From Cytophagaceae bacterium (lineage in GTDB: Bacteria > Bacteroidota > Bacteroidia > Cytophagales > Cytophagaceae): DNA of 64,000 nt. The notes beneath the pieces were generated by a model. The model ran no database searches. It was not told the DNA's origin and worked only from the letters and a program-made list of their open reading frames with translations. Positions 1 to 64,000 of the stretch are shown one piece after another. The position numbers and the translations under genes are program-made. Numbering within the stretch: the first letter of the stretch is position 1; the number at the start of each line of letters is the position of its first letter. Location of the stretch: the NCBI GenBank assembly GCA_025454925.1, contig JALONM010000005.1, positions 62,001-126,000 on the forward strand, given 5' to 3'.

Positions 1-3000
1 AGCGGAACCATATACTTCTTGCGAATTCCATCTTTAGATTCCACAAAAATTTCGCGGTTACCACGCTTCACACCACCATAGGTAACTACCCCATCAATTT
101 CCGAAACTACAGCAGGATTGGATGGGTTACGAGCTTCGAATAATTCCGTTACACGAGGAAGACCACCCGTAATGTCGCGGGTTTTACCAATGGCACGAGG
201 AATTTTCGCAAGAATCTGACCTGGTTTTACAGCCTGGCCATCGTCTACTGCCAAGTGGGCGCCTACTGGAATGTTGTACGCTTTGGTTTCGCCTTTCTTG
301 GAATTTACCCGGATTGCAGGGTTCTTCGTTTTATCTTTTGTATCAACGATTACCTTTTCGCGGTGACCGGTTTGTTCATCGGCTTCCTCGCGGTAAGTAA
401 CACCTTCCACAATGGATTCGAATTCAATGTTACCATCAAATTCAGAAAGAATTACCGCGTTGTATGGATCCCAGCTGCACAATTCCTGACCCTTGGTTAC
501 TTTTTGTCCTTCTTTTACTTTAAGGAAAGCACCATAAGGAACGTGGTTGGAAACCAAAATACGCTCACCGGTAGGATCCATCAATTTGATTTCACCAGAA
601 CGACCCAAAACAATCTGTACGCTTTCGCCATCGTTGTTGGTAGTATTTACCGTTCTTAATTCTTCAAAGCCAATTACACCATCGTACTTCGCTTTCACCG
701 AAGCTTCTACCGAAATACTGGAAGCCGCACCACCCACGTGGAAGGTACGAAGTGTAAGCTGTGTACCTGGTTCACCGATGGATTGCGCCGCAATAACGCC
801 TACCGCCTCACCACGCTGAACCATGCGACCTGTAGCCAAGTTACGTCCGTAACACTTAGCACATACTCCACGCTTGGTTTCACAAGTCAATACCGATCTG
901 ATTTCTACCGTTTCGATTCCAGCCTCTTCAATACGACGTGCTACTTCTTCTGTAATTTCTTCTCCAGAAGAAACCAACACTTCGTTGTTCAATGGATGGT
1001 ACACATCGTGTACTGAAACTCTACCAAGAATACGCTCACCAAGAGGCTCCACGATATCCTCGTTATCTTTCAATGCAGAAATAGCAATACCTCTTAATGT
1101 ACCACAATCTTCTTCATTGATGATAACATCTTGCGCTACGTCAACCAAACGACGAGTCAGGTAACCCGCATCCGCTGTTTTAAGAGCGGTATCCGCAAGA
1201 CCTTTACGTGCACCGTGCGTAGAGATAAAGTACTCAATAACGTCCAAACCTTCTTTAAAGTTAGAAAGAATCGGGTTCTCGATAATCTCACCAACAGAAC
1301 CTTGGAGGTTCTTCTGAGGTTTCGCCATCAAACCACGCATTCCTCCCAACTGACGAATCTGCTCACGGGAACCACGGGCTCCGGAGTGCATCATCATGTA
1401 GATGGAGTTGAATCCTTGCTGATCAGCTTCTAACTGCTTCATCAACGTCTCAGTGATCTGAGAGTTAATGCGGGTCCAGATATCAATCACCTGGTTGTAA
1501 CGCTCATTATCCGTGATCAGACCCATAAGGTAGTTGTTCCAAACACCTTCTACTTCTTGTTTGGCCTGCTCTACCAATTCATTTTTCACGGATGGAACTT
1601 TCACATCGTTAAGACCGATAGAAAGACCTCCACGGAACGCCATCTGGAACCCTAAGGTTTTGATATCGTCAAGGAATTTAGCCGTTCTGGCCATTCCCGA
1701 AATTTTATATACTTGACCAATGATCAACTGAAGCTTTTTCTTCGTCAACAGTTCGTTGATGAAACCTACTTCTTCAGGAATATATTGGTTAAATACTACA
1801 CGTCCAGCCACAGTATCAATGACCTTCGTTTCTAATTCTCCCTTTTCATTACGCACTTTCGTACGTACTTTAATCAAGGCATGATTGGAAAGACGTCCTT
1901 CGTTGATGGCAATTACAACTTCTTGCGCACCATAGAATACTTTGCCTTCGCCAAGTATTGGCAATTCAGGCGTACTCTTGCGGCCTTTGGTTACGTAGTA
2001 CAAACCAAGCACCATGTCCTGCGATGGTACCGTGATCGGCGCACCGTTCGCAGGATTCAGGATGTTGTGCGAGGCAATCATTAATAAAGAGGCCTCCAAA
2101 ATAGCTTCGTGTCCAAGTGGCACGTGTACCGCCATCTGGTCACCGTCAAAGTCAGCGTTAAACGCAGTACACACCAAGGGGTGCAACTGAATCGCTTTTC
2201 CTTCAATCAGTTTTGGTTGGAATGCCTGAATACCTAAACGGTGGAGTGTTGGAGCACGGTTAAGGAGTACAGGATGTCCTTTCAATACATTTTCCAGAAT
2301 ATCCCAAACCACAGGATCTTTGCGGTCAACAATTTTCTTGGCGGATTTCACAGTCTTTACAATACCACGCTCAATCAGCTTACGAATGATAAATGGTTTG
2401 AAAAGTTCCGCAGCCATATCCTTAGGAAGACCGCATTCGTGAAGTTTCAATTCAGGACCTACAACAATAACCGAACGACCTGAATAGTCAACGCGTTTAC
2501 CAAGCAAGTTCTGACGGAAACGTCCTTGCTTCCCTTTCAGCATATCAGAAAGAGATTTCAATGCACGGTTACCTTCCGAACGCACGGCGTTTACTTTACG
2601 AGAGTTATCGAACAAAGAATCCACCGCTTCTTGAAGCATACGCTTCTCGTTACGTAAGATCACCTCAGGTGCTTTAATTTCAATAAGACGTTTCAAACGG
2701 TTATTACGAATGATTACACGTCTGTACAAATCGTTAAGGTCAGAGGTAGCAAAACGTCCGCCATCCAAAGGAACCAATGGACGTAGTTCCGGTGGAATTA
2801 CAGGTACCATGCGGATTACCATCCACTCCGGCTTATTAGGAATACGAGATCCAGACTCACGGAAAGCCTCAACCACTTTCAGACGCTTCAAAGCTTCAGC
2901 CTTGCGCTGCTGAGAGGTATCGTTGGCAGCAGAGTGACGAAGGCTGTACGAAAGTTCATCCAGGTTAAGACGAGCCAACAACATATCCAGGGCTTCTGCA

Positions 3001-3575
3001 CCCATTTTCGCAATGAATTTATTAGGATCATTATCATCCAACATCTGGTTTTCGCGAGGAAGCTTATCCATGATGTTTAAGTACTCGTCTTCCGTTAGGA
3101 AATCGAGGTAATTGATAATTCCTTCTTCTGCCAATATACCAGGCTGAACAACTACGTAACGCTCGTAGTAAATGATCTGGTCAAGCTTCTTAGTAGGAAG
3201 CCCGAGCAAGTATCCGATTTTATTTGGTAAGGAGCGGAAATACCAGATGTGTGCTACTGGTACCACTAATTCAATGTGGCCCATACGCTCACGACGTACT
3301 TTCTTCTCCGTTACTTCTACACCGCAGCGATCGCAAACGATACCTTTGTAACGAATTCTTTTGTATTTACCACAATGACACTCCCAGTCTTTCACAGGAC
3401 CAAAAATGCGCTCACAGAACAACCCTCCCATTTCTGGCTTATAGGTTCTGTAGTTGATCGTTTCAGGCTGTGTCACCTCTCCATAAGAGCCTTCAAGAAT
3501 GGACTCCGGAGAAGCCAGACTGATGGTAATACGGGTGAATTCGTTTGAAATCTTTTTGTTTTTTCTAAAGGCCAT
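1..3575 (-). CDS. rpoC: DNA-directed RNA polymerase subunit beta' (partial, C-terminus beyond the window edge)
   Basis: Largest catalytic subunit of RNA polymerase. The reading frame begins at the ATG at 3575 ([10 protein letters not shown]...) and runs without a stop to base 1, giving about 1,190 residues; the last few hundred residues lie outside the window. The N-terminal zinc ribbon is visible (CHCGKYK..., then CDRCG, about 3300-3390). The active-site loop [12 protein letters not shown] is at about 2105-2165 and binds the catalytic magnesium. The second zinc site ([19 protein letters not shown]) is at about 840-890. It follows rpoB by 92 bp and is evidently co-transcribed with it. Family identity is certain; only the 3' end is unknown. 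Confidence 0.99.
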
Positions 3576-3624
3576 AAAGACTTTTTTATCTTCTATGTGA
3601 TCAATTACTTTACAGAATACTCAT

Positions 3625-3658
3625 AGCGAAAGCCCAAATCCAGGAGATGGGCTTCGCT
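3625..3658 (-). other. Intercistronic hairpin between rpoB and rpoC
   Basis: An imperfect inverted repeat, AGCGAAAGCCCA / TGGGCTTCGCT with an 11-nt loop, fills much of the 92-bp rpoB-rpoC spacer. No U-tract follows on the transcribed strand, so it looks like an RNA processing or stability structure rather than a terminator. Functional role is inference. Confidence 0.4.
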
Positions 3659-3667
3659 TTGTATTTC

Positions 3668-6600
3668 TTAATCCATCGTGATTTCAAGCGCCAATCCACG
3701 AAGTTCGTGTACCAATACGTTGAACGATTCTGGTACATTTGGCTTCGGCATATTCTCACCTTTCACAATAGCTTCGTAGGTTTTAGCTCTACCTACCACG
3801 TCATCGGATTTCACGGTAAGAATTTCCTGAAGGATGTGCGATGCACCGAATGCCTCGAGTGCCCAAACCTCCATCTCACCGAAACGCTGACCACCAAATT
3901 GAGCCTTACCACCCAATGGTTGCTGAGTAATAAGCGAGTAAGGTCCGATAGAACGGGCGTGCATCTTATCGTCTACTAAGTGGCCCAATTTCAGCATGTA
4001 AATGATACCAACTGTTACTGGCTGATCAAAACGATATCCTGACAATCCATCGTACAAATAAGTACGACCGAAGTATGGAAGTTTCGCTTCGTTCAATTCT
4101 GCTTCTACTTCTTTTTCAGTAGCACCATCAAAGATCGGTGTAGCATATTTGCGGCCTAATTTTCTACCAGCCCAACCCAACACGGTTTCATAAATCTGAC
4201 CCAAGTTCATACGGGAAGGTACCCCAAGTGGGTTAAGCACGATGTCTACGGGAGATCCATCTTCCAGGAACGGCATATCTTCCTCACGCACAATACGGGC
4301 CACAACCCCTTTGTTACCGTGACGACCAGCCATTTTATCCCCTACTTTCAGCTTACGTTTCTTAGCGATGTATACTTTGGCCAACTGCACGATACCTGCG
4401 GGTAATTCATCTCCCACTTCAAGTGTGAAACGCTCTCTTTTGAATCTACCAGCAATCTCGTTACGCTTATGCAGATAGTTTTTAATCAACTTCTGCACCA
4501 GTTCGTTGGCATGCTTGTCGGTAGTCCAGTTGTCTAATGCAATGTCACCAATGAAGTTTGCTTCTTCCGGAACATTGTAATTAGATTCATCTTTGTATTT
4601 GTTGACATCCGGGAACAAATTAGCCTCAATATTTTTGCGGCTAAACTTCACTCCTTTAGCAATAACTTCATCGCCGAATTTGTGCTTCACTCCGTTGCTG
4701 GCCTGACCATCCAAGATGGTCACTAATTTATCCAACACAATGGTTCTGATACTTGTCAAATCCTTACTGTAAGCAGACTTCAACGTTTCCACTTGCTTCT
4801 TGGACTTCGCACGAAGATCCTTGTCCTTTTTAGGACGAGAGAATAATTTGGTATCGATCACCACACCACGAAGCGATGGCGGAGCCTTCATTGAAGCATC
4901 CTTCACATCACCAGCCTTATCCCCGAAGATAGCTCTAAGAAGCTTTTCTTCCGGAGTTGGATCGGTTTCACCTTTTGGAGTGATCTTTCCAATTAAAATA
5001 TCACCTTCTTTAATCTCAGCACCGATGCGAACAATTCCGTTCTCATCCAAATGCTTTACAGCTTCCTCCGATACGTTAGGAATTTCAGAAGTCAATTCTT
5101 CCTCTCCACGTTTGGTATCACGAACTTCCAGTTCAAACTCTTCAATGTGTATGGAAGTGAAGATATCTTCACGAACTACTTTTTCATTGATTACAATCGC
5201 ATCCTCGAAGTTATACCCTTGCCAAGGCATGAATGCCACCAACAGGTTACGGCCCAATGCCAACTCCCCGTTATTGGTTGCATATCCCTCACAAAGAATA
5301 TCACCTTTTTTAACCGGCTGGCCCTTACGAACCATTGGCTTCAGGTTGATACAAGTATCCTGGTTGGTTCTGCGGAATTTCACCAATGGATACGATTTAA
5401 ATTCTGAATCAAAAGAAACCAGCTTTTCGTCGGCCGACATGTCGTATTTCACAACAATTTTCGTAGCATCAACGAAGTCAATGACACCCGTTCCTTCCGC
5501 TACTACCAGTGCACGGGAATCTTGAGCAACACGCTTCTCCAAACCAGTACCAACAATTGGAGCTTCCGGACGAAGCAATGGCACGGCCTGACGTTGCATG
5601 TTAGATCCCATCAAAGCGCGGTTTGCATCATCGTGTTCCAAGAAAGGAATCAGGGACGCAGCTACCGACACAATCTGATTCGGAGCAATATCAATATAGG
5701 TTACTTTTTCGGGTTCCAACACAGGGAAGTCACCTTCGTAACGCGCTTTTACTTTATCAGCATTAAAGCTTCCGGTCTCGTCAATACCAATATTGGTCTG
5801 AGCGATGTTATGACCATCTTCTTCTTCCGCCGTAAGATACACAGGAGACTTCTTCAAATTCACTTTCCCGTCTTCAACAATGCGGTAAGGTGTTTCGATG
5901 AAGCCCATATGATTCACCTTGGCATGAACGCAAAGTGAAGAAATCAAACCGATGTTTGGACCTTCTGGTGTTTCAATAGTACAAAGACGACCGTAGTGCG
6001 TATAGTGAACGTCACGTACCTCGAAACCAGCTCTTTCGCGGGAAAGACCGCCTGGCCCAAGGGCCGACATACGACGCTTGTGCGTAATCTCAGCCAGTGG
6101 ATTCGTTTGGTCCATGAACTGGGAAAGCTGGTTGGTACCAAAGAACGAGTTGATCACGGAAGACAAGGTACGCGCATTGATCAAATCAACAGGCTTGAAG
6201 TCTTCGTTATCACGAACGTTCATTCTTTCCTTTATGGTTCTGGCCATACGGGCAAGACCCACAGCGAATTGACCATATAACTGCTCCCCTACCGTACGAA
6301 CGCGGCGGTTACTCAAGTGGTCAATATCATCTACAATTGCCTTGGAGTTAATCAAACCGATCAGGTACTTCACGATAGACAAAATATCATCTTTGGTAAG
6401 TACACGAATATCGGAAGAGACCTCTAGACCCAGTTTTTTATTAATTCTATAACGGCCTACTTCACCCAAATCATAACGTTTGTCTGAGAAGAACAAGTTA
6501 TGGATGATGTCACGTGCTGTTTGTTCATCGGGAGCGTCGGAGTTACGAAGCTGACGATAGATTTGCTCTACCGCTTCTTTCTCTGAGTTGGAAGGATCCT

Positions 6601-7540
6601 TCTGAAGCGTATTATATATAATGGTATAATCAGCAATGTTTACATCTTCACGGTGTAAGATCACTGATTTTGTACCTGAATCAAGAATCAGATCAACATC
6701 TTCTTCTTTCACGATGGAATCACGCTCAATGATTACCTCGTTACGATCCAAAGAAACCACCTCTCCGGTATCTTCATCTACGAAGTCTTCGGTCCAGGTG
6801 CGCAATACACGCGCAGCCAACTTACGGCCTACAATTTTCTTAAGGCTTGTTTTGTTGGCTTCTATTTCTTCGGATAATTCGAAGATGTCTAATATATCTT
6901 TATCGGAACCGTAACCGATCGCACGCAACAAAGTGGTAACCGGGAATTTTTTCTTACGGTCGATGTAGGAATACATCACGTTGTTAACGTCCGTAGCAAA
7001 TTCAATCCAGGAACCTTTGAAAGGAATGATACGAGCAGAGTACAGTTTAGTACCGTTAGTATGTTTGCTTTGAGCGAAAAATACCCCAGGAGAACGGTGC
7101 AACTGAGAAACAATAACGCGCTCAGCTCCGTTGATCACGAAGGATCCCTTTTCGGTCATGTATGGAATGTTCCCTAAAAATACTTCCTGCTCCAGGGTTT
7201 GGAAATCCTCGTTATCCGGATCGTTGCAGGAAAGACGAAGTTTCGCCTTCAGAGGAACAGAGTAAGTAAGACCACGATCGATACACTCATCCACCGAATA
7301 CTTCGGAGGATCTACCGTATAATCGATGAACTCCAGAACGAAATTTTCGCGGGAGTCAGAGATTGGGAAATTCTCTTTGAATACTTTGAAGAGCCCTTCA
7401 TTAGTCCTTTTTTCAGGAGGCGTATCTATTTGAAGGAAATCTTTGAACGATTGTACCTGTACTTCCAGGAAATCAGGGTAATCGAGTAGGTTTTTAACTT
7501 TAGCGAAAACCTTACGCTCTGTCAATTTTGGAGTAGCCAA
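3668..7540 (-). CDS. rpoB: DNA-directed RNA polymerase subunit beta
   Basis: Core RNA polymerase subunit, 1,290 aa. The rifampicin-binding cluster is intact ([27 protein letters not shown]), with the Asp, His and Ser residues that are typical of rifampicin-sensitive enzymes. [11 protein letters not shown] and [12 protein letters not shown] are the conserved lobe and active-centre segments, and the C-terminus ([12 protein letters not shown]) is standard. The start codon appears to be TTG at 7540: the codon after it is Ala, matching the usual Met-Ala N-terminus of relatives, and no in-frame ATG lies close by on either side. It sits 176 bp downstream of rplL and upstream of rpoC. Confidence 0.98.
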
Positions 7541-7653
7541 AGCCTTGTGTTTTTTTATGGTTCGACCGAAACTAGGCCCTAAAAGGGGCTATAAACCTGA
7601 TTATCAAAAGATTAAATCAGATTTTGATTCAATAACTGCTACAAACGGGAAAA

Positions 7654-7674
7654 GACCTGACGAAATGCCAGGCC
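7654..7674 (-). terminator. Possible attenuator hairpin in the rplL-rpoB spacer
   Basis: On the minus strand GGCCTGGC-ATTTC-GTCAGGTC can form an 8-bp stem (two G-U pairs) followed by TTTT. It lies in the 176-bp rplL-rpoB spacer, where many bacteria have a partial terminator that lowers rpoB expression relative to ribosomal proteins. The short U-run suggests partial read-through. The function is inferred from position and structure. Confidence 0.4.
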
Positions 7675-7716
7675 TATTCCCAAAGGCTGTAGGAAAGTAT
7701 TGTAAATAAGAAAACC

Positions 7717-8097
7717 TTATTTTACTTCTACTTCAGCACCAGCTTCTTCAAGTTGCTTCTTGAGAGCTTCAGCTTCGTCCTTAGTAACGTTTTCTTTCAA
7801 TGGTTTTGGAGCACCATCAACGAGATCTTTTGCTTCTTTAAGACCAAGACCAGTAAGATCTTTTACCAATTTAACTACTGCAAGTTTCTGTCCACCGCCA
7901 TTTTTAAGGATTACAGTGAAAGCTGTTTTCTCAGCAGGAGCTTCACCAGCGCCAGCACCAGCACCACCAGCAACAACTACTGGAGCTGCAGCAGCAGGCT
8001 CGATACCATACTCATCCTTCAATATTTTAGCAAGCTCATTTACTTCTTTCACAGTCAAGTTAACTAACTGTTCTGCAACTGCTTTTAAGTCTGCCAT
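7717..8097 (-). CDS. rplL: 50S ribosomal protein L7/L12
   Basis: Stalk protein of the large ribosomal subunit that recruits translation GTPases. At 126 aa it has the usual length. The N-terminal dimerisation helices (about 1-33) are followed by the flexible Ala/Gly-rich hinge ([20 protein letters not shown]) and the C-terminal factor-binding domain ([20 protein letters not shown]..., [15 protein letters not shown]). It lies directly downstream of rplJ, as expected for the L10-L12 pair. Start ATG at 8097. Confidence 0.98.
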
Positions 8098-8146
8098 TGT
8101 ATTAGTGTTTTAAAAGTTATACAAGTTTAAATTATAGGTTTTTGAA

Positions 8147-8677
8147 TTATTCTGGTTTTTCAGACAAGGTCTTAAGTACACCAGAAATTTTTTGTCCACC
8201 GCTCTGAAGGCCAGAAATGACATTCTTGGCAGGTGATTGGAGTAAGCCAACGATATCTCCGATAAGTTCGTTCTTAGATTTCAGATTAGCTAAAGCTTCC
8301 AGTGTTTCAGCGCCTATGTACAGCGAACTGTCGATAGAGGCACCTTTAAGTACTGGTTTGTCTGAACCTGTAGCGTAGAATTCTTTCAGAAGTTTGGCAG
8401 GCGCGTTACCGGCTGTTGTAGAAAACAAGATACCGGAGAATCCTTTCAATACTTTTCCATGGAATGGAGTATAATCAGTATTGGTAGATTCGAGGGCTTT
8501 CTTGATCAAAGAGTTTTTCACCACTTTGTATTCTAAGCCTTTTGCGTATACCATTTTTCTGAATTTGTTCACGTCTTCTACAGTCATGCCTGAAGCATCT
8601 GTGATATAAAAGAAGTTACATTCAGCGAATTTCTGGCTAAGCTCCTGGATGATTTTGCCTTTATCTTCTCTTTTCAT
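8147..8677 (-). CDS. rplJ: 50S ribosomal protein L10
   Basis: Base of the ribosomal stalk, binding 23S rRNA and L7/L12 dimers. The protein has 176 aa. The N-terminus MKREDKGKIIQELSQKFAE and the segment KFRKMVYAKGLEYKVVKNSL are characteristic of L10, and the C-terminal helix that binds L7/L12 is present. It lies 29 bp after rplA and 49 bp before rplL in the conserved ribosomal protein operon. In other bacteria L10 represses its own mRNA; no clear leader structure was recognised here. Confidence 0.98.
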   Translation of the reverse strand: MKREDKGKIIQELSQKFAECNFFYITDASGMTVEDVNKFRKMVYAKGLEYKVVKNSLIKKALESTNTDYTPFHGKVLKGFSGILFSTTAGNAPAKLLKEFYATGSDKPVLKGASIDSSLYIGAETLEALANLKSKNELIGDIVGLLQSPAKNVISGLQSGGQKISGVLKTLSEKPE

Positions 8678-8706
8678 GATTTGATTTCCAAGGTTTCAAG
8701 TGGCAA

Positions 8707-9402
8707 TTACACTCCTAAGGTTGCTTTATCCACCGCTACCCCTTTACTCATAGTACTAGAGATAGTAACACTCTTGATATAAGTACCTTTGGAAGAAGCG
8801 GGTTTTAATTTGGCGATCGTTTGCAATACCTCTTGTGCGTTTTCAGTTAATTTCTCTGGAGAGAAAGAAACCTTACCAACACTGGTATGAATGATGCCGT
8901 ATTTGTCTACTTTGAAATCAATCTTTCCGGATTTGATTTCTTTCACTGCTTTACCAACTTCCATAGTAACGGTTCCGGACTTAGGGTTAGGCATCAGGTT
9001 ACGAGGACCTAATATTTTACCTAACTTACCAACCTTCGCCATTACGGCAGGCATAGTGATAATAACATCCACATCTACCCATCCGCCTTCGATTTTCTGG
9101 ATGTAGTCATCCAGACCTACGTGGTCAGCACCGGCATCTTTGGCTTCCTGAGCTTTGTCAGGAGTACAAAGTACCAATACGCGAACGTCTTTCCCAGTTC
9201 CGTGTGGCAGCGCAACAATGCCGCGAACCATTTGATCGGATTTCTTAGGATCTACGCCTAAACGCACGTCGATGTCTACCGAAGCATCAAATTTGGTAGT
9301 GGTGATCTCTTTCACTATTCGAGCCGCATCAGAAAGTGTATACTCCTTGTTCGGATCGAACTTGGCGAGTGCAGTTTTTTGATTTTTTGTCAATCTTGCC
9401 AT
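8707..9402 (-). CDS. rplA: 50S ribosomal protein L1
   Basis: Large-subunit protein at the base of the L1 stalk, involved in E-site tRNA release, 231 aa. The motif [15 protein letters not shown] and the segment [19 protein letters not shown] are diagnostic. It starts 11 bp downstream of rplK, the usual L11-L1 pair. In E. coli L1 autoregulates this pair; no operator was identified here. Confidence 0.98.
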
Positions 9403-9413
9403 CGCGTCAGAAT

Positions 9414-9857
9414 TTATTTTTCCCAGGGAGCTTTCCCTGTAACAGTGATACCTAATGAACGGGCTGATCCAGCGATCATCTTCATTGCCGACTCAATTTT
9501 GGCAGTGTTAAGATCCGGTAGCTTCGTCTCTGCAATAGTTTTAACTTGGTCCCACGTAACTGAGCCCACTTTATTTCTATTAGGTTCTGCAGATCCTTTT
9601 TTCGCCTTAGAAGCCTCCAAAATTAATACGGAAGCAGGAGGTGTCTTAACGACGAAGTCAAAGGTTTTATCTTTATAAATGGTGATCAGTACAGGTACGA
9701 TCACACCTTGTTTGTCCTGCGTTCTAGCGTTGAACTGCTTGCAGAACTCCATAATGTTCAAACCTTTAGAACCTAATGCAGGTCCTACGGGTGGTGAAGG
9801 GTTGGCTTGACCTCCCTTTATCTGAAGTTTCAGATAACCAGCAATCTCTTTTGCCAT
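9414..9857 (-). CDS. rplK: 50S ribosomal protein L11
   Basis: GTPase-centre protein of the large subunit, 147 aa. The N-terminal domain contains [20 protein letters not shown] and the C-terminal rRNA-binding domain [19 protein letters not shown], both conserved. It starts 2 bp after the nusG stop codon, so the two are very likely translated from one mRNA. Confidence 0.98.
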
Positions 9858-9859
9858 TG

Positions 9860-10423
9860 TTATTGTTGTTTTTCAACCTGATTATAACTCAGCTCAACCG
9901 GTTGGTCACGACCAAATATCTTAACCATCACGTTTAGCTTTTTCTTTTCTTCGAAGACTTCGTGGACTGTTCCGGTGAATCCATTGAATCCACCATCAAT
10001 CAGTTTTACGGTTTCTCCGACAATAAACGGCACCTCTAGTTTTTCTACGGTCTCATCTACGGAGTCAACTGTGCCAAGCATTCTGTTTACTTCCGAAGGA
10101 CGAAGTGGAACAGGTTTCTTGGAGGTACCTTCACTGGCGCCCAGGAAGCCAAGGACACCAGGGATGCTTGTGATCGTGTGCAGTGCCTCACCATTGGTAA
10201 GATCTGCATACACCATTACGTAACCCGGGAAGAAGGTGCGTTCGCGTACGCGCTTTTTCCCATTACGCATTTCATATACTTTTTCAGAAGGGATCAACAC
10301 CTGTGGAATGAATTCCTGAAGTTTTTGTCTCGTTACTTCATTCTCCAGATACCCTTTTATTTTTTTCTCTTGCCCACTTACGGCACGGATAACATACCAA
10401 TTAAGTTCTGCGGTTGCTGCCAT
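9860..10423 (-). CDS. nusG: Transcription termination/antitermination protein NusG
   Basis: Transcription elongation factor bound to RNA polymerase, 187 aa. The NGN domain ([20 protein letters not shown]..., FFPGYVMV) is followed by the C-terminal KOW domain ([18 protein letters not shown]), which contacts Rho or ribosomal protein S10. It lies 3 bp downstream of secE. Confidence 0.97.
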
Positions 10424-10426
10424 GGG

Positions 10427-10627
10427 TTAACTATTGATAAATGATTTGTACAGGGAATCCATTCCGGCCTGGAAACCATAATCAATAAGGCCAATCAGAA
10501 GAGCGAATATAACAGTGGCCACTAATACCAGGGCCGTAGTGCTATACAGTTCACTGGTTTTAGGCCAGGTTACGTGCTTGGTGAGCTCCTCGTAAGAAGC
10601 TCCAATAAAATCTGTGACCTTCTTCAT
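10427..10627 (-). CDS. secE: Preprotein translocase subunit SecE
   Basis: Small subunit of the SecYEG translocon, 66 aa, of the short single-spanning type. The amphipathic helix with the EELTKHVTWPK motif precedes one membrane helix (about residues 30-54, ALVLVATVIFALLIGLIDYG). Position between tRNA-Trp and nusG is the canonical bacterial arrangement. Confidence 0.96.
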   Translation of the reverse strand: MKKVTDFIGASYEELTKHVTWPKTSELYSTTALVLVATVIFALLIGLIDYGFQAGMDSLYKSFINS

Positions 10628-10643
10628 ACTACTGTTTTAAATG

Positions 10644-10714
10644 CACGGGCGGAGAGATTCGAACTCCCATCTGCGGTTTTGGAGACCGTAATTCTACCCT
10701 TGAACTACGCCCGT
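10644..10714 (-). tRNA. tRNA-Trp (anticodon CCA)
   Basis: A complete 71-nt cloverleaf reads on the minus strand. The acceptor stem is ACGGGCG/CGCCCGT with a G discriminator, the anticodon loop is CTCCAAA, and the T-loop is TTCGAAT. The CCA end is not encoded. It stands immediately upstream of secE, as in most bacteria. Confidence 0.97.
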
Positions 10715-10747
10715 ATGTATACACTCCTCCCTTTTTTAAAGGGACTG

Positions 10748-10779
10748 CAAATGTAGACAAAACCGTTTAAATAAACAAG
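10748..10779 (-). promoter_or_regulatory. Bacteroidota-type promoter for tRNA-Trp-secE-nusG-rpl-rpo unit
   Basis: On the minus strand TACATTTG (10748-10755) matches the -7 consensus TAnnTTTG, and a CTTG lies about 20 bp upstream in place of TTTG. The predicted start is some 25-30 bp before the tRNA 5' end. The -7 match is direct; the -33 box is one base off. Confidence 0.55.
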
Positions 10780-10780
10780 A

Positions 10781-10805
10781 GCGCTTTTGAAAATTTCAAA
10801 AGCGC
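10781..10805 (-). terminator. Hairpin downstream of tuf
   Basis: A perfect 12-bp inverted repeat, GCGCTTTTGAAA / TTTCAAAAGCGC with a 1-nt centre, lies 20 bp after the tuf stop. On the minus strand it is followed by the U-rich TCTTGTTTATTT. It probably ends the tRNA-Tyr-tuf transcript just before the next promoter. Confidence 0.6.
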
Positions 10806-10825
10806 CCTTATTTTATTGGTAATGA

Positions 10826-12013
10826 TTACTTTACAATCTCAGTAACCTGACCAGCACCTACGGTACGGCCACCTTCACGAATCGCGAAACGAAGACCTTT
10901 CTCCATTGCAATAGAGTTGATCAATTTCACGGTGATTGTGATGTTGTCACCAGGCATAACCATTTCAACACCTTCTGGAAGAACGATTTCTCCAGTTACG
11001 TCAGTAGTACGGAAGTAGAACTGAGGACGGTATTTGTTGAAGAATGGAGTGTGACGTCCACCTTCTTCTTTAGAAAGAACGTAAACCTCAGCTTTAAATT
11101 CAGTGTGGATAGAAGTAGAACCTGGCTTGCAGATTACCATTCCACGCTTAATTTGTTCTTTTTCAATACCACGAAGAAGTAGACCAACGTTATCGCCAGC
11201 TTCACCTCTGTCTAGGATTTTACGGAACATCTCAACACCTGTAACGGTAGACTTAAGACCTTCAGCACCCATACCGATGATATCTACAGCATCACCAGAG
11301 TTGATGATACCACGCTCGATACGACCAGTAGCCACAGTACCACGACCAGTGATCGAGAATACGTCTTCTACAGGCATAAGGAAAGGCTTGTCAGTCAAAC
11401 GTGGAGGAAGTGGAATGAATTCATCCACAGCATCCATCAATTGTTCGATAGTAGCAACCCATTTAGCATCTCCGTTAAGACCACCAAGAGCAGAACCACG
11501 GATAACTGGAATTTTATCGCCAGGGAATTCGTAGAACGAAAGAAGTTCGCGAACTTCCATTTCTACCAGATCAAGAAGTTCTGGATCGTCTACCATGTCC
11601 ACTTTGTTCATGAATACTACCAGAGCAGGTACACCTACCTGACGAGCAAGAAGGATGTGCTCGCGAGTTTGTGGCATAGGACCGTCAGTAGAAGCAACCA
11701 CCAGGATAGCGCCGTCCATCTGAGCAGCACCAGTAACCATGTTCTTAACGTAGTCAGCGTGACCTGGACAGTCAACGTGAGCATAGTGACGCTTAGCTGT
11801 AGCGTACTCTACGTGAGAAGTGTTGATGGTGATACCACGTTCTTTTTCTTCAGGAGCATTGTCAATTTGAGAGAAATCTCTTTTTTCAGCAAGACCTTTT
11901 TCAGCAAGAACTTTAGTAATTGCAGCAGTCAAAGTAGTTTTACCGTGGTCAACGTGACCGATAGTACCTACGTTCACGTGAGGTTTCGAACGGTCAAATG
12001 TTTCTTTAGCCAT
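10826..12013 (-). CDS. tuf: Elongation factor Tu
   Basis: GTPase that delivers aminoacyl-tRNA to the ribosome, 395 aa. G1 [10 protein letters not shown], the switch I segment [16 protein letters not shown]3 DCPGHADY, G4 NKVDM and G5 SAL are all present, followed by beta-barrel domains 2 and 3 ([33 protein letters not shown]). It lies downstream of tRNA-Thr, a common arrangement. Start ATG at 12013. Confidence 0.99.
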
Positions 12014-12125
12014 ATTTAATTAATCCTCAGTTTAGGGTTATACAATATTGTTTTCAGAGAATGGGCTTTCACAAAACCAGAAGCACAAAAAATCCAACCA
12101 CTTAACGAGATTGGACTTTGCTTTG

Positions 12126-12197
12126 AGCCAGCGAAGAGAATTGAACTCTCGACCCCTTCCTTACCAAGGAAGTACTCTACCCCTGAGCTACACCGGC
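12126..12197 (-). tRNA. tRNA-Thr (anticodon GGT)
   Basis: A 72-nt cloverleaf on the minus strand, with acceptor stem GCCGGTG/CGCTGGC, anticodon stem-loop CTTCC-TTGGTAA-GGAAG and T-loop TTCAATT. No CCA is encoded. It is part of the tRNA-Tyr/Gly/Thr-tuf cluster. Confidence 0.96.
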
Positions 12198-12251
12198 TTC
12201 TTCTTCTTTAAAAAAAGAAGCGTAACAATCAGTATTGTTAAGCTCCATTTC

Positions 12252-12327
12252 TGGAGCGGGAGACGAGGTTCGAACCCGCGACCTATAGCTTGGAAGGCTA
12301 TCGCTCTACCAACTGAGCTACTCCCGC
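12252..12327 (-). tRNA. tRNA-Gly (anticodon TCC)
   Basis: A 76-nt cloverleaf including an encoded CCA end. The acceptor stem is GCGGGAG/CTCCCGC, the anticodon loop is CTTCCAA and the T-loop is TTCGAAC. It is the second tRNA of the tuf-linked cluster. Confidence 0.97.
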
Positions 12328-12367
12328 TTGTATATTAATATGTATTCTTTTTTATTCTACTAGAGAA

Positions 12368-12454
12368 TGGTGGGGGAAAGAGGATTCGAACCTCTGAAGT
12401 CATAAAGACAACAGATTTACAGTCTGTCCCAGTTGGCCGCTTTGGTATTCCCCC
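12368..12454 (-). tRNA. tRNA-Tyr (anticodon GTA)
   Basis: An 87-nt class II tRNA with encoded CCA. The acceptor stem is GGGGGAA/TTCCCCC, the anticodon arm is CAGAC-TGTAAAT-CTG, and there is a long variable arm, as expected for bacterial tRNA-Tyr. It is the first gene of the tRNA-tuf unit. Confidence 0.97.
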
Positions 12455-12514
12455 AACTAGTATAATTCTTTAAAAGAACTTACTCTTTCTGCTTATACAG
12501 CTCTGAAAGGACTG

Positions 12515-12545
12515 CAAAATTACAGGAATTTATATATCAGTCAAA
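12515..12545 (-). promoter_or_regulatory. Bacteroidota-type promoter for the tRNA-Tyr/Gly/Thr-tuf unit
   Basis: On the minus strand TTTG (12542-12545), then exactly 19 bp, then TAATTTTG (12515-12522), a perfect match to TTTG-N19-TAnnTTTG. Transcription would start roughly 55 bp before the tRNA-Tyr 5' end. No other promoter-like match was found ahead of the cluster. Confidence 0.75.
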
Positions 12546-12577
12546 TTTTGATGAGGATTTTTTAAAAAAAATTATCT

Positions 12578-12904
12578 CTATACCGAAAAACTCTCTCCAC
12601 AACCGCAGGTGCGTGTGGCATTGGGGTTTACAAACTGAAAACCTTTACCGTTTAGCCCATCGGTAAAATCAAGCGTGGTGCCTGCCAGGTATAATAAACT
12701 CTTCTTATCTACCAATATCTTGATGCCCTTATCTTCAAACACTTGATCATTCCCTTGAATCTGATCATCAAATTTCAAGTCGTACATCAGGCCGGAGCAT
12801 CCACCACCCTGTACCGAAACTCGTATGTGATGCTGATCGGAATGGCCTTCTTTGTGTTTGAGCTCTATTACGTGCTCTTTTGCTTTATCTGTTATTGAAA
12901 TCAT
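12578..12904 (-). CDS. A-type iron-sulfur cluster carrier (IscA/SufA/ErpA family)
   Basis: Small cytosolic protein of 108 aa that carries Fe-S clusters to target enzymes. The three family cysteines are present: one in GGGCSGLMY (about residue 36) and two in the C-terminal TRTCGCGESF. The length is typical of the family. It is transcribed away from mce and no isc or suf genes are nearby. IscA, SufA and ErpA cannot be separated from sequence alone. Confidence 0.93.
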   Translation of the reverse strand: MISITDKAKEHVIELKHKEGHSDQHHIRVSVQGGGCSGLMYDLKFDDQIQGNDQVFEDKGIKILVDKKSLLYLAGTTLDFTDGLNGKGFQFVNPNATRTCGCGESFSV

Positions 12905-13026
12905 ATCCGTCTTCTATTGAATTAGGTCTCCTATATTGGTGAATTACATGGAAAAAACGTAACATCACTCACTTATAAGGTTAGAACAAGAACCTTGTAG
13001 CTTTAGTTCGTAAATATACATAAGGA

Positions 13027-13428
13027 ATGGCAAAAGTAGAACATATTGGCATTGCAGTTCAAAACATGGAGGATGCGATCAAAACCTATACCCTCCTGTT
13101 GGGAGTTTCTCCTTATAAGGAGGAGTTGGTAGAAAGTGAAGGGGTTCGCACGGTATTTTTTCAACTCGAAAATATTAAAATTGAATTACTCGAAGCCTTG
13201 AGCACTCAAAGTCCTGTAGGAAAGTTTTTGGAAAAAAGGGGAGAAGGCCTTCACCACATTGCCCTGGAACCGAACCGTGACATCGCTGATCAGCATCAAT
13301 ACCTGCAATCGAATACAATTAAACTGCTGAATGAAAAACCCAAGGAAGGCGCTGACGAAAAAAATATTTTCTTTGTACACCCTAAAGACGCCCATGGCGT
13401 ATTATTGGAATTCTGTAAAGAGCAGTAG
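13027..13428 (+). CDS. mce: Methylmalonyl-CoA epimerase
   Basis: VOC-fold metalloenzyme that interconverts (2R)- and (2S)-methylmalonyl-CoA, 133 aa. The N-terminal VEHIGIAVQNM gives the first metal ligand (His), GLHHIALE the next, and LLEFCKE a C-terminal Glu, as in the family. The window also holds an acyl-CoA carboxylase beta subunit, consistent with a propionyl-CoA/succinyl-CoA route, although the two genes are about 9 kb apart. It converges with the S41 protease gene with a 5-bp gap. Confidence 0.92.
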   Translation: MAKVEHIGIAVQNMEDAIKTYTLLLGVSPYKEELVESEGVRTVFFQLENIKIELLEALSTQSPVGKFLEKRGEGLHHIALEPNRDIADQHQYLQSNTIKLLNEKPKEGADEKNIFFVHPKDAHGVLLEFCKEQ

Positions 13429-13433
13429 AATGT

Positions 13434-15062
13434 TTATTTAGACTTATCCAGCGCTTTAGCCTTGGCAAACTGTTGTAAGGCTGCCATATAAATTTCATCG
13501 GTGAGATTGACTACGGGGTAAAAGCCTTCGTTTCCGAACATACTCCTGCCAATATAGGCTTTCACATTGGTGCGCAAAAACTCTTTGGATTTATGAAACT
13601 GGAGCGCATTATACCGAACTCCGGATTTTTCTCCCAACTGTACCAAATCCTTAAGCATGACATCTGTCACTTTAAAGTTCGATTTAAAATCATCCAGCGA
13701 CATGGCCTTCAAGATGGCTTTGTTATTGGTAAAGTACTCCAAGGTAAATTCCCGGATCAGGTTTTTATTGAATAGATCCAGAAGGTAATCGGTTAATACG
13801 GTTGTATCGCGGGGAACAAATACATCGGGCATAATGCCACCGCCTCCATATACAGTGCGTCCTCTGGTAGTTTTGTATTTGAGCGAATCCGCAAACTTAA
13901 TACTGTCTGCTGAAAAGAATTCTCCCTTTTTGTATCGGTTTAATAAGTCCGAGTTGTATTTATCGAGATTATCTTTGTCGTATGGTTTTTGAATACTGCG
14001 GCCACTTGGCGTAAAATACCTTGAAATGGTTAGCCGCAATTGAGATTCATCACTCAACGGAATGGGGCGCTGTACCAAGCCTTTACCAAAAGTTTTCCTA
14101 CCCACGAGCAAACCTCGGTCATTATCTTGAATAGCTCCTGCAAGGATCTCGGAGGCTGAAGCGGAACCTTCGTTCACCAAAATAATCAGGGCTCCGCGCT
14201 CAAAGTCTCCATTCATTTCAGATTCCACCTTCTGATCGTAACGAGAACCTTTGCCGTCTGTAAATACAATTAATTTATTGCCACTTAAAAACTGATCGGC
14301 GATATCTGTAGCCTTATCCATATACCCGCCCGGATTATCCTTTAGATCCAGGATGAGTTGCTTCATCCCTTTGGATTTAAGTTTAGCAAGCGCACTTTTA
14401 AATTCTTCGAAGGTATTTTCGGCAAAGCGACTGATTTTGATGTAACCCGTTTCTTTGTCGACCATATAGAATACATCAATGGAATAGGTTGGAATCTTGT
14501 CGCGAATGATTTCTACGGCAACCAGATTCTTCTGATTTTTTCTTCGAATGTCTAATTTTACGGTAGTTCCTTTTTTGCCGCGCAATTTTTTAAACACATC
14601 GGAAGTGGTAATTCCCACACCTGCCACCAACTCTTCATCAACTTTCACAATTTTATCTCCTGCCTGCAAACCTGCTTGTTCGGAGGGCCCACCAGAAATA
14701 GGAGCTACTACATAGATGGTATCTTTAATTATATTAAACTCTATTCCAATGCCTTCAAAGTTCCCTTCCAATTGTGACATGGCCATTTCCAGATCTCGCT
14801 TGGGGATGTAGGAAGTATGAGGGTCTAATTTTTCCAACATTTTATCGATGGAATAATCTACCAATTCATCAATGTTTACGGAGTCGACATAATCTTTATC
14901 TACCAAGGCCAATATTTCCATATAGCGAAGGTAATTGCCCTTGATGTCACCTTGCATATTATTATTTGACAAAACGGCTCCCAGAAATACACCACACACC
15001 AGGGCCAGTGCCAGAAAGATGGGTAACTTCACCTGCATTCTTGAATTTCTGTATTGGGACAT
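13434..15062 (-). CDS. S41 family C-terminal processing peptidase
   Basis: Periplasmic tail-specific serine protease, 542 aa. An N-terminal membrane anchor or signal (about residues 11-32) is followed by a helical cap, a PDZ domain (about 100-180, FEGIGIEFN...GLQAGDKIVKVD), and the S41 catalytic core. The nucleophile lies in NEGSASASEILAG (residues 297-309) and the general-base Lys is K327 in TFGKGLVQ. Both catalytic residues are intact, so an active protease is expected. The C-terminal 150 residues resemble the extension seen in Bacteroidota CtpA proteins. Confidence 0.93.
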   Translation of the reverse strand: MSQYRNSRMQVKLPIFLALALVCGVFLGAVLSNNNMQGDIKGNYLRYMEILALVDKDYVDSVNIDELVDYSIDKMLEKLDPHTSYIPKRDLEMAMSQLEGNFEGIGIEFNIIKDTIYVVAPISGGPSEQAGLQAGDKIVKVDEELVAGVGITTSDVFKKLRGKKGTTVKLDIRRKNQKNLVAVEIIRDKIPTYSIDVFYMVDKETGYIKISRFAENTFEEFKSALAKLKSKGMKQLILDLKDNPGGYMDKATDIADQFLSGNKLIVFTDGKGSRYDQKVESEMNGDFERGALIILVNEGSASASEILAGAIQDNDRGLLVGRKTFGKGLVQRPIPLSDESQLRLTISRYFTPSGRSIQKPYDKDNLDKYNSDLLNRYKKGEFFSADSIKFADSLKYKTTRGRTVYGGGGIMPDVFVPRDTTVLTDYLLDLFNKNLIREFTLEYFTNNKAILKAMSLDDFKSNFKVTDVMLKDLVQLGEKSGVRYNALQFHKSKEFLRTNVKAYIGRSMFGNEGFYPVVNLTDEIYMAALQQFAKAKALDKSK

Positions 15063-15206
15063 AGGAACCTAAAAATTTGACGACAACACTACCTTGCCTT
15101 TCCTCTGCGATTGCGCTGTCATTCGCTTTTCACCTGTTTTCGCAGAGTGGTCTACAATATACTAAATTTGCATTTCTTTACGCGCGCATGCAGGGGTAAA
15201 TTTGAT

Positions 15207-15237
15207 TTTTTATCTGAACTTGGATTGTGTACCTTTG
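15207..15237 (+). promoter_or_regulatory. Candidate promoter for ruvX
   Basis: TACCTTTG (15230-15237) matches TAnnTTTG six bases before the chosen start codon; the -33 position holds TTTT rather than TTTG. Two more TAnnTTTG matches (TAAATTTG) lie at 15163-15170 and 15197-15204. Which one is used cannot be decided here. Confidence 0.35.
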
Positions 15238-15242
15238 AATGC

Positions 15243-15656
15243 ATGGGGAGACTATTAGCCATTGATTATGGACGTAAGCGCACTGGATTGGCCGTTAGTG
15301 ATCCGCTTAAAATCATTGCTACCGCCTTAGAAACGGTAGAAACGAATGTACTTCTTCTGTACCTGAAAAAATATTGCTTTAACGAACCGGTTGATCACTT
15401 TATCATGGGTATGCCCAGGCAATTAAACAACGAAGAATCTGACAATGCCAAGTATGTAAAAGCTTTTGCGTTGCAGTTGCAACAAGCTTTTCCTGAGATA
15501 CCTTTGACTTATGTGGACGAACGCTTTACTTCGCGCATTGCCCAGGACACCTTACTTCAAGGTGGAATGAAGAAAAAGGATAGACAAAACAAAAGTACTA
15601 TCGACAAAATCAGCGCCGTGTTAATTTTACAAACTTTCATGCAACAATCACGTTGA
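15243..15656 (+). CDS. ruvX: Putative pre-16S rRNA nuclease (YqgF/RuvX, Holliday junction resolvase-like)
   Basis: RNase H-fold protein implicated in 16S rRNA 5'-end processing, 137 aa. The start MGRLLAIDYGRKRTGLAVSD carries the first catalytic Asp; the conserved GMPRQLN and YVDERFTS segments follow, and the C-terminal D in TIDKISAVLIL completes the site. The frame is open 44 codons further upstream, but that stretch shows no family similarity. Its stop overlaps the next start (TGATG), so translational coupling with the WG-repeat gene is likely. Confidence 0.9.
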   Translation: MGRLLAIDYGRKRTGLAVSDPLKIIATALETVETNVLLLYLKKYCFNEPVDHFIMGMPRQLNNEESDNAKYVKAFALQLQQAFPEIPLTYVDERFTSRIAQDTLLQGGMKKKDRQNKSTIDKISAVLILQTFMQQSR

Positions 15657-17725
15657 TGAACTTTTATTTGCGATTCTTATTTGCCTTTATATTTTTTTGT
15701 AGCCTACGCTCACAGTCTCTCCCATGTATAGAGGCGACAGGCTGGGATGGTGGCAAAATTAAAATACCCGATAGTTTAAAATCGAAACGTCATATCCTAT
15801 TTAAGTTAGGACCAGACAGTATTGCTACATATGGTTTGATTTCAGGATCCGGAAAAATACTCTCGGAGCCCATATACGACTCCCTTGTATGGCTAAGCGA
15901 AACGAGTGGATTCTTCAGTCTTCAGAAAAATCTCCCATCGCATTGGAATTGGCAAAGATTAAAAGGTGATCTTGTATTGAAAGCACCATATCAATCATTG
16001 CAGGCCGTATCTGGAGGGGTATTAGCGACTCCAGTGGTTGAGACAAGCAAAAAAAACCGGCCCGAATGGTATGACCTTTCCGGGAATCGATTGCAAGAAC
16101 CGACGTATGATAGTCTCGTGCTATCAGGAAATTTTGTTCTTACTTTTCTGCATGGCGAAGCTAATGTGTACCCTTCTCTGCAACAAGCACCTTTGGTTCA
16201 TGTAAAAAAAATCAACAAAGAAACTGTTTCGTTTTTTCCAAGGTGGCATTTATCCAACACCTCTCGCATGCTATTTGCCGATAGTCTTCGCTACTTTAAT
16301 GATAGTACCCTTCTCGTACAGCGCGGCGATGTTTGGGGAGGCATGGATACTTCCTTACAGGTAAAGATTCCATTTGTTTTTACCTCAATCATTGCGGTGG
16401 ACCCAGTGGTGCTGGGCAAACGCGATGATGGCTTTGCAGGCATGCTACGAAACGGCGAATGGATATTTGAAAAAGCCGATACCGCCTGGATCGATACGAA
16501 GCACTACATCCATTGGAAAAAAGCCAATCGACATTTTATAGCGCATCGTTCAGGGAAGTCTTTACGGGCAGAAGGATTTGAAGATTGCCGTACACTTTGC
16601 AACTCCTTGCTGGCTGCCCGGGAAAACAACCTATGGGGCTATTGGCATGTGCAAGGAAAATGGCAGATACCGCCCAAGTATGCGGAAGCTTTTGACTTTA
16701 AGCATGGCTATGCACTGGTAAAAACTCCCGCGCCGGAAGCTGCGTGGGCACTGGCAGACCGGAACGACAGCGTGTTTTTTCGTCGCATGGACGCGGTGAT
16801 GTACTATCATGGTTTTCTGCAGTATAAGACTTGCAGCGACTCCATGTATGCGGGAGAACCTTCCTGGGAATTGCATTATCCTTTCCCCCCCTATCGTTAC
16901 GAAGCCATAGAGCCGTGGGTACTGGGGTATTTCAAAACCAGAAATGGAACATTGGTTGGCGCTCTTAACAAACAAGGCAAAGAAATTGTGTATTGCCATC
17001 AGGATACTCTGTTCGATCCGGATCCGGAGGATCATTATTTTTTTTATAAAAGAACCAATGGAAGCATTGGCATTTCGGATTCCTCTGGAAGCAGAACCTT
17101 GTACACCACTTTTCGGTTTCCTCAATGCGGACAATTAAAAAATGGGATGTGCCGATTTCAGGAAAATGGCTTGTTTGGCTTTTTTGATATTTATGGAAAC
17201 ATCCGTATTTCGGCCCAATATCCATCGATAGAAGAGTTCAGCCACCAGGCAGTAGCCGTTATGTTGAAAGGCAAATGGGGTTATTTAGACCGTAACGAAA
17301 AAATAATTATTCAACCTTATTATTCTCTGGCGTTACCTGCACAAAAAGGATTTGCTATAGCAAGTCAAGGAAAAAAGTGGGAATTTATTTCCACCCGTAC
17401 CGGGCAGCGCATCAATACCAGCGTATACGATCGCTTCCAGCAACTTCCTTCAGGAAACTTCCTCGTTTGGAAAGGGAAAAAGGTGGGCCTTACCTCACCG
17501 GAAGGAAAAGAAATTTTCTCTCCCAAATACGACTGTATTGTACCGATGTTGAATCATTGGTACGCTGTAAACCGTGATGGTAACTATGGCGTGCTGGATG
17601 CTCAGGAAAACCTGATCATCAATTTTCAGCATATCGGAATCCTCTGCCACGAGCCGAATAAGCACTGCTGGTTTAAAACCTTAGTTCCACCGATTGCTCT
17701 CCCTCATGAAAATCGCAGTCATTAG
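15656..17725 (+). CDS. WG-repeat-containing exported protein
   Basis: Protein of 689 aa with an N-terminal hydrophobic signal (FLFAFIFFCSLRSQS). It is built of divergent WG (KWGxxDxxG) beta-type repeats, clearest from about residue 300 on, e.g. LWGYWHVQGKWQIPPKY and KWGYLDRNEKIIIQPYY. WG repeats are common in Bacteroidota exported proteins but their function is not defined. It overlaps ruvX by one base and the next WG gene by 20 bases, suggesting one mRNA. Start chosen at the ATG within TGATG. Confidence 0.85.
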   Translation: MNFYLRFLFAFIFFCSLRSQSLPCIEATGWDGGKIKIPDSLKSKRHILFKLGPDSIATYGLISGSGKILSEPIYDSLVWLSETSGFFSLQKNLPSHWNWQRLKGDLVLKAPYQSLQAVSGGVLATPVVETSKKNRPEWYDLSGNRLQEPTYDSLVLSGNFVLTFLHGEANVYPSLQQAPLVHVKKINKETVSFFPRWHLSNTSRMLFADSLRYFNDSTLLVQRGDVWGGMDTSLQVKIPFVFTSIIAVDPVVLGKRDDGFAGMLRNGEWIFEKADTAWIDTKHYIHWKKANRHFIAHRSGKSLRAEGFEDCRTLCNSLLAARENNLWGYWHVQGKWQIPPKYAEAFDFKHGYALVKTPAPEAAWALADRNDSVFFRRMDAVMYYHGFLQYKTCSDSMYAGEPSWELHYPFPPYRYEAIEPWVLGYFKTRNGTLVGALNKQGKEIVYCHQDTLFDPDPEDHYFFYKRTNGSIGISDSSGSRTLYTTFRFPQCGQLKNGMCRFQENGLFGFFDIYGNIRISAQYPSIEEFSHQAVAVMLKGKWGYLDRNEKIIIQPYYSLALPAQKGFAIASQGKKWEFISTRTGQRINTSVYDRFQQLPSGNFLVWKGKKVGLTSPEGKEIFSPKYDCIVPMLNHWYAVNRDGNYGVLDAQENLIINFQHIGILCHEPNKHCWFKTLVPPIALPHENRSH

Positions 17726-18950
17726 TTTTTTTTTCCTTTTTTGTAGTTGGCTAAAGGGTCAGACGCTTACTCCATTCCAAAAAGATGGCCAATGGGGAAT
17801 ACGCGACGAGCGAGGGAAAACGATTCTGGAACCACAATTCAAGGAAATCGGAGAAATAAAATCAGCAGAAGGAATCATACCCGTTAAAAACCAACATGGG
17901 AAATGGGGATTTTGGAAATGGAAAGAACTCTTGCTGGAATGCCAGTTCGACAACTTTCGATTTACCAAGGTAAACACGCTATTGGTTCAACAACATACAC
18001 GTTGGGGCATATACACGCTGGAAGGGCGCTGTCTCCTACCCTGCCGGTATAAATACATCAACCACCTCGACGCCCATGTTTATAAGGCCGGCTTATACAA
18101 TCAATGGACGTTGCGATCTTTTTCCAACGAAATCAAAACCCGTTACGAGTACGATTCCCTCTGGTACATGGGCGATAATATTTTAAAATTTTGTCAAGTG
18201 GGTAATTACGGACTCATGGACATGAAAGGAACGGTAATCACTACCGAAAACACCGATCTCTTTTTAAGCATGCAGCCTTTGCAGGCAGAAAAAATAAAAA
18301 CCAAGCCTGCGTTGGTAAAACCAGAGGAGTCCTTCAAACCCACAGGGCTGGCCTACGAAAAAGTTTTTCCGTTCCGGGAAGGATTTGCCCGCTACCTGTA
18401 TCAGCGAAAATATGGTTTTATTGATCGGCAGAGTAATATCCGGCTTGTGCCGCAATATGAAGACGCCGGCGATTTCAGCGAATCCATGGTCGCCATTAAA
18501 CTGATGGGGAAATGGGGTTTTATGGACACCCTGGAGCGCTTGCGGGTTCAGCCTTATTACGACCAGGTCTGGAATTTTCAAAACGGAGTAGCACTCGTTC
18601 GAGAAGGCAACACGTTTAATTTCGTAAACAAAGACGGTAGGCCTCTTTACGAAACGTCCTTTGAACGCATTACACCAACCCCCTTTGGCAGGTACATCCT
18701 ACAAAAAAACGGAAAGTTTGGTTTAGCCGACAGCCATGGTAAAGAAATGGTTAGCACCAAATACGAACGCATAGAAGAATTACCCAACCGCTACATCCTT
18801 GCTATGGAGCATGGATTGTTTGGCGTACTTGACCCGCAAGGCAATCAGGTCGTTGCTTTCAATTATTCGGTGCTTCAATACGATTGGGATCACCAGCAAA
18901 TACTTTGCATGGAACCCGGTGGAGAAATCCGCTTGGAGATACAACCCTGA
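17706..18950 (+). CDS. WG-repeat-containing exported protein
   Basis: Protein of 414 aa with an N-terminal signal (MKIAVISFFFLFCSWLKGQ), followed by WG repeats such as DGQWGIRDERGKTILEP, KWGFMDTLERLRVQPYY and KFGLADSHGKEMVSTKY. The start at 17706 gives a clean signal peptide and overlaps the upstream paralogous gene by 20 bases. It is distinct in sequence from that neighbour, so the pair looks like an old duplication. Function unknown. Confidence 0.87.
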   Translation: MKIAVISFFFLFCSWLKGQTLTPFQKDGQWGIRDERGKTILEPQFKEIGEIKSAEGIIPVKNQHGKWGFWKWKELLLECQFDNFRFTKVNTLLVQQHTRWGIYTLEGRCLLPCRYKYINHLDAHVYKAGLYNQWTLRSFSNEIKTRYEYDSLWYMGDNILKFCQVGNYGLMDMKGTVITTENTDLFLSMQPLQAEKIKTKPALVKPEESFKPTGLAYEKVFPFREGFARYLYQRKYGFIDRQSNIRLVPQYEDAGDFSESMVAIKLMGKWGFMDTLERLRVQPYYDQVWNFQNGVALVREGNTFNFVNKDGRPLYETSFERITPTPFGRYILQKNGKFGLADSHGKEMVSTKYERIEELPNRYILAMEHGLFGVLDPQGNQVVAFNYSVLQYDWDHQQILCMEPGGEIRLEIQP

Positions 18951-18955
18951 GACCT

Positions 18956-19426
18956 TTATAATTCGTCGGACATAAATGCTTCGAGATTTTTGCGGGCATT
19001 CTCTTTCACCTGATTTTCCACAAAGCCCGTCCAGCCTAATAAGCTCCCCATAAGCCCCAATGCCTGCCCTGCCCATTCATGAAAATCATATACGTCGTTC
19101 TGCCGTACGATTTTACCTTCCTTAAACTCAAAGCTAGATTTTACTTCCTTCGTTACGGAGTTACCGCTGGAAGCGTAGATATAACTTGCCTTCCAGGAAA
19201 CCTCGCCTTGCTGGTCATCGGCTTTTACATTACCGAATTCCAAGGAGAAATTTTTGCTGTTGATGCAGAATAATTCCCACATCGCGTGAATTTCCTCTGT
19301 TCTTAAATTAAGATACATAGGATCGCTGAAAACCGCATCGGAGGCATAAAATTTCTTCAGTCCCTGATGATTCTTCTTTTGCAGAGTAGCATAAAACTCA
19401 TTCAATATTACTTCATTCGGATGCAT
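18956..19426 (-). CDS. SnoaL/NTF2-like fold protein
   Basis: Cytosolic protein of 156 aa. The first 120 residues fit the SnoaL-like NTF2 fold: an N-terminal helix with EFYATLQKKNHQGLKKFYASDAVFSDP and an antiparallel sheet including GEVSWKASYIYASSGN. Members of this fold are enzymes or ligand-binding proteins, and no specific substrate can be inferred. A hydrophobic stretch (ALGLMGSLLGWTGF) lies near the C-terminus. It ends 6 bp from the convergent WG gene and lies just downstream of the Fur-type regulator. Confidence 0.75.
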   Translation of the reverse strand: MHPNEVILNEFYATLQKKNHQGLKKFYASDAVFSDPMYLNLRTEEIHAMWELFCINSKNFSLEFGNVKADDQQGEVSWKASYIYASSGNSVTKEVKSSFEFKEGKIVRQNDVYDFHEWAGQALGLMGSLLGWTGFVENQVKENARKNLEAFMSDEL

Positions 19427-19436
19427 ACAAGATCGT

Positions 19437-19847
19437 TTACTTTTGACAACCCGGACAAATTCCTTCGACCAGGTAACTATATTTCATGGCTTTAAATCCG
19501 GAAGGAATGTGTACCTCCGGGAATGGCACTTCCAGACAGCGCACTGATTCGCATTGAAGACATTTGAAATGCACATGATGGTCATTGTGATTATGATGGT
19601 GCTCCTCATGCTTGCATAATGCAAAACTTGGATTCCCATTGCTATCAGGTATTTTATGAATGAGACCATGTTCCTCAAACATTCCCAAAATGCGATACAA
19701 GGTAACCCTGTCGAAGCTATCGCCCAATTCCTTCAGCAAAGCAGCATTGGACCATACTTTATTCCCAGATTGAAATAATTCCAGCACAGCCATACGGGTA
19801 TTGGTAGATTTTAACCCATGGCTGCGTAAAAGTTCTTCCAAATTCAT
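19437..19847 (-). CDS. Fur family transcriptional regulator
   Basis: Metal-responsive repressor of the Fur/Zur/PerR superfamily, 136 aa. An N-terminal winged helix (LKSTNTRMAVLELF..., FDRVTLYRILGMFEEHGLIH) is followed by the dimerisation and metal domain, which carries the His-rich segment HEEHHHNHNDHHVHF and two Cys pairs (CLQC; CPGC) that form a structural zinc site. The metal specificity cannot be told. A perfect 14-bp palindrome lies 20 bp upstream of the start and may be its own operator. The SnoaL-like gene follows after 10 bp. Confidence 0.92.
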   Translation of the reverse strand: MNLEELLRSHGLKSTNTRMAVLELFQSGNKVWSNAALLKELGDSFDRVTLYRILGMFEEHGLIHKIPDSNGNPSFALCKHEEHHHNHNDHHVHFKCLQCESVRCLEVPFPEVHIPSGFKAMKYSYLVEGICPGCQK

Positions 19848-20212
19848 TTCGTTGATTTTTTCCAGTAGCGAATATATTCGCCGTTTATCAATATAGCTAT
19901 TTTTTTATCCCGGAAGAAGGTATAAAAATTTACCGACCATCTCTTTCTATCTAACCCTGAAAACTCGGATCTCTTCCACATAACCAACAAGGAAAATTAT
20001 TCTATATACCTAGCTTCAGAAACCTTGCATTCAGGTGCCATATGCGGATAGCATTTAGAAAGCAATGTCTTGAAAATGAATTGGTACAGAAATATCGTAC
20101 CGCTACAATCCAACAGGTAATGCGACGCAGGAACCATGGATTTACATTGTTTAACCTGACAATAATAGGATTTTAATAAAAAGTTTAATTCCCTTGACGA
20201 AACGAGAACTAT
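19848..20212. other. Intergenic region between divergent fur-type and chitinase genes
   Basis: A 365-bp AT-rich gap. The only distinct structure seen is the palindrome near the fur-type gene; the remainder shows no RNA gene or conserved ORF. An antisense frame at its right end is a shadow of the chitinase gene. Confidence 0.5.
19868..19881. promoter_or_regulatory. Candidate operator of the Fur-type regulator
   Basis: GCGAATATATTCGC is a perfect 14-bp palindrome located 20 bp upstream of the Fur-type gene start. The AT-rich core and dyad symmetry suit a dimeric Fur-family repressor, so autoregulation is plausible. The assignment is inferred from symmetry and position only. Confidence 0.4.
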
Positions 20213-21406
20213 ATGCGTGCATGTATAATCATAGTGTCCATTCTTGCGATGGCCACCCAAGTGTCGGGGCAGTCCTCTTTTAAAGTAGTGGGGTATGTGG
20301 CAAATTGGATTAATCTGAATACATTTTCTAATACTTTTGATTTCAACAAAGTTACACACCTTAACCTTGCCTTTAAAAATCCGAATGCTGCGGGTGTATT
20401 CCCATCCATGACCCTTGGAGAAAAAAACCTGGTAACCAAGGCTCATCAGCAAGGAGTAAAGGTGTTATTGGCCATTGGTGGAGGAACCGTTTCGGGAGAT
20501 GCCAGCTGGATAGCCCGGTACGACGATCTTATGTCGAGCACCAAGGTAAGCGGTTTTGCTGGATCGCTTACCCGGTATTGCGTTGCCAACCAACTCGACG
20601 GCATTGATGTGGACTTGGAAGGAAATGCAATAGATGAAAACCTTTATGGCCCTTTCATCGAAGAACTTTACGATTCCTTAAAAAAAGAAAATAAATTATT
20701 GACCTGCGCCTTGTCTCAGGGATATGGAGGTAACAAAGTACCCTCCTATACCTTTTACTTTTTCGACTGGATAAATATCATGGCCTACGATGCTACTGGA
20801 CCTTGGGGATCGGAAGGTCATCATTCAAGCTATGCCTTTGCTGTTTCTAATCTCAATTATTGGAAAAACCGGGGATTACCGGCAAGCAAATGCATTCTGG
20901 GACTTCCCTTTTATGGGTATGGTTTTGGAGCGGCGTTTAATACCGGAGGCTATACCTACAAAGATCTTGTAGCAACCTACCCTGGGGCCGCAGAGAAAGA
21001 CACCATTGGTGCTACTATTTATTACAATGGGAAACCGAACATCCGGAGGAAAACCGAATTGGCCATGAATCAGGCTGGCGGAGTAATGATTTGGGAACTT
21101 TCACAAGATGCTTCGGGCGAAAATTCTTTACTTTCGGTCATTGCGGCCACAACGATGCTGAGCAGTACTGCAGAGTATCGCGAATCGTTTTCCTGGATGA
21201 TTTATCCGCAACCAGCCCAGGATTATATCCGGGTGCAAACTTCGCAAGCAAATTATTCAGTAGAACTCTGGAATGTCATGGGAGAGCTTGTATGGAGCGG
21301 CAAGCAAAGTGAAGAGATTCCTGTGCAACCATTGCCGGCAGGTACATACGTGCTGGTACTGGTCACTGAAACAGAACGCCACAGCCGTCGAATTGCCGTG
21401 CAATAA
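20213..21406 (+). CDS. GH18 chitinase with T9SS sorting domain
   Basis: Secreted glycoside hydrolase of 397 aa that should cleave chitin or related beta-1,4-GlcNAc polymers. The signal peptide spans about residues 1-19. The GH18 barrel follows, with VLLAIGGGT (about 84-92) and the catalytic motif DGIDVDLE (129-136, E136 the acid). The C-terminal 75 residues (IYPQPAQDYIRV..., LPAGTYVLVL) are a type A T9SS sorting domain, so export across the outer membrane by type IX secretion is expected. No separate chitin-binding domain is visible. The protein is compact for a T9SS chitinase. Confidence 0.93.
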   Translation: MRACIIIVSILAMATQVSGQSSFKVVGYVANWINLNTFSNTFDFNKVTHLNLAFKNPNAAGVFPSMTLGEKNLVTKAHQQGVKVLLAIGGGTVSGDASWIARYDDLMSSTKVSGFAGSLTRYCVANQLDGIDVDLEGNAIDENLYGPFIEELYDSLKKENKLLTCALSQGYGGNKVPSYTFYFFDWINIMAYDATGPWGSEGHHSSYAFAVSNLNYWKNRGLPASKCILGLPFYGYGFGAAFNTGGYTYKDLVATYPGAAEKDTIGATIYYNGKPNIRRKTELAMNQAGGVMIWELSQDASGENSLLSVIAATTMLSSTAEYRESFSWMIYPQPAQDYIRVQTSQANYSVELWNVMGELVWSGKQSEEIPVQPLPAGTYVLVLVTETERHSRRIAVQ

Positions 21407-21435
21407 AGCAGGTATTCATTAGCCTGCCCCAGCAC

Positions 21436-22440
21436 CTAGGTCTTGGGAGGCAAGGTATTCAATGCCCCTTCTTTCAATGCATAACGACAAGCCTGGAGTT
21501 GTGAAAATGAACCTATACGCAGCAATACATCGATCAATTGTACCGCCACCACTATCATATCGACCCGCAAGGGGATCATTCCCGGAATAGCCAACCGTTC
21601 AGTTTTGTTTTTTTGCAGAAGTTCTTGCTTCATACGTTGAAAGGACTTCATATCGAGCTCATGAAAGGTACGATCCAACAACGAATACGAAAATTTTCGG
21701 TACGCCAATTCCATTTCGATCAGCGTATCGAAGGCCCCGGAAGAGCCTACCAGCGCGACTGGGCGATATGGAGTAAGTGCCTCCTGCAAGGGCTTCAGTT
21801 CCATTATAAGATACCGTTCCAGGCGTTGCATTTCTTCCGGCATCATGGGATCATGTGCCTGAAATTTTTCCATCAGGCGCAACCCTCCGATTTCAAAACT
21901 TCTTTTCCAAAAAATTTCCTGGGAAGTACCAATGATAAATTCTACGCTGCCCCCTCCTATGTCTACCACCAAGGACGGCTGAGAAGAAAGTACCCCCGAA
22001 GCTTTCACTCCTTCGTAAATCAAGGCAGCCTCTTCTTCCCCCTGAATAATACGGACCTCAAAATTTGTTCGTTCCTGAATAAGATCGGCCAGGTGTTGAC
22101 CATTTTTTGCCGATCGCATAGCCGATGTTCCTATAGCAAGGCAGCGTTGCACCTTCCAGGTTTGGCAAGTATGGTTAAATTCCTCCATGCAATGCAGCGC
22201 TCGTTGCATGGCCTCCTCTGTTATGTGTCCTTTTTCTATTCCACCTTTCCCCAATCCTACAAATACTTTTTCATCTACCACCACCTGAAATGGATTACCC
22301 GGTTTGGCGATGAGCAAATGAAAGGTATTGGTGCCCAAATCGGCAATGGCTATGAAGCCTTCAGGATGATGTTCTTCGCGCATATACATCGAATTATATT
22401 GGTATTGGCAGTATGCCAACGTATGTATAAAAGTAAGCAA
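21436..22440 (-). CDS. Ppx/GppA family phosphatase
   Basis: Exopolyphosphatase/guanosine pentaphosphatase-type enzyme of 334 aa, with the actin-like ATPase fold. The first phosphate-binding motif is IADLGTNTFHLLIA and the second VDIGGGSVEFIIG. The C-terminal HD-type extension of long E. coli Ppx is absent, as in the short-form family. The ATGs at 22389 and 22383 (MYMREEHHPEG) are also possible starts, since the first 17 residues are not family-like. Polyphosphate and pppGpp cannot be distinguished as substrate. Confidence 0.9.
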   Translation of the reverse strand: MLTFIHTLAYCQYQYNSMYMREEHHPEGFIAIADLGTNTFHLLIAKPGNPFQVVVDEKVFVGLGKGGIEKGHITEEAMQRALHCMEEFNHTCQTWKVQRCLAIGTSAMRSAKNGQHLADLIQERTNFEVRIIQGEEEAALIYEGVKASGVLSSQPSLVVDIGGGSVEFIIGTSQEIFWKRSFEIGGLRLMEKFQAHDPMMPEEMQRLERYLIMELKPLQEALTPYRPVALVGSSGAFDTLIEMELAYRKFSYSLLDRTFHELDMKSFQRMKQELLQKNKTERLAIPGMIPLRVDMIVVAVQLIDVLLRIGSFSQLQACRYALKEGALNTLPPKT

Positions 22441-22649
22441 AATCTCCGGCTCCGCCGTGTTGCAGCCATTTTACAAAAGCCGGCACAAATCTCCCGTAGG
22501 ACGATCTATAAAAAGGCTACTTGCTTGTTCACACAGGCCAGCCATAAGAACAATGCTGGAATACCCTCCTTCTATTTGTCTATAGTAAGGTGTGGGCATT
22601 TGTATACCAGAGAAATATCCTTATCATTGAGTATACAATTGAAAACAGT

Positions 22650-24188
22650 ATGAACACTTCAGAGAAGCTTCAACTATTGCAAGATAAAAATTCGCAAGCA
22701 GAGGCCGGTGGCGGAGCAGAGCGATTGGAGGCACAACATCAAAAGGGAAAGCTTAGTGCACGCGAGCGTTTGCAACTTTTGCTCGACAGCAACACCTTTC
22801 AGGAGATAGGAAAATTTGTTACCTCGCACCATTCCGAAATGGAAGATTTTTTAGGTGACGGCGTGGTAACGGGCTATGGGGCGGTGCACGGGAGATTGGT
22901 ATATGTATATTCTCAGGACTTTACCGTTTACGGAGGATCGTTGTCGGCGGCGCATGCCGAAAAAATTTGTCGCCTGTTAGATTTGGCGATGAAAAACGGC
23001 GCCCCCGTGATCGGACTCAACGACTCCGGCGGTGCGCGCATTCAAGAGGGTGTGGTATCGCTCGGAGGCTATGCCGATATTTTTTATCGCAACACCCGTG
23101 CTTCGGGAGTTATCCCGCAGCTATCGCTGATCATGGGCCCCTGCGCCGGAGGAGCGGTATATTCTCCCGCCCTTACGGATTTCATTATCATGGTAGAGAA
23201 CACCAGTTATATGTTTGTGACGGGACCCCAAGTGGTAAAAACCGTTACCCACGAAGAAGTGAGTGCCGAGGCACTGGGTGGAGCCACTGCGCATGCCAGC
23301 AAAAGCGGCATCGCACACTTTACCCGCGCCAACGATGCCGAAGCTATTGCCTTGATGCGAAGACTGCTGACCTACCTGCCGCAAAATTGCGAAGATGAAA
23401 CACCGGCCGTTCCCTACAACGCTGGTTCCGATGAGATAAGACCCGCCCTCAATCAAATCATTCCGGATCTTGCCACTCAGCCCTACGATATGAAAGAGGT
23501 GATTCATGAATTGCTGGATAGAGAAAGTTTTCTGGAAGTACATGCGGATTTTGCGTCTAACATGGTAGTAGGTTTTGGAAGACTTGCGGGGAAATCCATC
23601 GGCATTGTCGCCAACCAGCCTTCTGTATTGGCGGGCGTACTCGATATACAAGCCAGCACCAAGGCCGCGCGTTTTGTGCGCTTTTGTGATTGTTTCCGAA
23701 TTCCTTTGGTAGTGCTGGTGGATGTGCCGGGCTTCTTACCCGGAACACAACAGGAATGGGGCGGGATCATCAGCCATGGGGCAAAACTTCTTTATGCATT
23801 TTCTGAAGCCACCGTACCCAGAGTAACCGTTATTACACGCAAGGCTTATGGCGGAGCCTACGATGTAATGAACAGCAAACACATTGGTGCCGACCTTAAC
23901 TTTGCCTGGCCAACCGCCGAAATTGCTGTGATGGGTGCCAAAGGCGCTGCTGAAATCATTTACCGGAGAGAAATACAACACGCGTCCAATCCGGAAGCCA
24001 AACTGCAGGAAAAAATAGAGGAATACAATGAAAAGTTTGCCAACCCCTACGACGCGGCCTCCCATGGCTATATCGACGAAGTAATTCAACCGAGCCTTAC
24101 TCGCATGAAGCTGATTCAATCACTGGAAATGTTACAAAACAAAAACGATCACTTACCTAAAAAGAAACACGGAAACATTCCTTTATAA
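22650..24188 (+). CDS. pccB: Acyl-CoA carboxylase beta (carboxyltransferase) subunit, propionyl-CoA carboxylase type
   Basis: Biotin-dependent carboxyltransferase of 512 aa that moves carboxyl from biotin to an acyl-CoA, most likely propionyl-CoA. Both crotonase-like halves are present: the N-terminal acyl-CoA site (SGGARIQEGV, GPCAGGAVYSPALTDFI) and the C-terminal half (LVDVPGFLPGTQQEWGGII..., RKAYGGAYDVM). The biotin carboxylase and carrier subunit genes are not in the window. The start at 22650 matches the family N-terminus (KLQLLQDKNSQAEAGGG). Together with mce it suggests methylmalonyl-CoA metabolism. Acetyl-CoA remains possible as an alternative substrate. Confidence 0.9.
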   Translation: MNTSEKLQLLQDKNSQAEAGGGAERLEAQHQKGKLSARERLQLLLDSNTFQEIGKFVTSHHSEMEDFLGDGVVTGYGAVHGRLVYVYSQDFTVYGGSLSAAHAEKICRLLDLAMKNGAPVIGLNDSGGARIQEGVVSLGGYADIFYRNTRASGVIPQLSLIMGPCAGGAVYSPALTDFIIMVENTSYMFVTGPQVVKTVTHEEVSAEALGGATAHASKSGIAHFTRANDAEAIALMRRLLTYLPQNCEDETPAVPYNAGSDEIRPALNQIIPDLATQPYDMKEVIHELLDRESFLEVHADFASNMVVGFGRLAGKSIGIVANQPSVLAGVLDIQASTKAARFVRFCDCFRIPLVVLVDVPGFLPGTQQEWGGIISHGAKLLYAFSEATVPRVTVITRKAYGGAYDVMNSKHIGADLNFAWPTAEIAVMGAKGAAEIIYRREIQHASNPEAKLQEKIEEYNEKFANPYDAASHGYIDEVIQPSLTRMKLIQSLEMLQNKNDHLPKKKHGNIPL

Positions 24189-24190
24189 GT

Positions 24191-24652
24191 ATGAAAAAAA
24201 TCCTTTTCCTCGGTCTGATGAGCTTAGTCAGCGTAGCTTCAATTGCTCAAACGCTTGTACAACGTTTTGATTTTTACAACATCGAACACTACGAGAATGG
24301 CAACGTGAAAGCTTTGTTAAGTGCCTTGGAAAATGGCAACATCAGCACCCTGGCTGAAAATCTTGCCGATACCAATGGGGTGGACCTGGAACTGGTAAAA
24401 CAAACCTGCAGCCGCAACTTCAGCGTTTTGCGCTGGAGCCAAGAAGAACACATCCGTCACGTGCATCAACCCGGTGTAAATCCGGCGAATGGGCAATACT
24501 GGATTGAACGCACTTATTATGCTAGCGAAGGTAAATCCTACCCTCACCTGCTACAGGTTCGATTGGTCATGGACCGATACTATCGAATCAAGAATGTGTT
24601 ATTTTTTGAAAACGAAAAAATCATCCGACGCGAAGTACTTTTGCGCCGATAA
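24191..24652 (+). CDS. Hypothetical exported protein
   Basis: Protein of 153 aa with a signal peptide (MKKILFLGLMSLVSVASIAQ) starting 2 bp after the pccB stop, so probably co-transcribed. The mature part (about 133 aa) is mixed alpha/beta by eye, with one Cys (KQTCSRNF) and a basic C-terminus. I do not recognise a family. Confidence 0.7.
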   Translation: MKKILFLGLMSLVSVASIAQTLVQRFDFYNIEHYENGNVKALLSALENGNISTLAENLADTNGVDLELVKQTCSRNFSVLRWSQEEHIRHVHQPGVNPANGQYWIERTYYASEGKSYPHLLQVRLVMDRYYRIKNVLFFENEKIIRREVLLRR

Positions 24653-24661
24653 GCAAACCTC

Positions 24662-25003
24662 TCAGGAATTCAACACCTCTTTGAGTTCCTGATACTGAAT
24701 ATCGAAATGTGATTGATGATAGACGCAGCGACCTTGACGGATCACAAGCACCTGCGGCGATTGATGCTCTACATAAAACATGGTAGCAATTTTATTGGAA
24801 ATACTCCGGTACGCCAAGAGATCGAGGTAATAGGCATCTACCTGCTTAAAATCTTCGGCGCTCCACTTGCGCTCCAGGCGGTCGAGCGCCGCTCCTGATA
24901 TACTACAGCGTGTGCTGTGTTTGTAAATCACGACCGTTTTTGCCGCAGAATCTTGCTTTATTTTTTCGAGCGTAGATTCTTCTGTTAACTCTATCCAATC
25001 CAT
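24662..25003 (-). CDS. ytxJ: Bacillithiol system redox-active protein YtxJ
   Basis: Thioredoxin-like protein of 113 aa, proposed to reduce bacillithiol-protein mixed disulfides. The redox motif is HSTRCSISGAAL with a single Cys at position 33, as in the YtxJ (DUF2847) family, and QSPQVLVIRQGRCVYHQSH is the cis-Pro region. Its presence suggests that the organism makes bacillithiol, which is known in Bacteroidota. The gene converges with the hypothetical gene to its left. Confidence 0.88.
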   Translation of the reverse strand: MDWIELTEESTLEKIKQDSAAKTVVIYKHSTRCSISGAALDRLERKWSAEDFKQVDAYYLDLLAYRSISNKIATMFYVEHQSPQVLVIRQGRCVYHQSHFDIQYQELKEVLNS

Positions 25004-25074
25004 TTAGCAACATTTAGTAAGAATTCAACCTCGTGAATTCTTTTCTACAACAACTACCAAGCGGCTAAAGTTCC

Positions 25075-26388
25075 TTATTTGCCTGCACGTACTTTTTCGA
25101 AGCCTCTGGCAGCTTCAAACTGAGGCTTAATTACCACTTTGCCTTTAGCGTTGATATAGCCATAGTATTTACCTAATTTTACCGGAGCCAATCCGTTTGA
25201 GAAATTTCCTGCATCGTCAAATTTAGGTTTAATTAAAAAACTTCCATCGGGACGAATGTAGCCGTACTTAATTTTAGAACCTTTCATGACCGACACCACC
25301 GCTATTCCATTGGAAAAACTCATGGCATTCTGAAACTGTGGTTCAATTACTACCTTACCGCTGCGATCAATAAAACCATACTTGCCATCTATCTGAACGG
25401 CAGCCATTCCTTCTTTATAACTTTGCACATAGCCGAATTTTCGGTTGAATACGAATTTGCCTGTTGTATCGACGAAGGCGCTCTTAGCCGTTATGGATTT
25501 GGCATTGAAGGTAATGGCGGCAAAGCCTTCTGAAAATTCCTCCACCCCATCGTAAATGGGAAGCAAAATAATTTTACCTTCTTTGTTAATGATACCAAAG
25601 GTTCCGTCGTCGGATTTTATTTCCGAAAATCCTTTTATAAATTTTAGCGGCTGATAGCCAATCCCTGTAAGCTCAATCAATTCCAAGCCCTTTGTATCGA
25701 TCAGAAAAATTTTACCATCGCGGATGGCAGAGGAAATGCCTTCGTTGAAACCTGAGGCTTTCAGGTACTTGGCAGGGATTTGCAAATTCCCCTCTGTATT
25801 CATAAAGCCCAATTTATATTCGCTGGTAGTAGCAGCGTCGTTGGGAACCAGCACTTGCAGCACTCCTTCGTGAAAGAAGGGATAATCGAGGGAGGCGCCG
25901 AGGGTTTTGCGCCAGTAATATTGAAAAGGAATTTTTATTGTTCCTTCGCGATTGACAAAAGCAACCCGGTTGTCTTTCACGAGTGCCGCCAATCCTTCCG
26001 GTCCAAAATTTCCAGTCAGGTCGTATTCTGGCTTAACCAAGAAATTTCCACTTACATCAATAATGCCCCATTTTTTTCCAATGGCTACCGCCGCATAGCC
26101 ATACTGGAAGCGCAATGCCTGATCGAACTGATGCGGAATGACAATGGAACCTTGGAGGTCGGCATACCCATATTTTTTATCCTTGAGCGAAATAGCCCGT
26201 TTATCTTCAAAACTGATGTAATCAGCCTGACTGGGGAATTCGCTTAATATAAATGCTCCTTGTTTGTTCACGCACTTCCATACACCCTGGTGTAAAACGG
26301 GGGCATATTCTATCACATCCTGAGCACGCAATGTCACTGACACTACCATGCTAGCAATCAAGGCGAAGGCGGCCACTACTTGTTTCAT
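25075..26388 (-). CDS. WG-repeat-containing exported protein
   Basis: Protein of 437 aa with a signal peptide (FALIASMVVSVTLRAQ), followed by about ten WG-type repeats of roughly 35-45 residues, e.g. KKWGIIDVSGNFLVKPEYD, KYGFIDRSGKVVIEPQF and YYGYINAKGKVVIKPQF. The repeats are more regular than in the two WG proteins at 15.7-18.9 kb. The protein probably forms an extracytoplasmic beta structure. Function unknown. Confidence 0.88.
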   Translation of the reverse strand: MKQVVAAFALIASMVVSVTLRAQDVIEYAPVLHQGVWKCVNKQGAFILSEFPSQADYISFEDKRAISLKDKKYGYADLQGSIVIPHQFDQALRFQYGYAAVAIGKKWGIIDVSGNFLVKPEYDLTGNFGPEGLAALVKDNRVAFVNREGTIKIPFQYYWRKTLGASLDYPFFHEGVLQVLVPNDAATTSEYKLGFMNTEGNLQIPAKYLKASGFNEGISSAIRDGKIFLIDTKGLELIELTGIGYQPLKFIKGFSEIKSDDGTFGIINKEGKIILLPIYDGVEEFSEGFAAITFNAKSITAKSAFVDTTGKFVFNRKFGYVQSYKEGMAAVQIDGKYGFIDRSGKVVIEPQFQNAMSFSNGIAVVSVMKGSKIKYGYIRPDGSFLIKPKFDDAGNFSNGLAPVKLGKYYGYINAKGKVVIKPQFEAARGFEKVRAGK

Positions 26389-26565
26389 ACAATGATTGTT
26401 TTATTTTTCCTTTTATGTTTCCTGCTAAAGTCAACTGTATAGCACACCTGATTTGAGCGTTGGAATATACTAATTTGGTTTGATAGTAAAAATCAATGAT
26501 TGGCTGGAATTAACATGGATTGCATCTGTTGAACATGAAAAGGTATATTGCAGGTTGCGGGGATG

Positions 26566-26634
26566 ACCGGCCATGAATCTACGATCCATAAATTTTTTCC
26601 ATCGTGCGCTTCGCTTCAATATAGAAAAACCGGT
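26566..26634 (+). repeat. 69-nt dispersed element, copy a
   Basis: Bounded by ACCGG...CCGGT. Inside are a near-perfect hairpin (ATGAATC-TAC-GATCCAT) and the conserved segment CCATCGTGCGCTTCGCTTC. Two further copies of exactly the same length lie at 48659-48727 and 58901-58969. Confidence 0.75.
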
Positions 26635-26709
26635 TTAAAATAGCCGGATTAGCCTTGATTATAGCTCCCTTTACGCGAGAAATTCAGTTTTTCAGTTCGA
26701 CCATTTTTC

Positions 26710-26830
26710 GCGTGAGGGATAGAGCGTAAAGCCCGCAGTGGTGGCGTTCATAGCGCCACCACGAGGACTTGCAGCGATAGCCCGACCCAAGTGCCGTGGC
26801 GCCTTTGGCGCCACCACGCAGGGGCACGCC
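26710..26830 (-). repeat. GC-rich dispersed element A, copy 1
   Basis: Conserved blocks on the minus strand: GGCGTGCCCC, GGGTCGGGCTATCGCTGCAAG and GGGCTTTACGCTCTATCCC, ending TCACGC. Between them lie two hairpin slots, GTGGCGCC-AAA-GGCGCCAC and GTGGTGGCG...CGCCACCAC. Each slot contains a 17-mer of 7-3-7 symmetry (26797-26813 and 26742-26758). Confidence 0.8.
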
Positions 26831-26933
26831 ATAATGGAAGTCTTGAATTTGAGTATGAAGGGAGAAAAATCAGGATTTAAAAGTGGTAGCCGAACTTATA
26901 GGAATCAATTTGCAAGAGTGGTAATAAAAAATA

Positions 26934-27746
26934 TTATTCGTTTAATTTTTTATTCATCTCTCCTACCACCACATCCATTTCGCGGGCGGCCTCCAACAAT
27001 TTGTGCTGTATGTTTTTTTGCTCTTCGGGATTTTTTTCTTCTTTCAGCAATTCCAGCAATCCCATGATGCGCGCCAAGGGTCCGCGCACTTTGTGGGAAT
27101 TCATATAGGCATATTGATTGAGTTGAATATTGCGTTCCATAAGCTCGGAGGTGCGCTGGGAAACGGTTTTCTCCAGGGAATCGTTCAGCGCTTCGATATG
27201 ACTTTCATAAAACTTATTGATGCTCACAAGTGCCAGCACGCACAAATTAATGAGCAGGTACATAATCGTGTAAGCGGTAATGAAGGAGACTGAGCCTAAA
27301 ATTTTCAAATTGGTTTCCGAAAGCACTTTGCCGGAATTCATTTTAACAGGAATAAAAATCGCAAGAAACAAATGAAACAGTACCAAGGCAAAGAATAGCT
27401 TGCGTTCGCGAACGTAATCGAAAAAAAGGTAAGGAAAAATGGAATAAGCTACGGCCGCCAACGGAAACCAAAAAAAATGAACCTCGGGCACATCGCCCCA
27501 GAGGGTGGGCAAAAGCAAAGAAAATACACCGGGTGAAAGGCACAATATGATTTTGGCAAGCACCAGGTGATTGGATCTACTCAGACCATATGCTACCAGC
27601 ATACAAACCAGGTTGAGGCTCAACCGAAGTATGGTTGTAAAATCTTCAAACAAGATGGTATGTATGACCGCCAGTATAGACAGAAAAATCAGAATCTTAC
27701 TGGTTCGCTGAACGAGCTTGGCGGTGCGTACTTCTAATGGACCCAT
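26934..27746 (-). CDS. Membrane histidine kinase-like protein lacking an ATPase domain
   Basis: Protein of 270 aa with about six membrane helices (residues 18-175), a coiled coil (LNDSLEKTVSQRTSELMERN) and a HisKA-like dimerisation helix pair with an intact phospho-acceptor box (NSHKVRGPLARIMGLLELL). It then ends at about residue 270, where a HATPase_c domain of about 110 residues would normally follow. It therefore could not phosphorylate itself, but might be phosphorylated in trans or act as a regulator. The stop is followed by AT-rich intergenic DNA, and no ATPase fragment was seen downstream. Confidence 0.8.
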   Translation of the reverse strand: MGPLEVRTAKLVQRTSKILIFLSILAVIHTILFEDFTTILRLSLNLVCMLVAYGLSRSNHLVLAKIILCLSPGVFSLLLPTLWGDVPEVHFFWFPLAAVAYSIFPYLFFDYVRERKLFFALVLFHLFLAIFIPVKMNSGKVLSETNLKILGSVSFITAYTIMYLLINLCVLALVSINKFYESHIEALNDSLEKTVSQRTSELMERNIQLNQYAYMNSHKVRGPLARIMGLLELLKEEKNPEEQKNIQHKLLEAAREMDVVVGEMNKKLNE

Positions 27747-27800
27747 GGTCGAAAAAAACAGTCACTGACCAATAATGGGCCAGTGACCAATGATGACTAC

Positions 27801-30518
27801 TTATTTATTTCCTTGAAATTTAAAACCGATGGAACCTGATTGTGTGGCGCCTTCTTCCATTTTAAAGTCTTTAAGATCTTCAACGGTAAGCCTGGCAAGA
27901 ACGTCTTGCGTGCGATCGCTGGCCGCCAGTGAAGCCATGCGCAGGTGTTGTTCTTTGATGGCTTCTTTGATTACTTTGCGTACCGAACGGGCATTGCCAA
28001 AAAACTTATCGCGCTTGCTATGCAAATGATTGAGGTAAGTTTTGAGGTGCTCTGCGGCTTCAGCGTCGGGCGACAAGCCTTCCTGGCTCAACATCACCAG
28101 AGCGATGGTGTACAACTCTTCTGCTGAATAATCAGCAAAATCGAGTGTACGATCAAACCTGGATTTTAAACCTGGATTCATCTCCAGAAATTTAAACATA
28201 TTGTCGGTGTAGCCGGCCACAATAACAACAAACTTACCGCGACGGTCTTCCATTTGCTTAAGCAAGGTTTCGATGGCTTCGCGGCCGAAATCGTTTTCTC
28301 CCCCTTGTGAAAGCGCGTAGGCTTCGTCGATAAACAACACACCGCCTTCGGCGCGGTCAATAGCTTCCTGCGTTTTAATAGCCGTTTGTCCAATAAATCC
28401 GGCTACCAATCCCTGACGGTCGATTTCGACCATATGGCCACGTTCCAGTATGCCCAGGGCTTTGTAAATTTTAGCCACAATGCGTGCCACAGTGGTTTTT
28501 CCAGTTCCAGGATTGCCTGAGAACACGGTATGTAGAGAAAATTTACCCAACACATCTTTCCCTGTTTCTCGGTAAAAACGAACGAGCTTTACCATTTCCT
28601 GAAGCTCTTCTTTTACCTCCTGCATGCCTGTAAGCTTGTTCAACTCGCCCAGGGACTCTGCCAGTAAGGCTTCGTCGAGTTTGATATCGGGAAGGCCTTT
28701 ATTCGTGGTCTTGAACAAAGACTTCACATCATCAAGTTGAATGGTTTTTAAATCGTCGGCCGATAATTTGGAAGGGTCTGCGCTTCGCATCAAGCGAAGT
28801 CCCATATTCATTTTAGATTCATCGATCCAAGAGGTTACCAGGCGGGCATTTCCGAAGGTAGCATTCCGGTTACGATAGGCCTCAATGAGATTATCGTAAA
28901 GGAGTGTTTCCGCTTCTGGCGACAAAGCCACATTGCGCTTGCCCGCGGTGAAGCGTGCTATGTCCATCAATTCCTGTGGAAGGTAATCATCAAAATGGAA
29001 AAATAAATTAAAGCGAGAACGCAATCCTGGGTTGGAACTCAGGAAGTGATTCATCTCTTTGGGGTATCCGGCCACAATGATGGCCAGGTCGCCCTTTCCA
29101 TCCGACATTTCCTTTAATAGAATTTCCACCACTTCTTGTCCGAAATCGTTGGAACTATCGCCTTCGCGCATCAGGGAGTAAGCCTCGTCAATAAACAAAA
29201 CACCTCCACGTGCTTTTTCGATAATCTCTTTTACCTGTGGAGCTGTTTGACCGATGAATTTCCCTACAAGTTCTGCTCTTCCAACTTCTGTTACCTTGCC
29301 TTTCGAGAGCAGTCCCATTTTGTGATAGATCTGGCCGATCATTTTGGCCACGGTCGTTTTTCCGGTGCCTGGATTTCCGGTAAACACAGAATGGAGCGAA
29401 AACTTTCCTCCCTCATCAAACCCTTGCTCCTGGCGGAGTTTCAGGAACTTGAGATACGAAATATAATCGTTGACTTTGGTTTTAACAGAAGTTAAGCCTA
29501 TCATTTCATTGAGGCTCTTCATCACATCTTCCAGCGACTCTTCCTGCATTTCTTTATTGGCGCCTTTGGCGCCATAGGTCATCTCCGAAGTTTTCAGCAA
29601 GCTTACGTCGCCTTCTACAAATTCATCGCCCACCTCAAACGGAACCACCGCAATAAGTTGATCCATGAAAGTAATTTCGAGCCGGTACTTATCATGGTAC
29701 CAGGTGCCTTTGGTGCTGCTGCCCCAACCCGATAAAATGGTTACATTCTTTTCGGTACCTCCTATGTATTTCAATTCAGAAGCGCTGCCTTTGAGTTGAC
29801 CTGAATCGTTGTAATAGTTAAAAAACAACTCACAATACCAGGACTGCGACTGCAAATTTTCAATATTAACTTCTACCCAGGCATACTCCGTGTCGGTGGC
29901 ACTAAACTTCACCATGTAAGTACGATCGTCTTTGGCTACGCCTTCGTTGGGGCCTTCGTACAGTTTTACCGATTCGAGATTGAAATAAGGATTCTGATCG
30001 GTGAGCATGCCCCCCGATTCAATATAAAAAGCTTGAGTGCCTACTTTCTCATCGCCAATATAGGCCTCCCATTCGTAGTCGCCACGCGACCAGAATGAGC
30101 CCAGTTCTTTATTGCCCCAGCCCTCGCGCACCACCACGATGTTCTGGTCTTTGCCAATTTTTAAATCCTTGGTAATGTTGCAAAGCTCCTCGCGGTTCTC
30201 TTTTTTCAATCGAAAAGCCTTGAGCGAAATTTTAGTATCCCAATCTTCTTCGTCAAACTTTTTATTGTAGAACGAGAGCTCTGCATAGAGATAGGTAGTT
30301 TCTTTATTTTCAAATACACGGCGATAGCGGCGACTATTGCCTGCCATACTTTCCGTTGAAGAAAAAATCTTTAACTCTTTAAATTTGTATTGCTTGTCCA
30401 AGGTAACAGTAAGTTTAATAGTTGTTGTATTGTGTCCCTTTGTACGCTGGTGCACCCTAAAAGTTGAATGAAAAAGCAGGGTGTACCAAAGTAGTTTGCG
30501 TTTACTCCGGATACTCAA
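27801..30518 (-). CDS. Double-AAA ATPase (CbbX/SpoVK-like) with duplicated N-terminal beta domain
   Basis: Protein of up to 905 aa. Two related domains of about 120 residues come first; the shared ends are REGWGNKELGSFW...EAYIGDEKVGTQAFYIE and LSGWGSSTKGTWY...DQLIAVVPFEVG. They are followed by two CbbX/SpoVK-type AAA modules, each with Walker A GNPGTGKTTVA, Walker B GGVLFIDEAY and downstream sensor and Arg-finger regions. Both ATPase sites look intact. The first ~35 residues from the ATG at 30518 do not look family-like. The internal ATG at about 30347 would cut into the first domain, so a TTG near 30390 is another possible start. A 17-bp palindrome sits in frame in the linker before the first AAA module. 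Confidence 0.88.
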   Translation of the reverse strand: MSIRSKRKLLWYTLLFHSTFRVHQRTKGHNTTTIKLTVTLDKQYKFKELKIFSSTESMAGNSRRYRRVFENKETTYLYAELSFYNKKFDEEDWDTKISLKAFRLKKENREELCNITKDLKIGKDQNIVVVREGWGNKELGSFWSRGDYEWEAYIGDEKVGTQAFYIESGGMLTDQNPYFNLESVKLYEGPNEGVAKDDRTYMVKFSATDTEYAWVEVNIENLQSQSWYCELFFNYYNDSGQLKGSASELKYIGGTEKNVTILSGWGSSTKGTWYHDKYRLEITFMDQLIAVVPFEVGDEFVEGDVSLLKTSEMTYGAKGANKEMQEESLEDVMKSLNEMIGLTSVKTKVNDYISYLKFLKLRQEQGFDEGGKFSLHSVFTGNPGTGKTTVAKMIGQIYHKMGLLSKGKVTEVGRAELVGKFIGQTAPQVKEIIEKARGGVLFIDEAYSLMREGDSSNDFGQEVVEILLKEMSDGKGDLAIIVAGYPKEMNHFLSSNPGLRSRFNLFFHFDDYLPQELMDIARFTAGKRNVALSPEAETLLYDNLIEAYRNRNATFGNARLVTSWIDESKMNMGLRLMRSADPSKLSADDLKTIQLDDVKSLFKTTNKGLPDIKLDEALLAESLGELNKLTGMQEVKEELQEMVKLVRFYRETGKDVLGKFSLHTVFSGNPGTGKTTVARIVAKIYKALGILERGHMVEIDRQGLVAGFIGQTAIKTQEAIDRAEGGVLFIDEAYALSQGGENDFGREAIETLLKQMEDRRGKFVVIVAGYTDNMFKFLEMNPGLKSRFDRTLDFADYSAEELYTIALVMLSQEGLSPDAEAAEHLKTYLNHLHSKRDKFFGNARSVRKVIKEAIKEQHLRMASLAASDRTQDVLARLTVEDLKDFKMEEGATQSGSIGFKFQGNK
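29558..29574. repeat. 17-bp palindrome TGGCGCC-TTT-GGCGCCA inside a coding region
   Basis: A perfect 7-3-7 palindrome, identical to the one in element A copy 1. Here it is in frame within the double-AAA ATPase gene and encodes GAKGA in a linker (TYGAKGANKEM). Confidence 0.85.
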
Positions 30519-30927
30519 TTTTAGAAAATTTTAGCGAATTACATACCCCGACACCTTCGTTTTATACCTGTTTTGCATTTTTACCCACCTTCATGCATCC
30601 AATTTTTAAAACAAAATATAACTTTTACAAGTTCCATTTTTCATATTCCATCCACCACAAATAAGTTTAATACTATTTAACCAAACTTACATTTCAAATA
30701 ACAAATATGACTATTTTTAGTATTGAACCAAATTAAGCAATATTAATAAAATACAATTAACAAGAGATAAAACATAAAAAAGAATAATTTCATATAACTT
30801 TTCAAATAATTACTATACTATTCCTATACCAAAATCAATATTAACAAAAATTTCCTTTTAGTATTTTAAAAGTTTTATGACCTTTGATCCATGATCAACG
30901 ACTAGGAAATAGTCAATATTAAAGAAT
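30519..30927. other. AT-rich divergent intergenic region
   Basis: A 409-bp, very AT-rich gap between the divergent AAA ATPase and OmpA-like genes. A single minus-strand TAAGTTTG (30682-30689) matches the -7 promoter consensus, but no correctly spaced TTTG was found. Nothing else recognised. Confidence 0.45.
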
Positions 30928-31563
30928 ATGAAAAATTTAGCTTATTTAGTCCTGATTCTTTTCGTTGCCATAGGGGCCGAGGCTACTCATTCCAGAAAAA
31001 AATACAAAAGAACATACAAATGCAGTCAGGTAGGGGTTAAAAAAGTAAAGGCTCACAAAGGAGCCGAACCGAAATCGCTTTCTTTTGTTCGCATCAATGA
31101 TACTCAGGAAATAACTGCCAGACATAAGCACCATCAACGATTTCTGGAACGTCAGAAAAAGCAAAAACACAGTTCCGAACAGAAAGTAAAAGAAACCGAG
31201 GAATTGGAAATTGCCAAAGGTATTCAATCCTTACATTATCCTGAGCCTGTGTATTTCCGTTTTGATTCCTACCAGTTAGATATTATTGATTTGGCCCAGG
31301 TAAGTTTGGCGAGCGAATGGGTAAAGAAAGGACATACCGTGGTTTTGATCGGGCACACCGACAACGAAGGTTCCGAGCGTTACAACCAACTACTATCGAT
31401 AAGCCGTGCCATGCACATTAAAAAACTGATGATTGATATGGGGTGCCATGCCGATCTGATTGAGGTGCAAGGGGAAGGCGAGCGCAAGCCGCAAGCCAGC
31501 AACGAAACAGTAGATGGAAGATTGAGCAATCGTCGTGTGGAATTTATAATCAACATCCATTAA
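30928..31563 (+). CDS. OmpA family protein
   Basis: Exported protein of 211 aa. A signal peptide (MKNLAYLVLILFVAIGAEA) is followed by a very basic, Lys/His-rich linker of about 85 residues, then a C-terminal OmpA-like peptidoglycan-binding domain (YFRFDSYQLD..., VLIGHTDNEGSERYNQLLS, LSNRRVEFII). No outer-membrane barrel is present, so it is likely a periplasmic peptidoglycan anchor. A rho-independent terminator follows. Confidence 0.9.
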   Translation: MKNLAYLVLILFVAIGAEATHSRKKYKRTYKCSQVGVKKVKAHKGAEPKSLSFVRINDTQEITARHKHHQRFLERQKKQKHSSEQKVKETEELEIAKGIQSLHYPEPVYFRFDSYQLDIIDLAQVSLASEWVKKGHTVVLIGHTDNEGSERYNQLLSISRAMHIKKLMIDMGCHADLIEVQGEGERKPQASNETVDGRLSNRRVEFIINIH

Positions 31564-31639
31564 TCCTGCCTGATTTTTTTGCGATTCGCAAGAATCGCTG
31601 CAACACAAGCAACTATTTCTAATTTTGTGTTTTGTTTCG

Positions 31640-31673
31640 AAGGGAGTTAACCTAGGTTTGCTCCCTTTTTTTT
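31640..31673 (+). terminator. Rho-independent terminator after the OmpA-like gene
   Basis: AAGGGAG / CTCCCTT stem with a 13-nt loop, followed by a run of eight or more T, 75 bp downstream of the OmpA-like stop codon. Confidence 0.75.
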
Positions 31674-31684
31674 CGGGAATGAGA

Positions 31685-32590
31685 TTATCGCATTTTTGTT
31701 CTCTTAATCAGATACGCCGACAAAATCTGATCAAATCCCTGGCGGATGTCGGCAGGGATAAAATCAATTTTATACTGATCGCATTTGAGTTTCATTTCCT
31801 GCATGTGCTTGCGAAACTGAATCTGGTACCATTCTTTCACTTGCGATGGTTGCACTTTAAGGCGTTCGCCCGTTTCAATATCAATAAACTCATGTGGGCG
31901 ATCGTCGAAGGCAAAATCAGCCTCGGTGGCGCCGTCGAATACATGAAACAGCAACACCTCGTGCTTGTTGTGTTTGAGGTGCTGTAATGCAGAAAAAACA
32001 TCCTGATTATCCGCCGTAGACTCCAGCATATCGCTGAACAGTACTACCAGAGAGCGGCGAGGAATATTTTCGGCCATTTGGTGCAAGGTAGAGGCAACCT
32101 GGGTCTTCTTTTCATGGGGAACTTGCTGGAGCAAGGTTTCCAGTTGCACCAATAAAGAGTGGATGTGCCCCCGGGTAGACCGCACTTGAGATTGAAATTC
32201 GATCTCCTCGGAAAACGTCGTCAAACCAACCGCATCGCGCTGTCCTTGCAATAAATAGGCAATGCATGCCGAGGCCATGATACTGAATGTAATTTTACCC
32301 TGATCATGCCCAGGGTAATACATAGACGAAGAGGTATCGACGATAAGCTGGCATCGCAAATTGGTTTCTTCTTCGTAGCGTTTGGTAAACAACTTATCGG
32401 TGCGGGAAAATACCTTCCAGTCGATATGCCGAGTAGATTCACCAGGATTATAAAGCCGATGCTCCGCAAACTCTACCGAAAAGCCATGGTAAGGCGACTT
32501 ATGCAATCCGGTAATAAATCCTTCTACCAGTTGCCTGGCTAGCATTTCAATATTGCCGAACTTACGAACATCGGATAGTTGTATTTTCAT
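31685..32590 (-). CDS. DUF58 domain-containing protein
   Basis: Protein of 301 aa with the DUF58/vWA-like fold typical of proteins encoded beside MoxR AAA ATPases. The signature HRLYNPGESTRHIDWKVFSRT is visible near residue 50, followed by the vWA-like strand LIVDTSSSMYYPG (DxSxS, MIDAS-type). No MoxR gene is in the immediate neighbourhood. The start lies 2 bp after the upstream lipoprotein stop, so the two are co-transcribed. Such proteins are thought to act in complex assembly; the specific role here is unknown. Confidence 0.88.
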   Translation of the reverse strand: MKIQLSDVRKFGNIEMLARQLVEGFITGLHKSPYHGFSVEFAEHRLYNPGESTRHIDWKVFSRTDKLFTKRYEEETNLRCQLIVDTSSSMYYPGHDQGKITFSIMASACIAYLLQGQRDAVGLTTFSEEIEFQSQVRSTRGHIHSLLVQLETLLQQVPHEKKTQVASTLHQMAENIPRRSLVVLFSDMLESTADNQDVFSALQHLKHNKHEVLLFHVFDGATEADFAFDDRPHEFIDIETGERLKVQPSQVKEWYQIQFRKHMQEMKLKCDQYKIDFIPADIRQGFDQILSAYLIKRTKMR

Positions 32591-32592
32591 AC

Positions 32593-33114
32593 CTAATTTT
32601 TATCGATAATAAATTCGGGGGTTTCAACCGTATTACTAAAATTCCCTGCACGATCTTTAATTTTTGCCACAAACTTCAGGGTGTCGTTTGGACCGTATTG
32701 GGAATGCGAAAATACTTTTGCATTGAGTAAAATACCATCCAAGGGGCCTTTCACTTCCTTCGGCGATAACAACTGGAATTGCTCTTTGTATACCAACGGA
32801 TTGAGATTTACATCCAAACTTGGTGACCAAACCCCATTTTTCTTAATGAATTGCTCCATCATAAAATTAATGTTGGTATTATCTGTCCGGTCGGTTTCAT
32901 CCAGCCCCAGATCACCGTCGCCATCGGTGAAGTTAAATGCAAACACAATGGAGTCGTTAAAAGTAAGTGACAAATCATTGTACTGATCCCGAACTATAAA
33001 CGTGCGCTCCTCGTTGAACTCCAGCGTAGGGGCATTGGGGTAGTCGGGCTTCTTATTGCAGGAAATCAGAAAAAGAAGACACCCTATTGTTATAAGTATA
33101 CGTGATGTATGCAT
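32593..33114 (-). CDS. Hypothetical lipoprotein
   Basis: Protein of 173 aa with a lipoprotein signal ending in LISC (lipidated Cys about residue 19). The mature part contains FNFTDGDGDLGLDETDRTDN, an acidic loop suggestive of calcium binding, and beta-sandwich-like segments (DTLKFVAKIKDRAGNFSNTV). No named family recognised. It is directly upstream of the DUF58 gene on the same strand. Confidence 0.82.
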   Translation of the reverse strand: MHTSRILITIGCLLFLISCNKKPDYPNAPTLEFNEERTFIVRDQYNDLSLTFNDSIVFAFNFTDGDGDLGLDETDRTDNTNINFMMEQFIKKNGVWSPSLDVNLNPLVYKEQFQLLSPKEVKGPLDGILLNAKVFSHSQYGPNDTLKFVAKIKDRAGNFSNTVETPEFIIDKN

Positions 33115-33123
33115 GTAGTAAAA

Positions 33124-33154
33124 TTTGTACCCTGAGCACTGCTTATTACCTTTG
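33124..33154 (+). promoter_or_regulatory. Bacteroidota-type promoter of the LuxE-like gene
   Basis: TTTG (33124-33127), exactly 19 bp, then TACCTTTG (33147-33154): a perfect match to TTTG-N19-TAnnTTTG. It ends 9 bp before the ATG at 33164, so the mRNA leader would be very short or absent. Confidence 0.72.
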
Positions 33155-33163
33155 TACCAAACG

Positions 33164-34165
33164 ATGGAATTCAGAGATCATTATATCGATCATATTCTTA
33201 AAAATAGCCACATTGACTTTAATAAAAAAGCCATGGAGCTATTTCATTTCCAGGCTCAGGAAAACCCAATATACCGCAAATACCTGAAACTTATTAAACG
33301 CAATCCGGAGAAGGTGGTTTCTGTGGAAGAAATCCCCTTTCTCCCGATTCACCTGTTTAAGGAATACACCATTGTAAGTGGCAGGCGTGTACCCGAAAAG
33401 GTTTTTTTAAGCAGTGGAACCGGCCAAGTCGATCAACGCAGCAAACACTACGTTTCAGACCTTGCCTTGTATGAATGGAGCTTTTTAAATGAATACCAGC
33501 GCTGTTACGGAGATCCTGCCGGCCATATTGTGCTGGCGCTGCTCCCCTCCTATCAAGAAAACGCGCAGTCGTCCTTGCTGTATATGGTGCAGCATTTAAT
33601 ACGCCTGAGCGGCGATAAGCGCTCGAGTTTTATAAACGGACCTCTCTCTCACTGCCACGAAGTGATACAGGCGGCGCAACAAAGTGGCAAAAAAGTAATC
33701 CTCTTTGGAGTAGCTTATGCCCTGCTGGACCTGGCCGAGCAATTCCCTCAAAATCTTTCTTCCATCACCATTATCGAAACAGGCGGCATGAAAGGTCGAA
33801 GAAAGGAACTATTAAAACAGGAGTTGCATCATCAATTGTGCGAGGCCTTCCATTGCACCTCCATCCACTCCGAGTATGGCATGACGGAACTGTTGTCGCA
33901 AGCCTACTCCAGTGGCCAAGGGCTGTTTAAGCCTGGCTCCACCTTGACAATCCGCATACGCGACTTACAAGATCCGTATGAAGTGAAAGCATGGGGGCGA
34001 GGCGCAATCAATATTATTGACTTATGCAATGTCGATTCCTGCGCATTCATAGAAACCGAGGACTTGGGCATGCTGCACCAAGATGGAAGCTTTGAAGTGC
34101 TGGGAAGAAAAGATAATTCCGAACTACGGGGCTGTAACTTGCTCTATCAGCAGCACGAAGTGTAA
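33164..34165 (+). CDS. LuxE/acyl-protein synthetase-like protein
   Basis: Protein of 333 aa related to the LuxE/PaaK adenylating family. The segments PFLPIHLFKEYTIVSG and VFLSSGTGQVDQRSKHYVSD resemble the LuxE nucleotide-binding region, and HSEYGMTELLSQAY the acyl-adenylate motif. The start at 33164 follows the promoter closely. No luxC or luxD genes are adjacent, so a bioluminescence role is not implied; activation of an acyl group for a pigment or lipid is possible but unproven. Confidence 0.8.
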   Translation: MEFRDHYIDHILKNSHIDFNKKAMELFHFQAQENPIYRKYLKLIKRNPEKVVSVEEIPFLPIHLFKEYTIVSGRRVPEKVFLSSGTGQVDQRSKHYVSDLALYEWSFLNEYQRCYGDPAGHIVLALLPSYQENAQSSLLYMVQHLIRLSGDKRSSFINGPLSHCHEVIQAAQQSGKKVILFGVAYALLDLAEQFPQNLSSITIIETGGMKGRRKELLKQELHHQLCEAFHCTSIHSEYGMTELLSQAYSSGQGLFKPGSTLTIRIRDLQDPYEVKAWGRGAINIIDLCNVDSCAFIETEDLGMLHQDGSFEVLGRKDNSELRGCNLLYQQHEV

Positions 34166-34312
34166 TTTCATTTGGGGAAAAAAATCACCAATTCTCCTTT
34201 CTCAATATCTCTCCAAGTTAGAAAAATTGAATACCCAATCCGGGGCTCTATGAAGAAATTCGGACTAAACACTTGAGCATTCCCTTCCGTATTCGTGTCC
34301 TTACCATTTGGG

Positions 34313-34434
34313 GGGCGTGCCCTTGCGTCGTGGCGCTGAAGGCGCCACGCCACTGCGGGTCGGGCTATCGCTCCAAGTCCTCGTGTGGCGCTTTGAGCGC
34401 CCCCACTGCGGGCTTTCCGCTCTATCCCTCACGC
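34313..34434 (+). repeat. GC-rich dispersed element A, copy 2
   Basis: Same three conserved blocks as copy 1: GGGCGTGCCC, GGGTCGGGCTATCGCTCCAAG and GGGCTTTCCGCTCTATCCC, ending TCACGC. The slots hold TGGCGCT-GAA-GGCGCCA (34331-34347) and TGGCGCT-TTG-AGCGCCC (34386-34402), each 17 nt. Confidence 0.8.
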
Positions 34435-34496
34435 AAGGGAAAAACAAACGTACGATCAACCTCCAAGGTTGCCCATACAGATTGCCGGGCAATTTC

Positions 34497-34522
34497 AAAA
34501 AAAAAGAGGCTTACGCCTCTTT
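34497..34522 (-). terminator. Rho-independent terminator of the small lysine-rich gene
   Basis: AAAGAGGC-TTAC-GCCTCTTT stem-loop followed on the minus strand by a run of T, six bases after the small gene's stop codon. Confidence 0.8.
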
Positions 34523-34527
34523 GGATA

Positions 34528-34635
34528 CTAGTCTTTTTTATTGTCTTTTTTGGCCTTCTTTTCGGCACGCTTTTCTTTGAGCGATTTGGTAGGAGTTTTC
34601 TTGTCCTCCTTTTTCATATCCTTACCTTTTGACAT
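34528..34635 (-). CDS. Small lysine-rich protein (35 aa)
   Basis: Short frame, ATG at 34635 to TAG at 34528: MSKGKDMKKEDKKTP, then TKSLKEKRAEKKAKK and a basic tail. About 40 percent of residues are Lys and none are aromatic. It has a terminator 6 bp downstream and a TAnnTTTG box (TATTTTTG, 34688-34695) about 50 bp upstream, which argues for a real transcription unit. Similar tiny Lys/Ala/Glu-rich proteins are, to my recollection, frequent hypotheticals in Bacteroidota; a nucleic-acid- or ribosome-associated role is only a guess from charge. Confidence 0.65.
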   Translation of the reverse strand: MSKGKDMKKEDKKTPTKSLKEKRAEKKAKKDNKKD

Positions 34636-34725
34636 AACGGATAACGTTTTGGTTAATACTCTAATTTATTTCTATTCCTGGAATTTGCAAAAATAGCATT
34701 CAAAAAAATTTCTAACGCTTGTTTA

Positions 34726-35499
34726 TTATTCCTCAGACTCCAGTTCTTCTTTGTATTGTTCGACGGCGGTAAAAATGCTCCAGGCACAATCCAACCGCCC
34801 TTTGGCATCCTTCAGCACTTTAGCATCGGTCGTATCCGATAAAAATCCGGTTTCGATGAGCACACTGGGCATGGCTGTTTTCCATAATACCAAAAATCCG
34901 GCTTGCTTTACCCCCCGGCTGTGGCGGGCATTTACCTCTTTAAAATTTTGCTCTATGTACGAAGCCAAGCGGGCGGAGTTTGCCATGTAAGCACTTTGAT
35001 ACAAGGAGAACAAAATATAAGATTGCGGTGATTGCGGATCAAATCCATCGTAATGTTCTTTGTGATTTTGCTCCATCAAAATAGCCGAATTTTCACGCTG
35101 CGCAATCTCCAGGTTTTGTTCGGTTTTATGCAAACCCATGCAAAAGGTTTCTGTACCATGCAGCCCGGCAGGACCTGCATTTACATGGATGGAAATAAAC
35201 AAATCGGCTTTGGCACGATTGGCAATGTTGGCGCGTTCATGTAGTTCAACAAACACATCCGTTTTACGCGTATACAGCACTTTTACATCCTGCATGTTTT
35301 CTTGTATAAACTCCCCAAGTTTGAGCGCAATATCCAGGGCTATTTCCTTTTCCTTAGATCCAAATCCGGAACATCCCGGATCTTTGCCACCATGGCCTGC
35401 ATCAATAACTATGGTACGCACGCGCACATTGCTTCGCCAGGGTCCCGTAAACGAAGAACACAACCACAACACCAACGATATTACTGCTACCCTGCACAT
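34726..35499 (-). CDS. N-acetylmuramoyl-L-alanine amidase
   Basis: Amidase_3-family zinc peptidoglycan hydrolase, 257 aa, cutting between MurNAc and L-Ala. An N-terminal signal (about 1-18) is followed by the catalytic domain. Zinc ligands: His36 in IDAGHGGKDPG, a Glu in SKEKEIAL, and the His in FISIHVNAG; the catalytic Glu is in SVLIETGFLS. The insertion NHKEHYDGFDPQSPQSYI is typical of Bacteroidota members. The start lies 4 bp after the DoxX-thioredoxin stop. Confidence 0.93.
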   Translation of the reverse strand: MCRVAVISLVLWLCSSFTGPWRSNVRVRTIVIDAGHGGKDPGCSGFGSKEKEIALDIALKLGEFIQENMQDVKVLYTRKTDVFVELHERANIANRAKADLFISIHVNAGPAGLHGTETFCMGLHKTEQNLEIAQRENSAILMEQNHKEHYDGFDPQSPQSYILFSLYQSAYMANSARLASYIEQNFKEVNARHSRGVKQAGFLVLWKTAMPSVLIETGFLSDTTDAKVLKDAKGRLDCAWSIFTAVEQYKEELESEE

Positions 35500-35503
35500 G
35501 AGC

Positions 35504-36613
35504 TTACTGAGCGTTTAACTGCTGTTCTAATTTTTCTATACTGAAGGTATTAAAATCCCAATCGGCCATTACATTTCCCTGGTGCATAAACACCACACGG
35601 GGTGGCGCTGGTGCTTTGCCCAACAATGGAAAAAACACTTGTGGCTCTACAATTTTATACGGATAGCGGCATTGTGCCACAGTAAAGAAATTTTCAACCT
35701 GACTTTCTTCTCCCCAAAATAAAATATAAACCGGAGGCAATTTTTTGCGCTTCGCCAATTCACCGATCTTTTTGGCAGTTTCCATACAATGCTCACATTC
35801 CAGACTAAACAAGGTTACAATTTTCTTGCCATCATCCAGGTCCACCACCGAACCATCGCTAAACTTGCGGAATGCTGTAAACTCCGAGGTCTTCTTAGGA
35901 GGAAGTGGCGGCGCGCTTTCCTGAACCTTAACCGTATCTGCATTCGCTTTTTTAGTTGGGAATGAATTTGTTTGGTTTGCCGCCGGAGAAGGAAGCAGAG
36001 GGCTCGTATGTACCTTAGGGCTATCGATAGCAGCAGCAGACGAATCAGGCACCACTATAGGCATGGAAGGCAAGGCACTTTCGTCGGCAGCTGGCTTTTC
36101 GCTGCAAGGACAGAATGGATAGGCAAGGAAAATTGCCAGGTTGGATACCAAATACAACACCACGAGTACGAGGTATTGATTTTTTTCTTTCTCTTTATAA
36201 ATAGAATACATGTAAGCGAGCATCCCCAAGGTCAGCAGATTTTTTATAAGCGCTTCCAAGGGTGTCATGGAAATCCATTGCCCAAAGCAGCCACAATTGC
36301 CAGAGTTGGCACCTTTGGTAAAAATTTCAACGGTGAGGTGAATACAAAAAATCACCAACACAATAAAGGTAGCCGGTATGACAAAACGTTTCAAATAATG
36401 GGATTGCAGAAAAGCCAGTCCCAAAAAGATTTCGAGGGCTATGATCGCACGGGACAAATAACTTACCTGATCGCACCAGCTGGCAAAACCCAGGTCTACC
36501 AATTGTTTTTCAAAGCCCCATACCGGATATAATTTGGATATACCCGAAAACACAAACAGCGCACAAAGCAGTATTCTAAGAATTAACAGAATCAGTAGTT
36601 TATTTTTACTCAT
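35504..36613 (-). CDS. DoxX/MauE-type membrane protein fused to a thioredoxin-like domain
   Basis: Protein of 369 aa. The N-terminal part (about 1-160) has four membrane helices of the DoxX/MauE type (LLILLILRILLCALFVFSGISKLYPVWG...). A Ser/Pro-rich linker (about 185-230) leads to a C-terminal thioredoxin-like fold with a CxxC motif (TLFSLECEHCMETAKKI). This arrangement suggests a periplasmic thiol redox role, related to the quinone-linked MauE/DsbD-like systems. The ATG at 36613 was preferred to one 17 codons upstream because it starts directly at the first membrane helix. It forms an operon with the downstream amidase. Confidence 0.87.
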   Translation of the reverse strand: MSKNKLLILLILRILLCALFVFSGISKLYPVWGFEKQLVDLGFASWCDQVSYLSRAIIALEIFLGLAFLQSHYLKRFVIPATFIVLVIFCIHLTVEIFTKGANSGNCGCFGQWISMTPLEALIKNLLTLGMLAYMYSIYKEKEKNQYLVLVVLYLVSNLAIFLAYPFCPCSEKPAADESALPSMPIVVPDSSAAAIDSPKVHTSPLLPSPAANQTNSFPTKKANADTVKVQESAPPLPPKKTSEFTAFRKFSDGSVVDLDDGKKIVTLFSLECEHCMETAKKIGELAKRKKLPPVYILFWGEESQVENFFTVAQCRYPYKIVEPQVFFPLLGKAPAPPRVVFMHQGNVMADWDFNTFSIEKLEQQLNAQ

Positions 36614-36684
36614 GGAACCACGTAGGTTTAAATTGATTTTGATTAACTTTCCTCTGAAAATCAATCCTGAAAGGCATAAATTTA

Positions 36685-39012
36685 ATGTTTGCCACCAATA
36701 TTCACAAATGGGATCGCCGGCTGAAGTTTTTGTTTTGGACGGGACTTATGATTTCTGCACTAAGCATTATCTTTTTTCTGCTTCATTACCTGTTTCCGCT
36801 GCCAGACAAAATCCCTTATTCCACGCTGATCCTGGATTCCAAGCAGGAAGTACTTTACGCATCTCTGGCCTCGGACGACCGATGGCGCATGAAAACAGAA
36901 GCCAACGAAATTCCTGATTCACTTACCAACGCATTCCTATTTAAAGAAGATCAATATTTTTATTGGCACCCAGGCATCAATCCGGCGGCTATTGTGCGCG
37001 CGCTCTGGAATAACAGTTGGCAGGGCAAACGTACATCGGGCGCATCTACCATAACGATGCAGGTCGCGCGCTTGCTGGAGCCCAAACCCAGAACTATCGG
37101 TGCCAAACTCATAGAGGCATTTAGGGCGTTACAACTCGAGTATACCTACAGCAAAGAAGAAATTCTCCTGCTTTATTTCAATCTGGTGCCCTATGGAGGG
37201 AATATTGAAGGCATTAAATCCGCCTCCGTGCTATACTTCAACAAATTACCACAGCGACTAAGCATTTCCGAATTAACACTGCTCACCATCATCCCCAATC
37301 GCCCAACGAGCCTGAGTCCTGGAAAGAACGAAGCCTTGTTACTATCCTCCCGCAATAGCTGGCTGCGCGCATTCCGAGAGCATCACATTTTCTCGGAAGA
37401 GGCCATCGAATCGGCCTTACAGGAGCCAATCGTAATGAAACGTTTGCCCGCCCCACGCAAAGTGCCCCACCTTGCATACCGGCTACTCAAACAATACCCT
37501 GGCAGTACGCAATTACAAACACACATCAAATCGTCCATACAAGCCAGTGTGGAAGAACTCGCCTATAATTATACGCAGCGCATGAAAAGCAAGCGCATTT
37601 ACAACGCGTCGGTTCTGGTAATTGACAACAAAAGTCGCCAGGTAATTGCGTACCTGGGATCCTCCGATTTTCAAGACCATCAAAACGGAGGACAAATCAA
37701 TGGCATCCGTGCCTTGCGCTCTCCCGGAAGCACGCTGAAACCCTTGATTTACGGCATTGGCATGGACGAAGGGCTCGTAACTCCCAAAACCATATTCAAC
37801 GACGTACCCACCGACTTTAATGGCTTTGCCCCACAAAATTTCGACAACACCTTTCATGGTAAAGTAAGCCTGGAAGAAGCCTTGGCATATTCACTGAACA
37901 TACCCGCCGTAAAAATGCTGCAGCAAATTGGGGTGCCAACCTTGAGTGCCCGACTAAAAAAAGCAGGATTCCGAAAACTCGCTCAGCAGAATGACTACCT
38001 CGGACTTTCCATGGCGTTGGGAGGTTGCAGTGTAACCCTGGAAGAACTCTGCGGGCTCTATGCTGCGCTGGCGCGCAAAGGACAATGGGCACCTTTGCAA
38101 ACTACCACACGCGATACCAGCACTTCCCAATATCCTATTCTCAGCGCCTCCAGCGCGTACATGATCACTGGCATACTGGCCAGCATTGAGCGCCCCGATT
38201 TACCCAATGGCGCAGAAAGCAATTTTCATATCCCCAAAATTGCCTGGAAAACAGGAACCTCTTACGGCAGAAAAGATGCCTGGAGCATTGGATACAACCA
38301 ACGTTTTACAATTGGCGTATGGCTGGGAAATTTCTCCGGCCATGGTGTGCATGAACTCAGTGGGGCCGACGTTGCCACGCCTTTGCTCTTTCAGGTATTC
38401 AACGCGCTCGACTACAACTCTTCGAGCGCCTGGTATGCTGCCCCTGGGGAATTGCGCACCCGCTATGTTTGTACAGAAAGCGGACTACCTTCAGGCGAAT
38501 TTTGCTCGCACACTTCCCTAGACTTCTTCTTACCCGGCATCTCTCCGGCGTTGCGCTGCGAGCACCTCCAATACATCATGACCGATGAAAAGGAACATAT
38601 CTCTTACTGCCACCAATGCGCTCCGGAAAATGGATACAAAAAAAAACTATATCCTGTATTAGCCCCGGAATTAGCCAACTTTTATCGTAAGGAAAAAATA
38701 CCTTTTCAGGAAATACCGCCACACAACCCAAGCTGCCAGCGTGTATTGAACGACCAGGCACCGCGCATCACCTCGCCGTTGCATAAAAAAGAATACCTCA
38801 TCGAAAAAGACGACCCATCGCCACTCGCCCTCCGCTGTGAAACACAACATCAGGTGAGGGAGGTATACTGGTACATCAACGACGCCTTTTACCAAAAGGC
38901 AAGCCCCTCTGAAACCGTTTTTTTTGCTCCGGCAACTTCTTCCATTAAAATATCTTGCGTGGATGACCAGGGGAGAAACGCCAATTGCTCCATCGTAGTT
39001 AAGTTTTATTAG
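36685..39012 (+). CDS. pbpC: Penicillin-binding protein 1C
   Basis: Bifunctional peptidoglycan synthase of 775 aa. A membrane anchor (about 17-37) precedes the GT51 glycosyltransferase (catalytic E88 in FKEDQYFYWHPG; TITMQVARLL). The transpeptidase has S349-T-L-K352 (SPGSTLKPLIYG), S403-L-N and K522-TGT, so all penicillin-binding motifs are intact. The C-terminal BiPBP_C domain of the 1C class is present (ITSPLHKKEYLIE..., VYWYINDAFYQ). The start gives a short basic cytoplasmic tail. Confidence 0.93.
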   Translation: MFATNIHKWDRRLKFLFWTGLMISALSIIFFLLHYLFPLPDKIPYSTLILDSKQEVLYASLASDDRWRMKTEANEIPDSLTNAFLFKEDQYFYWHPGINPAAIVRALWNNSWQGKRTSGASTITMQVARLLEPKPRTIGAKLIEAFRALQLEYTYSKEEILLLYFNLVPYGGNIEGIKSASVLYFNKLPQRLSISELTLLTIIPNRPTSLSPGKNEALLLSSRNSWLRAFREHHIFSEEAIESALQEPIVMKRLPAPRKVPHLAYRLLKQYPGSTQLQTHIKSSIQASVEELAYNYTQRMKSKRIYNASVLVIDNKSRQVIAYLGSSDFQDHQNGGQINGIRALRSPGSTLKPLIYGIGMDEGLVTPKTIFNDVPTDFNGFAPQNFDNTFHGKVSLEEALAYSLNIPAVKMLQQIGVPTLSARLKKAGFRKLAQQNDYLGLSMALGGCSVTLEELCGLYAALARKGQWAPLQTTTRDTSTSQYPILSASSAYMITGILASIERPDLPNGAESNFHIPKIAWKTGTSYGRKDAWSIGYNQRFTIGVWLGNFSGHGVHELSGADVATPLLFQVFNALDYNSSSAWYAAPGELRTRYVCTESGLPSGEFCSHTSLDFFLPGISPALRCEHLQYIMTDEKEHISYCHQCAPENGYKKKLYPVLAPELANFYRKEKIPFQEIPPHNPSCQRVLNDQAPRITSPLHKKEYLIEKDDPSPLALRCETQHQVREVYWYINDAFYQKASPSETVFFAPATSSIKISCVDDQGRNANCSIVVKFY

Positions 39013-39077
39013 AAAACACTGCGATCGATGTTTTGTGAATGCTCCTAATAGTCGCACAAATTATATGAGCGCGTTAG

Positions 39078-39509
39078 TCGGGGTGACGGGATTTGAACCC
39101 ACGACCTTGGCGCCGCAGGCGACACACGCTACCTCGATACATTTTCCTGGAAAATAAAAAAGCCATTGGCGCCTGAGCGCCACGCCGCAGGCGACACACG
39201 CAAACTCAATACATTTTCCTTGAAAATAAAAAAGCCATTGGCGCCTGAGCGCCACGCCGCAGGCGACACACGCTATCTCGATACATTTTCCTTGAAAATA
39301 AAAAAGCCATCCTAACGGACGGCTAAATTGTCGGGGTGGCGGGATTTGAACCCACGACCTTGGCGCCGCAGGCGCCACACGCTACCTCGATACATTTTCC
39401 TTGAAAATAAAGGATTTGAACCCACGACCTTGGCGCCGCAGGCGCCACACGCTACCTCGATACATTTTCCTTGAAAATAAAAAAGCCATCCTAACGGACG
39501 GCTAAATTG
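39078..39509 (-). repeat. Tandem degenerate tRNA-Pro/terminator array
   Basis: Five units of about 70-100 bp lie downstream of tRNA-Pro in its transcription direction. Three contain the 3' part of tRNA-Pro: 39331-39360 is an exact 30-bp match including the discriminator, 39078-39107 differs by one base, and 39412-39430 is shorter (19 bp). In each, the anticodon arm is replaced by TGGCGCC-TGC-GGCGCCA (39361-39377, 39431-39447, and a mutated 39108-39124). The D-arm end GGTAGCGTG is kept on the far side. Units also share ATACATTTTCCTTGAAAATA and, twice, the tRNA terminator. These cannot form functional tRNAs. Confidence 0.85.
39478..39503 (-). terminator. Terminator of tRNA-Pro
   Basis: On the minus strand AGCCGTCC-GTTA-GGATGGCT forms an 8-bp stem with one G-U pair, followed by TTTTTT. 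It begins 7 bp after the tRNA-Pro 3' end. A second copy lies at about 39298-39324 inside the array. Confidence 0.75.
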
Positions 39510-39583
39510 TCGGGGTGGCGGGATTTGAACCCACGACCTCTTGCACCCCATACAAGCACGCTACCAGGCTGCGCTACACCCCG
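39510..39583 (-). tRNA. tRNA-Pro (anticodon GGG)
   Basis: A 74-nt cloverleaf on the minus strand. Acceptor stem CGGGGTG/CACCCCG with an A discriminator, anticodon arm CTTGT-ATGGGGT-GCAAG, T-loop TTCAAAT. CCA is not encoded. It is the intact parent of the partial copies downstream. Confidence 0.96.
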
Positions 39584-39599
39584 AAATGCAAAAAGTGAT

Positions 39600-39631
39600 C
39601 AAAGATATTCTTAATTACCGAGAATGTCAAA
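39600..39631 (-). promoter_or_regulatory. Bacteroidota-type promoter of tRNA-Pro
   Basis: On the minus strand TTTG (39628-39631), 20 bp, then TATCTTTG (39600-39607), placing the transcription start about 10 bp before the tRNA 5' end. Confidence 0.7.
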
Positions 39632-39649
39632 TTCATTCTTGCCTGAATT

Positions 39650-40774
39650 TCAATCAGCATTGCGCAATGATAAGCGATGAACCATACCCCACTCTACCCA
39701 ATCGGCTGTGCCCGAATGGGCCTTGAGTGCAACAAAACTACTCCAGCGTGAAGACCAGTGGTACTGGATACTGTAACGCTGATATAGCTTACGGTTGACT
39801 CGAATAGGGTCATACAAATACCATCCTAGCTGAGCGGAAATACCAGTGCGGTGTATTCGCCTTTCGTATCCGCCTGTCAAAGCCAATTGGGTGTAACCTT
39901 CCAATCCTTTTGAATACGGCAGCGCATACAAATCTATCCAATACGATTTACCCGGATCATACATCGCATCCACACCACCAAAAAAACTATTGCGTTGCTT
40001 TATCTGCGCAACATAATAGGTATGCATACTCAAAATGCCCATTCGTGGTGTATTGATTTCGTGTTGCTTGAATCCTCCGGCAAGACCTACTTGCCAGTAA
40101 TGTTGCGCCAAACCCGAATACTTTTGTCTTTCCAATCGCTGAGTATCGGGTTTACAAATATACGAAAGGCCAACGTGCATTGAAATTTGATTGATGCCTT
40201 GGTTTGGTTTTTTCCAGGCCCCGTTAGAAAGATGGACAATACCCATACCAGTACTGAAAGACCAGCGAGGATGCCAATGCCAGCGAATATCAAGGTGCCC
40301 TCCCAAGGTATAATTCAAAAAATTACTGATCATGGAATTCCTAGGATTATCTTCCGGATGATAAAAGCGGCTTACAAAACCCGGGCCAGCGCCCAACCGA
40401 TATCCCAAGGAAATATTTTTTGAAAGAGAAAGGGATTGCCCTCCATAATAGATAATGGACATCGTATTCCCCAGTGGCTTATCCGGGTCGTACCAAAAAT
40501 AATGCACAGCTACTCTTCGCTGCAGATTAGGAAAAGACGTATGCCACTTTTTTTGACCAGAAACTTTCCATTGATAAAACATTTCTACTCCCGGCATTTG
40601 CTGATGGAGATGAGCTACCGAAGGGGCATGCTTCATCACAGAGCCCCGGTGCCAGGTTATACCAAGTTGTTGTTGTCCATGAAGTGCTGCGTTACCCAAC
40701 AACATCACCATAATCATCTGCAGAGTGATGGTTGATGTTCTTAGAATTTTTCGATGTATTGCCATTCGTTGCAT
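39650..40774 (-). CDS. PagL-like acyloxyacyl hydrolase / lipid A deacylase
   Basis: Outer-membrane beta-barrel protein of 374 aa. A signal region (about 12-33) is followed by aromatic-rich alternating strands. The segment GMGIVHLSNGAWKKPNQG carries the His-Ser pair and Asn expected at a PagL-type active site, which removes an acyl chain from lipid A. The family in Bacteroidota is usually annotated as acyloxyacyl hydrolase. It could also start four residues later (MAIHRK). Catalytic identity is inferred from motifs; barrel topology is a by-eye judgement. Confidence 0.75.
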   Translation of the reverse strand: MQRMAIHRKILRTSTITLQMIMVMLLGNAALHGQQQLGITWHRGSVMKHAPSVAHLHQQMPGVEMFYQWKVSGQKKWHTSFPNLQRRVAVHYFWYDPDKPLGNTMSIIYYGGQSLSLSKNISLGYRLGAGPGFVSRFYHPEDNPRNSMISNFLNYTLGGHLDIRWHWHPRWSFSTGMGIVHLSNGAWKKPNQGINQISMHVGLSYICKPDTQRLERQKYSGLAQHYWQVGLAGGFKQHEINTPRMGILSMHTYYVAQIKQRNSFFGGVDAMYDPGKSYWIDLYALPYSKGLEGYTQLALTGGYERRIHRTGISAQLGWYLYDPIRVNRKLYQRYSIQYHWSSRWSSFVALKAHSGTADWVEWGMVHRLSLRNAD

Positions 40775-40860
40775 ACGGCTGTAACAACCAAATCGTCTCC
40801 TTGTTTTGTCAAAGATTTAAAATACAAGAATTCAATTCCATTCTCAAAAAAAACCTTCCT

Positions 40861-41169
40861 TTAATGTCGACTTACGTTGGTCTCAAACCTTGGCCAATTC
40901 TTCGCTTCAATCGATTGCAAGGCTCGCTCGTAGCGAAGTAAATAGTCTTCCACCATTAAAGTATTACTTCCAAACTTATTCATTAAATTATCTGGATTTT
41001 GTAATTGTTCCAATGCCAGTTTTAGATTGGCTTTTGCCTTGTCGATCTCTCCTTCCTGAAACAAATACCAGGCATATATATGATAGCTTTCCGAATAATT
41101 TAATTCAGGCTTTTCGATTTCAAGATAATGAATCCGATAAATAGTACTGGATGGAAGAATAAAAATCAA
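40861..41169 (-). CDS. Hypothetical protein with TPR-like helices
   Basis: Frame of 102 aa. Residues about 25-85 (YHIYAWYLFQEGEIDKAKANLKLALEQL) resemble a tetratricopeptide repeat, followed by further helices. There is no signal peptide and no clear promoter. The N-terminus looks abrupt, so this may be the remaining 3' end of a larger TPR gene. Coding status is moderately likely. Confidence 0.5.
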   Translation of the reverse strand: MIFILPSSTIYRIHYLEIEKPELNYSESYHIYAWYLFQEGEIDKAKANLKLALEQLQNPDNLMNKFGSNTLMVEDYLLRYERALQSIEAKNWPRFETNVSRH

Positions 41170-41457
41170 GCTTCTTTAAGCAAGGTGCATGGCTGCACTA
41201 TTCTCATCCCACTTACCAAATTATATCATCAGACATATTCCAATCCACTATTGAACGGTTAAAATTTTGAGTGCTTAGACTTCGCAAGTACATCAAAGGT
41301 TTCCACTGAAAAAAAATATTTCATATTCCGAATTTTTATTCTGCGATGTGTCTTACATGAAACATTTTATTATTGGTTTTATGATAAAACTCCAACAAAA
41401 AAATGGAGAACTTTGCATTAATAATTTAATTTTGCTCCATCCTTAATCACCAAGCTC

Positions 41458-42888
41458 ATGTGTATTGTGCGATCGCTCTTGCTATTGGTTTCCTTTGCGC
41501 TATTCTCACAGGAATTCCGTTATGCTGATTCCATACGTACGAAATCAAAACTCAAACAATTAGAAATAAAATCAGAAGTCCTGAAACGACTAGGGATTCT
41601 AAAGAACGAAAAAAAAGATCCGTTTATTGATTACCTCAACCAGACACGCAAGACGCAACGTGAAATTTTACTTGCCTACCTGGACAGCGGACTGGTAACA
41701 AGCGACCAGGAGATATACGACTATATTAATACTCCCTTTTCTCATCTTCTGGAAGCCAACAACCTGAAACGAGAAAACTATTTATTGATATTGGTAAAAG
41801 ACGCAGTACCAAATGCCTATAATTTCGGAGAAGGTATTATAGTCGTAAACCTGGGACTGATCCCTCACTTCTCAAACATCTATCAGCTCACGATGGTATT
41901 GGCGCACGAGCTCGCACACGATACCGAAAAGCATGTATACAATAGTTGTAAAAAGCATTTTGAAGAAATTAATTCTGAGAAAATGAAAGCCGAGCTTGAA
42001 AAAATTAAAAACTCAGAATATAATTCCTACCAAAAACTAAAGAAATTACTTACGAATTACGGCATTAACATTAACCAACACAGCCGATCGCACGAATTTG
42101 AAGCAGACTCTATTGGCTATCGTTTTTATGAAAATGCAGGATACTTCCGTTCCCAGGCGGTAGCGACCTTAAAAGCCTTAGACGGCGTTGACTCTTCCTT
42201 TTATAAGGCCCCCCTTGATTTTAAATCATTGCTGAACGGAGAAAAATTCCCATACAAAAGAGCCTGGGAATATTACGAAGAACCCATTTTTTCTGAACAA
42301 AACGAAGACGACTCATTGGGCACGCACCCCAACTGCCAGAAGAGAGCTGCGAAGATTCAACAACTTATTCCCACAGACAACAAAGAGGTAGAATTTACCG
42401 ATGCTCAATATGCTAAAATGGTAAGGCGCTGTGAGTGGCTGCTGCTGGAAGCTTCGCTGCGCATGAAAGATTATGGCGACGCTTTTTATCGTTGCTGTGA
42501 ATTATTAAAAAGAGAACCTAAAAATAGTATGTTGTATGAAATTGCCTGTGTTCTTTTAAAATCAATTTACAATTATCAGGTAGACCACGACTTAGACAAA
42601 ATAGTATCAATGCCCTCCACGCTTAACCGCGACAACTACAACCAATGTCTAACGATTTTGCACAACCTTTCCTTACAGGAAATACTAAAAATTGGTTTCA
42701 ATCTTTCCAATTTCTCCAATACCAAAACACAATACTCCAGCTTAAACATGTGGAACTTAGAGTACTATTTTTCGCAACAACTTAATCTTAAAGAGGAATG
42801 TTCGAGATTGAACAACATTTGTCACACCTCCTATCCCGACAAATCCCCTTGTATTGCTCCAGTTGTCATCACCTTAACTTTTAAATAA
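41458..42888 (+). CDS. M48 family metallopeptidase
   Basis: Exported zinc protease of 476 aa. A signal peptide (SLLLLVSFALFSQ) is followed by the zinc motif HELAH (residues 150-154) and the third ligand E215 in HEFEADSIGYRF, as in the M48 (Ste24/HtpX/BepA-like) family. The C-terminal half is helical with TPR-like character, as in BepA. A TAnnTTTG box (TAATTTTG, 41427-41434) lies 24 bp upstream, without a well-placed -33 element. The next gene follows after 24 bp. Confidence 0.9.
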   Translation: MCIVRSLLLLVSFALFSQEFRYADSIRTKSKLKQLEIKSEVLKRLGILKNEKKDPFIDYLNQTRKTQREILLAYLDSGLVTSDQEIYDYINTPFSHLLEANNLKRENYLLILVKDAVPNAYNFGEGIIVVNLGLIPHFSNIYQLTMVLAHELAHDTEKHVYNSCKKHFEEINSEKMKAELEKIKNSEYNSYQKLKKLLTNYGININQHSRSHEFEADSIGYRFYENAGYFRSQAVATLKALDGVDSSFYKAPLDFKSLLNGEKFPYKRAWEYYEEPIFSEQNEDDSLGTHPNCQKRAAKIQQLIPTDNKEVEFTDAQYAKMVRRCEWLLLEASLRMKDYGDAFYRCCELLKREPKNSMLYEIACVLLKSIYNYQVDHDLDKIVSMPSTLNRDNYNQCLTILHNLSLQEILKIGFNLSNFSNTKTQYSSLNMWNLEYYFSQQLNLKEECSRLNNICHTSYPDKSPCIAPVVITLTFK

Positions 42889-42912
42889 TACATTTTAACC
42901 ATTTCAATAACC

Positions 42913-44463
42913 ATGAAAAAGCTACTCATAGCGACCATCGTAGTACTGATGCAATCGTTCCAATTGCTAGGTCAAAATACCACTATCAATGATATTGTTA
43001 AATTCAGGCTCTCGAATGCCGGACAAATCATGGAAGATAATGTCATCAAAGGATATTACTTTTTCTACCAGGTCGATAAAGCGGATAACAAAAACTACAA
43101 TTACATTATTCAAATTTTCGACGAGAACCTAACCTCTGTTCGCAAAACGGAAATCACCAAACCTAAATATTACTACCTGATGGAAGCCACCTACAATGGC
43201 TCCGCCTTTGCTTTCATATTTCTCGATACGAAAGCCAAAATTACTGAGACCATTACCTACGACAAGTCTCTGACGAACATAGGAACCGTTCAATCTGAAA
43301 AACTAAGTACTATGCAAATGAGTATGTACGGCTCTATAGCTTCTGCAGAAGAATCCAATAACTCCATCATTTTCCCTGGAGGAAAAAACAACTTCCTTAT
43401 GTTCAACTCTAAAAAAGAAGGCAAAATAGGATATTCTATTTCTAAAGTTTCCAACAAGCTCGAAACCAAATGGACCATCGAATCTCCGGATGATTCCAAA
43501 GAAATTCAAATGGCGAGTTATGCAGATGCGAAAGAAGAGATCATGGTTTCTTTGCTTGCCAAACAAAAGAATTTATTCGACAAAGACCCTTCTTATGAAA
43601 TCATGGCAGTATCCATGGAGGATGGTAAAATTCTATTTCAGAATCCGGTAGTAGATGAAAAATACAACTTGGGAATCAACAGCGCCACAATTGACGCAGA
43701 CACAAAACAAATCTTGGTAATCGGAGATTACTTCGAACTAGACGCTAAAAAAACCAAAGCAAAAAGCTTAGGATATTTTCTCAAAATCTACGATTACAAA
43801 GGAAAAGAGCTAAAAGAAAAATTCATTTCCTGGGAATCCGACATTAGCAAATTTTTACCGGTAAACAAAAAAGGGAAACTAAAAGCCGACGGGTACATAT
43901 TTTTACATAAAACCATCAGAACAGCAGATGGCAATTATTTCTTTATCGGAGAACAGTTTAAAAAATCAGTGGACGGTCTTGGAGTGGCGATGAAGGTAAT
44001 CAATGGAAACAACTCTGCCTCTGCGTTTAAAATTGAAGTAATGGATTTGATGGTATTTCAATTCAACAAAGACTTTGACCTGCAAAAGGTAGAGATCTAT
44101 GAAAAAAGAAAATCAAACGTTTCTTTACCTGCAGGATACGGCAACGTTTCCGTGATGGTTTTAGGAAAAATCGTGAAATCTTATGGTGGATTTGACTATT
44201 GCTACACGCAATCAAGCCGCGACGAATCGTCGTTCATCAGCACCTATGTTGATTATGACAGAAGCTTTTCCGAGAATACGAATTTAAAACTAGGCGCCGT
44301 ATCCTACAAACCGGAAGTTGGACTGAAAGAGGACCAAATGGAATTACCATCCAGAAAAAATAATTTTATTATGTTGCCTGCTAAAATTGGCTATGTTTTC
44401 ATTCTTGAATACAAGAAGAAAGAAAAACAAATAGATCTGCGCTTAGAGAAAATTAATTTCTAA
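42913..44463 (+). CDS. Hypothetical exported protein (DUF6770-like)
   Basis: Protein of 516 aa with a signal peptide ending at LLGQ. The segment KGYYFFYQVDKADNKNYNYIIQIFDENL and the repeated beta-strand pattern resemble a Bacteroidota family I associate with DUF6770; that name is from memory. The fold looks beta-propeller-like. It follows the M48 protease closely and ends at a strong terminator, so the two probably form an operon. Function unknown. Confidence 0.78.
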   Translation: MKKLLIATIVVLMQSFQLLGQNTTINDIVKFRLSNAGQIMEDNVIKGYYFFYQVDKADNKNYNYIIQIFDENLTSVRKTEITKPKYYYLMEATYNGSAFAFIFLDTKAKITETITYDKSLTNIGTVQSEKLSTMQMSMYGSIASAEESNNSIIFPGGKNNFLMFNSKKEGKIGYSISKVSNKLETKWTIESPDDSKEIQMASYADAKEEIMVSLLAKQKNLFDKDPSYEIMAVSMEDGKILFQNPVVDEKYNLGINSATIDADTKQILVIGDYFELDAKKTKAKSLGYFLKIYDYKGKELKEKFISWESDISKFLPVNKKGKLKADGYIFLHKTIRTADGNYFFIGEQFKKSVDGLGVAMKVINGNNSASAFKIEVMDLMVFQFNKDFDLQKVEIYEKRKSNVSLPAGYGNVSVMVLGKIVKSYGGFDYCYTQSSRDESSFISTYVDYDRSFSENTNLKLGAVSYKPEVGLKEDQMELPSRKNNFIMLPAKIGYVFILEYKKKEKQIDLRLEKINF

Positions 44464-44485
44464 GCAACCGCCAATTAAGATCCTT

Positions 44486-44521
44486 AATGCCATGGCTCAA
44501 TTTAGGGCCATGGCATTTTTT
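44486..44521 (+). terminator. Rho-independent terminator after the 516-aa exported protein
   Basis: Perfect 11-bp stem AATGCCATGGC / GCCATGGCATT with a 10-nt loop, followed by TTTT, 23 bp after the stop codon. Confidence 0.85.
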
Positions 44522-44596
44522 ATTCTTTAGAAAAACACGTTGAGCAGTCATTTCTCAATATACTAACCTACTAGGATGAATGACCAGCTACTAATA

Positions 44597-45706
44597 CTAG
44601 ATAGACGGATCAAAAGGGCCTCCGTAGGTAATTACTGGATAATCCCAAATTGCCTGAACTTCCTGAAAGGGAGTTCCTGAGATAACAGTCAATTGAATCC
44701 AATGTATGCGATGGGGCTCTTTTCTAAAATTTCCTTTGTCTCCATTATTTGGCACATTGCTGTGTTCAAACTCCGTGTATGGCACGGAAATAAGCTTCCA
44801 ACCAACATGATCGATCGACACTTGCTTTTGCCAAGCATCATCTACACAAGGACAATGCTGTCTCTTTTTATAAGTTCCTCCGCAGGTGCTATCGTTTTCC
44901 TTATCTGACTTAAACGCATCTGTCTCCGGATCGGCTTCGTGAAATTGCAAGTTCATTCGAGTTCCCGGCACTCCTGTTCCATATACATATACGTTGAAAT
45001 ACACATTTGAAACTTCTTTCCAATCAGGAAAATAAAAACCGCCAACCTTGCGATGCTGCAAACCTCCCACGAAATAACCATCGGAAGAATACGATCTATT
45101 GAATATGGTGTAATACTTATTACCTTGCACCGCAGGTATCAGGCTATCCACGCGCCTATAATTGGTGGAATTACTGGAATGAAACGAAAACTGTTTTGGA
45201 AAAAAAACTCCGTCTTCCAAACGAATAGTTTTAGAATTATACTCATATCCATTTGAATCTACACTAACAGGAGTCACGACATTGGGCTCCAACCCAAAGT
45301 CAACGGTGTTCTTTATGGTCGACACCCCAGTTACTTTCAACTCTGAACCCATAAAACTGACTGTAGCCTGCACTTGTTCGCCTTTTTTGAAAAACGGTAA
45401 TCCATCATGACCACCCCGCCAAGAAACTATTGAGCTATCCAATCTATTGGTATTTCCTTTAAAAATTCGGGAGGCGCCACTCTTCAAACCCTTCAACTCC
45501 AGCGTCCAGCTTACTACCGATGAAAATTCAGCCCTTATCGAAAACACTTTAGATTTTCTGAAATTCAATGTATCTGGCAAATAAAAACTTGTACATTGAA
45601 AATCTTTGCCTGCCAGGTAATAAACCGGACCTATAGAATCTTTTTTTCTATTGCAATTCACCAACAAAACTATTGTCAGTAAAATCGTAACGATGCATCT
45701 TTTCAT
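44597..45706 (-). CDS. Hypothetical lipoprotein with a carbohydrate-binding-like C-terminus
   Basis: Protein of 369 aa with a lipoprotein signal (lipobox LVNC, Cys about 18). The C-terminal 160 residues (NVYFNVYVYGTGVPGTRMNLQFHEAD..., HVGWKLISVPYTEF, IHWIQLTVISGTP) resemble galactose-binding/CBM11-type jelly rolls by pattern. The N-terminal half shows an Ig-like segment (FSIRAEFSSVVSWTLELKG). A Cys-rich loop (CGGTYKKRQHCPCVDD) is unusual. No family is firmly recognised; a cell-surface ligand-binding role is inference. Confidence 0.75.
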   Translation of the reverse strand: MKRCIVTILLTIVLLVNCNRKKDSIGPVYYLAGKDFQCTSFYLPDTLNFRKSKVFSIRAEFSSVVSWTLELKGLKSGASRIFKGNTNRLDSSIVSWRGGHDGLPFFKKGEQVQATVSFMGSELKVTGVSTIKNTVDFGLEPNVVTPVSVDSNGYEYNSKTIRLEDGVFFPKQFSFHSSNSTNYRRVDSLIPAVQGNKYYTIFNRSYSSDGYFVGGLQHRKVGGFYFPDWKEVSNVYFNVYVYGTGVPGTRMNLQFHEADPETDAFKSDKENDSTCGGTYKKRQHCPCVDDAWQKQVSIDHVGWKLISVPYTEFEHSNVPNNGDKGNFRKEPHRIHWIQLTVISGTPFQEVQAIWDYPVITYGGPFDPSI

Positions 45707-45879
45707 ATCCTTTCGTTTTTACAGAAAAGAGCATTTAGAAAAGGTCGATGTTACATATCTCTACCAAAATATATTTCTCATTCTCCCTGTAACATTTTTC
45801 TATTCCTCGGGCATAAGGCATACAAAGCCTTCAACAAAAAAACAGAGTCTGTTAATAATTTCAATTTTCAATGCACATT

Positions 45880-46728
45880 CTATTTCTTTGCAATAGGACT
45901 TTCTGTAAATACTTCCGGCACATATTTCACCTCAGCAAAATTTCTATGCACTAATTCGGTTTCAATGACACGTCCTTGATGGCGTTTTTCGCATTTACTC
46001 CTCCAAATCTCATTTTTCCTAAAGTATTTTCCGTTTTGAAAAACGAAAGCATGTTCCTTTTCAAAAACGGTATAGGTAAAGGGAAGCTCGTGCTGACAGC
46101 GCAATTCCCCTTCCAAACATTTTTCTGTAAACCAAAACCGTAATTGGAAAACCTGAGTGCTGTTGTTTTTAAAAGCATAGTCCCGGTAATTGTAAAAAAC
46201 CGTAGCTCCGCTTCCAAAAGGAAGAACCCTGCCCTGATCGGGAAATGGATCAAAACTATGATGATGTCGTTCTACCAGGGTTAATGGAGAATGCAAAACC
46301 ATCCAATGAATTAAGTTGGCGAGCTGGCAAATTCCACCACCAATCCCTGGGCGTGCCTCTCCCCTGCTCAACTCTATCCCCTTCAAAAAACCTCTACGTT
46401 GGGTAGGACGGCCTACTAATTTGCAGAATGAAAACGTTTCTCCCGGATAAATTAAAATGCCATTCATGGCAGAGACGGCTATTTTTAAATTTTCTACTTT
46501 ATTTAACTGAAGCTGAATATCCGAGTCTCCCATTTTACGGATCAGCACCGACTGATGCTTTTTAACACGAAAAGACAAGCCCTCGCTTTGCCTTTTGCTG
46601 GCAAATTTTTCAGGACCTAAGTACCAGTGTACATAACGCACGATACGCTTTTGCCAAACCGACATCCAATAAAATATCGGATGTCGTTGGCAAAGAAGTC
46701 TGGGAGGAAGATCCGGGCGATGCTTCAT
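45880..46728 (-). CDS. VanW family protein
   Basis: Protein of 282 aa with the VanW signature (GETFSFCKLVGRPTQRRGFLKG..., GIGGGICQLANLIHWMVL..., ERHHHSFDPFPDQGR). It has no N-terminal signal peptide. VanW is named for a glycopeptide-resistance cluster of Gram-positive bacteria but its activity is unknown, and no vanRSHAX-type genes are present here. Only the family assignment is secure. Confidence 0.9.
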   Translation of the reverse strand: MKHRPDLPPRLLCQRHPIFYWMSVWQKRIVRYVHWYLGPEKFASKRQSEGLSFRVKKHQSVLIRKMGDSDIQLQLNKVENLKIAVSAMNGILIYPGETFSFCKLVGRPTQRRGFLKGIELSRGEARPGIGGGICQLANLIHWMVLHSPLTLVERHHHSFDPFPDQGRVLPFGSGATVFYNYRDYAFKNNSTQVFQLRFWFTEKCLEGELRCQHELPFTYTVFEKEHAFVFQNGKYFRKNEIWRSKCEKRHQGRVIETELVHRNFAEVKYVPEVFTESPIAKK

Positions 46729-46869
46729 TCATGTAGTTTTATCAGACCTAAAAATAACCTACACCTGTGAATCTCTAAGCATCACTAAGCCAATCAGGAA
46801 TCCGGCTTAGTTAACCGGCGTGTTAAAATGGTCGAACCGCTCGCTGTGGTGGTTTCTTTCTGGCTAAAT

Positions 46870-47661
46870 TTACTGTACAGGCCGTGATAATTGCTGAGAA
46901 ACCCTGGTCACTATATTTCTTGGGAAAAACCGAACACTGTTTACCATGCAATAATTCACCCATCCAGGAATTGCTACTGTTTTGCGGCTCATCAAAGCCT
47001 TATAACCAAACTCTGCTACCACAGCAGCTGGCATCAAGTTGGCATTCTTTAGAAAAGCACTTTTACCGGCATTAGCCTCCTGAAAGAAATTGGTAGCGGT
47101 TCCTCCCGGACACAGACATGTTATACTTACACCGGTACCTTTTAGTTCATTGGCTATGGCCTCACTAAAATGAAGCACATACGCTTTAGTAGCGTAATAT
47201 ACCGCCATCCAAGGCCCTGGAAGAACCGAGGCAATCGAGGCGACCTGCAATACATAACCACGTTGCCGGACCAGCATTGCAGGCAGAAACAGATGCGTTA
47301 GTGAAGTCAATGTCATTACATTCAACTGAATCATTCTACATTGTTTTTCCAGATCCATTTCATAAAAAAGTCCGTAATCTCCAACGCCTGCATTATTAAC
47401 GAGAATGTCAATCTGAAGGCCGTTGTCATTGCAAAAATCATACACTTTCGATGCTGCCTCCGGAGTGCTCAAATCGCAGGAAAAAACCTCCACAGGCACA
47501 CCATACTTTTGATTTAGCTCAGTGGCGAGCTGACGCAACGGAAGCTCAGTCCTGGCGATCAGCACTAATGGATGTCCATTTTTAGCGAAGGTAATAGCAA
47601 GCTCCCTCCCGATACCGGATGAAGCACCGGTTAGTAATACTGTTGGGTTCATAGTTGTCAT
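46870..47661 (-). CDS. SDR family oxidoreductase
   Basis: NAD(P)-dependent short-chain dehydrogenase/reductase of 263 aa. Cofactor motif TGASSGIG at residues 11-18, NNAG at about 89-92, catalytic S142 and Y155-x3-K159 (YYATK). The Arg-containing loop after strand 2 (LIARTELPLRQL) favours NADPH. A Crp/Fnr-type regulator lies immediately upstream on the same strand. Substrate unknown. Confidence 0.92.
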   Translation of the reverse strand: MTTMNPTVLLTGASSGIGRELAITFAKNGHPLVLIARTELPLRQLATELNQKYGVPVEVFSCDLSTPEAASKVYDFCNDNGLQIDILVNNAGVGDYGLFYEMDLEKQCRMIQLNVMTLTSLTHLFLPAMLVRQRGYVLQVASIASVLPGPWMAVYYATKAYVLHFSEAIANELKGTGVSITCLCPGGTATNFFQEANAGKSAFLKNANLMPAAVVAEFGYKALMSRKTVAIPGWVNYCMVNSVRFFPRNIVTRVSQQLSRPVQ

Positions 47662-47728
47662 GGCAAAATTGTTGTTGTCAAAAATGAACCTTATTGCATT
47701 ATTTCTTATGACTCATTTGAGACAAAAA

Positions 47729-48328
47729 TCACTTCACCTGCGAAATAGAGATATGCTTCCGGATGCGACTTAAGGACTGGCGACCTATTCCCAGATAAGA
47801 GGCGAGATGCGTTAGGGATATTCGATGAAACAAAGTGGGATGCTGTTGTATAAAATGCAGGTAACGCTGTTCGGCAGTTTCTTTCAATAAGCTTTCAATA
47901 CGACGTTGCTGATTATCGGAAACACGTTCCTTAAAAATACGTGCGTAGCGTTCTAGATTTTTATACCGATGAATGCCCTCCTGCATTTTATCATAAGGAA
48001 GATGTATAAGGCACGTATCTTCGAGGCATTGAAATGTGCAGGGAGAGGGAACTTGCAATGAAAAACTGGGATAATGAGTGACATATTCATTTTCCTGAAT
48101 AAAGCTGATGGTATTTTCATTCCCCTGTTCATCTTCTTGAAAAACCCGGATTAATCCGCTGACCACAAACGACAAATGCGTTTGAACTTTTCCTGCAGAT
48201 AGGTATACCGCATGTTTGTACAATGTTTCTTGAAGAGCGTATTGGGCCACATAATGCAATTCTTCGGTAGTGATTTCCGGACAAATGGTAGAATAGCGTT
48301 TTAAATAAAGCGATAATGCATCTTTCAT
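47729..48328 (-). CDS. Crp/Fnr family transcriptional regulator
   Basis: Protein of 199 aa with an N-terminal cyclic-nucleotide-binding-type beta-barrel (LSFVVSGLIRVFQEDEQGNENTISF) and a C-terminal helix-turn-helix (SLTHLASYLGIGRQSLSRIRKHI). The Cys cluster of Fnr is missing and the cAMP-contact motif is not conserved, so the ligand is unknown. The tandem arrangement with the SDR gene (67-bp gap) suggests that it controls or is co-transcribed with it. Confidence 0.9.
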   Translation of the reverse strand: MKDALSLYLKRYSTICPEITTEELHYVAQYALQETLYKHAVYLSAGKVQTHLSFVVSGLIRVFQEDEQGNENTISFIQENEYVTHYPSFSLQVPSPCTFQCLEDTCLIHLPYDKMQEGIHRYKNLERYARIFKERVSDNQQRRIESLLKETAEQRYLHFIQQHPTLFHRISLTHLASYLGIGRQSLSRIRKHISISQVK

Positions 48329-48658
48329 ACTTCAAACTAAGTTAGCCGTTGAATTAACTTCGCCATTAGTACCATTGCCATCCAAGAGCATCTGTGGCAG
48401 ACTTATTTTCATACATTCAATAGTGGGTATGGTATATACGTTCATCCTGCGCATTTTAATAGGGTTCTATTTCTCTACTGTGTTGTTAACCTACAAGGAT
48501 GTTCACTTCGTAAGATTGGATACGATTTTAACGCTCAAATCTTTGGAGGCTTGAAGTAGAACATCCATTGCGGAGAATAAAGCCTTGTAAGGAAAGATAC
48601 AAAACTTCCATATACCTCAACAGCAATACAATAAGTTTTTATAATGGTCGCTCGTTCC

Positions 48659-48727
48659 ACCGGTATTTCCCGTTAGAAGTGAAGCGCACGATGGAGAAAA
48701 CTCATGAATCTGCGATACATGGCCGGT
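48659..48727 (-). repeat. 69-nt dispersed element, copy b
   Basis: Minus-strand copy with ACCGGCCATG at its 5' end and ACCGGT at its 3' end. The internal hairpin is ATGTATC-GCA-GATTCAT and the conserved middle is CCATCGTGCGCTTCACTTC. Confidence 0.75.
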
Positions 48728-48850
48728 AATCGCGACCTGAAAAATCGGGAAATTAAAAATGAATTTCTTCTGAAGCACTTGATTGTATGAGTGATTTTTC
48801 CATAAAAAAAATTCTATGAAAAAATCCCATTTAAAAACATGGCTAGTTTT

Positions 48851-48965
48851 GCGTGAGGGATAGAGTGTAAAGCCATGGCGCCATAGGCGCCATGCTTGCA
48901 GCGATAGCCCGGCCCAACGTGGTGAGGTGGGCTTGTAGCGCCACCTCACCACAAGGGACACGCCC
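48851..48965 (-). repeat. GC-rich dispersed element A, copy 3
   Basis: Conserved blocks GGGCGTGTCCC, GGGCCGGGCTATCGCTGCAAG and GGCTTTACACTCTATCCC, ending TCACGC on the minus strand. One slot holds TGGCGCC-TAT-GGCGCCA (48876-48892). The other carries a longer stem, GTGGTGAGGTGG...CCACCTCACCAC, unlike any other copy. Confidence 0.8.
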
Positions 48966-49187
48966 AACATACAATCTTAAAGTTAAATACTAAAAAAGGC
49001 TACGTAATGATTGGAGATTTAACTGCATCACCAAATGCAATCTATTTTTTGAAAAAATAAGGTTAAACTTTTCAAATGCTTACCAAGCCCTTGCATGAGG
49101 CGAACCGGCATGATTTCTTTTGGAAAATTATTTTAATTGGAAAAAATTATTCGCACCTTACCATTGAAAACAAAAAAAGTATTCCTT

Positions 49188-49811
49188 ATGAATTTCCAGA
49201 CGGATCAAGAAGAATTTTGGGCAGGTACATTTGGTGATGAATATATACAACGCAACCGAAGCGCAGAATACCTGGCATCTAACATCCATTTCTTTGCCAA
49301 GGCGTTGCACCGTATCACACCTCCTTCTTCGATATTGGAATTTGGCGCTAACGTAGGCATGAACCTGAAAGCCATACAGCAACTTTATCCCTCCGCTCAA
49401 CTTCACGGAATAGAAATCAACCAGTCGGCAGCTACAGAATTAGCCTCTTTACTGGGAAGCGACCATGTATACCATGGTTCTATCTTTGACTTTCCTACCA
49501 GCAAAAAGGTAGACCTGACACTTATCAAAGGTGTGCTCATCCACATACATCCCGACAAACTCGGCACGGTGTATGAAAAACTTTACGAGTGCAGCCATCG
49601 ATATATATTGATAGGAGAATATTACAACCCCTCACCAGTGAGCATTAGCTACCGAGGTCATAGCGACAGATTGTACAAACGTGATTTTGCTGGAGAAATG
49701 TTAGAACGCTATTCCGACCTTAGGCTGCTGGATTATGGTTTCGCTTACCGCCGGGATCCAGCCTTTCCGCAAGATGACATTACCTGGTTTTTACTCGAAA
49801 AAAAAATCTAA
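49188..49811 (+). CDS. Class I SAM-dependent methyltransferase (pseudaminic acid biosynthesis-associated type)
   Basis: Protein of 207 aa. Motif I ILEFGANVGMNL binds S-adenosylmethionine, and the N-terminal QEEFWAGTFGDEYIQRN resembles methylases found in pseudaminic acid/nonulosonate clusters. The start at 49188 skips 17 weakly conserved upstream codons. A GNAT gene follows after 23 bp. No other nonulosonate genes are in the window, so the methyl acceptor is unknown. Confidence 0.82.
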   Translation: MNFQTDQEEFWAGTFGDEYIQRNRSAEYLASNIHFFAKALHRITPPSSILEFGANVGMNLKAIQQLYPSAQLHGIEINQSAATELASLLGSDHVYHGSIFDFPTSKKVDLTLIKGVLIHIHPDKLGTVYEKLYECSHRYILIGEYYNPSPVSISYRGHSDRLYKRDFAGEMLERYSDLRLLDYGFAYRRDPAFPQDDITWFLLEKKI

Positions 49812-49834
49812 TTCATACTCCATTTTACATCGGC

Positions 49835-50266
49835 ATGGAACTTCGTAAGGCCACCATGGAGGATTGGGAACTGCTGCTTGACTGGAGGAATGACCCTCTC
49901 ACGAGGCAACAATCGCATTGCATAGACCCGATCGACGAACAGACGCATCGAAATTGGCTGCAGTCGGTGCTGAACAATCCGAATCGCCATTTATATATTG
50001 GCTTGCACGAATCGGTACCCATGGGAACGGTACGTGCCGATTGGAACGATCACTCCAACAGTTACGAATTATCCTGGACCATTGCTCCGCAGTATCGGGG
50101 AAAAGGACTGGGAATACTATTGGTATCTGCATTGACTGAACGACATGGCGAACGATACACTGCGGAAGTCAAAACCGGGAATTTCGCCTCGGAAAAAATT
50201 GCACTCCGTCTTGGTCTATCCCTGAAAGAAGAGAAAAATGGAATTCGCTATTTCAGTAACTTCTGA
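49835..50266 (+). CDS. GNAT family N-acetyltransferase
   Basis: Protein of 143 aa with the acetyl-CoA-binding motif QYRGKGLGILLVSAL and the N-terminal signature LRKATMEDWELLLDWRNDP. This N-terminus is shared with PseH-like and ribosomal-protein acetyltransferases. Next to the methyltransferase it could acetylate a nucleotide-activated amino sugar, but that is inference. Confidence 0.85.
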   Translation: MELRKATMEDWELLLDWRNDPLTRQQSHCIDPIDEQTHRNWLQSVLNNPNRHLYIGLHESVPMGTVRADWNDHSNSYELSWTIAPQYRGKGLGILLVSALTERHGERYTAEVKTGNFASEKIALRLGLSLKEEKNGIRYFSNF

Positions 50267-50569
50267 TACGCCAGTGGATCTTTATAATTGGTAGTGTAAA
50301 AAGCCTTTCCTTTACAATTTATCTTCTTACAACCGCCATGAAGGGAGGATGCTGCCCCAACTTTCGTTTTACAAACTAAATACCCAGTCGTAAGCCAGGT
50401 GCATGGGAGCCGTTGAGTGCTTATATTTATGGTAATCCAGTGAAGAAGTAAATCTGATTTTTTTACTATTTTCATCCCGAAGGCAACCTTTTTGCAAACG
50501 CAATGTCTAAGCATTTGAAAGACGCCTTCGGTACCATTGGTGAATAACAAACAATACAAAACAAAAATC
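50267..50569. other. Intergenic region
   Basis: About 300 bp between the GNAT gene and the next exported-protein gene. No RNA gene, repeat or convincing promoter pair was found in it. Confidence 0.4.
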
Positions 50570-51292
50570 ATGAGAAAATCTATATTTATCGTACTTGTGC
50601 TGACATGCAAGTTGTTATTGGCACAAACCGCCTCTGAAAAGGCTTGTGAACAAACCTGCAACTGTATAAAGAAAATTGACAGCAAGCTGCCGCCTGCCAA
50701 AAGAAAAGAATTGGCCATGAAGTGCATGGAAAATGCCTCGATCAATCATTTTGAAGGAATGATGGCGCAATACAAAATAAAAGAGAAAAATTTAGAAAAA
50801 GCAGCCAACAAAGTAGGAGAGAAATTTGGTGCCGAACTTGCAACTTCCTGCCCCGACATTATTCCATTCTTTATGGAAGAGGCTGGAGAAGATGCTGGAG
50901 AAGATGCTGCCGGCGACATTAACCCCGACACACTCGTTCTTAAAGAAGGGGTTTGCGCATTATTTAAAACTGGTAAATATGGCAGCCAACAAATGTATAT
51001 CAACAAAAAATATGTAGAGTCTCCCGACAAAAGCAGCTACAGCGAAGTAGTGGGATCTACTATTATCGATTATTCCAACAACAAAAAAACCATCACTAAA
51101 TGGACCATAAAATGGCTCTCTGCCTGTGAATGGGAACAGATACTGATAGAAAGCAACGATCCGGAAACTAGCAAACTCATAAAAAAAGGCGACAAAATAA
51201 CGTTGAAAGCAATTGGATCCAGCGGCAATGACCTATGGGTATCGTCCAAAATGTTTGGCATGGATGTGCTTGTACTCCTTAGAAAACAATAA
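50570..51292 (+). CDS. Hypothetical exported protein
   Basis: Protein of 240 aa. A signal peptide (FIVLVLTCKLLLAQ) is followed by a Cys-containing helical segment (KACEQTCNCIKKIDSKLPPAKRK), an acidic linker (EEAGEDAGEDAAGDI), and a C-terminal half (about 115-240) with beta strands such as WTIKWLSACEWEQILIE. The first part resembles small secreted Cys-rich domains seen in Bacteroidota; no named family assigned. The ATG at 50570 gives a clean signal peptide. A strong terminator follows. Confidence 0.75.
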   Translation: MRKSIFIVLVLTCKLLLAQTASEKACEQTCNCIKKIDSKLPPAKRKELAMKCMENASINHFEGMMAQYKIKEKNLEKAANKVGEKFGAELATSCPDIIPFFMEEAGEDAGEDAAGDINPDTLVLKEGVCALFKTGKYGSQQMYINKKYVESPDKSSYSEVVGSTIIDYSNNKKTITKWTIKWLSACEWEQILIESNDPETSKLIKKGDKITLKAIGSSGNDLWVSSKMFGMDVLVLLRKQ

Positions 51293-52090
51293 CAACAGAT
51301 ACGCGCTAATGACCAAGGCATCCAACTAATGGATGCCTTTTTTTATGTACTTAGATCGTGGACAGCAGGATAAGCGTTTTAGTTTCTTACAGAACCTCAT
51401 GACAAAAATTAATTTCACTCATCACCCCAATACTCTTCGTGCACATCAATTGACAACCTACCCAACTGAGGAAACCTATTATTTATTTATAACCAACTAA
51501 AAAAATGTAGTAATATCATAAATGCCAGGTGCTTTATTTAACCCATTCAGCTTCATCATAAACAATCTGTTAGCATGATTAATTTATACCACATCCGCCT
51601 CTCCTGGCTTCACCTGCACTTCCTCCATCTTTTCGTTCCTGGAATCCCTGTTGCAGCTATGCCTAGTTGTGGCCTCAAAAGACCATTTCATCACTTACAT
51701 TTCTTTTGACTATTTTTATCCGGGAAATAGTTTTTCTCCTCAATCATTTCAATTGACCTTGGAGAGATCAGGATGTGCTATAATCGTCGACTAGAACGTT
51801 GTCATTGACTTTTAAAATTATCTTAAGAAAGAATGTTGTAAGAAATATACAGGCCCAGACTTAGAAATAAATCCAAGCGTCAAAAAAATACATTGGCATT
51901 CGAAAACTAGTTGATGAAAAGCATGCCTATGGATGGATTGAATTTTTCATGCAAAAAAATATTTAAGCTAAACAAATCTGCTTTTTTTGTTCCAAAACAA
52001 TTAACTCATGCATTGTAGTTTAACTCTTACCTAATTCTTCATTTACTTTTTACAGAGCATTGGATACGTTTATTTCGTAATTATTTAACA
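51293..52090. other. AT-rich intergenic region
   Basis: A 798-bp gap between convergent genes. Apart from the terminator at 51315-51344 I see no ORF with coding character, tRNA or repeated element in it. Confidence 0.5.
51315..51344 (+). terminator. Rho-independent terminator
   Basis: Perfect 9-bp stem AAGGCATCC / GGATGCCTT with a 7-nt loop, followed by a run of T, 22 bp after the exported-protein stop. Confidence 0.85.
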
Positions 52091-52876
52091 CTACTTCAGA
52101 GTAGCCATAGGTTTAATATATTTGAATAACTTATAACTTCCCAATCCCCATCGATGCAGCCTAAAAGTAATTGACACGCGTAAAACACCAAAGCCATATT
52201 TCATGCTTCTTCTAAAATTAATACTGCTGGCGTCTTCGAAGTATTTTGTTGGGCAGGTAACTTCTCCAATTTCATATCCAGCATAGGCTATTTGACCTAG
52301 CATTTCATTGTCAAATACAAAATCATCACTATTCTGATCTAATGGTAACTCTGCTAAAATTTCTTTACTAAAAGCACGGTAACCCGTATGATACTCAGCT
52401 AACTTTTGCCCCATCAGGATATTCTGAGTAAAAGTTAGCATTCGATTAAATAGATATTTATACATCGGCATACCTCCTCTGAGCGCTCCTTTGCCTAGAA
52501 TTCTTGAACCAAGCATTACAGGAAATAACCCGTTGGCTACTGGAAATATCATTGCCTCCAACAAAAGTGGAGTATATTGGTAGTCTGGATGCAGCATCAC
52601 AACGATATCAGCATTCGATTCAATGGCAGCTTTGTAGCAAGTCTTTTGATTACCTCCATACCCTTTATTTTTATCATGACGAATCACTTTTGAAATACCA
52701 AGTTTCTTTGCAACTTCAACAGTATTGTCTCTGGAATGATCATCAACTAAAATAACCTCATCTACAATATCAAATGGAATTTCACTAATCGTTTTTTCCA
52801 AGGTTTTGGCTGCATTATAGGCTGGCATTACCACAACCACTTTTTTCCCCTTTACCATAAATATTTGCTCATTCAA
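52091..52876 (-). CDS. Family 2 glycosyltransferase
   Basis: GT-A fold glycosyltransferase of 261 aa, close to dolichyl/polyprenyl-phosphate mannosyl- or glucosyltransferases. Nucleotide-binding VVMPAYNAAKTLEKTI, VDDHSRDNT and the metal-binding region MLHPDYQYTP are visible. No C-terminal membrane helices are obvious. The ATG at 52858 (MVKGKKVV) is a possible alternative start. Sugar and acceptor are unknown. Confidence 0.87.
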   Translation of the reverse strand: MNEQIFMVKGKKVVVVMPAYNAAKTLEKTISEIPFDIVDEVILVDDHSRDNTVEVAKKLGISKVIRHDKNKGYGGNQKTCYKAAIESNADIVVMLHPDYQYTPLLLEAMIFPVANGLFPVMLGSRILGKGALRGGMPMYKYLFNRMLTFTQNILMGQKLAEYHTGYRAFSKEILAELPLDQNSDDFVFDNEMLGQIAYAGYEIGEVTCPTKYFEDASSINFRRSMKYGFGVLRVSITFRLHRWGLGSYKLFKYIKPMATLK

Positions 52877-52968
52877 GAAACTATTTAAAATTTCAAATGG
52901 TAATTACGATGTTTTTTTATTTTTTATTATCATTTTTTTGAAGTGTTTTTTTCGTATAGGATGAATTA

Positions 52969-53175
52969 TCACATATCAGGCCTTCCATATAGCTCATCAT
53001 AAATAGCACCCATTCTACCTTCAGCCTTACGTACGCCAACGCGGTGTCTGCCTGCTGTGATTCCTATTTCAAATTCGCCGGAGACCTCAAACATGCCCAA
53101 GCGTGAACTACCATAAATATACTTGAAAATGTACTTCGAATAAAAAGTAATTGACCTACGAAAAAATATTTTCAA
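52969..53175 (-). pseudogene. RHS-core remnant
   Basis: Frame of 68 aa. Residues about 19-49 (YIYGSSRLGMFEVSGEFEIG and TAGRHRVGVR) match the start of the RHS protein at 55.4 kb and lie in the same orientation. It lacks the conserved DHLGNVR...GKENDDETGW part and ends in 19 unrelated residues. It appears to be a truncated second copy of the RHS core. Confidence 0.7.
53029..53122 (-). repeat. Direct repeat of RHS core, downstream copy
   Basis: About 94 bp sharing long identical runs with 55376-55480, e.g. GCCCAAGCGTGAACT and TGATTCCTATTTCAA. The copies flank the toxin/immunity cassette in direct orientation. Confidence 0.75.
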
Positions 53176-53792
53176 TGTTGTAAAAAAGCCGGAATAACAC
53201 CCGGCAATATCTCGCAGTTCATTATTCTATTCTGGCTATTCTGATTCGTCTCTCCACCAAGGCCACAGAGCGAGACGCTCTTTGCTGCCATCCATAAACT
53301 ATGCATGCCGTAGTTATTAAATGACACCGACGGACGTAGGCGCCAGCAGTCGAGGAGCCTACCCAGACTAAGTCCCTCTTTTCATACTAGATCCATAGTC
53401 TAAGACTACGGATAGGTTGGGCGGCTTTTCCGGCTTTCGCTTCAAGGCCGCGAAACCTTCACGAATACTAAAACCATAAGGCCGCGGGCTTTCCGCTCTA
53501 TCCGGGCCGCTGCTAGCACTATCGTAAAAAATTTTCTCACTATAAATTAAAAGCCGGCTCTATATAATTTCTAACAACAATCCTGTAAATCCCTTAATCG
53601 GACGAATCCAAATTCCAACTACCCTAGTTGATGCTGCGCATCAACGGCACAAGACAAGGTCTTGCGCCAGCAGCTACGTCACTTGCACCAGCATTCGGGG
53701 GAAGTTTTCGTGTAATCATCGTGTAACGTGCATCGCACAATTTTAACTGTAACCTTGCGCTCGCATTCAGGGATTACCCTAATTCTCGATCA
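53176..53792. other. Repeat-rich gap downstream of the immunity gene
   Basis: A 617-bp gap containing an element A-variant copy (53419-53510) and two adjacent hairpins (53627-53645, GTTGATG/CATCAAC; 53646-53668, GGCACAAGAC/GTCTTGCGCC with one mismatch). No gene recognised. Confidence 0.5.
53419..53510 (+). repeat. GC-rich dispersed element A-variant, copy 5
   Basis: GGGCGGCTTTTCCGGCTTTCGC, CAAGGCCGCG, then GGCCGCGGGCTTTCCGCTCTATCCGGGCCGC (in parts). It shares the GGGCTTTCCGCTCTATCC block with element A, but its ends are GGCCGC-like instead of GGGCGTGCC/TCACGC. The other copy of this type is at 59083-59179. Confidence 0.65.
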
Positions 53793-54263
53793 TTACCAAA
53801 CTACTTTAGTCGTTTCTTCATCCATACCAAATTTAAGATACATGGATGCTATTTTTTCTTCCAAAAACTTAGTTCTAACTGAATCAAAGTCAAACATTTG
53901 TTCACGACTTAAAAAATTAAGTCTCTTTGAAAAATCTGTATTTACAAGCGTATCTATATCTCCTTCTAAAATTCCTTGAATATTGTTACTCTGAAGGTAG
54001 TTCTGTATAAAACTTGATTTAGCCATCACATCTATCCTTGGTAGTTCAACTATATAATACGCTTTAAGATTCTTGGACATGATATATTTAATAACATTAC
54101 GATTATCCATATATTGGTTTCCTACTATAACTTCAGTATTATTGGCCTGATATTTTAATCCAAACAATTCATTGTTTTTGATATCATAATAATATTTTTT
54201 ATTAATTGAAGGTGATGTCATTGCCATCGTTACAAATCGCCAATATTCGTCTTCTTTTTTCAT
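53793..54263 (-). CDS. Putative immunity protein of the RHS toxin
   Basis: Cytosolic protein of 156 aa, no signal peptide. Its ATG overlaps the toxin stop codon (TAATG), the usual arrangement for polymorphic toxin/immunity pairs. It is Tyr/Asn/Lys-rich and alpha/beta by eye, with segments such as YIVELPRIDVMAKSSFIQNY. No known immunity family is recognised. The role is inferred from overlap and position. Confidence 0.75.
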   Translation of the reverse strand: MKKEDEYWRFVTMAMTSPSINKKYYYDIKNNELFGLKYQANNTEVIVGNQYMDNRNVIKYIMSKNLKAYYIVELPRIDVMAKSSFIQNYLQSNNIQGILEGDIDTLVNTDFSKRLNFLSREQMFDFDSVRTKFLEEKIASMYLKFGMDEETTKVVW

Positions 54264-55498
54264 TATTTTTTTTCAAAATCTGCCCAACTTTTCCCTTGTT
54301 TTACTGTAGATGCATTCTGAATTTCTGTGCTAAATATCTGAGATTTACCCTTGGTTCCATCTTTCATATCGATTGTTGAGTTCAAAACCTTGACATCTTC
54401 ATTTAGAGTAAATTCTTCAATTATGACATCCGTCCTGTTTCGATAGGAATTTTTGCCAACTTCACCAGGCAAGAAATCCTTTTCTGTAGTAAAATAATGC
54501 TTAGGTCCATTATCTCCATCTATTGAAAAACGATATACTTTGTCCCCCTTTTTTAATGTACTTGTGTAAACTGGATCATCAAACGAAATTGCTGACATAT
54601 GCCGCTCAATATCTCCTACTCCAGACTTTTTCAGGAATGATTTTGCTAGACATTGTCTTGTTGCAATCTTTTCAAATAAAGTCATAGATCCTGTCACAAC
54701 TAGTGACTTCATCCGACCTACACCTTTATCAACTAATATTCCAGTTACAATTTCAGTACCAAGCTCTCCAATAAATTCAGCTATTGACAGCGCATCCCCT
54801 TCGATTACCTTAGTCTTTAGATTATTAACTTGCGCATCTAATCTTGGGGTACTAGGTTTGTATATATTGCTATGAGATGCCGAAGAAAGGATCACCTCTT
54901 CCATATACATACCTGCATTCTCCCATGTTTCTGATTGATAGGCATCATGAACTATAAAATTCAATGTTCCTGTCAACGTATTCACCACTCCTTTATTGAA
55001 TGCCTTCATTATTGGGTGGGTATTTGCGAGGGAAGGTAGAAGAAACTCCTTTCCATCTAAATCGACGCCTAAAACAGGACAATTACTTGCAAACTGGTAC
55101 GGTGTTAATTCTGGATATTTACTTGTAATTGGATCAACCCTAAAGAACCTGGCAAGATTTGGATTATACATCCTCATGCCATAGTCCTGCCAACCAGTTT
55201 CGTCATCATTTTCTTTCCCATTAAAGCCGAACCTATACACCTGACTCTCCAGCTTCTGCAACATCATCCCGAACGGATAGTACTCGTAGGCGGCTTCTAC
55301 GCTCTTAAAGCCCGGCTTTTTCCAGTCGCTAAACACTACGCGCACATTCCCCAGGTGATCGTTCAGCTCGTAGCTGCGTACGCCCACCCGGTGCCTGCCT
55401 GCAGTGATTCCTATTTCAAGTGCACCGGAGACTTCTTCTCCGGGCTTGTACACGCCCAAGCGTGAACTGCCATAAATATACTGCTCTTCCAGTTTCAA
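54263..55498 (-). CDS. Orphan RHS-core polymorphic toxin (5'-truncated)
   Basis: Frame of 411 aa starting at TTG (55498); an in-frame TAG lies four codons upstream. Residues about 6-150 are the end of an RHS shell with the core signature (DHLGNVRVVFSDW, GFNGKENDDETGWQDYGMR, ARFFRVDP). A variable region follows, then a C-terminal toxin domain (about 290-411). GDIERHM, a K-GDKVYRF strand, YFTTEKD and LNEDVKVLNST resemble the polymorphic toxin type 46 pattern; this is recalled, not searched. The thousand-plus-residue RHS shell and secretion signal are missing, so it is probably a stored cassette or remnant. Confidence 0.8.
   Translation of the reverse strand: MKLEEQYIYGSSRLGVYKPGEEVSGALEIGITAGRHRVGVRSYELNDHLGNVRVVFSDWKKPGFKSVEAAYEYYPFGMMLQKLESQVYRFGFNGKENDDETGWQDYGMRMYNPNLARFFRVDPITSKYPELTPYQFASNCPVLGVDLDGKEFLLPSLANTHPIMKAFNKGVVNTLTGTLNFIVHDAYQSETWENAGMYMEEVILSSASHSNIYKPSTPRLDAQVNNLKTKVIEGDALSIAEFIGELGTEIVTGILVDKGVGRMKSLVVTGSMTLFEKIATRQCLAKSFLKKSGVGDIERHMSAISFDDPVYTSTLKKGDKVYRFSIDGDNGPKHYFTTEKDFLPGEVGKNSYRNRTDVIIEEFTLNEDVKVLNSTIDMKDGTKGKSQIFSTEIQNASTVKQGKSWADFEKK
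55376..55480 (-). repeat. Direct repeat of RHS core, upstream copy
   Basis: About 105 bp within the start of the RHS gene, similar to 53029-53122 in the same orientation except for a short insertion (GAAGAAG region). It encodes YIYGSSRLG...ITAGRHRVGVR. Confidence 0.75.
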
Positions 55499-55842
55499 GG
55501 CAACAGCCTATTGAGCACGTGAATCAAAACAATTGTTGAGCGATGCGAAAAAAAATAATCTGCCTTTACTTAAATCTTTTCCATGGGGTCTTTTTGAAAT
55601 ATTAACGTTTCACATTTTCAATCAAGCGATTGGCATTTCCTAAAAAAAGAATCTCCCATTCCATCCGGTACCCCGCAGCCAGCATCCGCAATGCCTTTGC
55701 ACTGGCACAGTGTAAAGTCATTGAAATTATTCCTTTGACATGGCATACCCAAAAACCTACTACTAATTCCAGGGGCTCTTTGTTTACGACTTCGCCTGGC
55801 TATGTGTATTGTATCAAATATCACATAACCCAACACGCAGAT
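55499..55842. other. Intergenic region between RHS cassette and xylanase
   Basis: A 344-bp gap. The xylanase frame is open through its right part, but those codons show no domain and precede a clear signal peptide. The missing RHS shell is not found here. Nothing else recognised. Confidence 0.45.
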
Positions 55843-58503
55843 ATGATTCGCACGTTAAGTCTGATCATCCTGGCTTTTATAGTCAATAGGATGTATGCGC
55901 AAAATTTACTGAGCAATGGCAGCTTTGAACAAGGTAATATATCCTGGAATCACCTTGCCGGCGATGGCTCTGCCGCCACGTACAGCCTTTCCACCATAGA
56001 AAAGTACGCAGGTGCTCAAAGCTTGCAGGCCGTGATCAACCGTCTGGGCACGAATGCCTGGAGTGTGCAGTCGATACACAGCGGATGGACTGCCACTCCC
56101 GGCAAAACGTATCGGTTAACATTTTATGCCAAATCAAACAATCCAGCATTTATACTCCGGCAACTATTTAACAATCCTTATAGCACCAATCAGGCAACGC
56201 TAAGCACCGCATGGCGTCTTTACGATTTTTTGTATACACCTACGCAAGCCTCTCCCGGATTTCTCTTCCACTATGCCTCCACCGGCACGGTATGGATCGA
56301 CAACATTTCCATCAGCGAGGTAGCCAATACCGGTAGCTTTCCCGAAGCGCCTGCCAACAGCAGCCTGCGCGCCCTGGCCGCCCAATGCGGACTCAACATA
56401 GGTTCTACCGTAAATCCCAATCCCCTGGCGAACGAAGCCGTTTATGCCAATACCTTGAAAAAAGAATTCAACACCGTGGTATGCGAAAATGCCATGAAGA
56501 TGTTTGCAATAAAGCCAACAGAATTTGGTCCGTATAACTTTACCGAAGCCAGACAGGTGGTAAACTTTGCAAGGGCGAATGGCATGAAAGTTCGCGGTCA
56601 CGCCATCTTGTGGCACAATGGATTGCCCGACTGGGTAAAGAACAAAGCCTGGACAAAAGCTACCTTGCTCGCATTTTTAAAATCCTACATTGAAAGAATG
56701 GGACAAGAATTCAGAGGAGAAATTTTTGAATGGGATGTTGCCAATGAATTCATCCAAGATGGTAACGGACATATTTTAAGAAGTGGTACACAATCCGTAT
56801 GGATGCGCTATATAGGAGAAGAAGCCTTGGACAGCGCTTTCAAATGGATGCGCCAGGCATTTCCCGGATCTAAATTATTTTACAACGATTACAGTACGGA
56901 AGGCATTAATGGGAAATCGGATGCGGTATATAATTTGGTTCGCCGGTTGAAAAACAGAAATGTACCCATCGATGGTGTGGGCATGCAGTGTCATATGGAC
57001 TACAATGAACTGCTTTTCCGGCCATCTACCCTTGCCACACAAATAGACCAGAACATCAAACGACTTGGGGCCTTAGGCCTGGAAGTAGCCATTACAGAAC
57101 TCGACATGGGCATTGTATTGCCCCTGGCTCCAGAAAAATACCAGCAGCAAGCACAATCGTATGCAAACTTACTGGCCATTGCCTTGGAGAATCCTACCAT
57201 TGTAAAAACATTTATGATTTGGGGATTCACCGATAAATACACCTGGATTCCTGCGCACACCGCTGTATTCGGGCCACCCAAAGACGATCCCTTGTTGTAT
57301 ACACGCAGCTATACCCGCAAGCCCGCGTACCATGCCTTATCCTACATTCTTTCCAACAATTGTCAAGGCAATACCGGTCCGGTGGTTTCCTTTATTCGTC
57401 CTGCAAATGCGCAAACGTATGCTGCACCGGCCAATGTTACGGTGCAAGTCTCCGCGCAGGATTCCGATGGCGTTTCGGAGGTAGAGCTTTTTATAAACAA
57501 TGTTTCCGTGCGCAAAGAAATCACCGCACCCTACGATTGGAATCACCAAGGGCAAGATGTTGCCTTACAAAATTTAGCTGCCGGATCATACGAGCTAAAA
57601 GCAGTGGCCAAAGATGCGCTGGGCAATACATCACAGGCTATTGTGCGCGTTGCTGTGCAAGCCTCCGATCCATGTGCCAATGCGACCCCTCCCAGTGTAA
57701 GCCTGAGCGCACCCGCCAATAACAGTACATTCAATCTGGGTGCGACGGTAACGCTGCAAGCTGCAGCCAGCAGTGGATCGGGCATTTCGAATGTTGAATT
57801 CTGGGAAGGCACCACGCTCCTATTCCGCGATACACAAGCACCATTCACGTATGCCAGCAGCACTTTTACCGAAGGAGTGCATACGGTAACAGCAAAACTA
57901 AACGATGCCTGCCAACGATCTGCCACCTCCACTTCTGTGCGCTTTACCATGACACCCATCCTTACCAGCGGAGACCCTATCATTGGTCCACATTGCGGAA
58001 GTCCCGGACAAACCTTATCGTTTCAGGTAGGACAAACAGGACTCAGTAATGTAAGCGGCTACAGCTGGTGGTTGAGTGGAACCTCCGGTCAAGTAACACC
58101 GTCTGCCAACAAACAATCGTGCACGGTGGTGTTGAGTAATTACTTTAAAACAGGAGAAGTTTGTTTGGGAGTAAATCTGCAAGCAGCGCCTTATTACAAA
58201 CAATTCTGCAAAGCGCTAAGCGCCTGTGCCACCCGAAGTGGAGAAGAAGAAATGATAGACGCCACCACTATAATCTATCCGAACCCTGTGCTGAAAGGCA
58301 CTTCATGCTATATCAATACCGGGGCATTCCCATCCGGCGAAGCAAGCATTAAAATCGTGAATGCACAAGGCACTACCGTGACGGAACAACGGTATGCACA
58401 GTTGCCTTCCAGCATTTCAGTAAATGAGCTCCGTCAAGGACAGTATCAAATGATTATTTCTGTTGGGGACGTTCATTTCCGACAATCGTTGGTGGTGGAA
58501 TAA
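55843..58503 (+). CDS. GH10 endo-1,4-beta-xylanase with CBM, Ig-like and T9SS sorting domains
   Basis: Secreted multidomain xylanase of 886 aa. The signal peptide is at about 1-19; a CBM4_9-type domain follows at about 20-160 (LLSNGSFEQGNISWNH..., WIDNISISEV). The GH10 barrel spans about 180-510, with acid/base E302 (WDVANEF) and nucleophile E419 (ITELDMG). Two Ig-like domains (VEVELFINNVSV-type; VEFWEGTTLLFRD) follow, then a segment with paired Cys and a C-terminal T9SS sorting domain (IYPNPVLKGTSCYIN...). The start at 55843 was chosen for the signal peptide; the frame is open 71 codons further upstream. Xylan degradation outside the cell is expected. Confidence 0.94.
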   Translation: MIRTLSLIILAFIVNRMYAQNLLSNGSFEQGNISWNHLAGDGSAATYSLSTIEKYAGAQSLQAVINRLGTNAWSVQSIHSGWTATPGKTYRLTFYAKSNNPAFILRQLFNNPYSTNQATLSTAWRLYDFLYTPTQASPGFLFHYASTGTVWIDNISISEVANTGSFPEAPANSSLRALAAQCGLNIGSTVNPNPLANEAVYANTLKKEFNTVVCENAMKMFAIKPTEFGPYNFTEARQVVNFARANGMKVRGHAILWHNGLPDWVKNKAWTKATLLAFLKSYIERMGQEFRGEIFEWDVANEFIQDGNGHILRSGTQSVWMRYIGEEALDSAFKWMRQAFPGSKLFYNDYSTEGINGKSDAVYNLVRRLKNRNVPIDGVGMQCHMDYNELLFRPSTLATQIDQNIKRLGALGLEVAITELDMGIVLPLAPEKYQQQAQSYANLLAIALENPTIVKTFMIWGFTDKYTWIPAHTAVFGPPKDDPLLYTRSYTRKPAYHALSYILSNNCQGNTGPVVSFIRPANAQTYAAPANVTVQVSAQDSDGVSEVELFINNVSVRKEITAPYDWNHQGQDVALQNLAAGSYELKAVAKDALGNTSQAIVRVAVQASDPCANATPPSVSLSAPANNSTFNLGATVTLQAAASSGSGISNVEFWEGTTLLFRDTQAPFTYASSTFTEGVHTVTAKLNDACQRSATSTSVRFTMTPILTSGDPIIGPHCGSPGQTLSFQVGQTGLSNVSGYSWWLSGTSGQVTPSANKQSCTVVLSNYFKTGEVCLGVNLQAAPYYKQFCKALSACATRSGEEEMIDATTIIYPNPVLKGTSCYINTGAFPSGEASIKIVNAQGTTVTEQRYAQLPSSISVNELRQGQYQMIISVGDVHFRQSLVVE

Positions 58504-58527
58504 TTGCCCCGACGACTCTGTGTTTCG

Positions 58528-58554
58528 GCCCGGTGTTAGCACCGGGCTTTTTTT
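58528..58554 (+). terminator. Rho-independent terminator of the xylanase gene
   Basis: Perfect 8-bp GC-rich stem GCCCGGTG-TTAG-CACCGGGC followed by TTTTTTT, 24 bp after the stop codon. Confidence 0.9.
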
Positions 58555-58613
58555 ATTTTCGGATTCCAGTAACAACTTTATTTTCTCCGTGATAGATTTT
58601 TTAATTTCCTGAA

Positions 58614-58739
58614 GGGCGTGTCCCTGCGTGGCGCCTTCAGCGCCACTGTGGGCCGGGCCATCGCTGCAAGCCTGTGTGGTGTCGATGGCGCCTAATGCGC
58701 CACGCCACCACACAGGGCTTTCCACTCTGTCCCTCACGC
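58614..58739 (+). repeat. GC-rich dispersed element A, copy 4
   Basis: Conserved blocks GGGCGTGTCCC, GGGCCGGGCCATCGCTGCAAG and GGGCTTTCCACTCTGTCCC, ending TCACGC. Slots: TGGCGCC-TTC-AGCGCCA (58629-58645) and a long stem GTGTGGTG...CACCACAC enclosing TGGCGCC-TAA-TGCGCCA (58686-58702). Confidence 0.8.
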
Positions 58740-58900
58740 AAAACACAGTACAACATTTTAAGCTGATTTTTTTCTCCTTTGAACCCTAATTTTTCAATAG
58801 AAATTCTTCTATTGAAAAACGACTACTAAAATCAAGGGCTTTAGATGGAATCGAATAGAAGAAATTCTTTTCTGAGCCCATGATTTTCTAAGTCGCAATT

Positions 58901-58969
58901 ACCGGCCATGGATCTTCGATCCATGAGCTTTCTCCATAGTGCGCTTCGCTTCTATGGAAAAAAGCCGGT
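58901..58969 (+). repeat. 69-nt dispersed element, copy c
   Basis: The best-formed copy. Ends ACCGGC/GCCGGT pair; inside are two hairpins, ATGGATC-TTC-GATCCAT and CCATAG...CTATGG enclosing GTGCGCTTCGCTT. This could fold as a three-way junction. Confidence 0.78.
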
Positions 58970-59082
58970 TGAAGCGCTGCGCACTGAGTAGCAAATTCTT
59001 GGATCAATGATTCATCCCTAGTAAGCATGTACATTGGTTCGAAACAGAATTGGCTCTTCGCTAAGCAATCGATGGCACCCAT

Positions 59083-59179
59083 CGCCCGGCCCCGGATAGA
59101 GCGGAAAGCCCGCGACCCGACTTTTTTATCGGGGCACTGCTGCTTGCGCGGCCTTGCAGCGATAGCCGGACAGGCCGCC
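59083..59179 (-). repeat. GC-rich dispersed element A-variant, copy 6
   Basis: On the minus strand GGCGGCCTGTCCGGCTATCGC, CAAGGCCGCG, then TCGCGGGCTTTCCGCTCTATCC and GGGGCCGGGCG. It is the same subtype as 53419-53510, with a different central segment. Confidence 0.65.
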
Positions 59180-59758
59180 AAAAAAAATATTAAAAATACT
59201 ACCAAAAGCATCGAGGATTGAACGCATAAGATGAAACGGAAAAACAAAAAAACCTCGGAGAATGAAGAGGGCTGATTTTGGTCCTTTATAATCAGCGGGC
59301 GCTTCAGTTCTCCTTGGTTATGACAAATGCGTATTACGCAGGATTATGTTGACGAAAGCCAACGAATCCCAACAAGTGATTTCTATTACTACTATTTTTG
59401 GTGACTGCAAGAAAGAATATTTCGTTATGAATTATTTTTCCGTACAGGCTTTCGCTTTCGGAGAAAAAATACAGAAAACGGAAAAAACCATCGAACTCCG
59501 CTAAGCATAAATCCGATGCGTGCTTGTTGAAAATCTTCCCAAACTGTTTTAAACCATTTCATAGAGATCCTCTTGTTATAGAGCGTAGCCCTTGCCAATA
59601 GTGGCGTCCAGAATAATTATGAAACAAAATTAGGATCTAATTCAACACCATATCAACGACCAACAGTATGTATTTTTATTCTTTCAGTATAAAAATCCAA
59701 ACCATAAGTTGTTAACAGAAAAGACTGCGAAGCAATAACTTTCATGGAAAGTTATGGT

Positions 59759-60064
59759 ATGAAAAAACTGGGAGAGATTCTGAGGTTATTGCGTTTGCAA
59801 CGATCGTGGAGTCAGGAAGATGTGGCACACGAATTGGATATGTCGCTTGCCGGCTATGCAAAAATTGAACGGAATTTAACCGACATTACCTTATCGAGGT
59901 TGCGGCAAATTGCGCGCTTGTACGGTATTGCTGCTTCTGATTTGTTAGCCTTGTGTGAGCGTAGCAACCGCATTCATCAGCAACAAAAGTTAATTGAAGA
60001 AAAAGATCAGGAGATCATGCGCTTGCAGCAAAAAGTGATTGAGTTGATCGAACGAAAAAAATAA
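59759..60064 (+). CDS. XRE-type helix-turn-helix regulator
   Basis: Protein of 101 aa. The HTH_3 domain covers about residues 5-60 (LRLLRLQRSWSQEDVAHELD, LAGYAKIERNLTDI), followed by a short coiled coil (EKDQEIMRLQQKVIELIERK). An ATG five codons earlier (59744) is also possible, but the paralogue at 60689 aligns to the MKK start. Target unknown. Confidence 0.82.
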   Translation: MKKLGEILRLLRLQRSWSQEDVAHELDMSLAGYAKIERNLTDITLSRLRQIARLYGIAASDLLALCERSNRIHQQQKLIEEKDQEIMRLQQKVIELIERKK

Positions 60065-60080
60065 ACCTATGAATCTCTTA

Positions 60081-60485
60081 TTATTTACGGCTGGATTTTT
60101 CAGTAGCTTTTTTATCGGATTTCCGTTGATGGATCATTGCCTGTACTCGGATCAATATTTCCTCCAGCGAATCAAGCAATTCATCGTCTGAAGTTTTATA
60201 GTGCAACCCTGGCTCCATGAGAGTGTTGAGATTGCGTGGTACCAGCTTGCCTTGTTCTACATCTTTTTTTAAATGTTCGTTGCGCAATAAATTAGTTTCG
60301 TCGATTCCCCAGAAGTCTGAAATTTTCATTAACTCGGTAATGTAAGGAGTGGAACTCCCATTCTCGTAATTGGCCCAGGTGGTGCGTTTAATTCCCAGGA
60401 CCGTGAGCATATCGTCTTGCGTGAGGCCCGCACGGGTGCGGAGGTATTTTAAATTGTTGCCAAAGACAATCGTTTTTATTGTCAT
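60081..60485 (-). CDS. XRE-type helix-turn-helix regulator
   Basis: Protein of 134 aa with an HTH_3 domain (LKYLRTRAGLTQDDMLTVLG, TTWANYENGSSTPYITELMKI) and a helical C-terminus ending in a basic tail (RKSDKKATEKSSRK). It differs from its two neighbours, which are paralogues of each other. Divergent from the XRE gene at 60689; convergent with that at 59759. Confidence 0.85.
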   Translation of the reverse strand: MTIKTIVFGNNLKYLRTRAGLTQDDMLTVLGIKRTTWANYENGSSTPYITELMKISDFWGIDETNLLRNEHLKKDVEQGKLVPRNLNTLMEPGLHYKTSDDELLDSLEEILIRVQAMIHQRKSDKKATEKSSRK

Positions 60486-60688
60486 ATATTTTGAATTTCC
60501 AAATTAAATAACTATTATTGCTGTACGATTTAACCATTGCAATTAAATAAACTCTTACATTTTGAACCAATAATTGCGGGGTTAAATTCTATTCAATCTG
60601 CTTTTCTATCTTTCAGCTTGTACGCCCCCATCAGCAGATTTGCGCCAGGAAAACATCAAACAGATCGGAATCTTTAGAGTCCCTTGGT

Positions 60689-61006
60689 ATGAAAAAAATC
60701 GGAGACGTATTGCGTCAACTGCGGCTGCAACACAACTGGAGTCAGGAGTATATGGCCTTTGTCTTGCACATGTCATTGCCTGGATATTCCAAAATAGAGC
60801 GCAACCAATCTGAATTGTGTTTGTCGCGCCTCTGCCAACTTGCAGAAATTTTTCAGCTGAAACCTTCGGAGTTATTGGCCTTCTGCGAAGAAAAAGAGCT
60901 ACCCGGTATATCAGCACCGGATCATCGGGACCAGGAGATAATCCGCCTTCAACAAAAGATCATTGCCCTTATGGAAATACGGATAGACCAGCAGAATAGC
61001 GCTTGA
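60689..61006 (+). CDS. XRE-type helix-turn-helix regulator
   Basis: Protein of 105 aa, closely patterned on the gene at 59759: MKKIGDVLRQLRLQHNWSQE, then LPGYSKIERNQSELCLSRL, and the same C-terminal coiled coil (DQEIIRLQQKIIALMEIR). It lies 55 bp upstream of a 7TM-DISM gene and may be co-transcribed with it. Confidence 0.83.
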   Translation: MKKIGDVLRQLRLQHNWSQEYMAFVLHMSLPGYSKIERNQSELCLSRLCQLAEIFQLKPSELLAFCEEKELPGISAPDHRDQEIIRLQQKIIALMEIRIDQQNSA

Positions 61007-61061
61007 GAGGCCAACTTTCATGCAATAAATGCGTAGTATCTATGTCGTTACTTTTTATGAC

Positions 61062-62984
61062 ATGAGGCTTCTGTGGATTTTTTATCTTATCGTATTTTTT
61101 CGCGCCGGCATATCACAGTCGATTCTTGTGTTGCACGATTCCCTAAGTGATCTAAGCCTAAGCACTGCTCCCTATTGGATCTATGTTGACAGCAGCAAAA
61201 GCATGAGCATCGATGAGTTACGACAAAACCCAAATTTATTTAAGTCAGTAGAGGATGTATTAGGAATCAGCCAGGACAACTATACCAAATGGATTCATTA
61301 TAGATTACTGGACACAAGTTCTAACACCCACCGTTGGATCCTGGAGCATTACAATTACCGAATTGATTCCCTGGAAATATTATTTTTTCAAAAAAATTCT
61401 CTGGTGGCCAAATCAAACATGGGGGATCAGTTTGCATTTGAGGAAAGACCAATACAGCATAAAAACTTTTCGGTGTTGGTTCCTGCCATCAAAAACGACA
61501 CCCTTGATGTATTTGTAAAAATACGTTCTCAAGGTTTAGTAGATTATTACAGCATTCTAAAAAGACAAGATTTTTTTGTTCAATATGCCAATCAAGAATA
61601 TGTATTGCTAGGACTCTTTTATGGCATTCTTGTTATTTCTACTCTGTATTGTTTGTTCAATTTTATTTTCACCTCGGACAAAGCGTACCTGTTTTTATCG
61701 TCGTATATTCTGCTGTATTTACTTTACTCATTATCGGAAGATGGAACAGGGTTTCAGTTTCTTTGGAATGGTTGGCCGGGTTTTAACAATTATGTTTCCC
61801 CTCTTATCTCCTGTTGTTTTCTTATTTCACTTTGTTTATTCGCGTATTCTTTTCATCGCGACTCCTCTGCCATGGCGGCAGTGGAAGTGTCTGTCTTTTT
61901 AGTAGCCATGATAGTTCCCCTGTTGTATTTACTTACTCAACTGCTTCTTCCTGAACTTTACTTTTTACCATCCATAGCCAAATCCCTTTTCTTATTGGCG
62001 CTGGCAATCTTCCCGATGCTTCGGTCCAAGCAAAACAAGCAACCAAGCATACACTTTTCGTTGGGCGTTGGAGCTTTCTTACTGGGTAATGTATGGCACC
62101 TTCTAGCAGAACTTACCTGGATTGAGGACTCTGTAGTTACTGTATATGCTGGCAACGTAGGGTTTCTATTGCAACTGATTTTTTTCCTTTCGGGCTTGTA
62201 CCTCATCTCCATGCTGAAGGTAAGAAGCAAAATTAAAATAGAAGAAGAACTGAACTCGTATCATAAAATTGAAGAAACCCTGGAAGACAAAGTAAAAAAG
62301 GTAACAAGAGAATTAGAGAAGCAAAATATATACATCGAAAAAATAAATCATAACCTGCAATTCTTTATCTCTAAAACGTATAATAATCTGAGAGGACCAG
62401 TTTCTACCACCAAAGGCTTGCTGCAATTGGCCGGTACGAATGCCATACCCTTCGAAGACATCAGCAGCATGGCCCTTACCACCACTCAGAAATTCGAAAA
62501 AGAGTTATATTTAATTTCTAAAGTTTCTGAATACAATCATTATAAATTACAACTAAAAAGAATTCCCCTGCACGATTGGATTCAACGCGAATTTCCTTCC
62601 CCAAGGTTTAGTACATCCATTTCACAAAAGGGGATTTGGCTTGGAGGAGATGTGGAATTGCTTTCGGAAGGTGCCGGTTATCTGAAATTAGTATTTGAAA
62701 AAATCCAAGAAACACAGGATCCTATTGTCATTGAATTGGAAGGTAAGGAAAGCGCACGGGTACGTTGGATTTTGAAGGACCAAAAAATCAGCGACCGACT
62801 GCTTCCTCACTTTTTTTCTCCTTACCAAAAAGAGGTAGAATACTATTTTGGTATTACCTATGAAGCCTATCTTGCTAATACCATCGCACAAAAACTAAGT
62901 TATCATTTCGGCATTCGCCGGATTAGTCCTGACAAAATTGAGTTAATACTTGAACCCGATCCTCATTCGCATCATCATCCATGA
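61062..62984 (+). CDS. 7TM-DISM sensor with degenerate histidine-kinase region
   Basis: Protein of 640 aa. The signal peptide (MRLLWIFYLIVFFRAGISQS) is followed by a periplasmic 7TMR-DISMED2-like domain (about 20-175), seven membrane helices (about 180-390) and a coiled coil. A dimerisation-type helix pair follows (ISKTYNNLRGPVSTTKGLLQL), where Asn stands in place of the phospho-acceptor His. The last ~120 residues lack the N, G1 and G2 boxes of HATPase_c. It looks like a pseudokinase. The start at 61062 gives the signal peptide; an ATG at 61029 is also in frame. Its stop overlaps the next start (ATGA). Confidence 0.82.
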   Translation: MRLLWIFYLIVFFRAGISQSILVLHDSLSDLSLSTAPYWIYVDSSKSMSIDELRQNPNLFKSVEDVLGISQDNYTKWIHYRLLDTSSNTHRWILEHYNYRIDSLEILFFQKNSLVAKSNMGDQFAFEERPIQHKNFSVLVPAIKNDTLDVFVKIRSQGLVDYYSILKRQDFFVQYANQEYVLLGLFYGILVISTLYCLFNFIFTSDKAYLFLSSYILLYLLYSLSEDGTGFQFLWNGWPGFNNYVSPLISCCFLISLCLFAYSFHRDSSAMAAVEVSVFLVAMIVPLLYLLTQLLLPELYFLPSIAKSLFLLALAIFPMLRSKQNKQPSIHFSLGVGAFLLGNVWHLLAELTWIEDSVVTVYAGNVGFLLQLIFFLSGLYLISMLKVRSKIKIEEELNSYHKIEETLEDKVKKVTRELEKQNIYIEKINHNLQFFISKTYNNLRGPVSTTKGLLQLAGTNAIPFEDISSMALTTTQKFEKELYLISKVSEYNHYKLQLKRIPLHDWIQREFPSPRFSTSISQKGIWLGGDVELLSEGAGYLKLVFEKIQETQDPIVIELEGKESARVRWILKDQKISDRLLPHFFSPYQKEVEYYFGITYEAYLANTIAQKLSYHFGIRRISPDKIELILEPDPHSHHHP

Positions 62985-64000
62985 AACATTTGTCCGCCAT
63001 ATTCTTTTTTTTGATATGCCAGGCTTGTTTCATTGCTGGCAGTACTCATGCGTCGCATACTATTCGACTTGGGGAACAAAGTTCACTTGTGTACACCACA
63101 AACTTTCCGTACGAAATATTTATAGACAGTCTTAATCAGGCAGATGTTGAACACTGCAATCAACATCCAGAGTTGTTTTCTGTCAGCACAATTAGAAAAC
63201 CTAAGCTGCGCGCTGGATATAATCATTGGATAAAAATGCGTTTTCTCCGATCGGAAAATAACCAGGTTCCATTTGTATTGGAATTTTATGATTTCAAAAT
63301 AGACTCCATCACCGTCTATTGGTTCCTACACGACTCATTAATTCAGCGAGAATCTCAAGGCGATCAGATGCCGTTTGAAACTAAACCCATAGCGCATAAA
63401 AACTTCAGTTTTATTATTCCTCCGCATCCGCTCGACACCTTAGTTCTGTTGGTTAAAATTCGTAGCAGTCATACCGATGATTATATCTCGGTGATTAAAT
63501 CGCTACCTTATTTTTCACAATACAGCAATGCAGAATACTTTTCCCTGGGGTTGTTCTATGGAATTTTAGTTTTCGTTTTTTTCTTTAACCTGGTACGGTT
63601 ATTTACAAAAAAGAAAATCGCTCATATATTTTATTGTTTATACGTCCTTGCTTACGCGTGTTTTTCGTTTTCGCTGGACGGACTGGGTTTTCAATATCTA
63701 TGGCCAGAGATCCCACAGATCAATAATTTGGTTACTGCAATTTCGCTCTGTGCGGCAACGTGCGCACAATTGTTGTTCAACTACAGCTTTCACCAATCGT
63801 ACCATTTCCCCACTTCGCTAAAACCATGGCTTGTGACGATCTTATGCCTCCGGATCATACATTTGATGGTAGTTGTTTTTTGGTTTCCGGAATGGAAATT
63901 CCTTATCATTCTGGAAGTTCCATATTTCCTGTTTATGATTTATATAAGTATAGAAAATATCAAACGAAAGAACATAGCGTCGCTCTATTACATTTCTGGA
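62981..64000 (+). CDS. 7TM-DISM sensor protein (partial, cut by the window edge)
   Basis: 340 codons from the ATG at 62981, open to the edge. Signal peptide (LSAIFFFLICQACFIAGST), a periplasmic DISMED2-like domain (about 25-180; GYNHWIKMRFL, HKNFSFIIPP) and the first membrane helices (from about 185, SLGLFYGILVFVFFFNLV). It is a clear paralogue of the preceding gene and overlaps it by 4 bases (ATGA). Whether it carries a complete kinase domain cannot be seen. Confidence 0.85.
   Translation, partial: MKHLSAIFFFLICQACFIAGSTHASHTIRLGEQSSLVYTTNFPYEIFIDSLNQADVEHCNQHPELFSVSTIRKPKLRAGYNHWIKMRFLRSENNQVPFVLEFYDFKIDSITVYWFLHDSLIQRESQGDQMPFETKPIAHKNFSFIIPPHPLDTLVLLVKIRSSHTDDYISVIKSLPYFSQYSNAEYFSLGLFYGILVFVFFFNLVRLFTKKKIAHIFYCLYVLAYACFSFSLDGLGFQYLWPEIPQINNLVTAISLCAATCAQLLFNYSFHQSYHFPTSLKPWLVTILCLRIIHLMVVVFWFPEWKFLIILEVPYFLFMIYISIENIKRKNIASLYYISG

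Follow-up and report, generated by a model that had tools for sequence, protein, structure and literature searches.

The window, a stretch of 64,000 nucleotides that forms part of contig C123 of a draft Cytophagaceae genome (4.52 Mb, 135 contigs), contains five tandem pseudo-tRNA units 3' of an intact tRNA-Pro(GGG) gene, on the minus strand. This array probably represents (at a probability of about 0.7) a decayed, ORF-less and tandemly amplified derivative of a small mobile element of about 0.3 kb that parasitises tRNA genes and encodes a GIY-YIG nuclease. Complete elements contain a GIY-YIG catalytic domain with conserved Tyr, Arg and Glu, whereas the window array contains no ORF of this kind, which its units would have lost. 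The nuclease gene is present in many relatives and lies 3' of two other tRNAs of the same genome. Since no GIY-YIG remnant longer than a start-like leader was found in the window, the descent of its units rests on shared architecture.

The architecture of the array is summarised in the table. Tandem partial copies behind the intact tRNA had been described in an earlier note on this DNA, and the sequence relations that it drew are correct. Each unit opens with a leader, AAGGAAAATGTAT in four units and CAGGAAAATGTAT in unit 5, which is repeated at 39390, 39281 and 39209 and, with one change, at 39137, and which runs straight into a D-arm remnant. The remnant is GAGGTAGCGTG in units 1, 2 and 5, and GATAGCGTG and GTTTGCGTG in units 3 and 4. 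The 17-for-17 exchange of the anticodon arm for a palindrome, the central claim of the earlier note, is real and exact in units 1 and 2, which alone contain TGGCGCC-TGC-GGCGCCA. It does not extend to the rest of the array: the palindrome of unit 5 has one mismatch (TGTCGCC..., 39108-39124), and units 3 and 4 are rearranged, with a second palindrome, TGGCGCTCAGGCGCCA (39239-39254 and 39167-39182), supplanting the T-arm and most of the terminator. Units 2 and 5 retain T-arm and acceptor strand in full, unit 1 in truncated form; the terminator is present in two full copies, and its tail alone two further times. On the element model, the T-arm and acceptor strand of unit 5 would be the displaced original 3' part of the tRNA.

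Table. Features of the tRNA-Pro(GGG) array and copies of the dispersed element in the window
Feature	Position	Strand	Basis
Intact tRNA-Pro(GGG)	39509-39583	(-)	ARAGORN; Rfam RF00005, 58.7 bits
Intrinsic terminator of the tRNA, first full copy	39473-39505	(-)	sequence
Unit 1 leader AAGGAAAATGTAT	39460-39473	(-)	sequence
Unit 1 D-arm remnant GAGGTAGCGTG	39448-39458	(-)	sequence
Unit 1 palindrome TGGCGCCTGCGGCGCCA, at the anticodon-arm position	39431-39447	(-)	sequence
Unit 1 T-arm, truncated, fused directly to the next unit	39412-39430	(-)	sequence
Unit 2 D-arm remnant	39378-39388	(-)	sequence
Unit 2 palindrome TGGCGCCTGCGGCGCCA	39361-39377	(-)	sequence
Unit 2 T-arm with acceptor 3' strand, 31/31 identical to the tRNA	39330-39360	(-)	sequence
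Terminator, second full copy	39294-39326	(-)	sequence
Unit 3 D-arm remnant, followed by decayed palindrome TGTCGCCTGCGGCG and, at the T-arm position, second palindrome TGGCGCTCAGGCGCCA	39239-39279	(-)	
Unit 4, layout as unit 3	39167-39207	(-)	sequence
Unit 5 D-arm remnant, then palindrome TGTCGCCTGCGGCGCCA with one mismatch	39108-39135	(-)	sequence
Unit 5 T-arm and acceptor strand, adjoining the unique flank (30/31 identical)	39077-39107	(-)	
Dispersed element, four copies	26709-26850, 34313-34440, 48850-48980, 58614-58740		

When scored as tRNA, the best unit reaches 26.2 bits and the next 21.7, against a cut-off of 29; thus, the units fail as tRNA. Their leader appears to resemble the ORF start of complete elements (ATG-TAY). 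A closed mini-ORF 'MYRG*' in ATGTATCGAGGTAG was considered for the window units and ruled out, the TAG being out of frame. With up to three mismatches, GGCGCCTGCGGCGCC occurs 17 times in the window compared with 0.6 expected, and this excess, together with independent recurrence of the chimera at tRNA-Asp and in other genomes, places the swap far above chance.

Further units occur in the same genome. Behind the tRNA-Asp gene (contig C70) come a terminator, a degenerate D-arm, TGGCGCCATCAGCGCCA and a T-arm, i.e., a unit of the same kind; this array covers positions 5362-5656 of locus L055 (C70) and 1-100 of L056 (C127), the contig ending within it and C127 beginning with it. A GIY-YIG ORF lies directly 3' of tRNA-Val (L057, 1162-1575; C59) and is broken near codon 70 by another dispersed repeat, which is also found 3' of tRNA-Ala (L079). 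Behind tRNA-Pro(TGG), the start of a GIY-YIG ORF (MFFTYILYSSTLGKFYIGHTADLHN...) is located at a contig end. The copy 3' of tRNA-Arg(ACG) (L067, 1404-1574; C123, outside the window) was rejected as a palindrome unit: it is a decayed tandem duplicate with its own terminator that lacks a 17-nt D-arm region and has no palindrome. One weak tRNA match of the genome proved to be a YrlA-like (Y RNA-like) RNA (L252, 232-356; C127; 41.2 bits, E = 4.6e-7, below the gathering score of 69), and a tRNA-like but incomplete sequence whose anticodon region is of the Cys type (CTGCAAAAC; L251, 324-385; C36; 35.7 bits) is possibly a degenerate tRNA-Cys.

The palindrome is also abundant away from tRNA genes. TGGCGCC-N3-GGCGCCA occurs 61 times in the genome, against 0 for the reversed control, and TGGCGC-N3-5-GCGCCA 169 times. 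Most of the TGGCGCC palindromes belong to hairpins in a dispersed element, roughly 100-150 nt long, with the layout GCGTGAGGGATAGAGYGTAAAGCC-hairpin-GGCTTGCAGCGATAGCCCGGCCC-hairpin-GGGACACGCCC, of which the genome holds dozens of copies. The tips of its hairpins are formed by TGGCGCC palindromes of the type seen in the tRNA units, and it weakly matches Flavo-1 RNA (RF01705; 23.9 bits, E = 0.0038), below the gathering score of 42 for that family. Unlike the units, however, the dispersed elements contain no tRNA parts, and the window tRNA units gave no Flavo-1 match against Rfam. Outside the Flavo-1-like elements, TGGCGCCTTTGGCGCCA is found at 29558-29574 of the window; it is apparently coding (YGAKGAN, minus strand) and perhaps due to chance.

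A scan of a 257-Gb GTDB collection (84,980 genomes) for a chimera of palindrome and T-arm, TGGCGC-N5-GCGCCA-NGGTC-NNN-GGTTCRA, matched 26 contigs, whereas about 0.02 matches would be expected by chance according to our own estimate. The hosts belong to Bacteroidota (Cytophagales, Saprospiraceae, Cyclobacteriaceae), Ignavibacteria, Kryptoniota, Chlorobiaceae, Anaerolineales and other Chloroflexi, and TA06; one is a Helicobacteraceae MAG, whose match (L109) is most likely a genuine tRNA-Ala(GGC) with an anticodon arm that happens to fit the pattern. Nearly all of the 26 chimeras adjoin a genuine tRNA, with Pro, Ala, Thr and Val among the isotypes, and chimera and neighboring tRNA have similar T-arms. 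The substitution of a palindrome for a tRNA stem-loop, first noticed at the window array, is thus recurrent across many genomes. The IMG/VR viral contigs contained no match to the pattern. In the one stretch of genome G098 that was read, the palindromes lie in a direct-repeat region without tRNA.

Between the intact and broken tRNA copies, a small GIY-YIG ORF of ~83 aa is often present, as in loci of Chloroflexi (L112), Chlorobiaceae (L108), and Bacteroidota (L105, L111, L102, and L114). These ORFs match Pfam PF01541 with E values of 5e-18 to 8e-14, and at several loci the stop codon is located within the D-arm remnant of the unit. Residues Y5, Y16, R26, and E62 are invariant across seven nuclease sequences. 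The closest solved structures by sequence are those of the single-domain UPF0213 proteins 1zg2 (E = 3e-10) and 1ywl (3e-9), followed by Slx1 (1.5e-4). Using a profile of seven proteins (A1, E ≤ 1e-12), a homologue was detected in 155 of 395 sampled Bacteroidota genomes, and 90 loci of close Bacteroidota homologues were read. A tRNA gene lies within 200 nt of the ORF in 80 of them, against an expectation below 1% (our own estimate, from a tRNA density of about 45 per 4 Mb); these figures describe the profiled clade rather than all GIY-YIG proteins, since the seven profile proteins are all tRNA-adjacent and bias the profile accordingly. The tRNA is always on the same strand as the ORF (opposite strand, 0), upstream in 51 loci and downstream in 29. 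Two orders are found: the 3'-type consists of intact tRNA, ORF, and broken copy, the unit lacking the acceptor 5' strand, and the 5'-type of broken copy, ORF, and intact tRNA (e.g., L127, L129, and L133). The broken copy has lost an arm that the intact neighbor retains.

The nuclease phylogeny tracks tRNA isotype, not host. In a tree of the 90 sequences, the isotype changes 21 times, compared with a mean of 53.7 and a minimum of 48 in 200 shuffles, while the host genus changes 71 times (shuffle mean 78.5, minimum 74). The tree is built on 81 columns only and many of its forks are open, but the Asn and Gly clades and one Ser group have support of 97-99. In the multi-element genomes G438, G336, and G411, the elements fall into different isotype clades.

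The replaced site likewise varies by isotype. The anticodon arm is replaced in most Pro loci and also in Ala, Val, and Ile, positions 25-34 and about 50-57 in Gly, positions 23-36 and 57-61 in Asn, and the D-loop in Met and part of Ser. For Asp, the 8-nt T-loop CGAGTTCG is replaced in all loci with both flanks. At this site, seven loci carry six different main palindromes (TCCCGACTAGTCGGGA, TCCCGAGGATCGGGA, TCCCGAATAAAATTCGGGA, TCCCGATCCGTAGGATCGGGA, TCCCGACCGAAGGTCGGGA, and TCCCGCCAAAGGCGGGA), all perfectly paired; because their interiors differ and yet all of them pair, the pairing appears to be under selection. Across the survey, a perfect palindrome (stem of at least 6, loop of 2-8) abuts tRNA-derived sequence in 64 of the 90 loci, the remaining 26 having no palindrome of this definition. 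Among 100 distinct locus-palindrome pairs, 68 start with T and end with A, and a minority of those listed are noise, being terminators or genuine anticodon arms (e.g., the Cys call in L123). In anticodon arms a stretch of 17 nt, and in T-loops one of about 8 nt, gives way to a palindrome of about 15-17 nt. A length-exact exchange, which had been read as a clue to the mechanism, holds for units 1 and 2 of the window and is no rule, as 7 of 35 distinct cases are exact.

The elements are sporadic in their presence and frequently tandem. At the trxB-tRNA-Pro(TGG) locus of one genus, the ORF is present in 4 of the 30 fetched loci and absent from 26. The four comprise the query, one locus cut by a contig end, one with four tandem copies, and one with a single copy, and one ORF-less locus retains a decayed remnant, ATCGCATCCCCTTAGGACGGGAAG. 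The G211 locus has its closest relative in G644 (L222, 1279-1461), where the tRNA-Pro(TGG) segment is element-free and inverted between conserved flanks. No clean empty site was found for the G091 locus, whose flank relatives had lost or moved the tRNA. Tandem arrays are common: G091 has four near-identical complete units and G438 has five. Where only a single copy is present, the homology of the two tRNA parts often extends no further than the tRNA end, which rules out a target-site duplication always including the tRNA terminator; arrays do include it, and high terminator-homology scores stem largely from them.

The complete element combines the ~83-aa GIY-YIG gene with a tRNA mimic made up of a D-arm remnant, a perfect palindrome, a T-arm, and an acceptor strand. 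In the mechanism proposed here, the nuclease would cut or nick the tRNA gene of its own isotype at an isotype-specific arm, and recombination via the tRNA-homologous parts would add the element. This addition may be a single, Campbell-like crossover with an element carrying the junction of D-arm remnant, palindrome, and T-arm: exchange on the T-arm side would yield the 3'-type and exchange on the D-arm side the 5'-type, one intact tRNA being left either way. In the broken copy, the palindrome would take the place of the cut site and thereby protect it. Recognition of the tRNA gene by the nuclease, and a palindrome that marks the destroyed cut site, are suggested by the isotype-specific clades. 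Together with the isotype-specific replaced site, these clades also lend indirect support to the idea that the enzyme cuts alleles lacking the element. Two difficulties arise. Since the intact tRNA keeps its arm, the carrier's own chromosome would remain a substrate for a classical homing enzyme; yet this lasting target may itself drive amplification, as further cutting and recombination at the persisting tRNA could multiply the unit in tandem. Furthermore, a single ~83-aa GIY-YIG domain without a DNA-binding domain would need help to achieve site specificity. Alternatively, the nuclease may act on the palindrome itself, its solved relatives including the structure-specific Slx1.

Other explanations of the array were weighed against this one. 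The units might act as RNA and be retained by the host, serving as decoys or tRNA-like 3' structures, which would make them comparable to the rtT repeats in the E. coli tyrT operon. Unit 2 indeed folds with a palindrome arm and a T-arm, the units adjoin tRNA genes and share their orientation, and pairing is maintained while the palindrome sequences vary. Nevertheless, such a role is unlikely, given that the units of the Pro(GGG) array sit behind terminators, that 3'-type units are missing the acceptor 5' strand, that presence is sporadic within one genus, and that the linked nuclease genes are isotype-specific.

Slightly less likely still is the driver suggested in the earlier note, namely that the anticodon arm of a tRNA duplicate was exchanged by a free mobile palindrome or through templated hairpin repair. 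One palindrome type does occur in two unrelated kinds of stem-loop in the window's genome, most of the 169 copies residing in Flavo-1-like hairpins. In G091, however, a relative with a comparable array, four of the five TGGCGC palindromes of the whole genome lie within the tRNA array, so that the palindrome there is part of the element and not a dispersed repeat. Similarly, TGGCGCCTGCGGCGCCA is found at a tRNA-Pro of G230, although that genome has only 9 TGGCGC palindromes in total. A free palindrome also fits poorly with a type and position that follow tRNA isotype and nuclease clade, and with a sequence that changes while its pairing is kept. As the sole explanation, it is ruled out by the isotype-bound position and the counts in G091 and G230.

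Attachment-site duplication by a tyrosine or serine integrase acting at the tRNA 3' part is very improbable. The resemblance pointed out in the earlier note is sound, as the unit is a displaced tRNA 3' part beside the unique flank and the element, like integrative elements, restores the tRNA. At the loci whose genes were inspected, however, the only gene recurring between the copies is the GIY-YIG gene, the elements measure about 0.3 kb, and integrase attachment sites are not known to exchange an anticodon arm for a conserved palindrome. That note was also right that no integrase is present; the relevant gene is the nuclease, itself absent from the window array. An assembly artefact is the least credible alternative, for although contigs of this genome break at the sibling arrays of tRNA-Asp and tRNA-Pro(TGG), the five window units differ from one another, their array has unique flanks within a contig of 145 kb, and one-contig genomes (e.g., G438 and G336) show the same architecture.

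The tRNA-parasitising GIY-YIG element thus remains the preferred reading, and it can be compared with known systems. Integrative elements and tycheposons with tRNA attachment sites restore the tRNA, a partial copy of which is left at their far end. The present element differs from them in its size, in the palindrome that stands for the anticodon arm, and in that no site-specific recombinase was seen at the inspected loci. The rtT repeats are tandem units 3' of a tRNA, each holding a piece of its 3' end; to our knowledge, they involve neither a nuclease gene nor the replacement of an arm by a palindrome. For UPF0213 proteins, no report of a link to tRNA genes or palindromes was found in the open-access literature. 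SegB of T-even phages, a precedent for the proposed mechanism, is a free-standing GIY-YIG homing endonuclease encoded near tRNA genes, reportedly without preference for particular isotypes; its breaks were mapped within tRNA genes, with the motif RAWTSGAAC, and tandem amplification of tRNA and nuclease gene proceeds via microhomology between the tRNA and the segB end (PMC13096335). The motif reads like the complement of the T-loop. A GIY-YIG gene beside tRNA genes is common to both systems. In contrast to SegB, the present genes lie on bacterial chromosomes, encode predicted nucleases of ~83 aa, are isotype-specific by clade, overlap or abut a tRNA fragment, and are accompanied by a palindrome-armed pseudo-tRNA.

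The open-access literature yielded no report of chromosomal GIY-YIG elements that lie at tRNA genes and carry palindrome-armed pseudo-tRNAs, subscription literature lying outside the search, and a widespread selfish element of tRNA genes has apparently gone undescribed so far. It may be a variant of the free-standing GIY-YIG homing elements or, possibly, a separate class of integrating element. We give even odds to the broader proposal of a new class of minimal integrating element, in which an ~83-aa GIY-YIG nuclease and a palindrome-armed tRNA mimic serving as attachment site would form isotype-specific lineages across several bacterial phyla and give rise to ORF-less tandem derivatives such as that in the window.

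Transfer RNA genes are classic landing sites of large integrative elements. The present findings point to a far smaller parasite of tRNA genes, which is about 0.3 kb long, carries one nuclease domain, is specialised for isotype, and leaves the tRNA intact. If this is true, it would account for many pseudo-tRNAs and small GIY-YIG ORFs found next to tRNAs in bacteria, as well as for some assembly breaks at these places. It would also constitute a chromosomal counterpart to the tRNA amplification driven by SegB, and would provide natural pairs of intact and palindrome-substituted targets for studying how a lone GIY-YIG domain finds its site.
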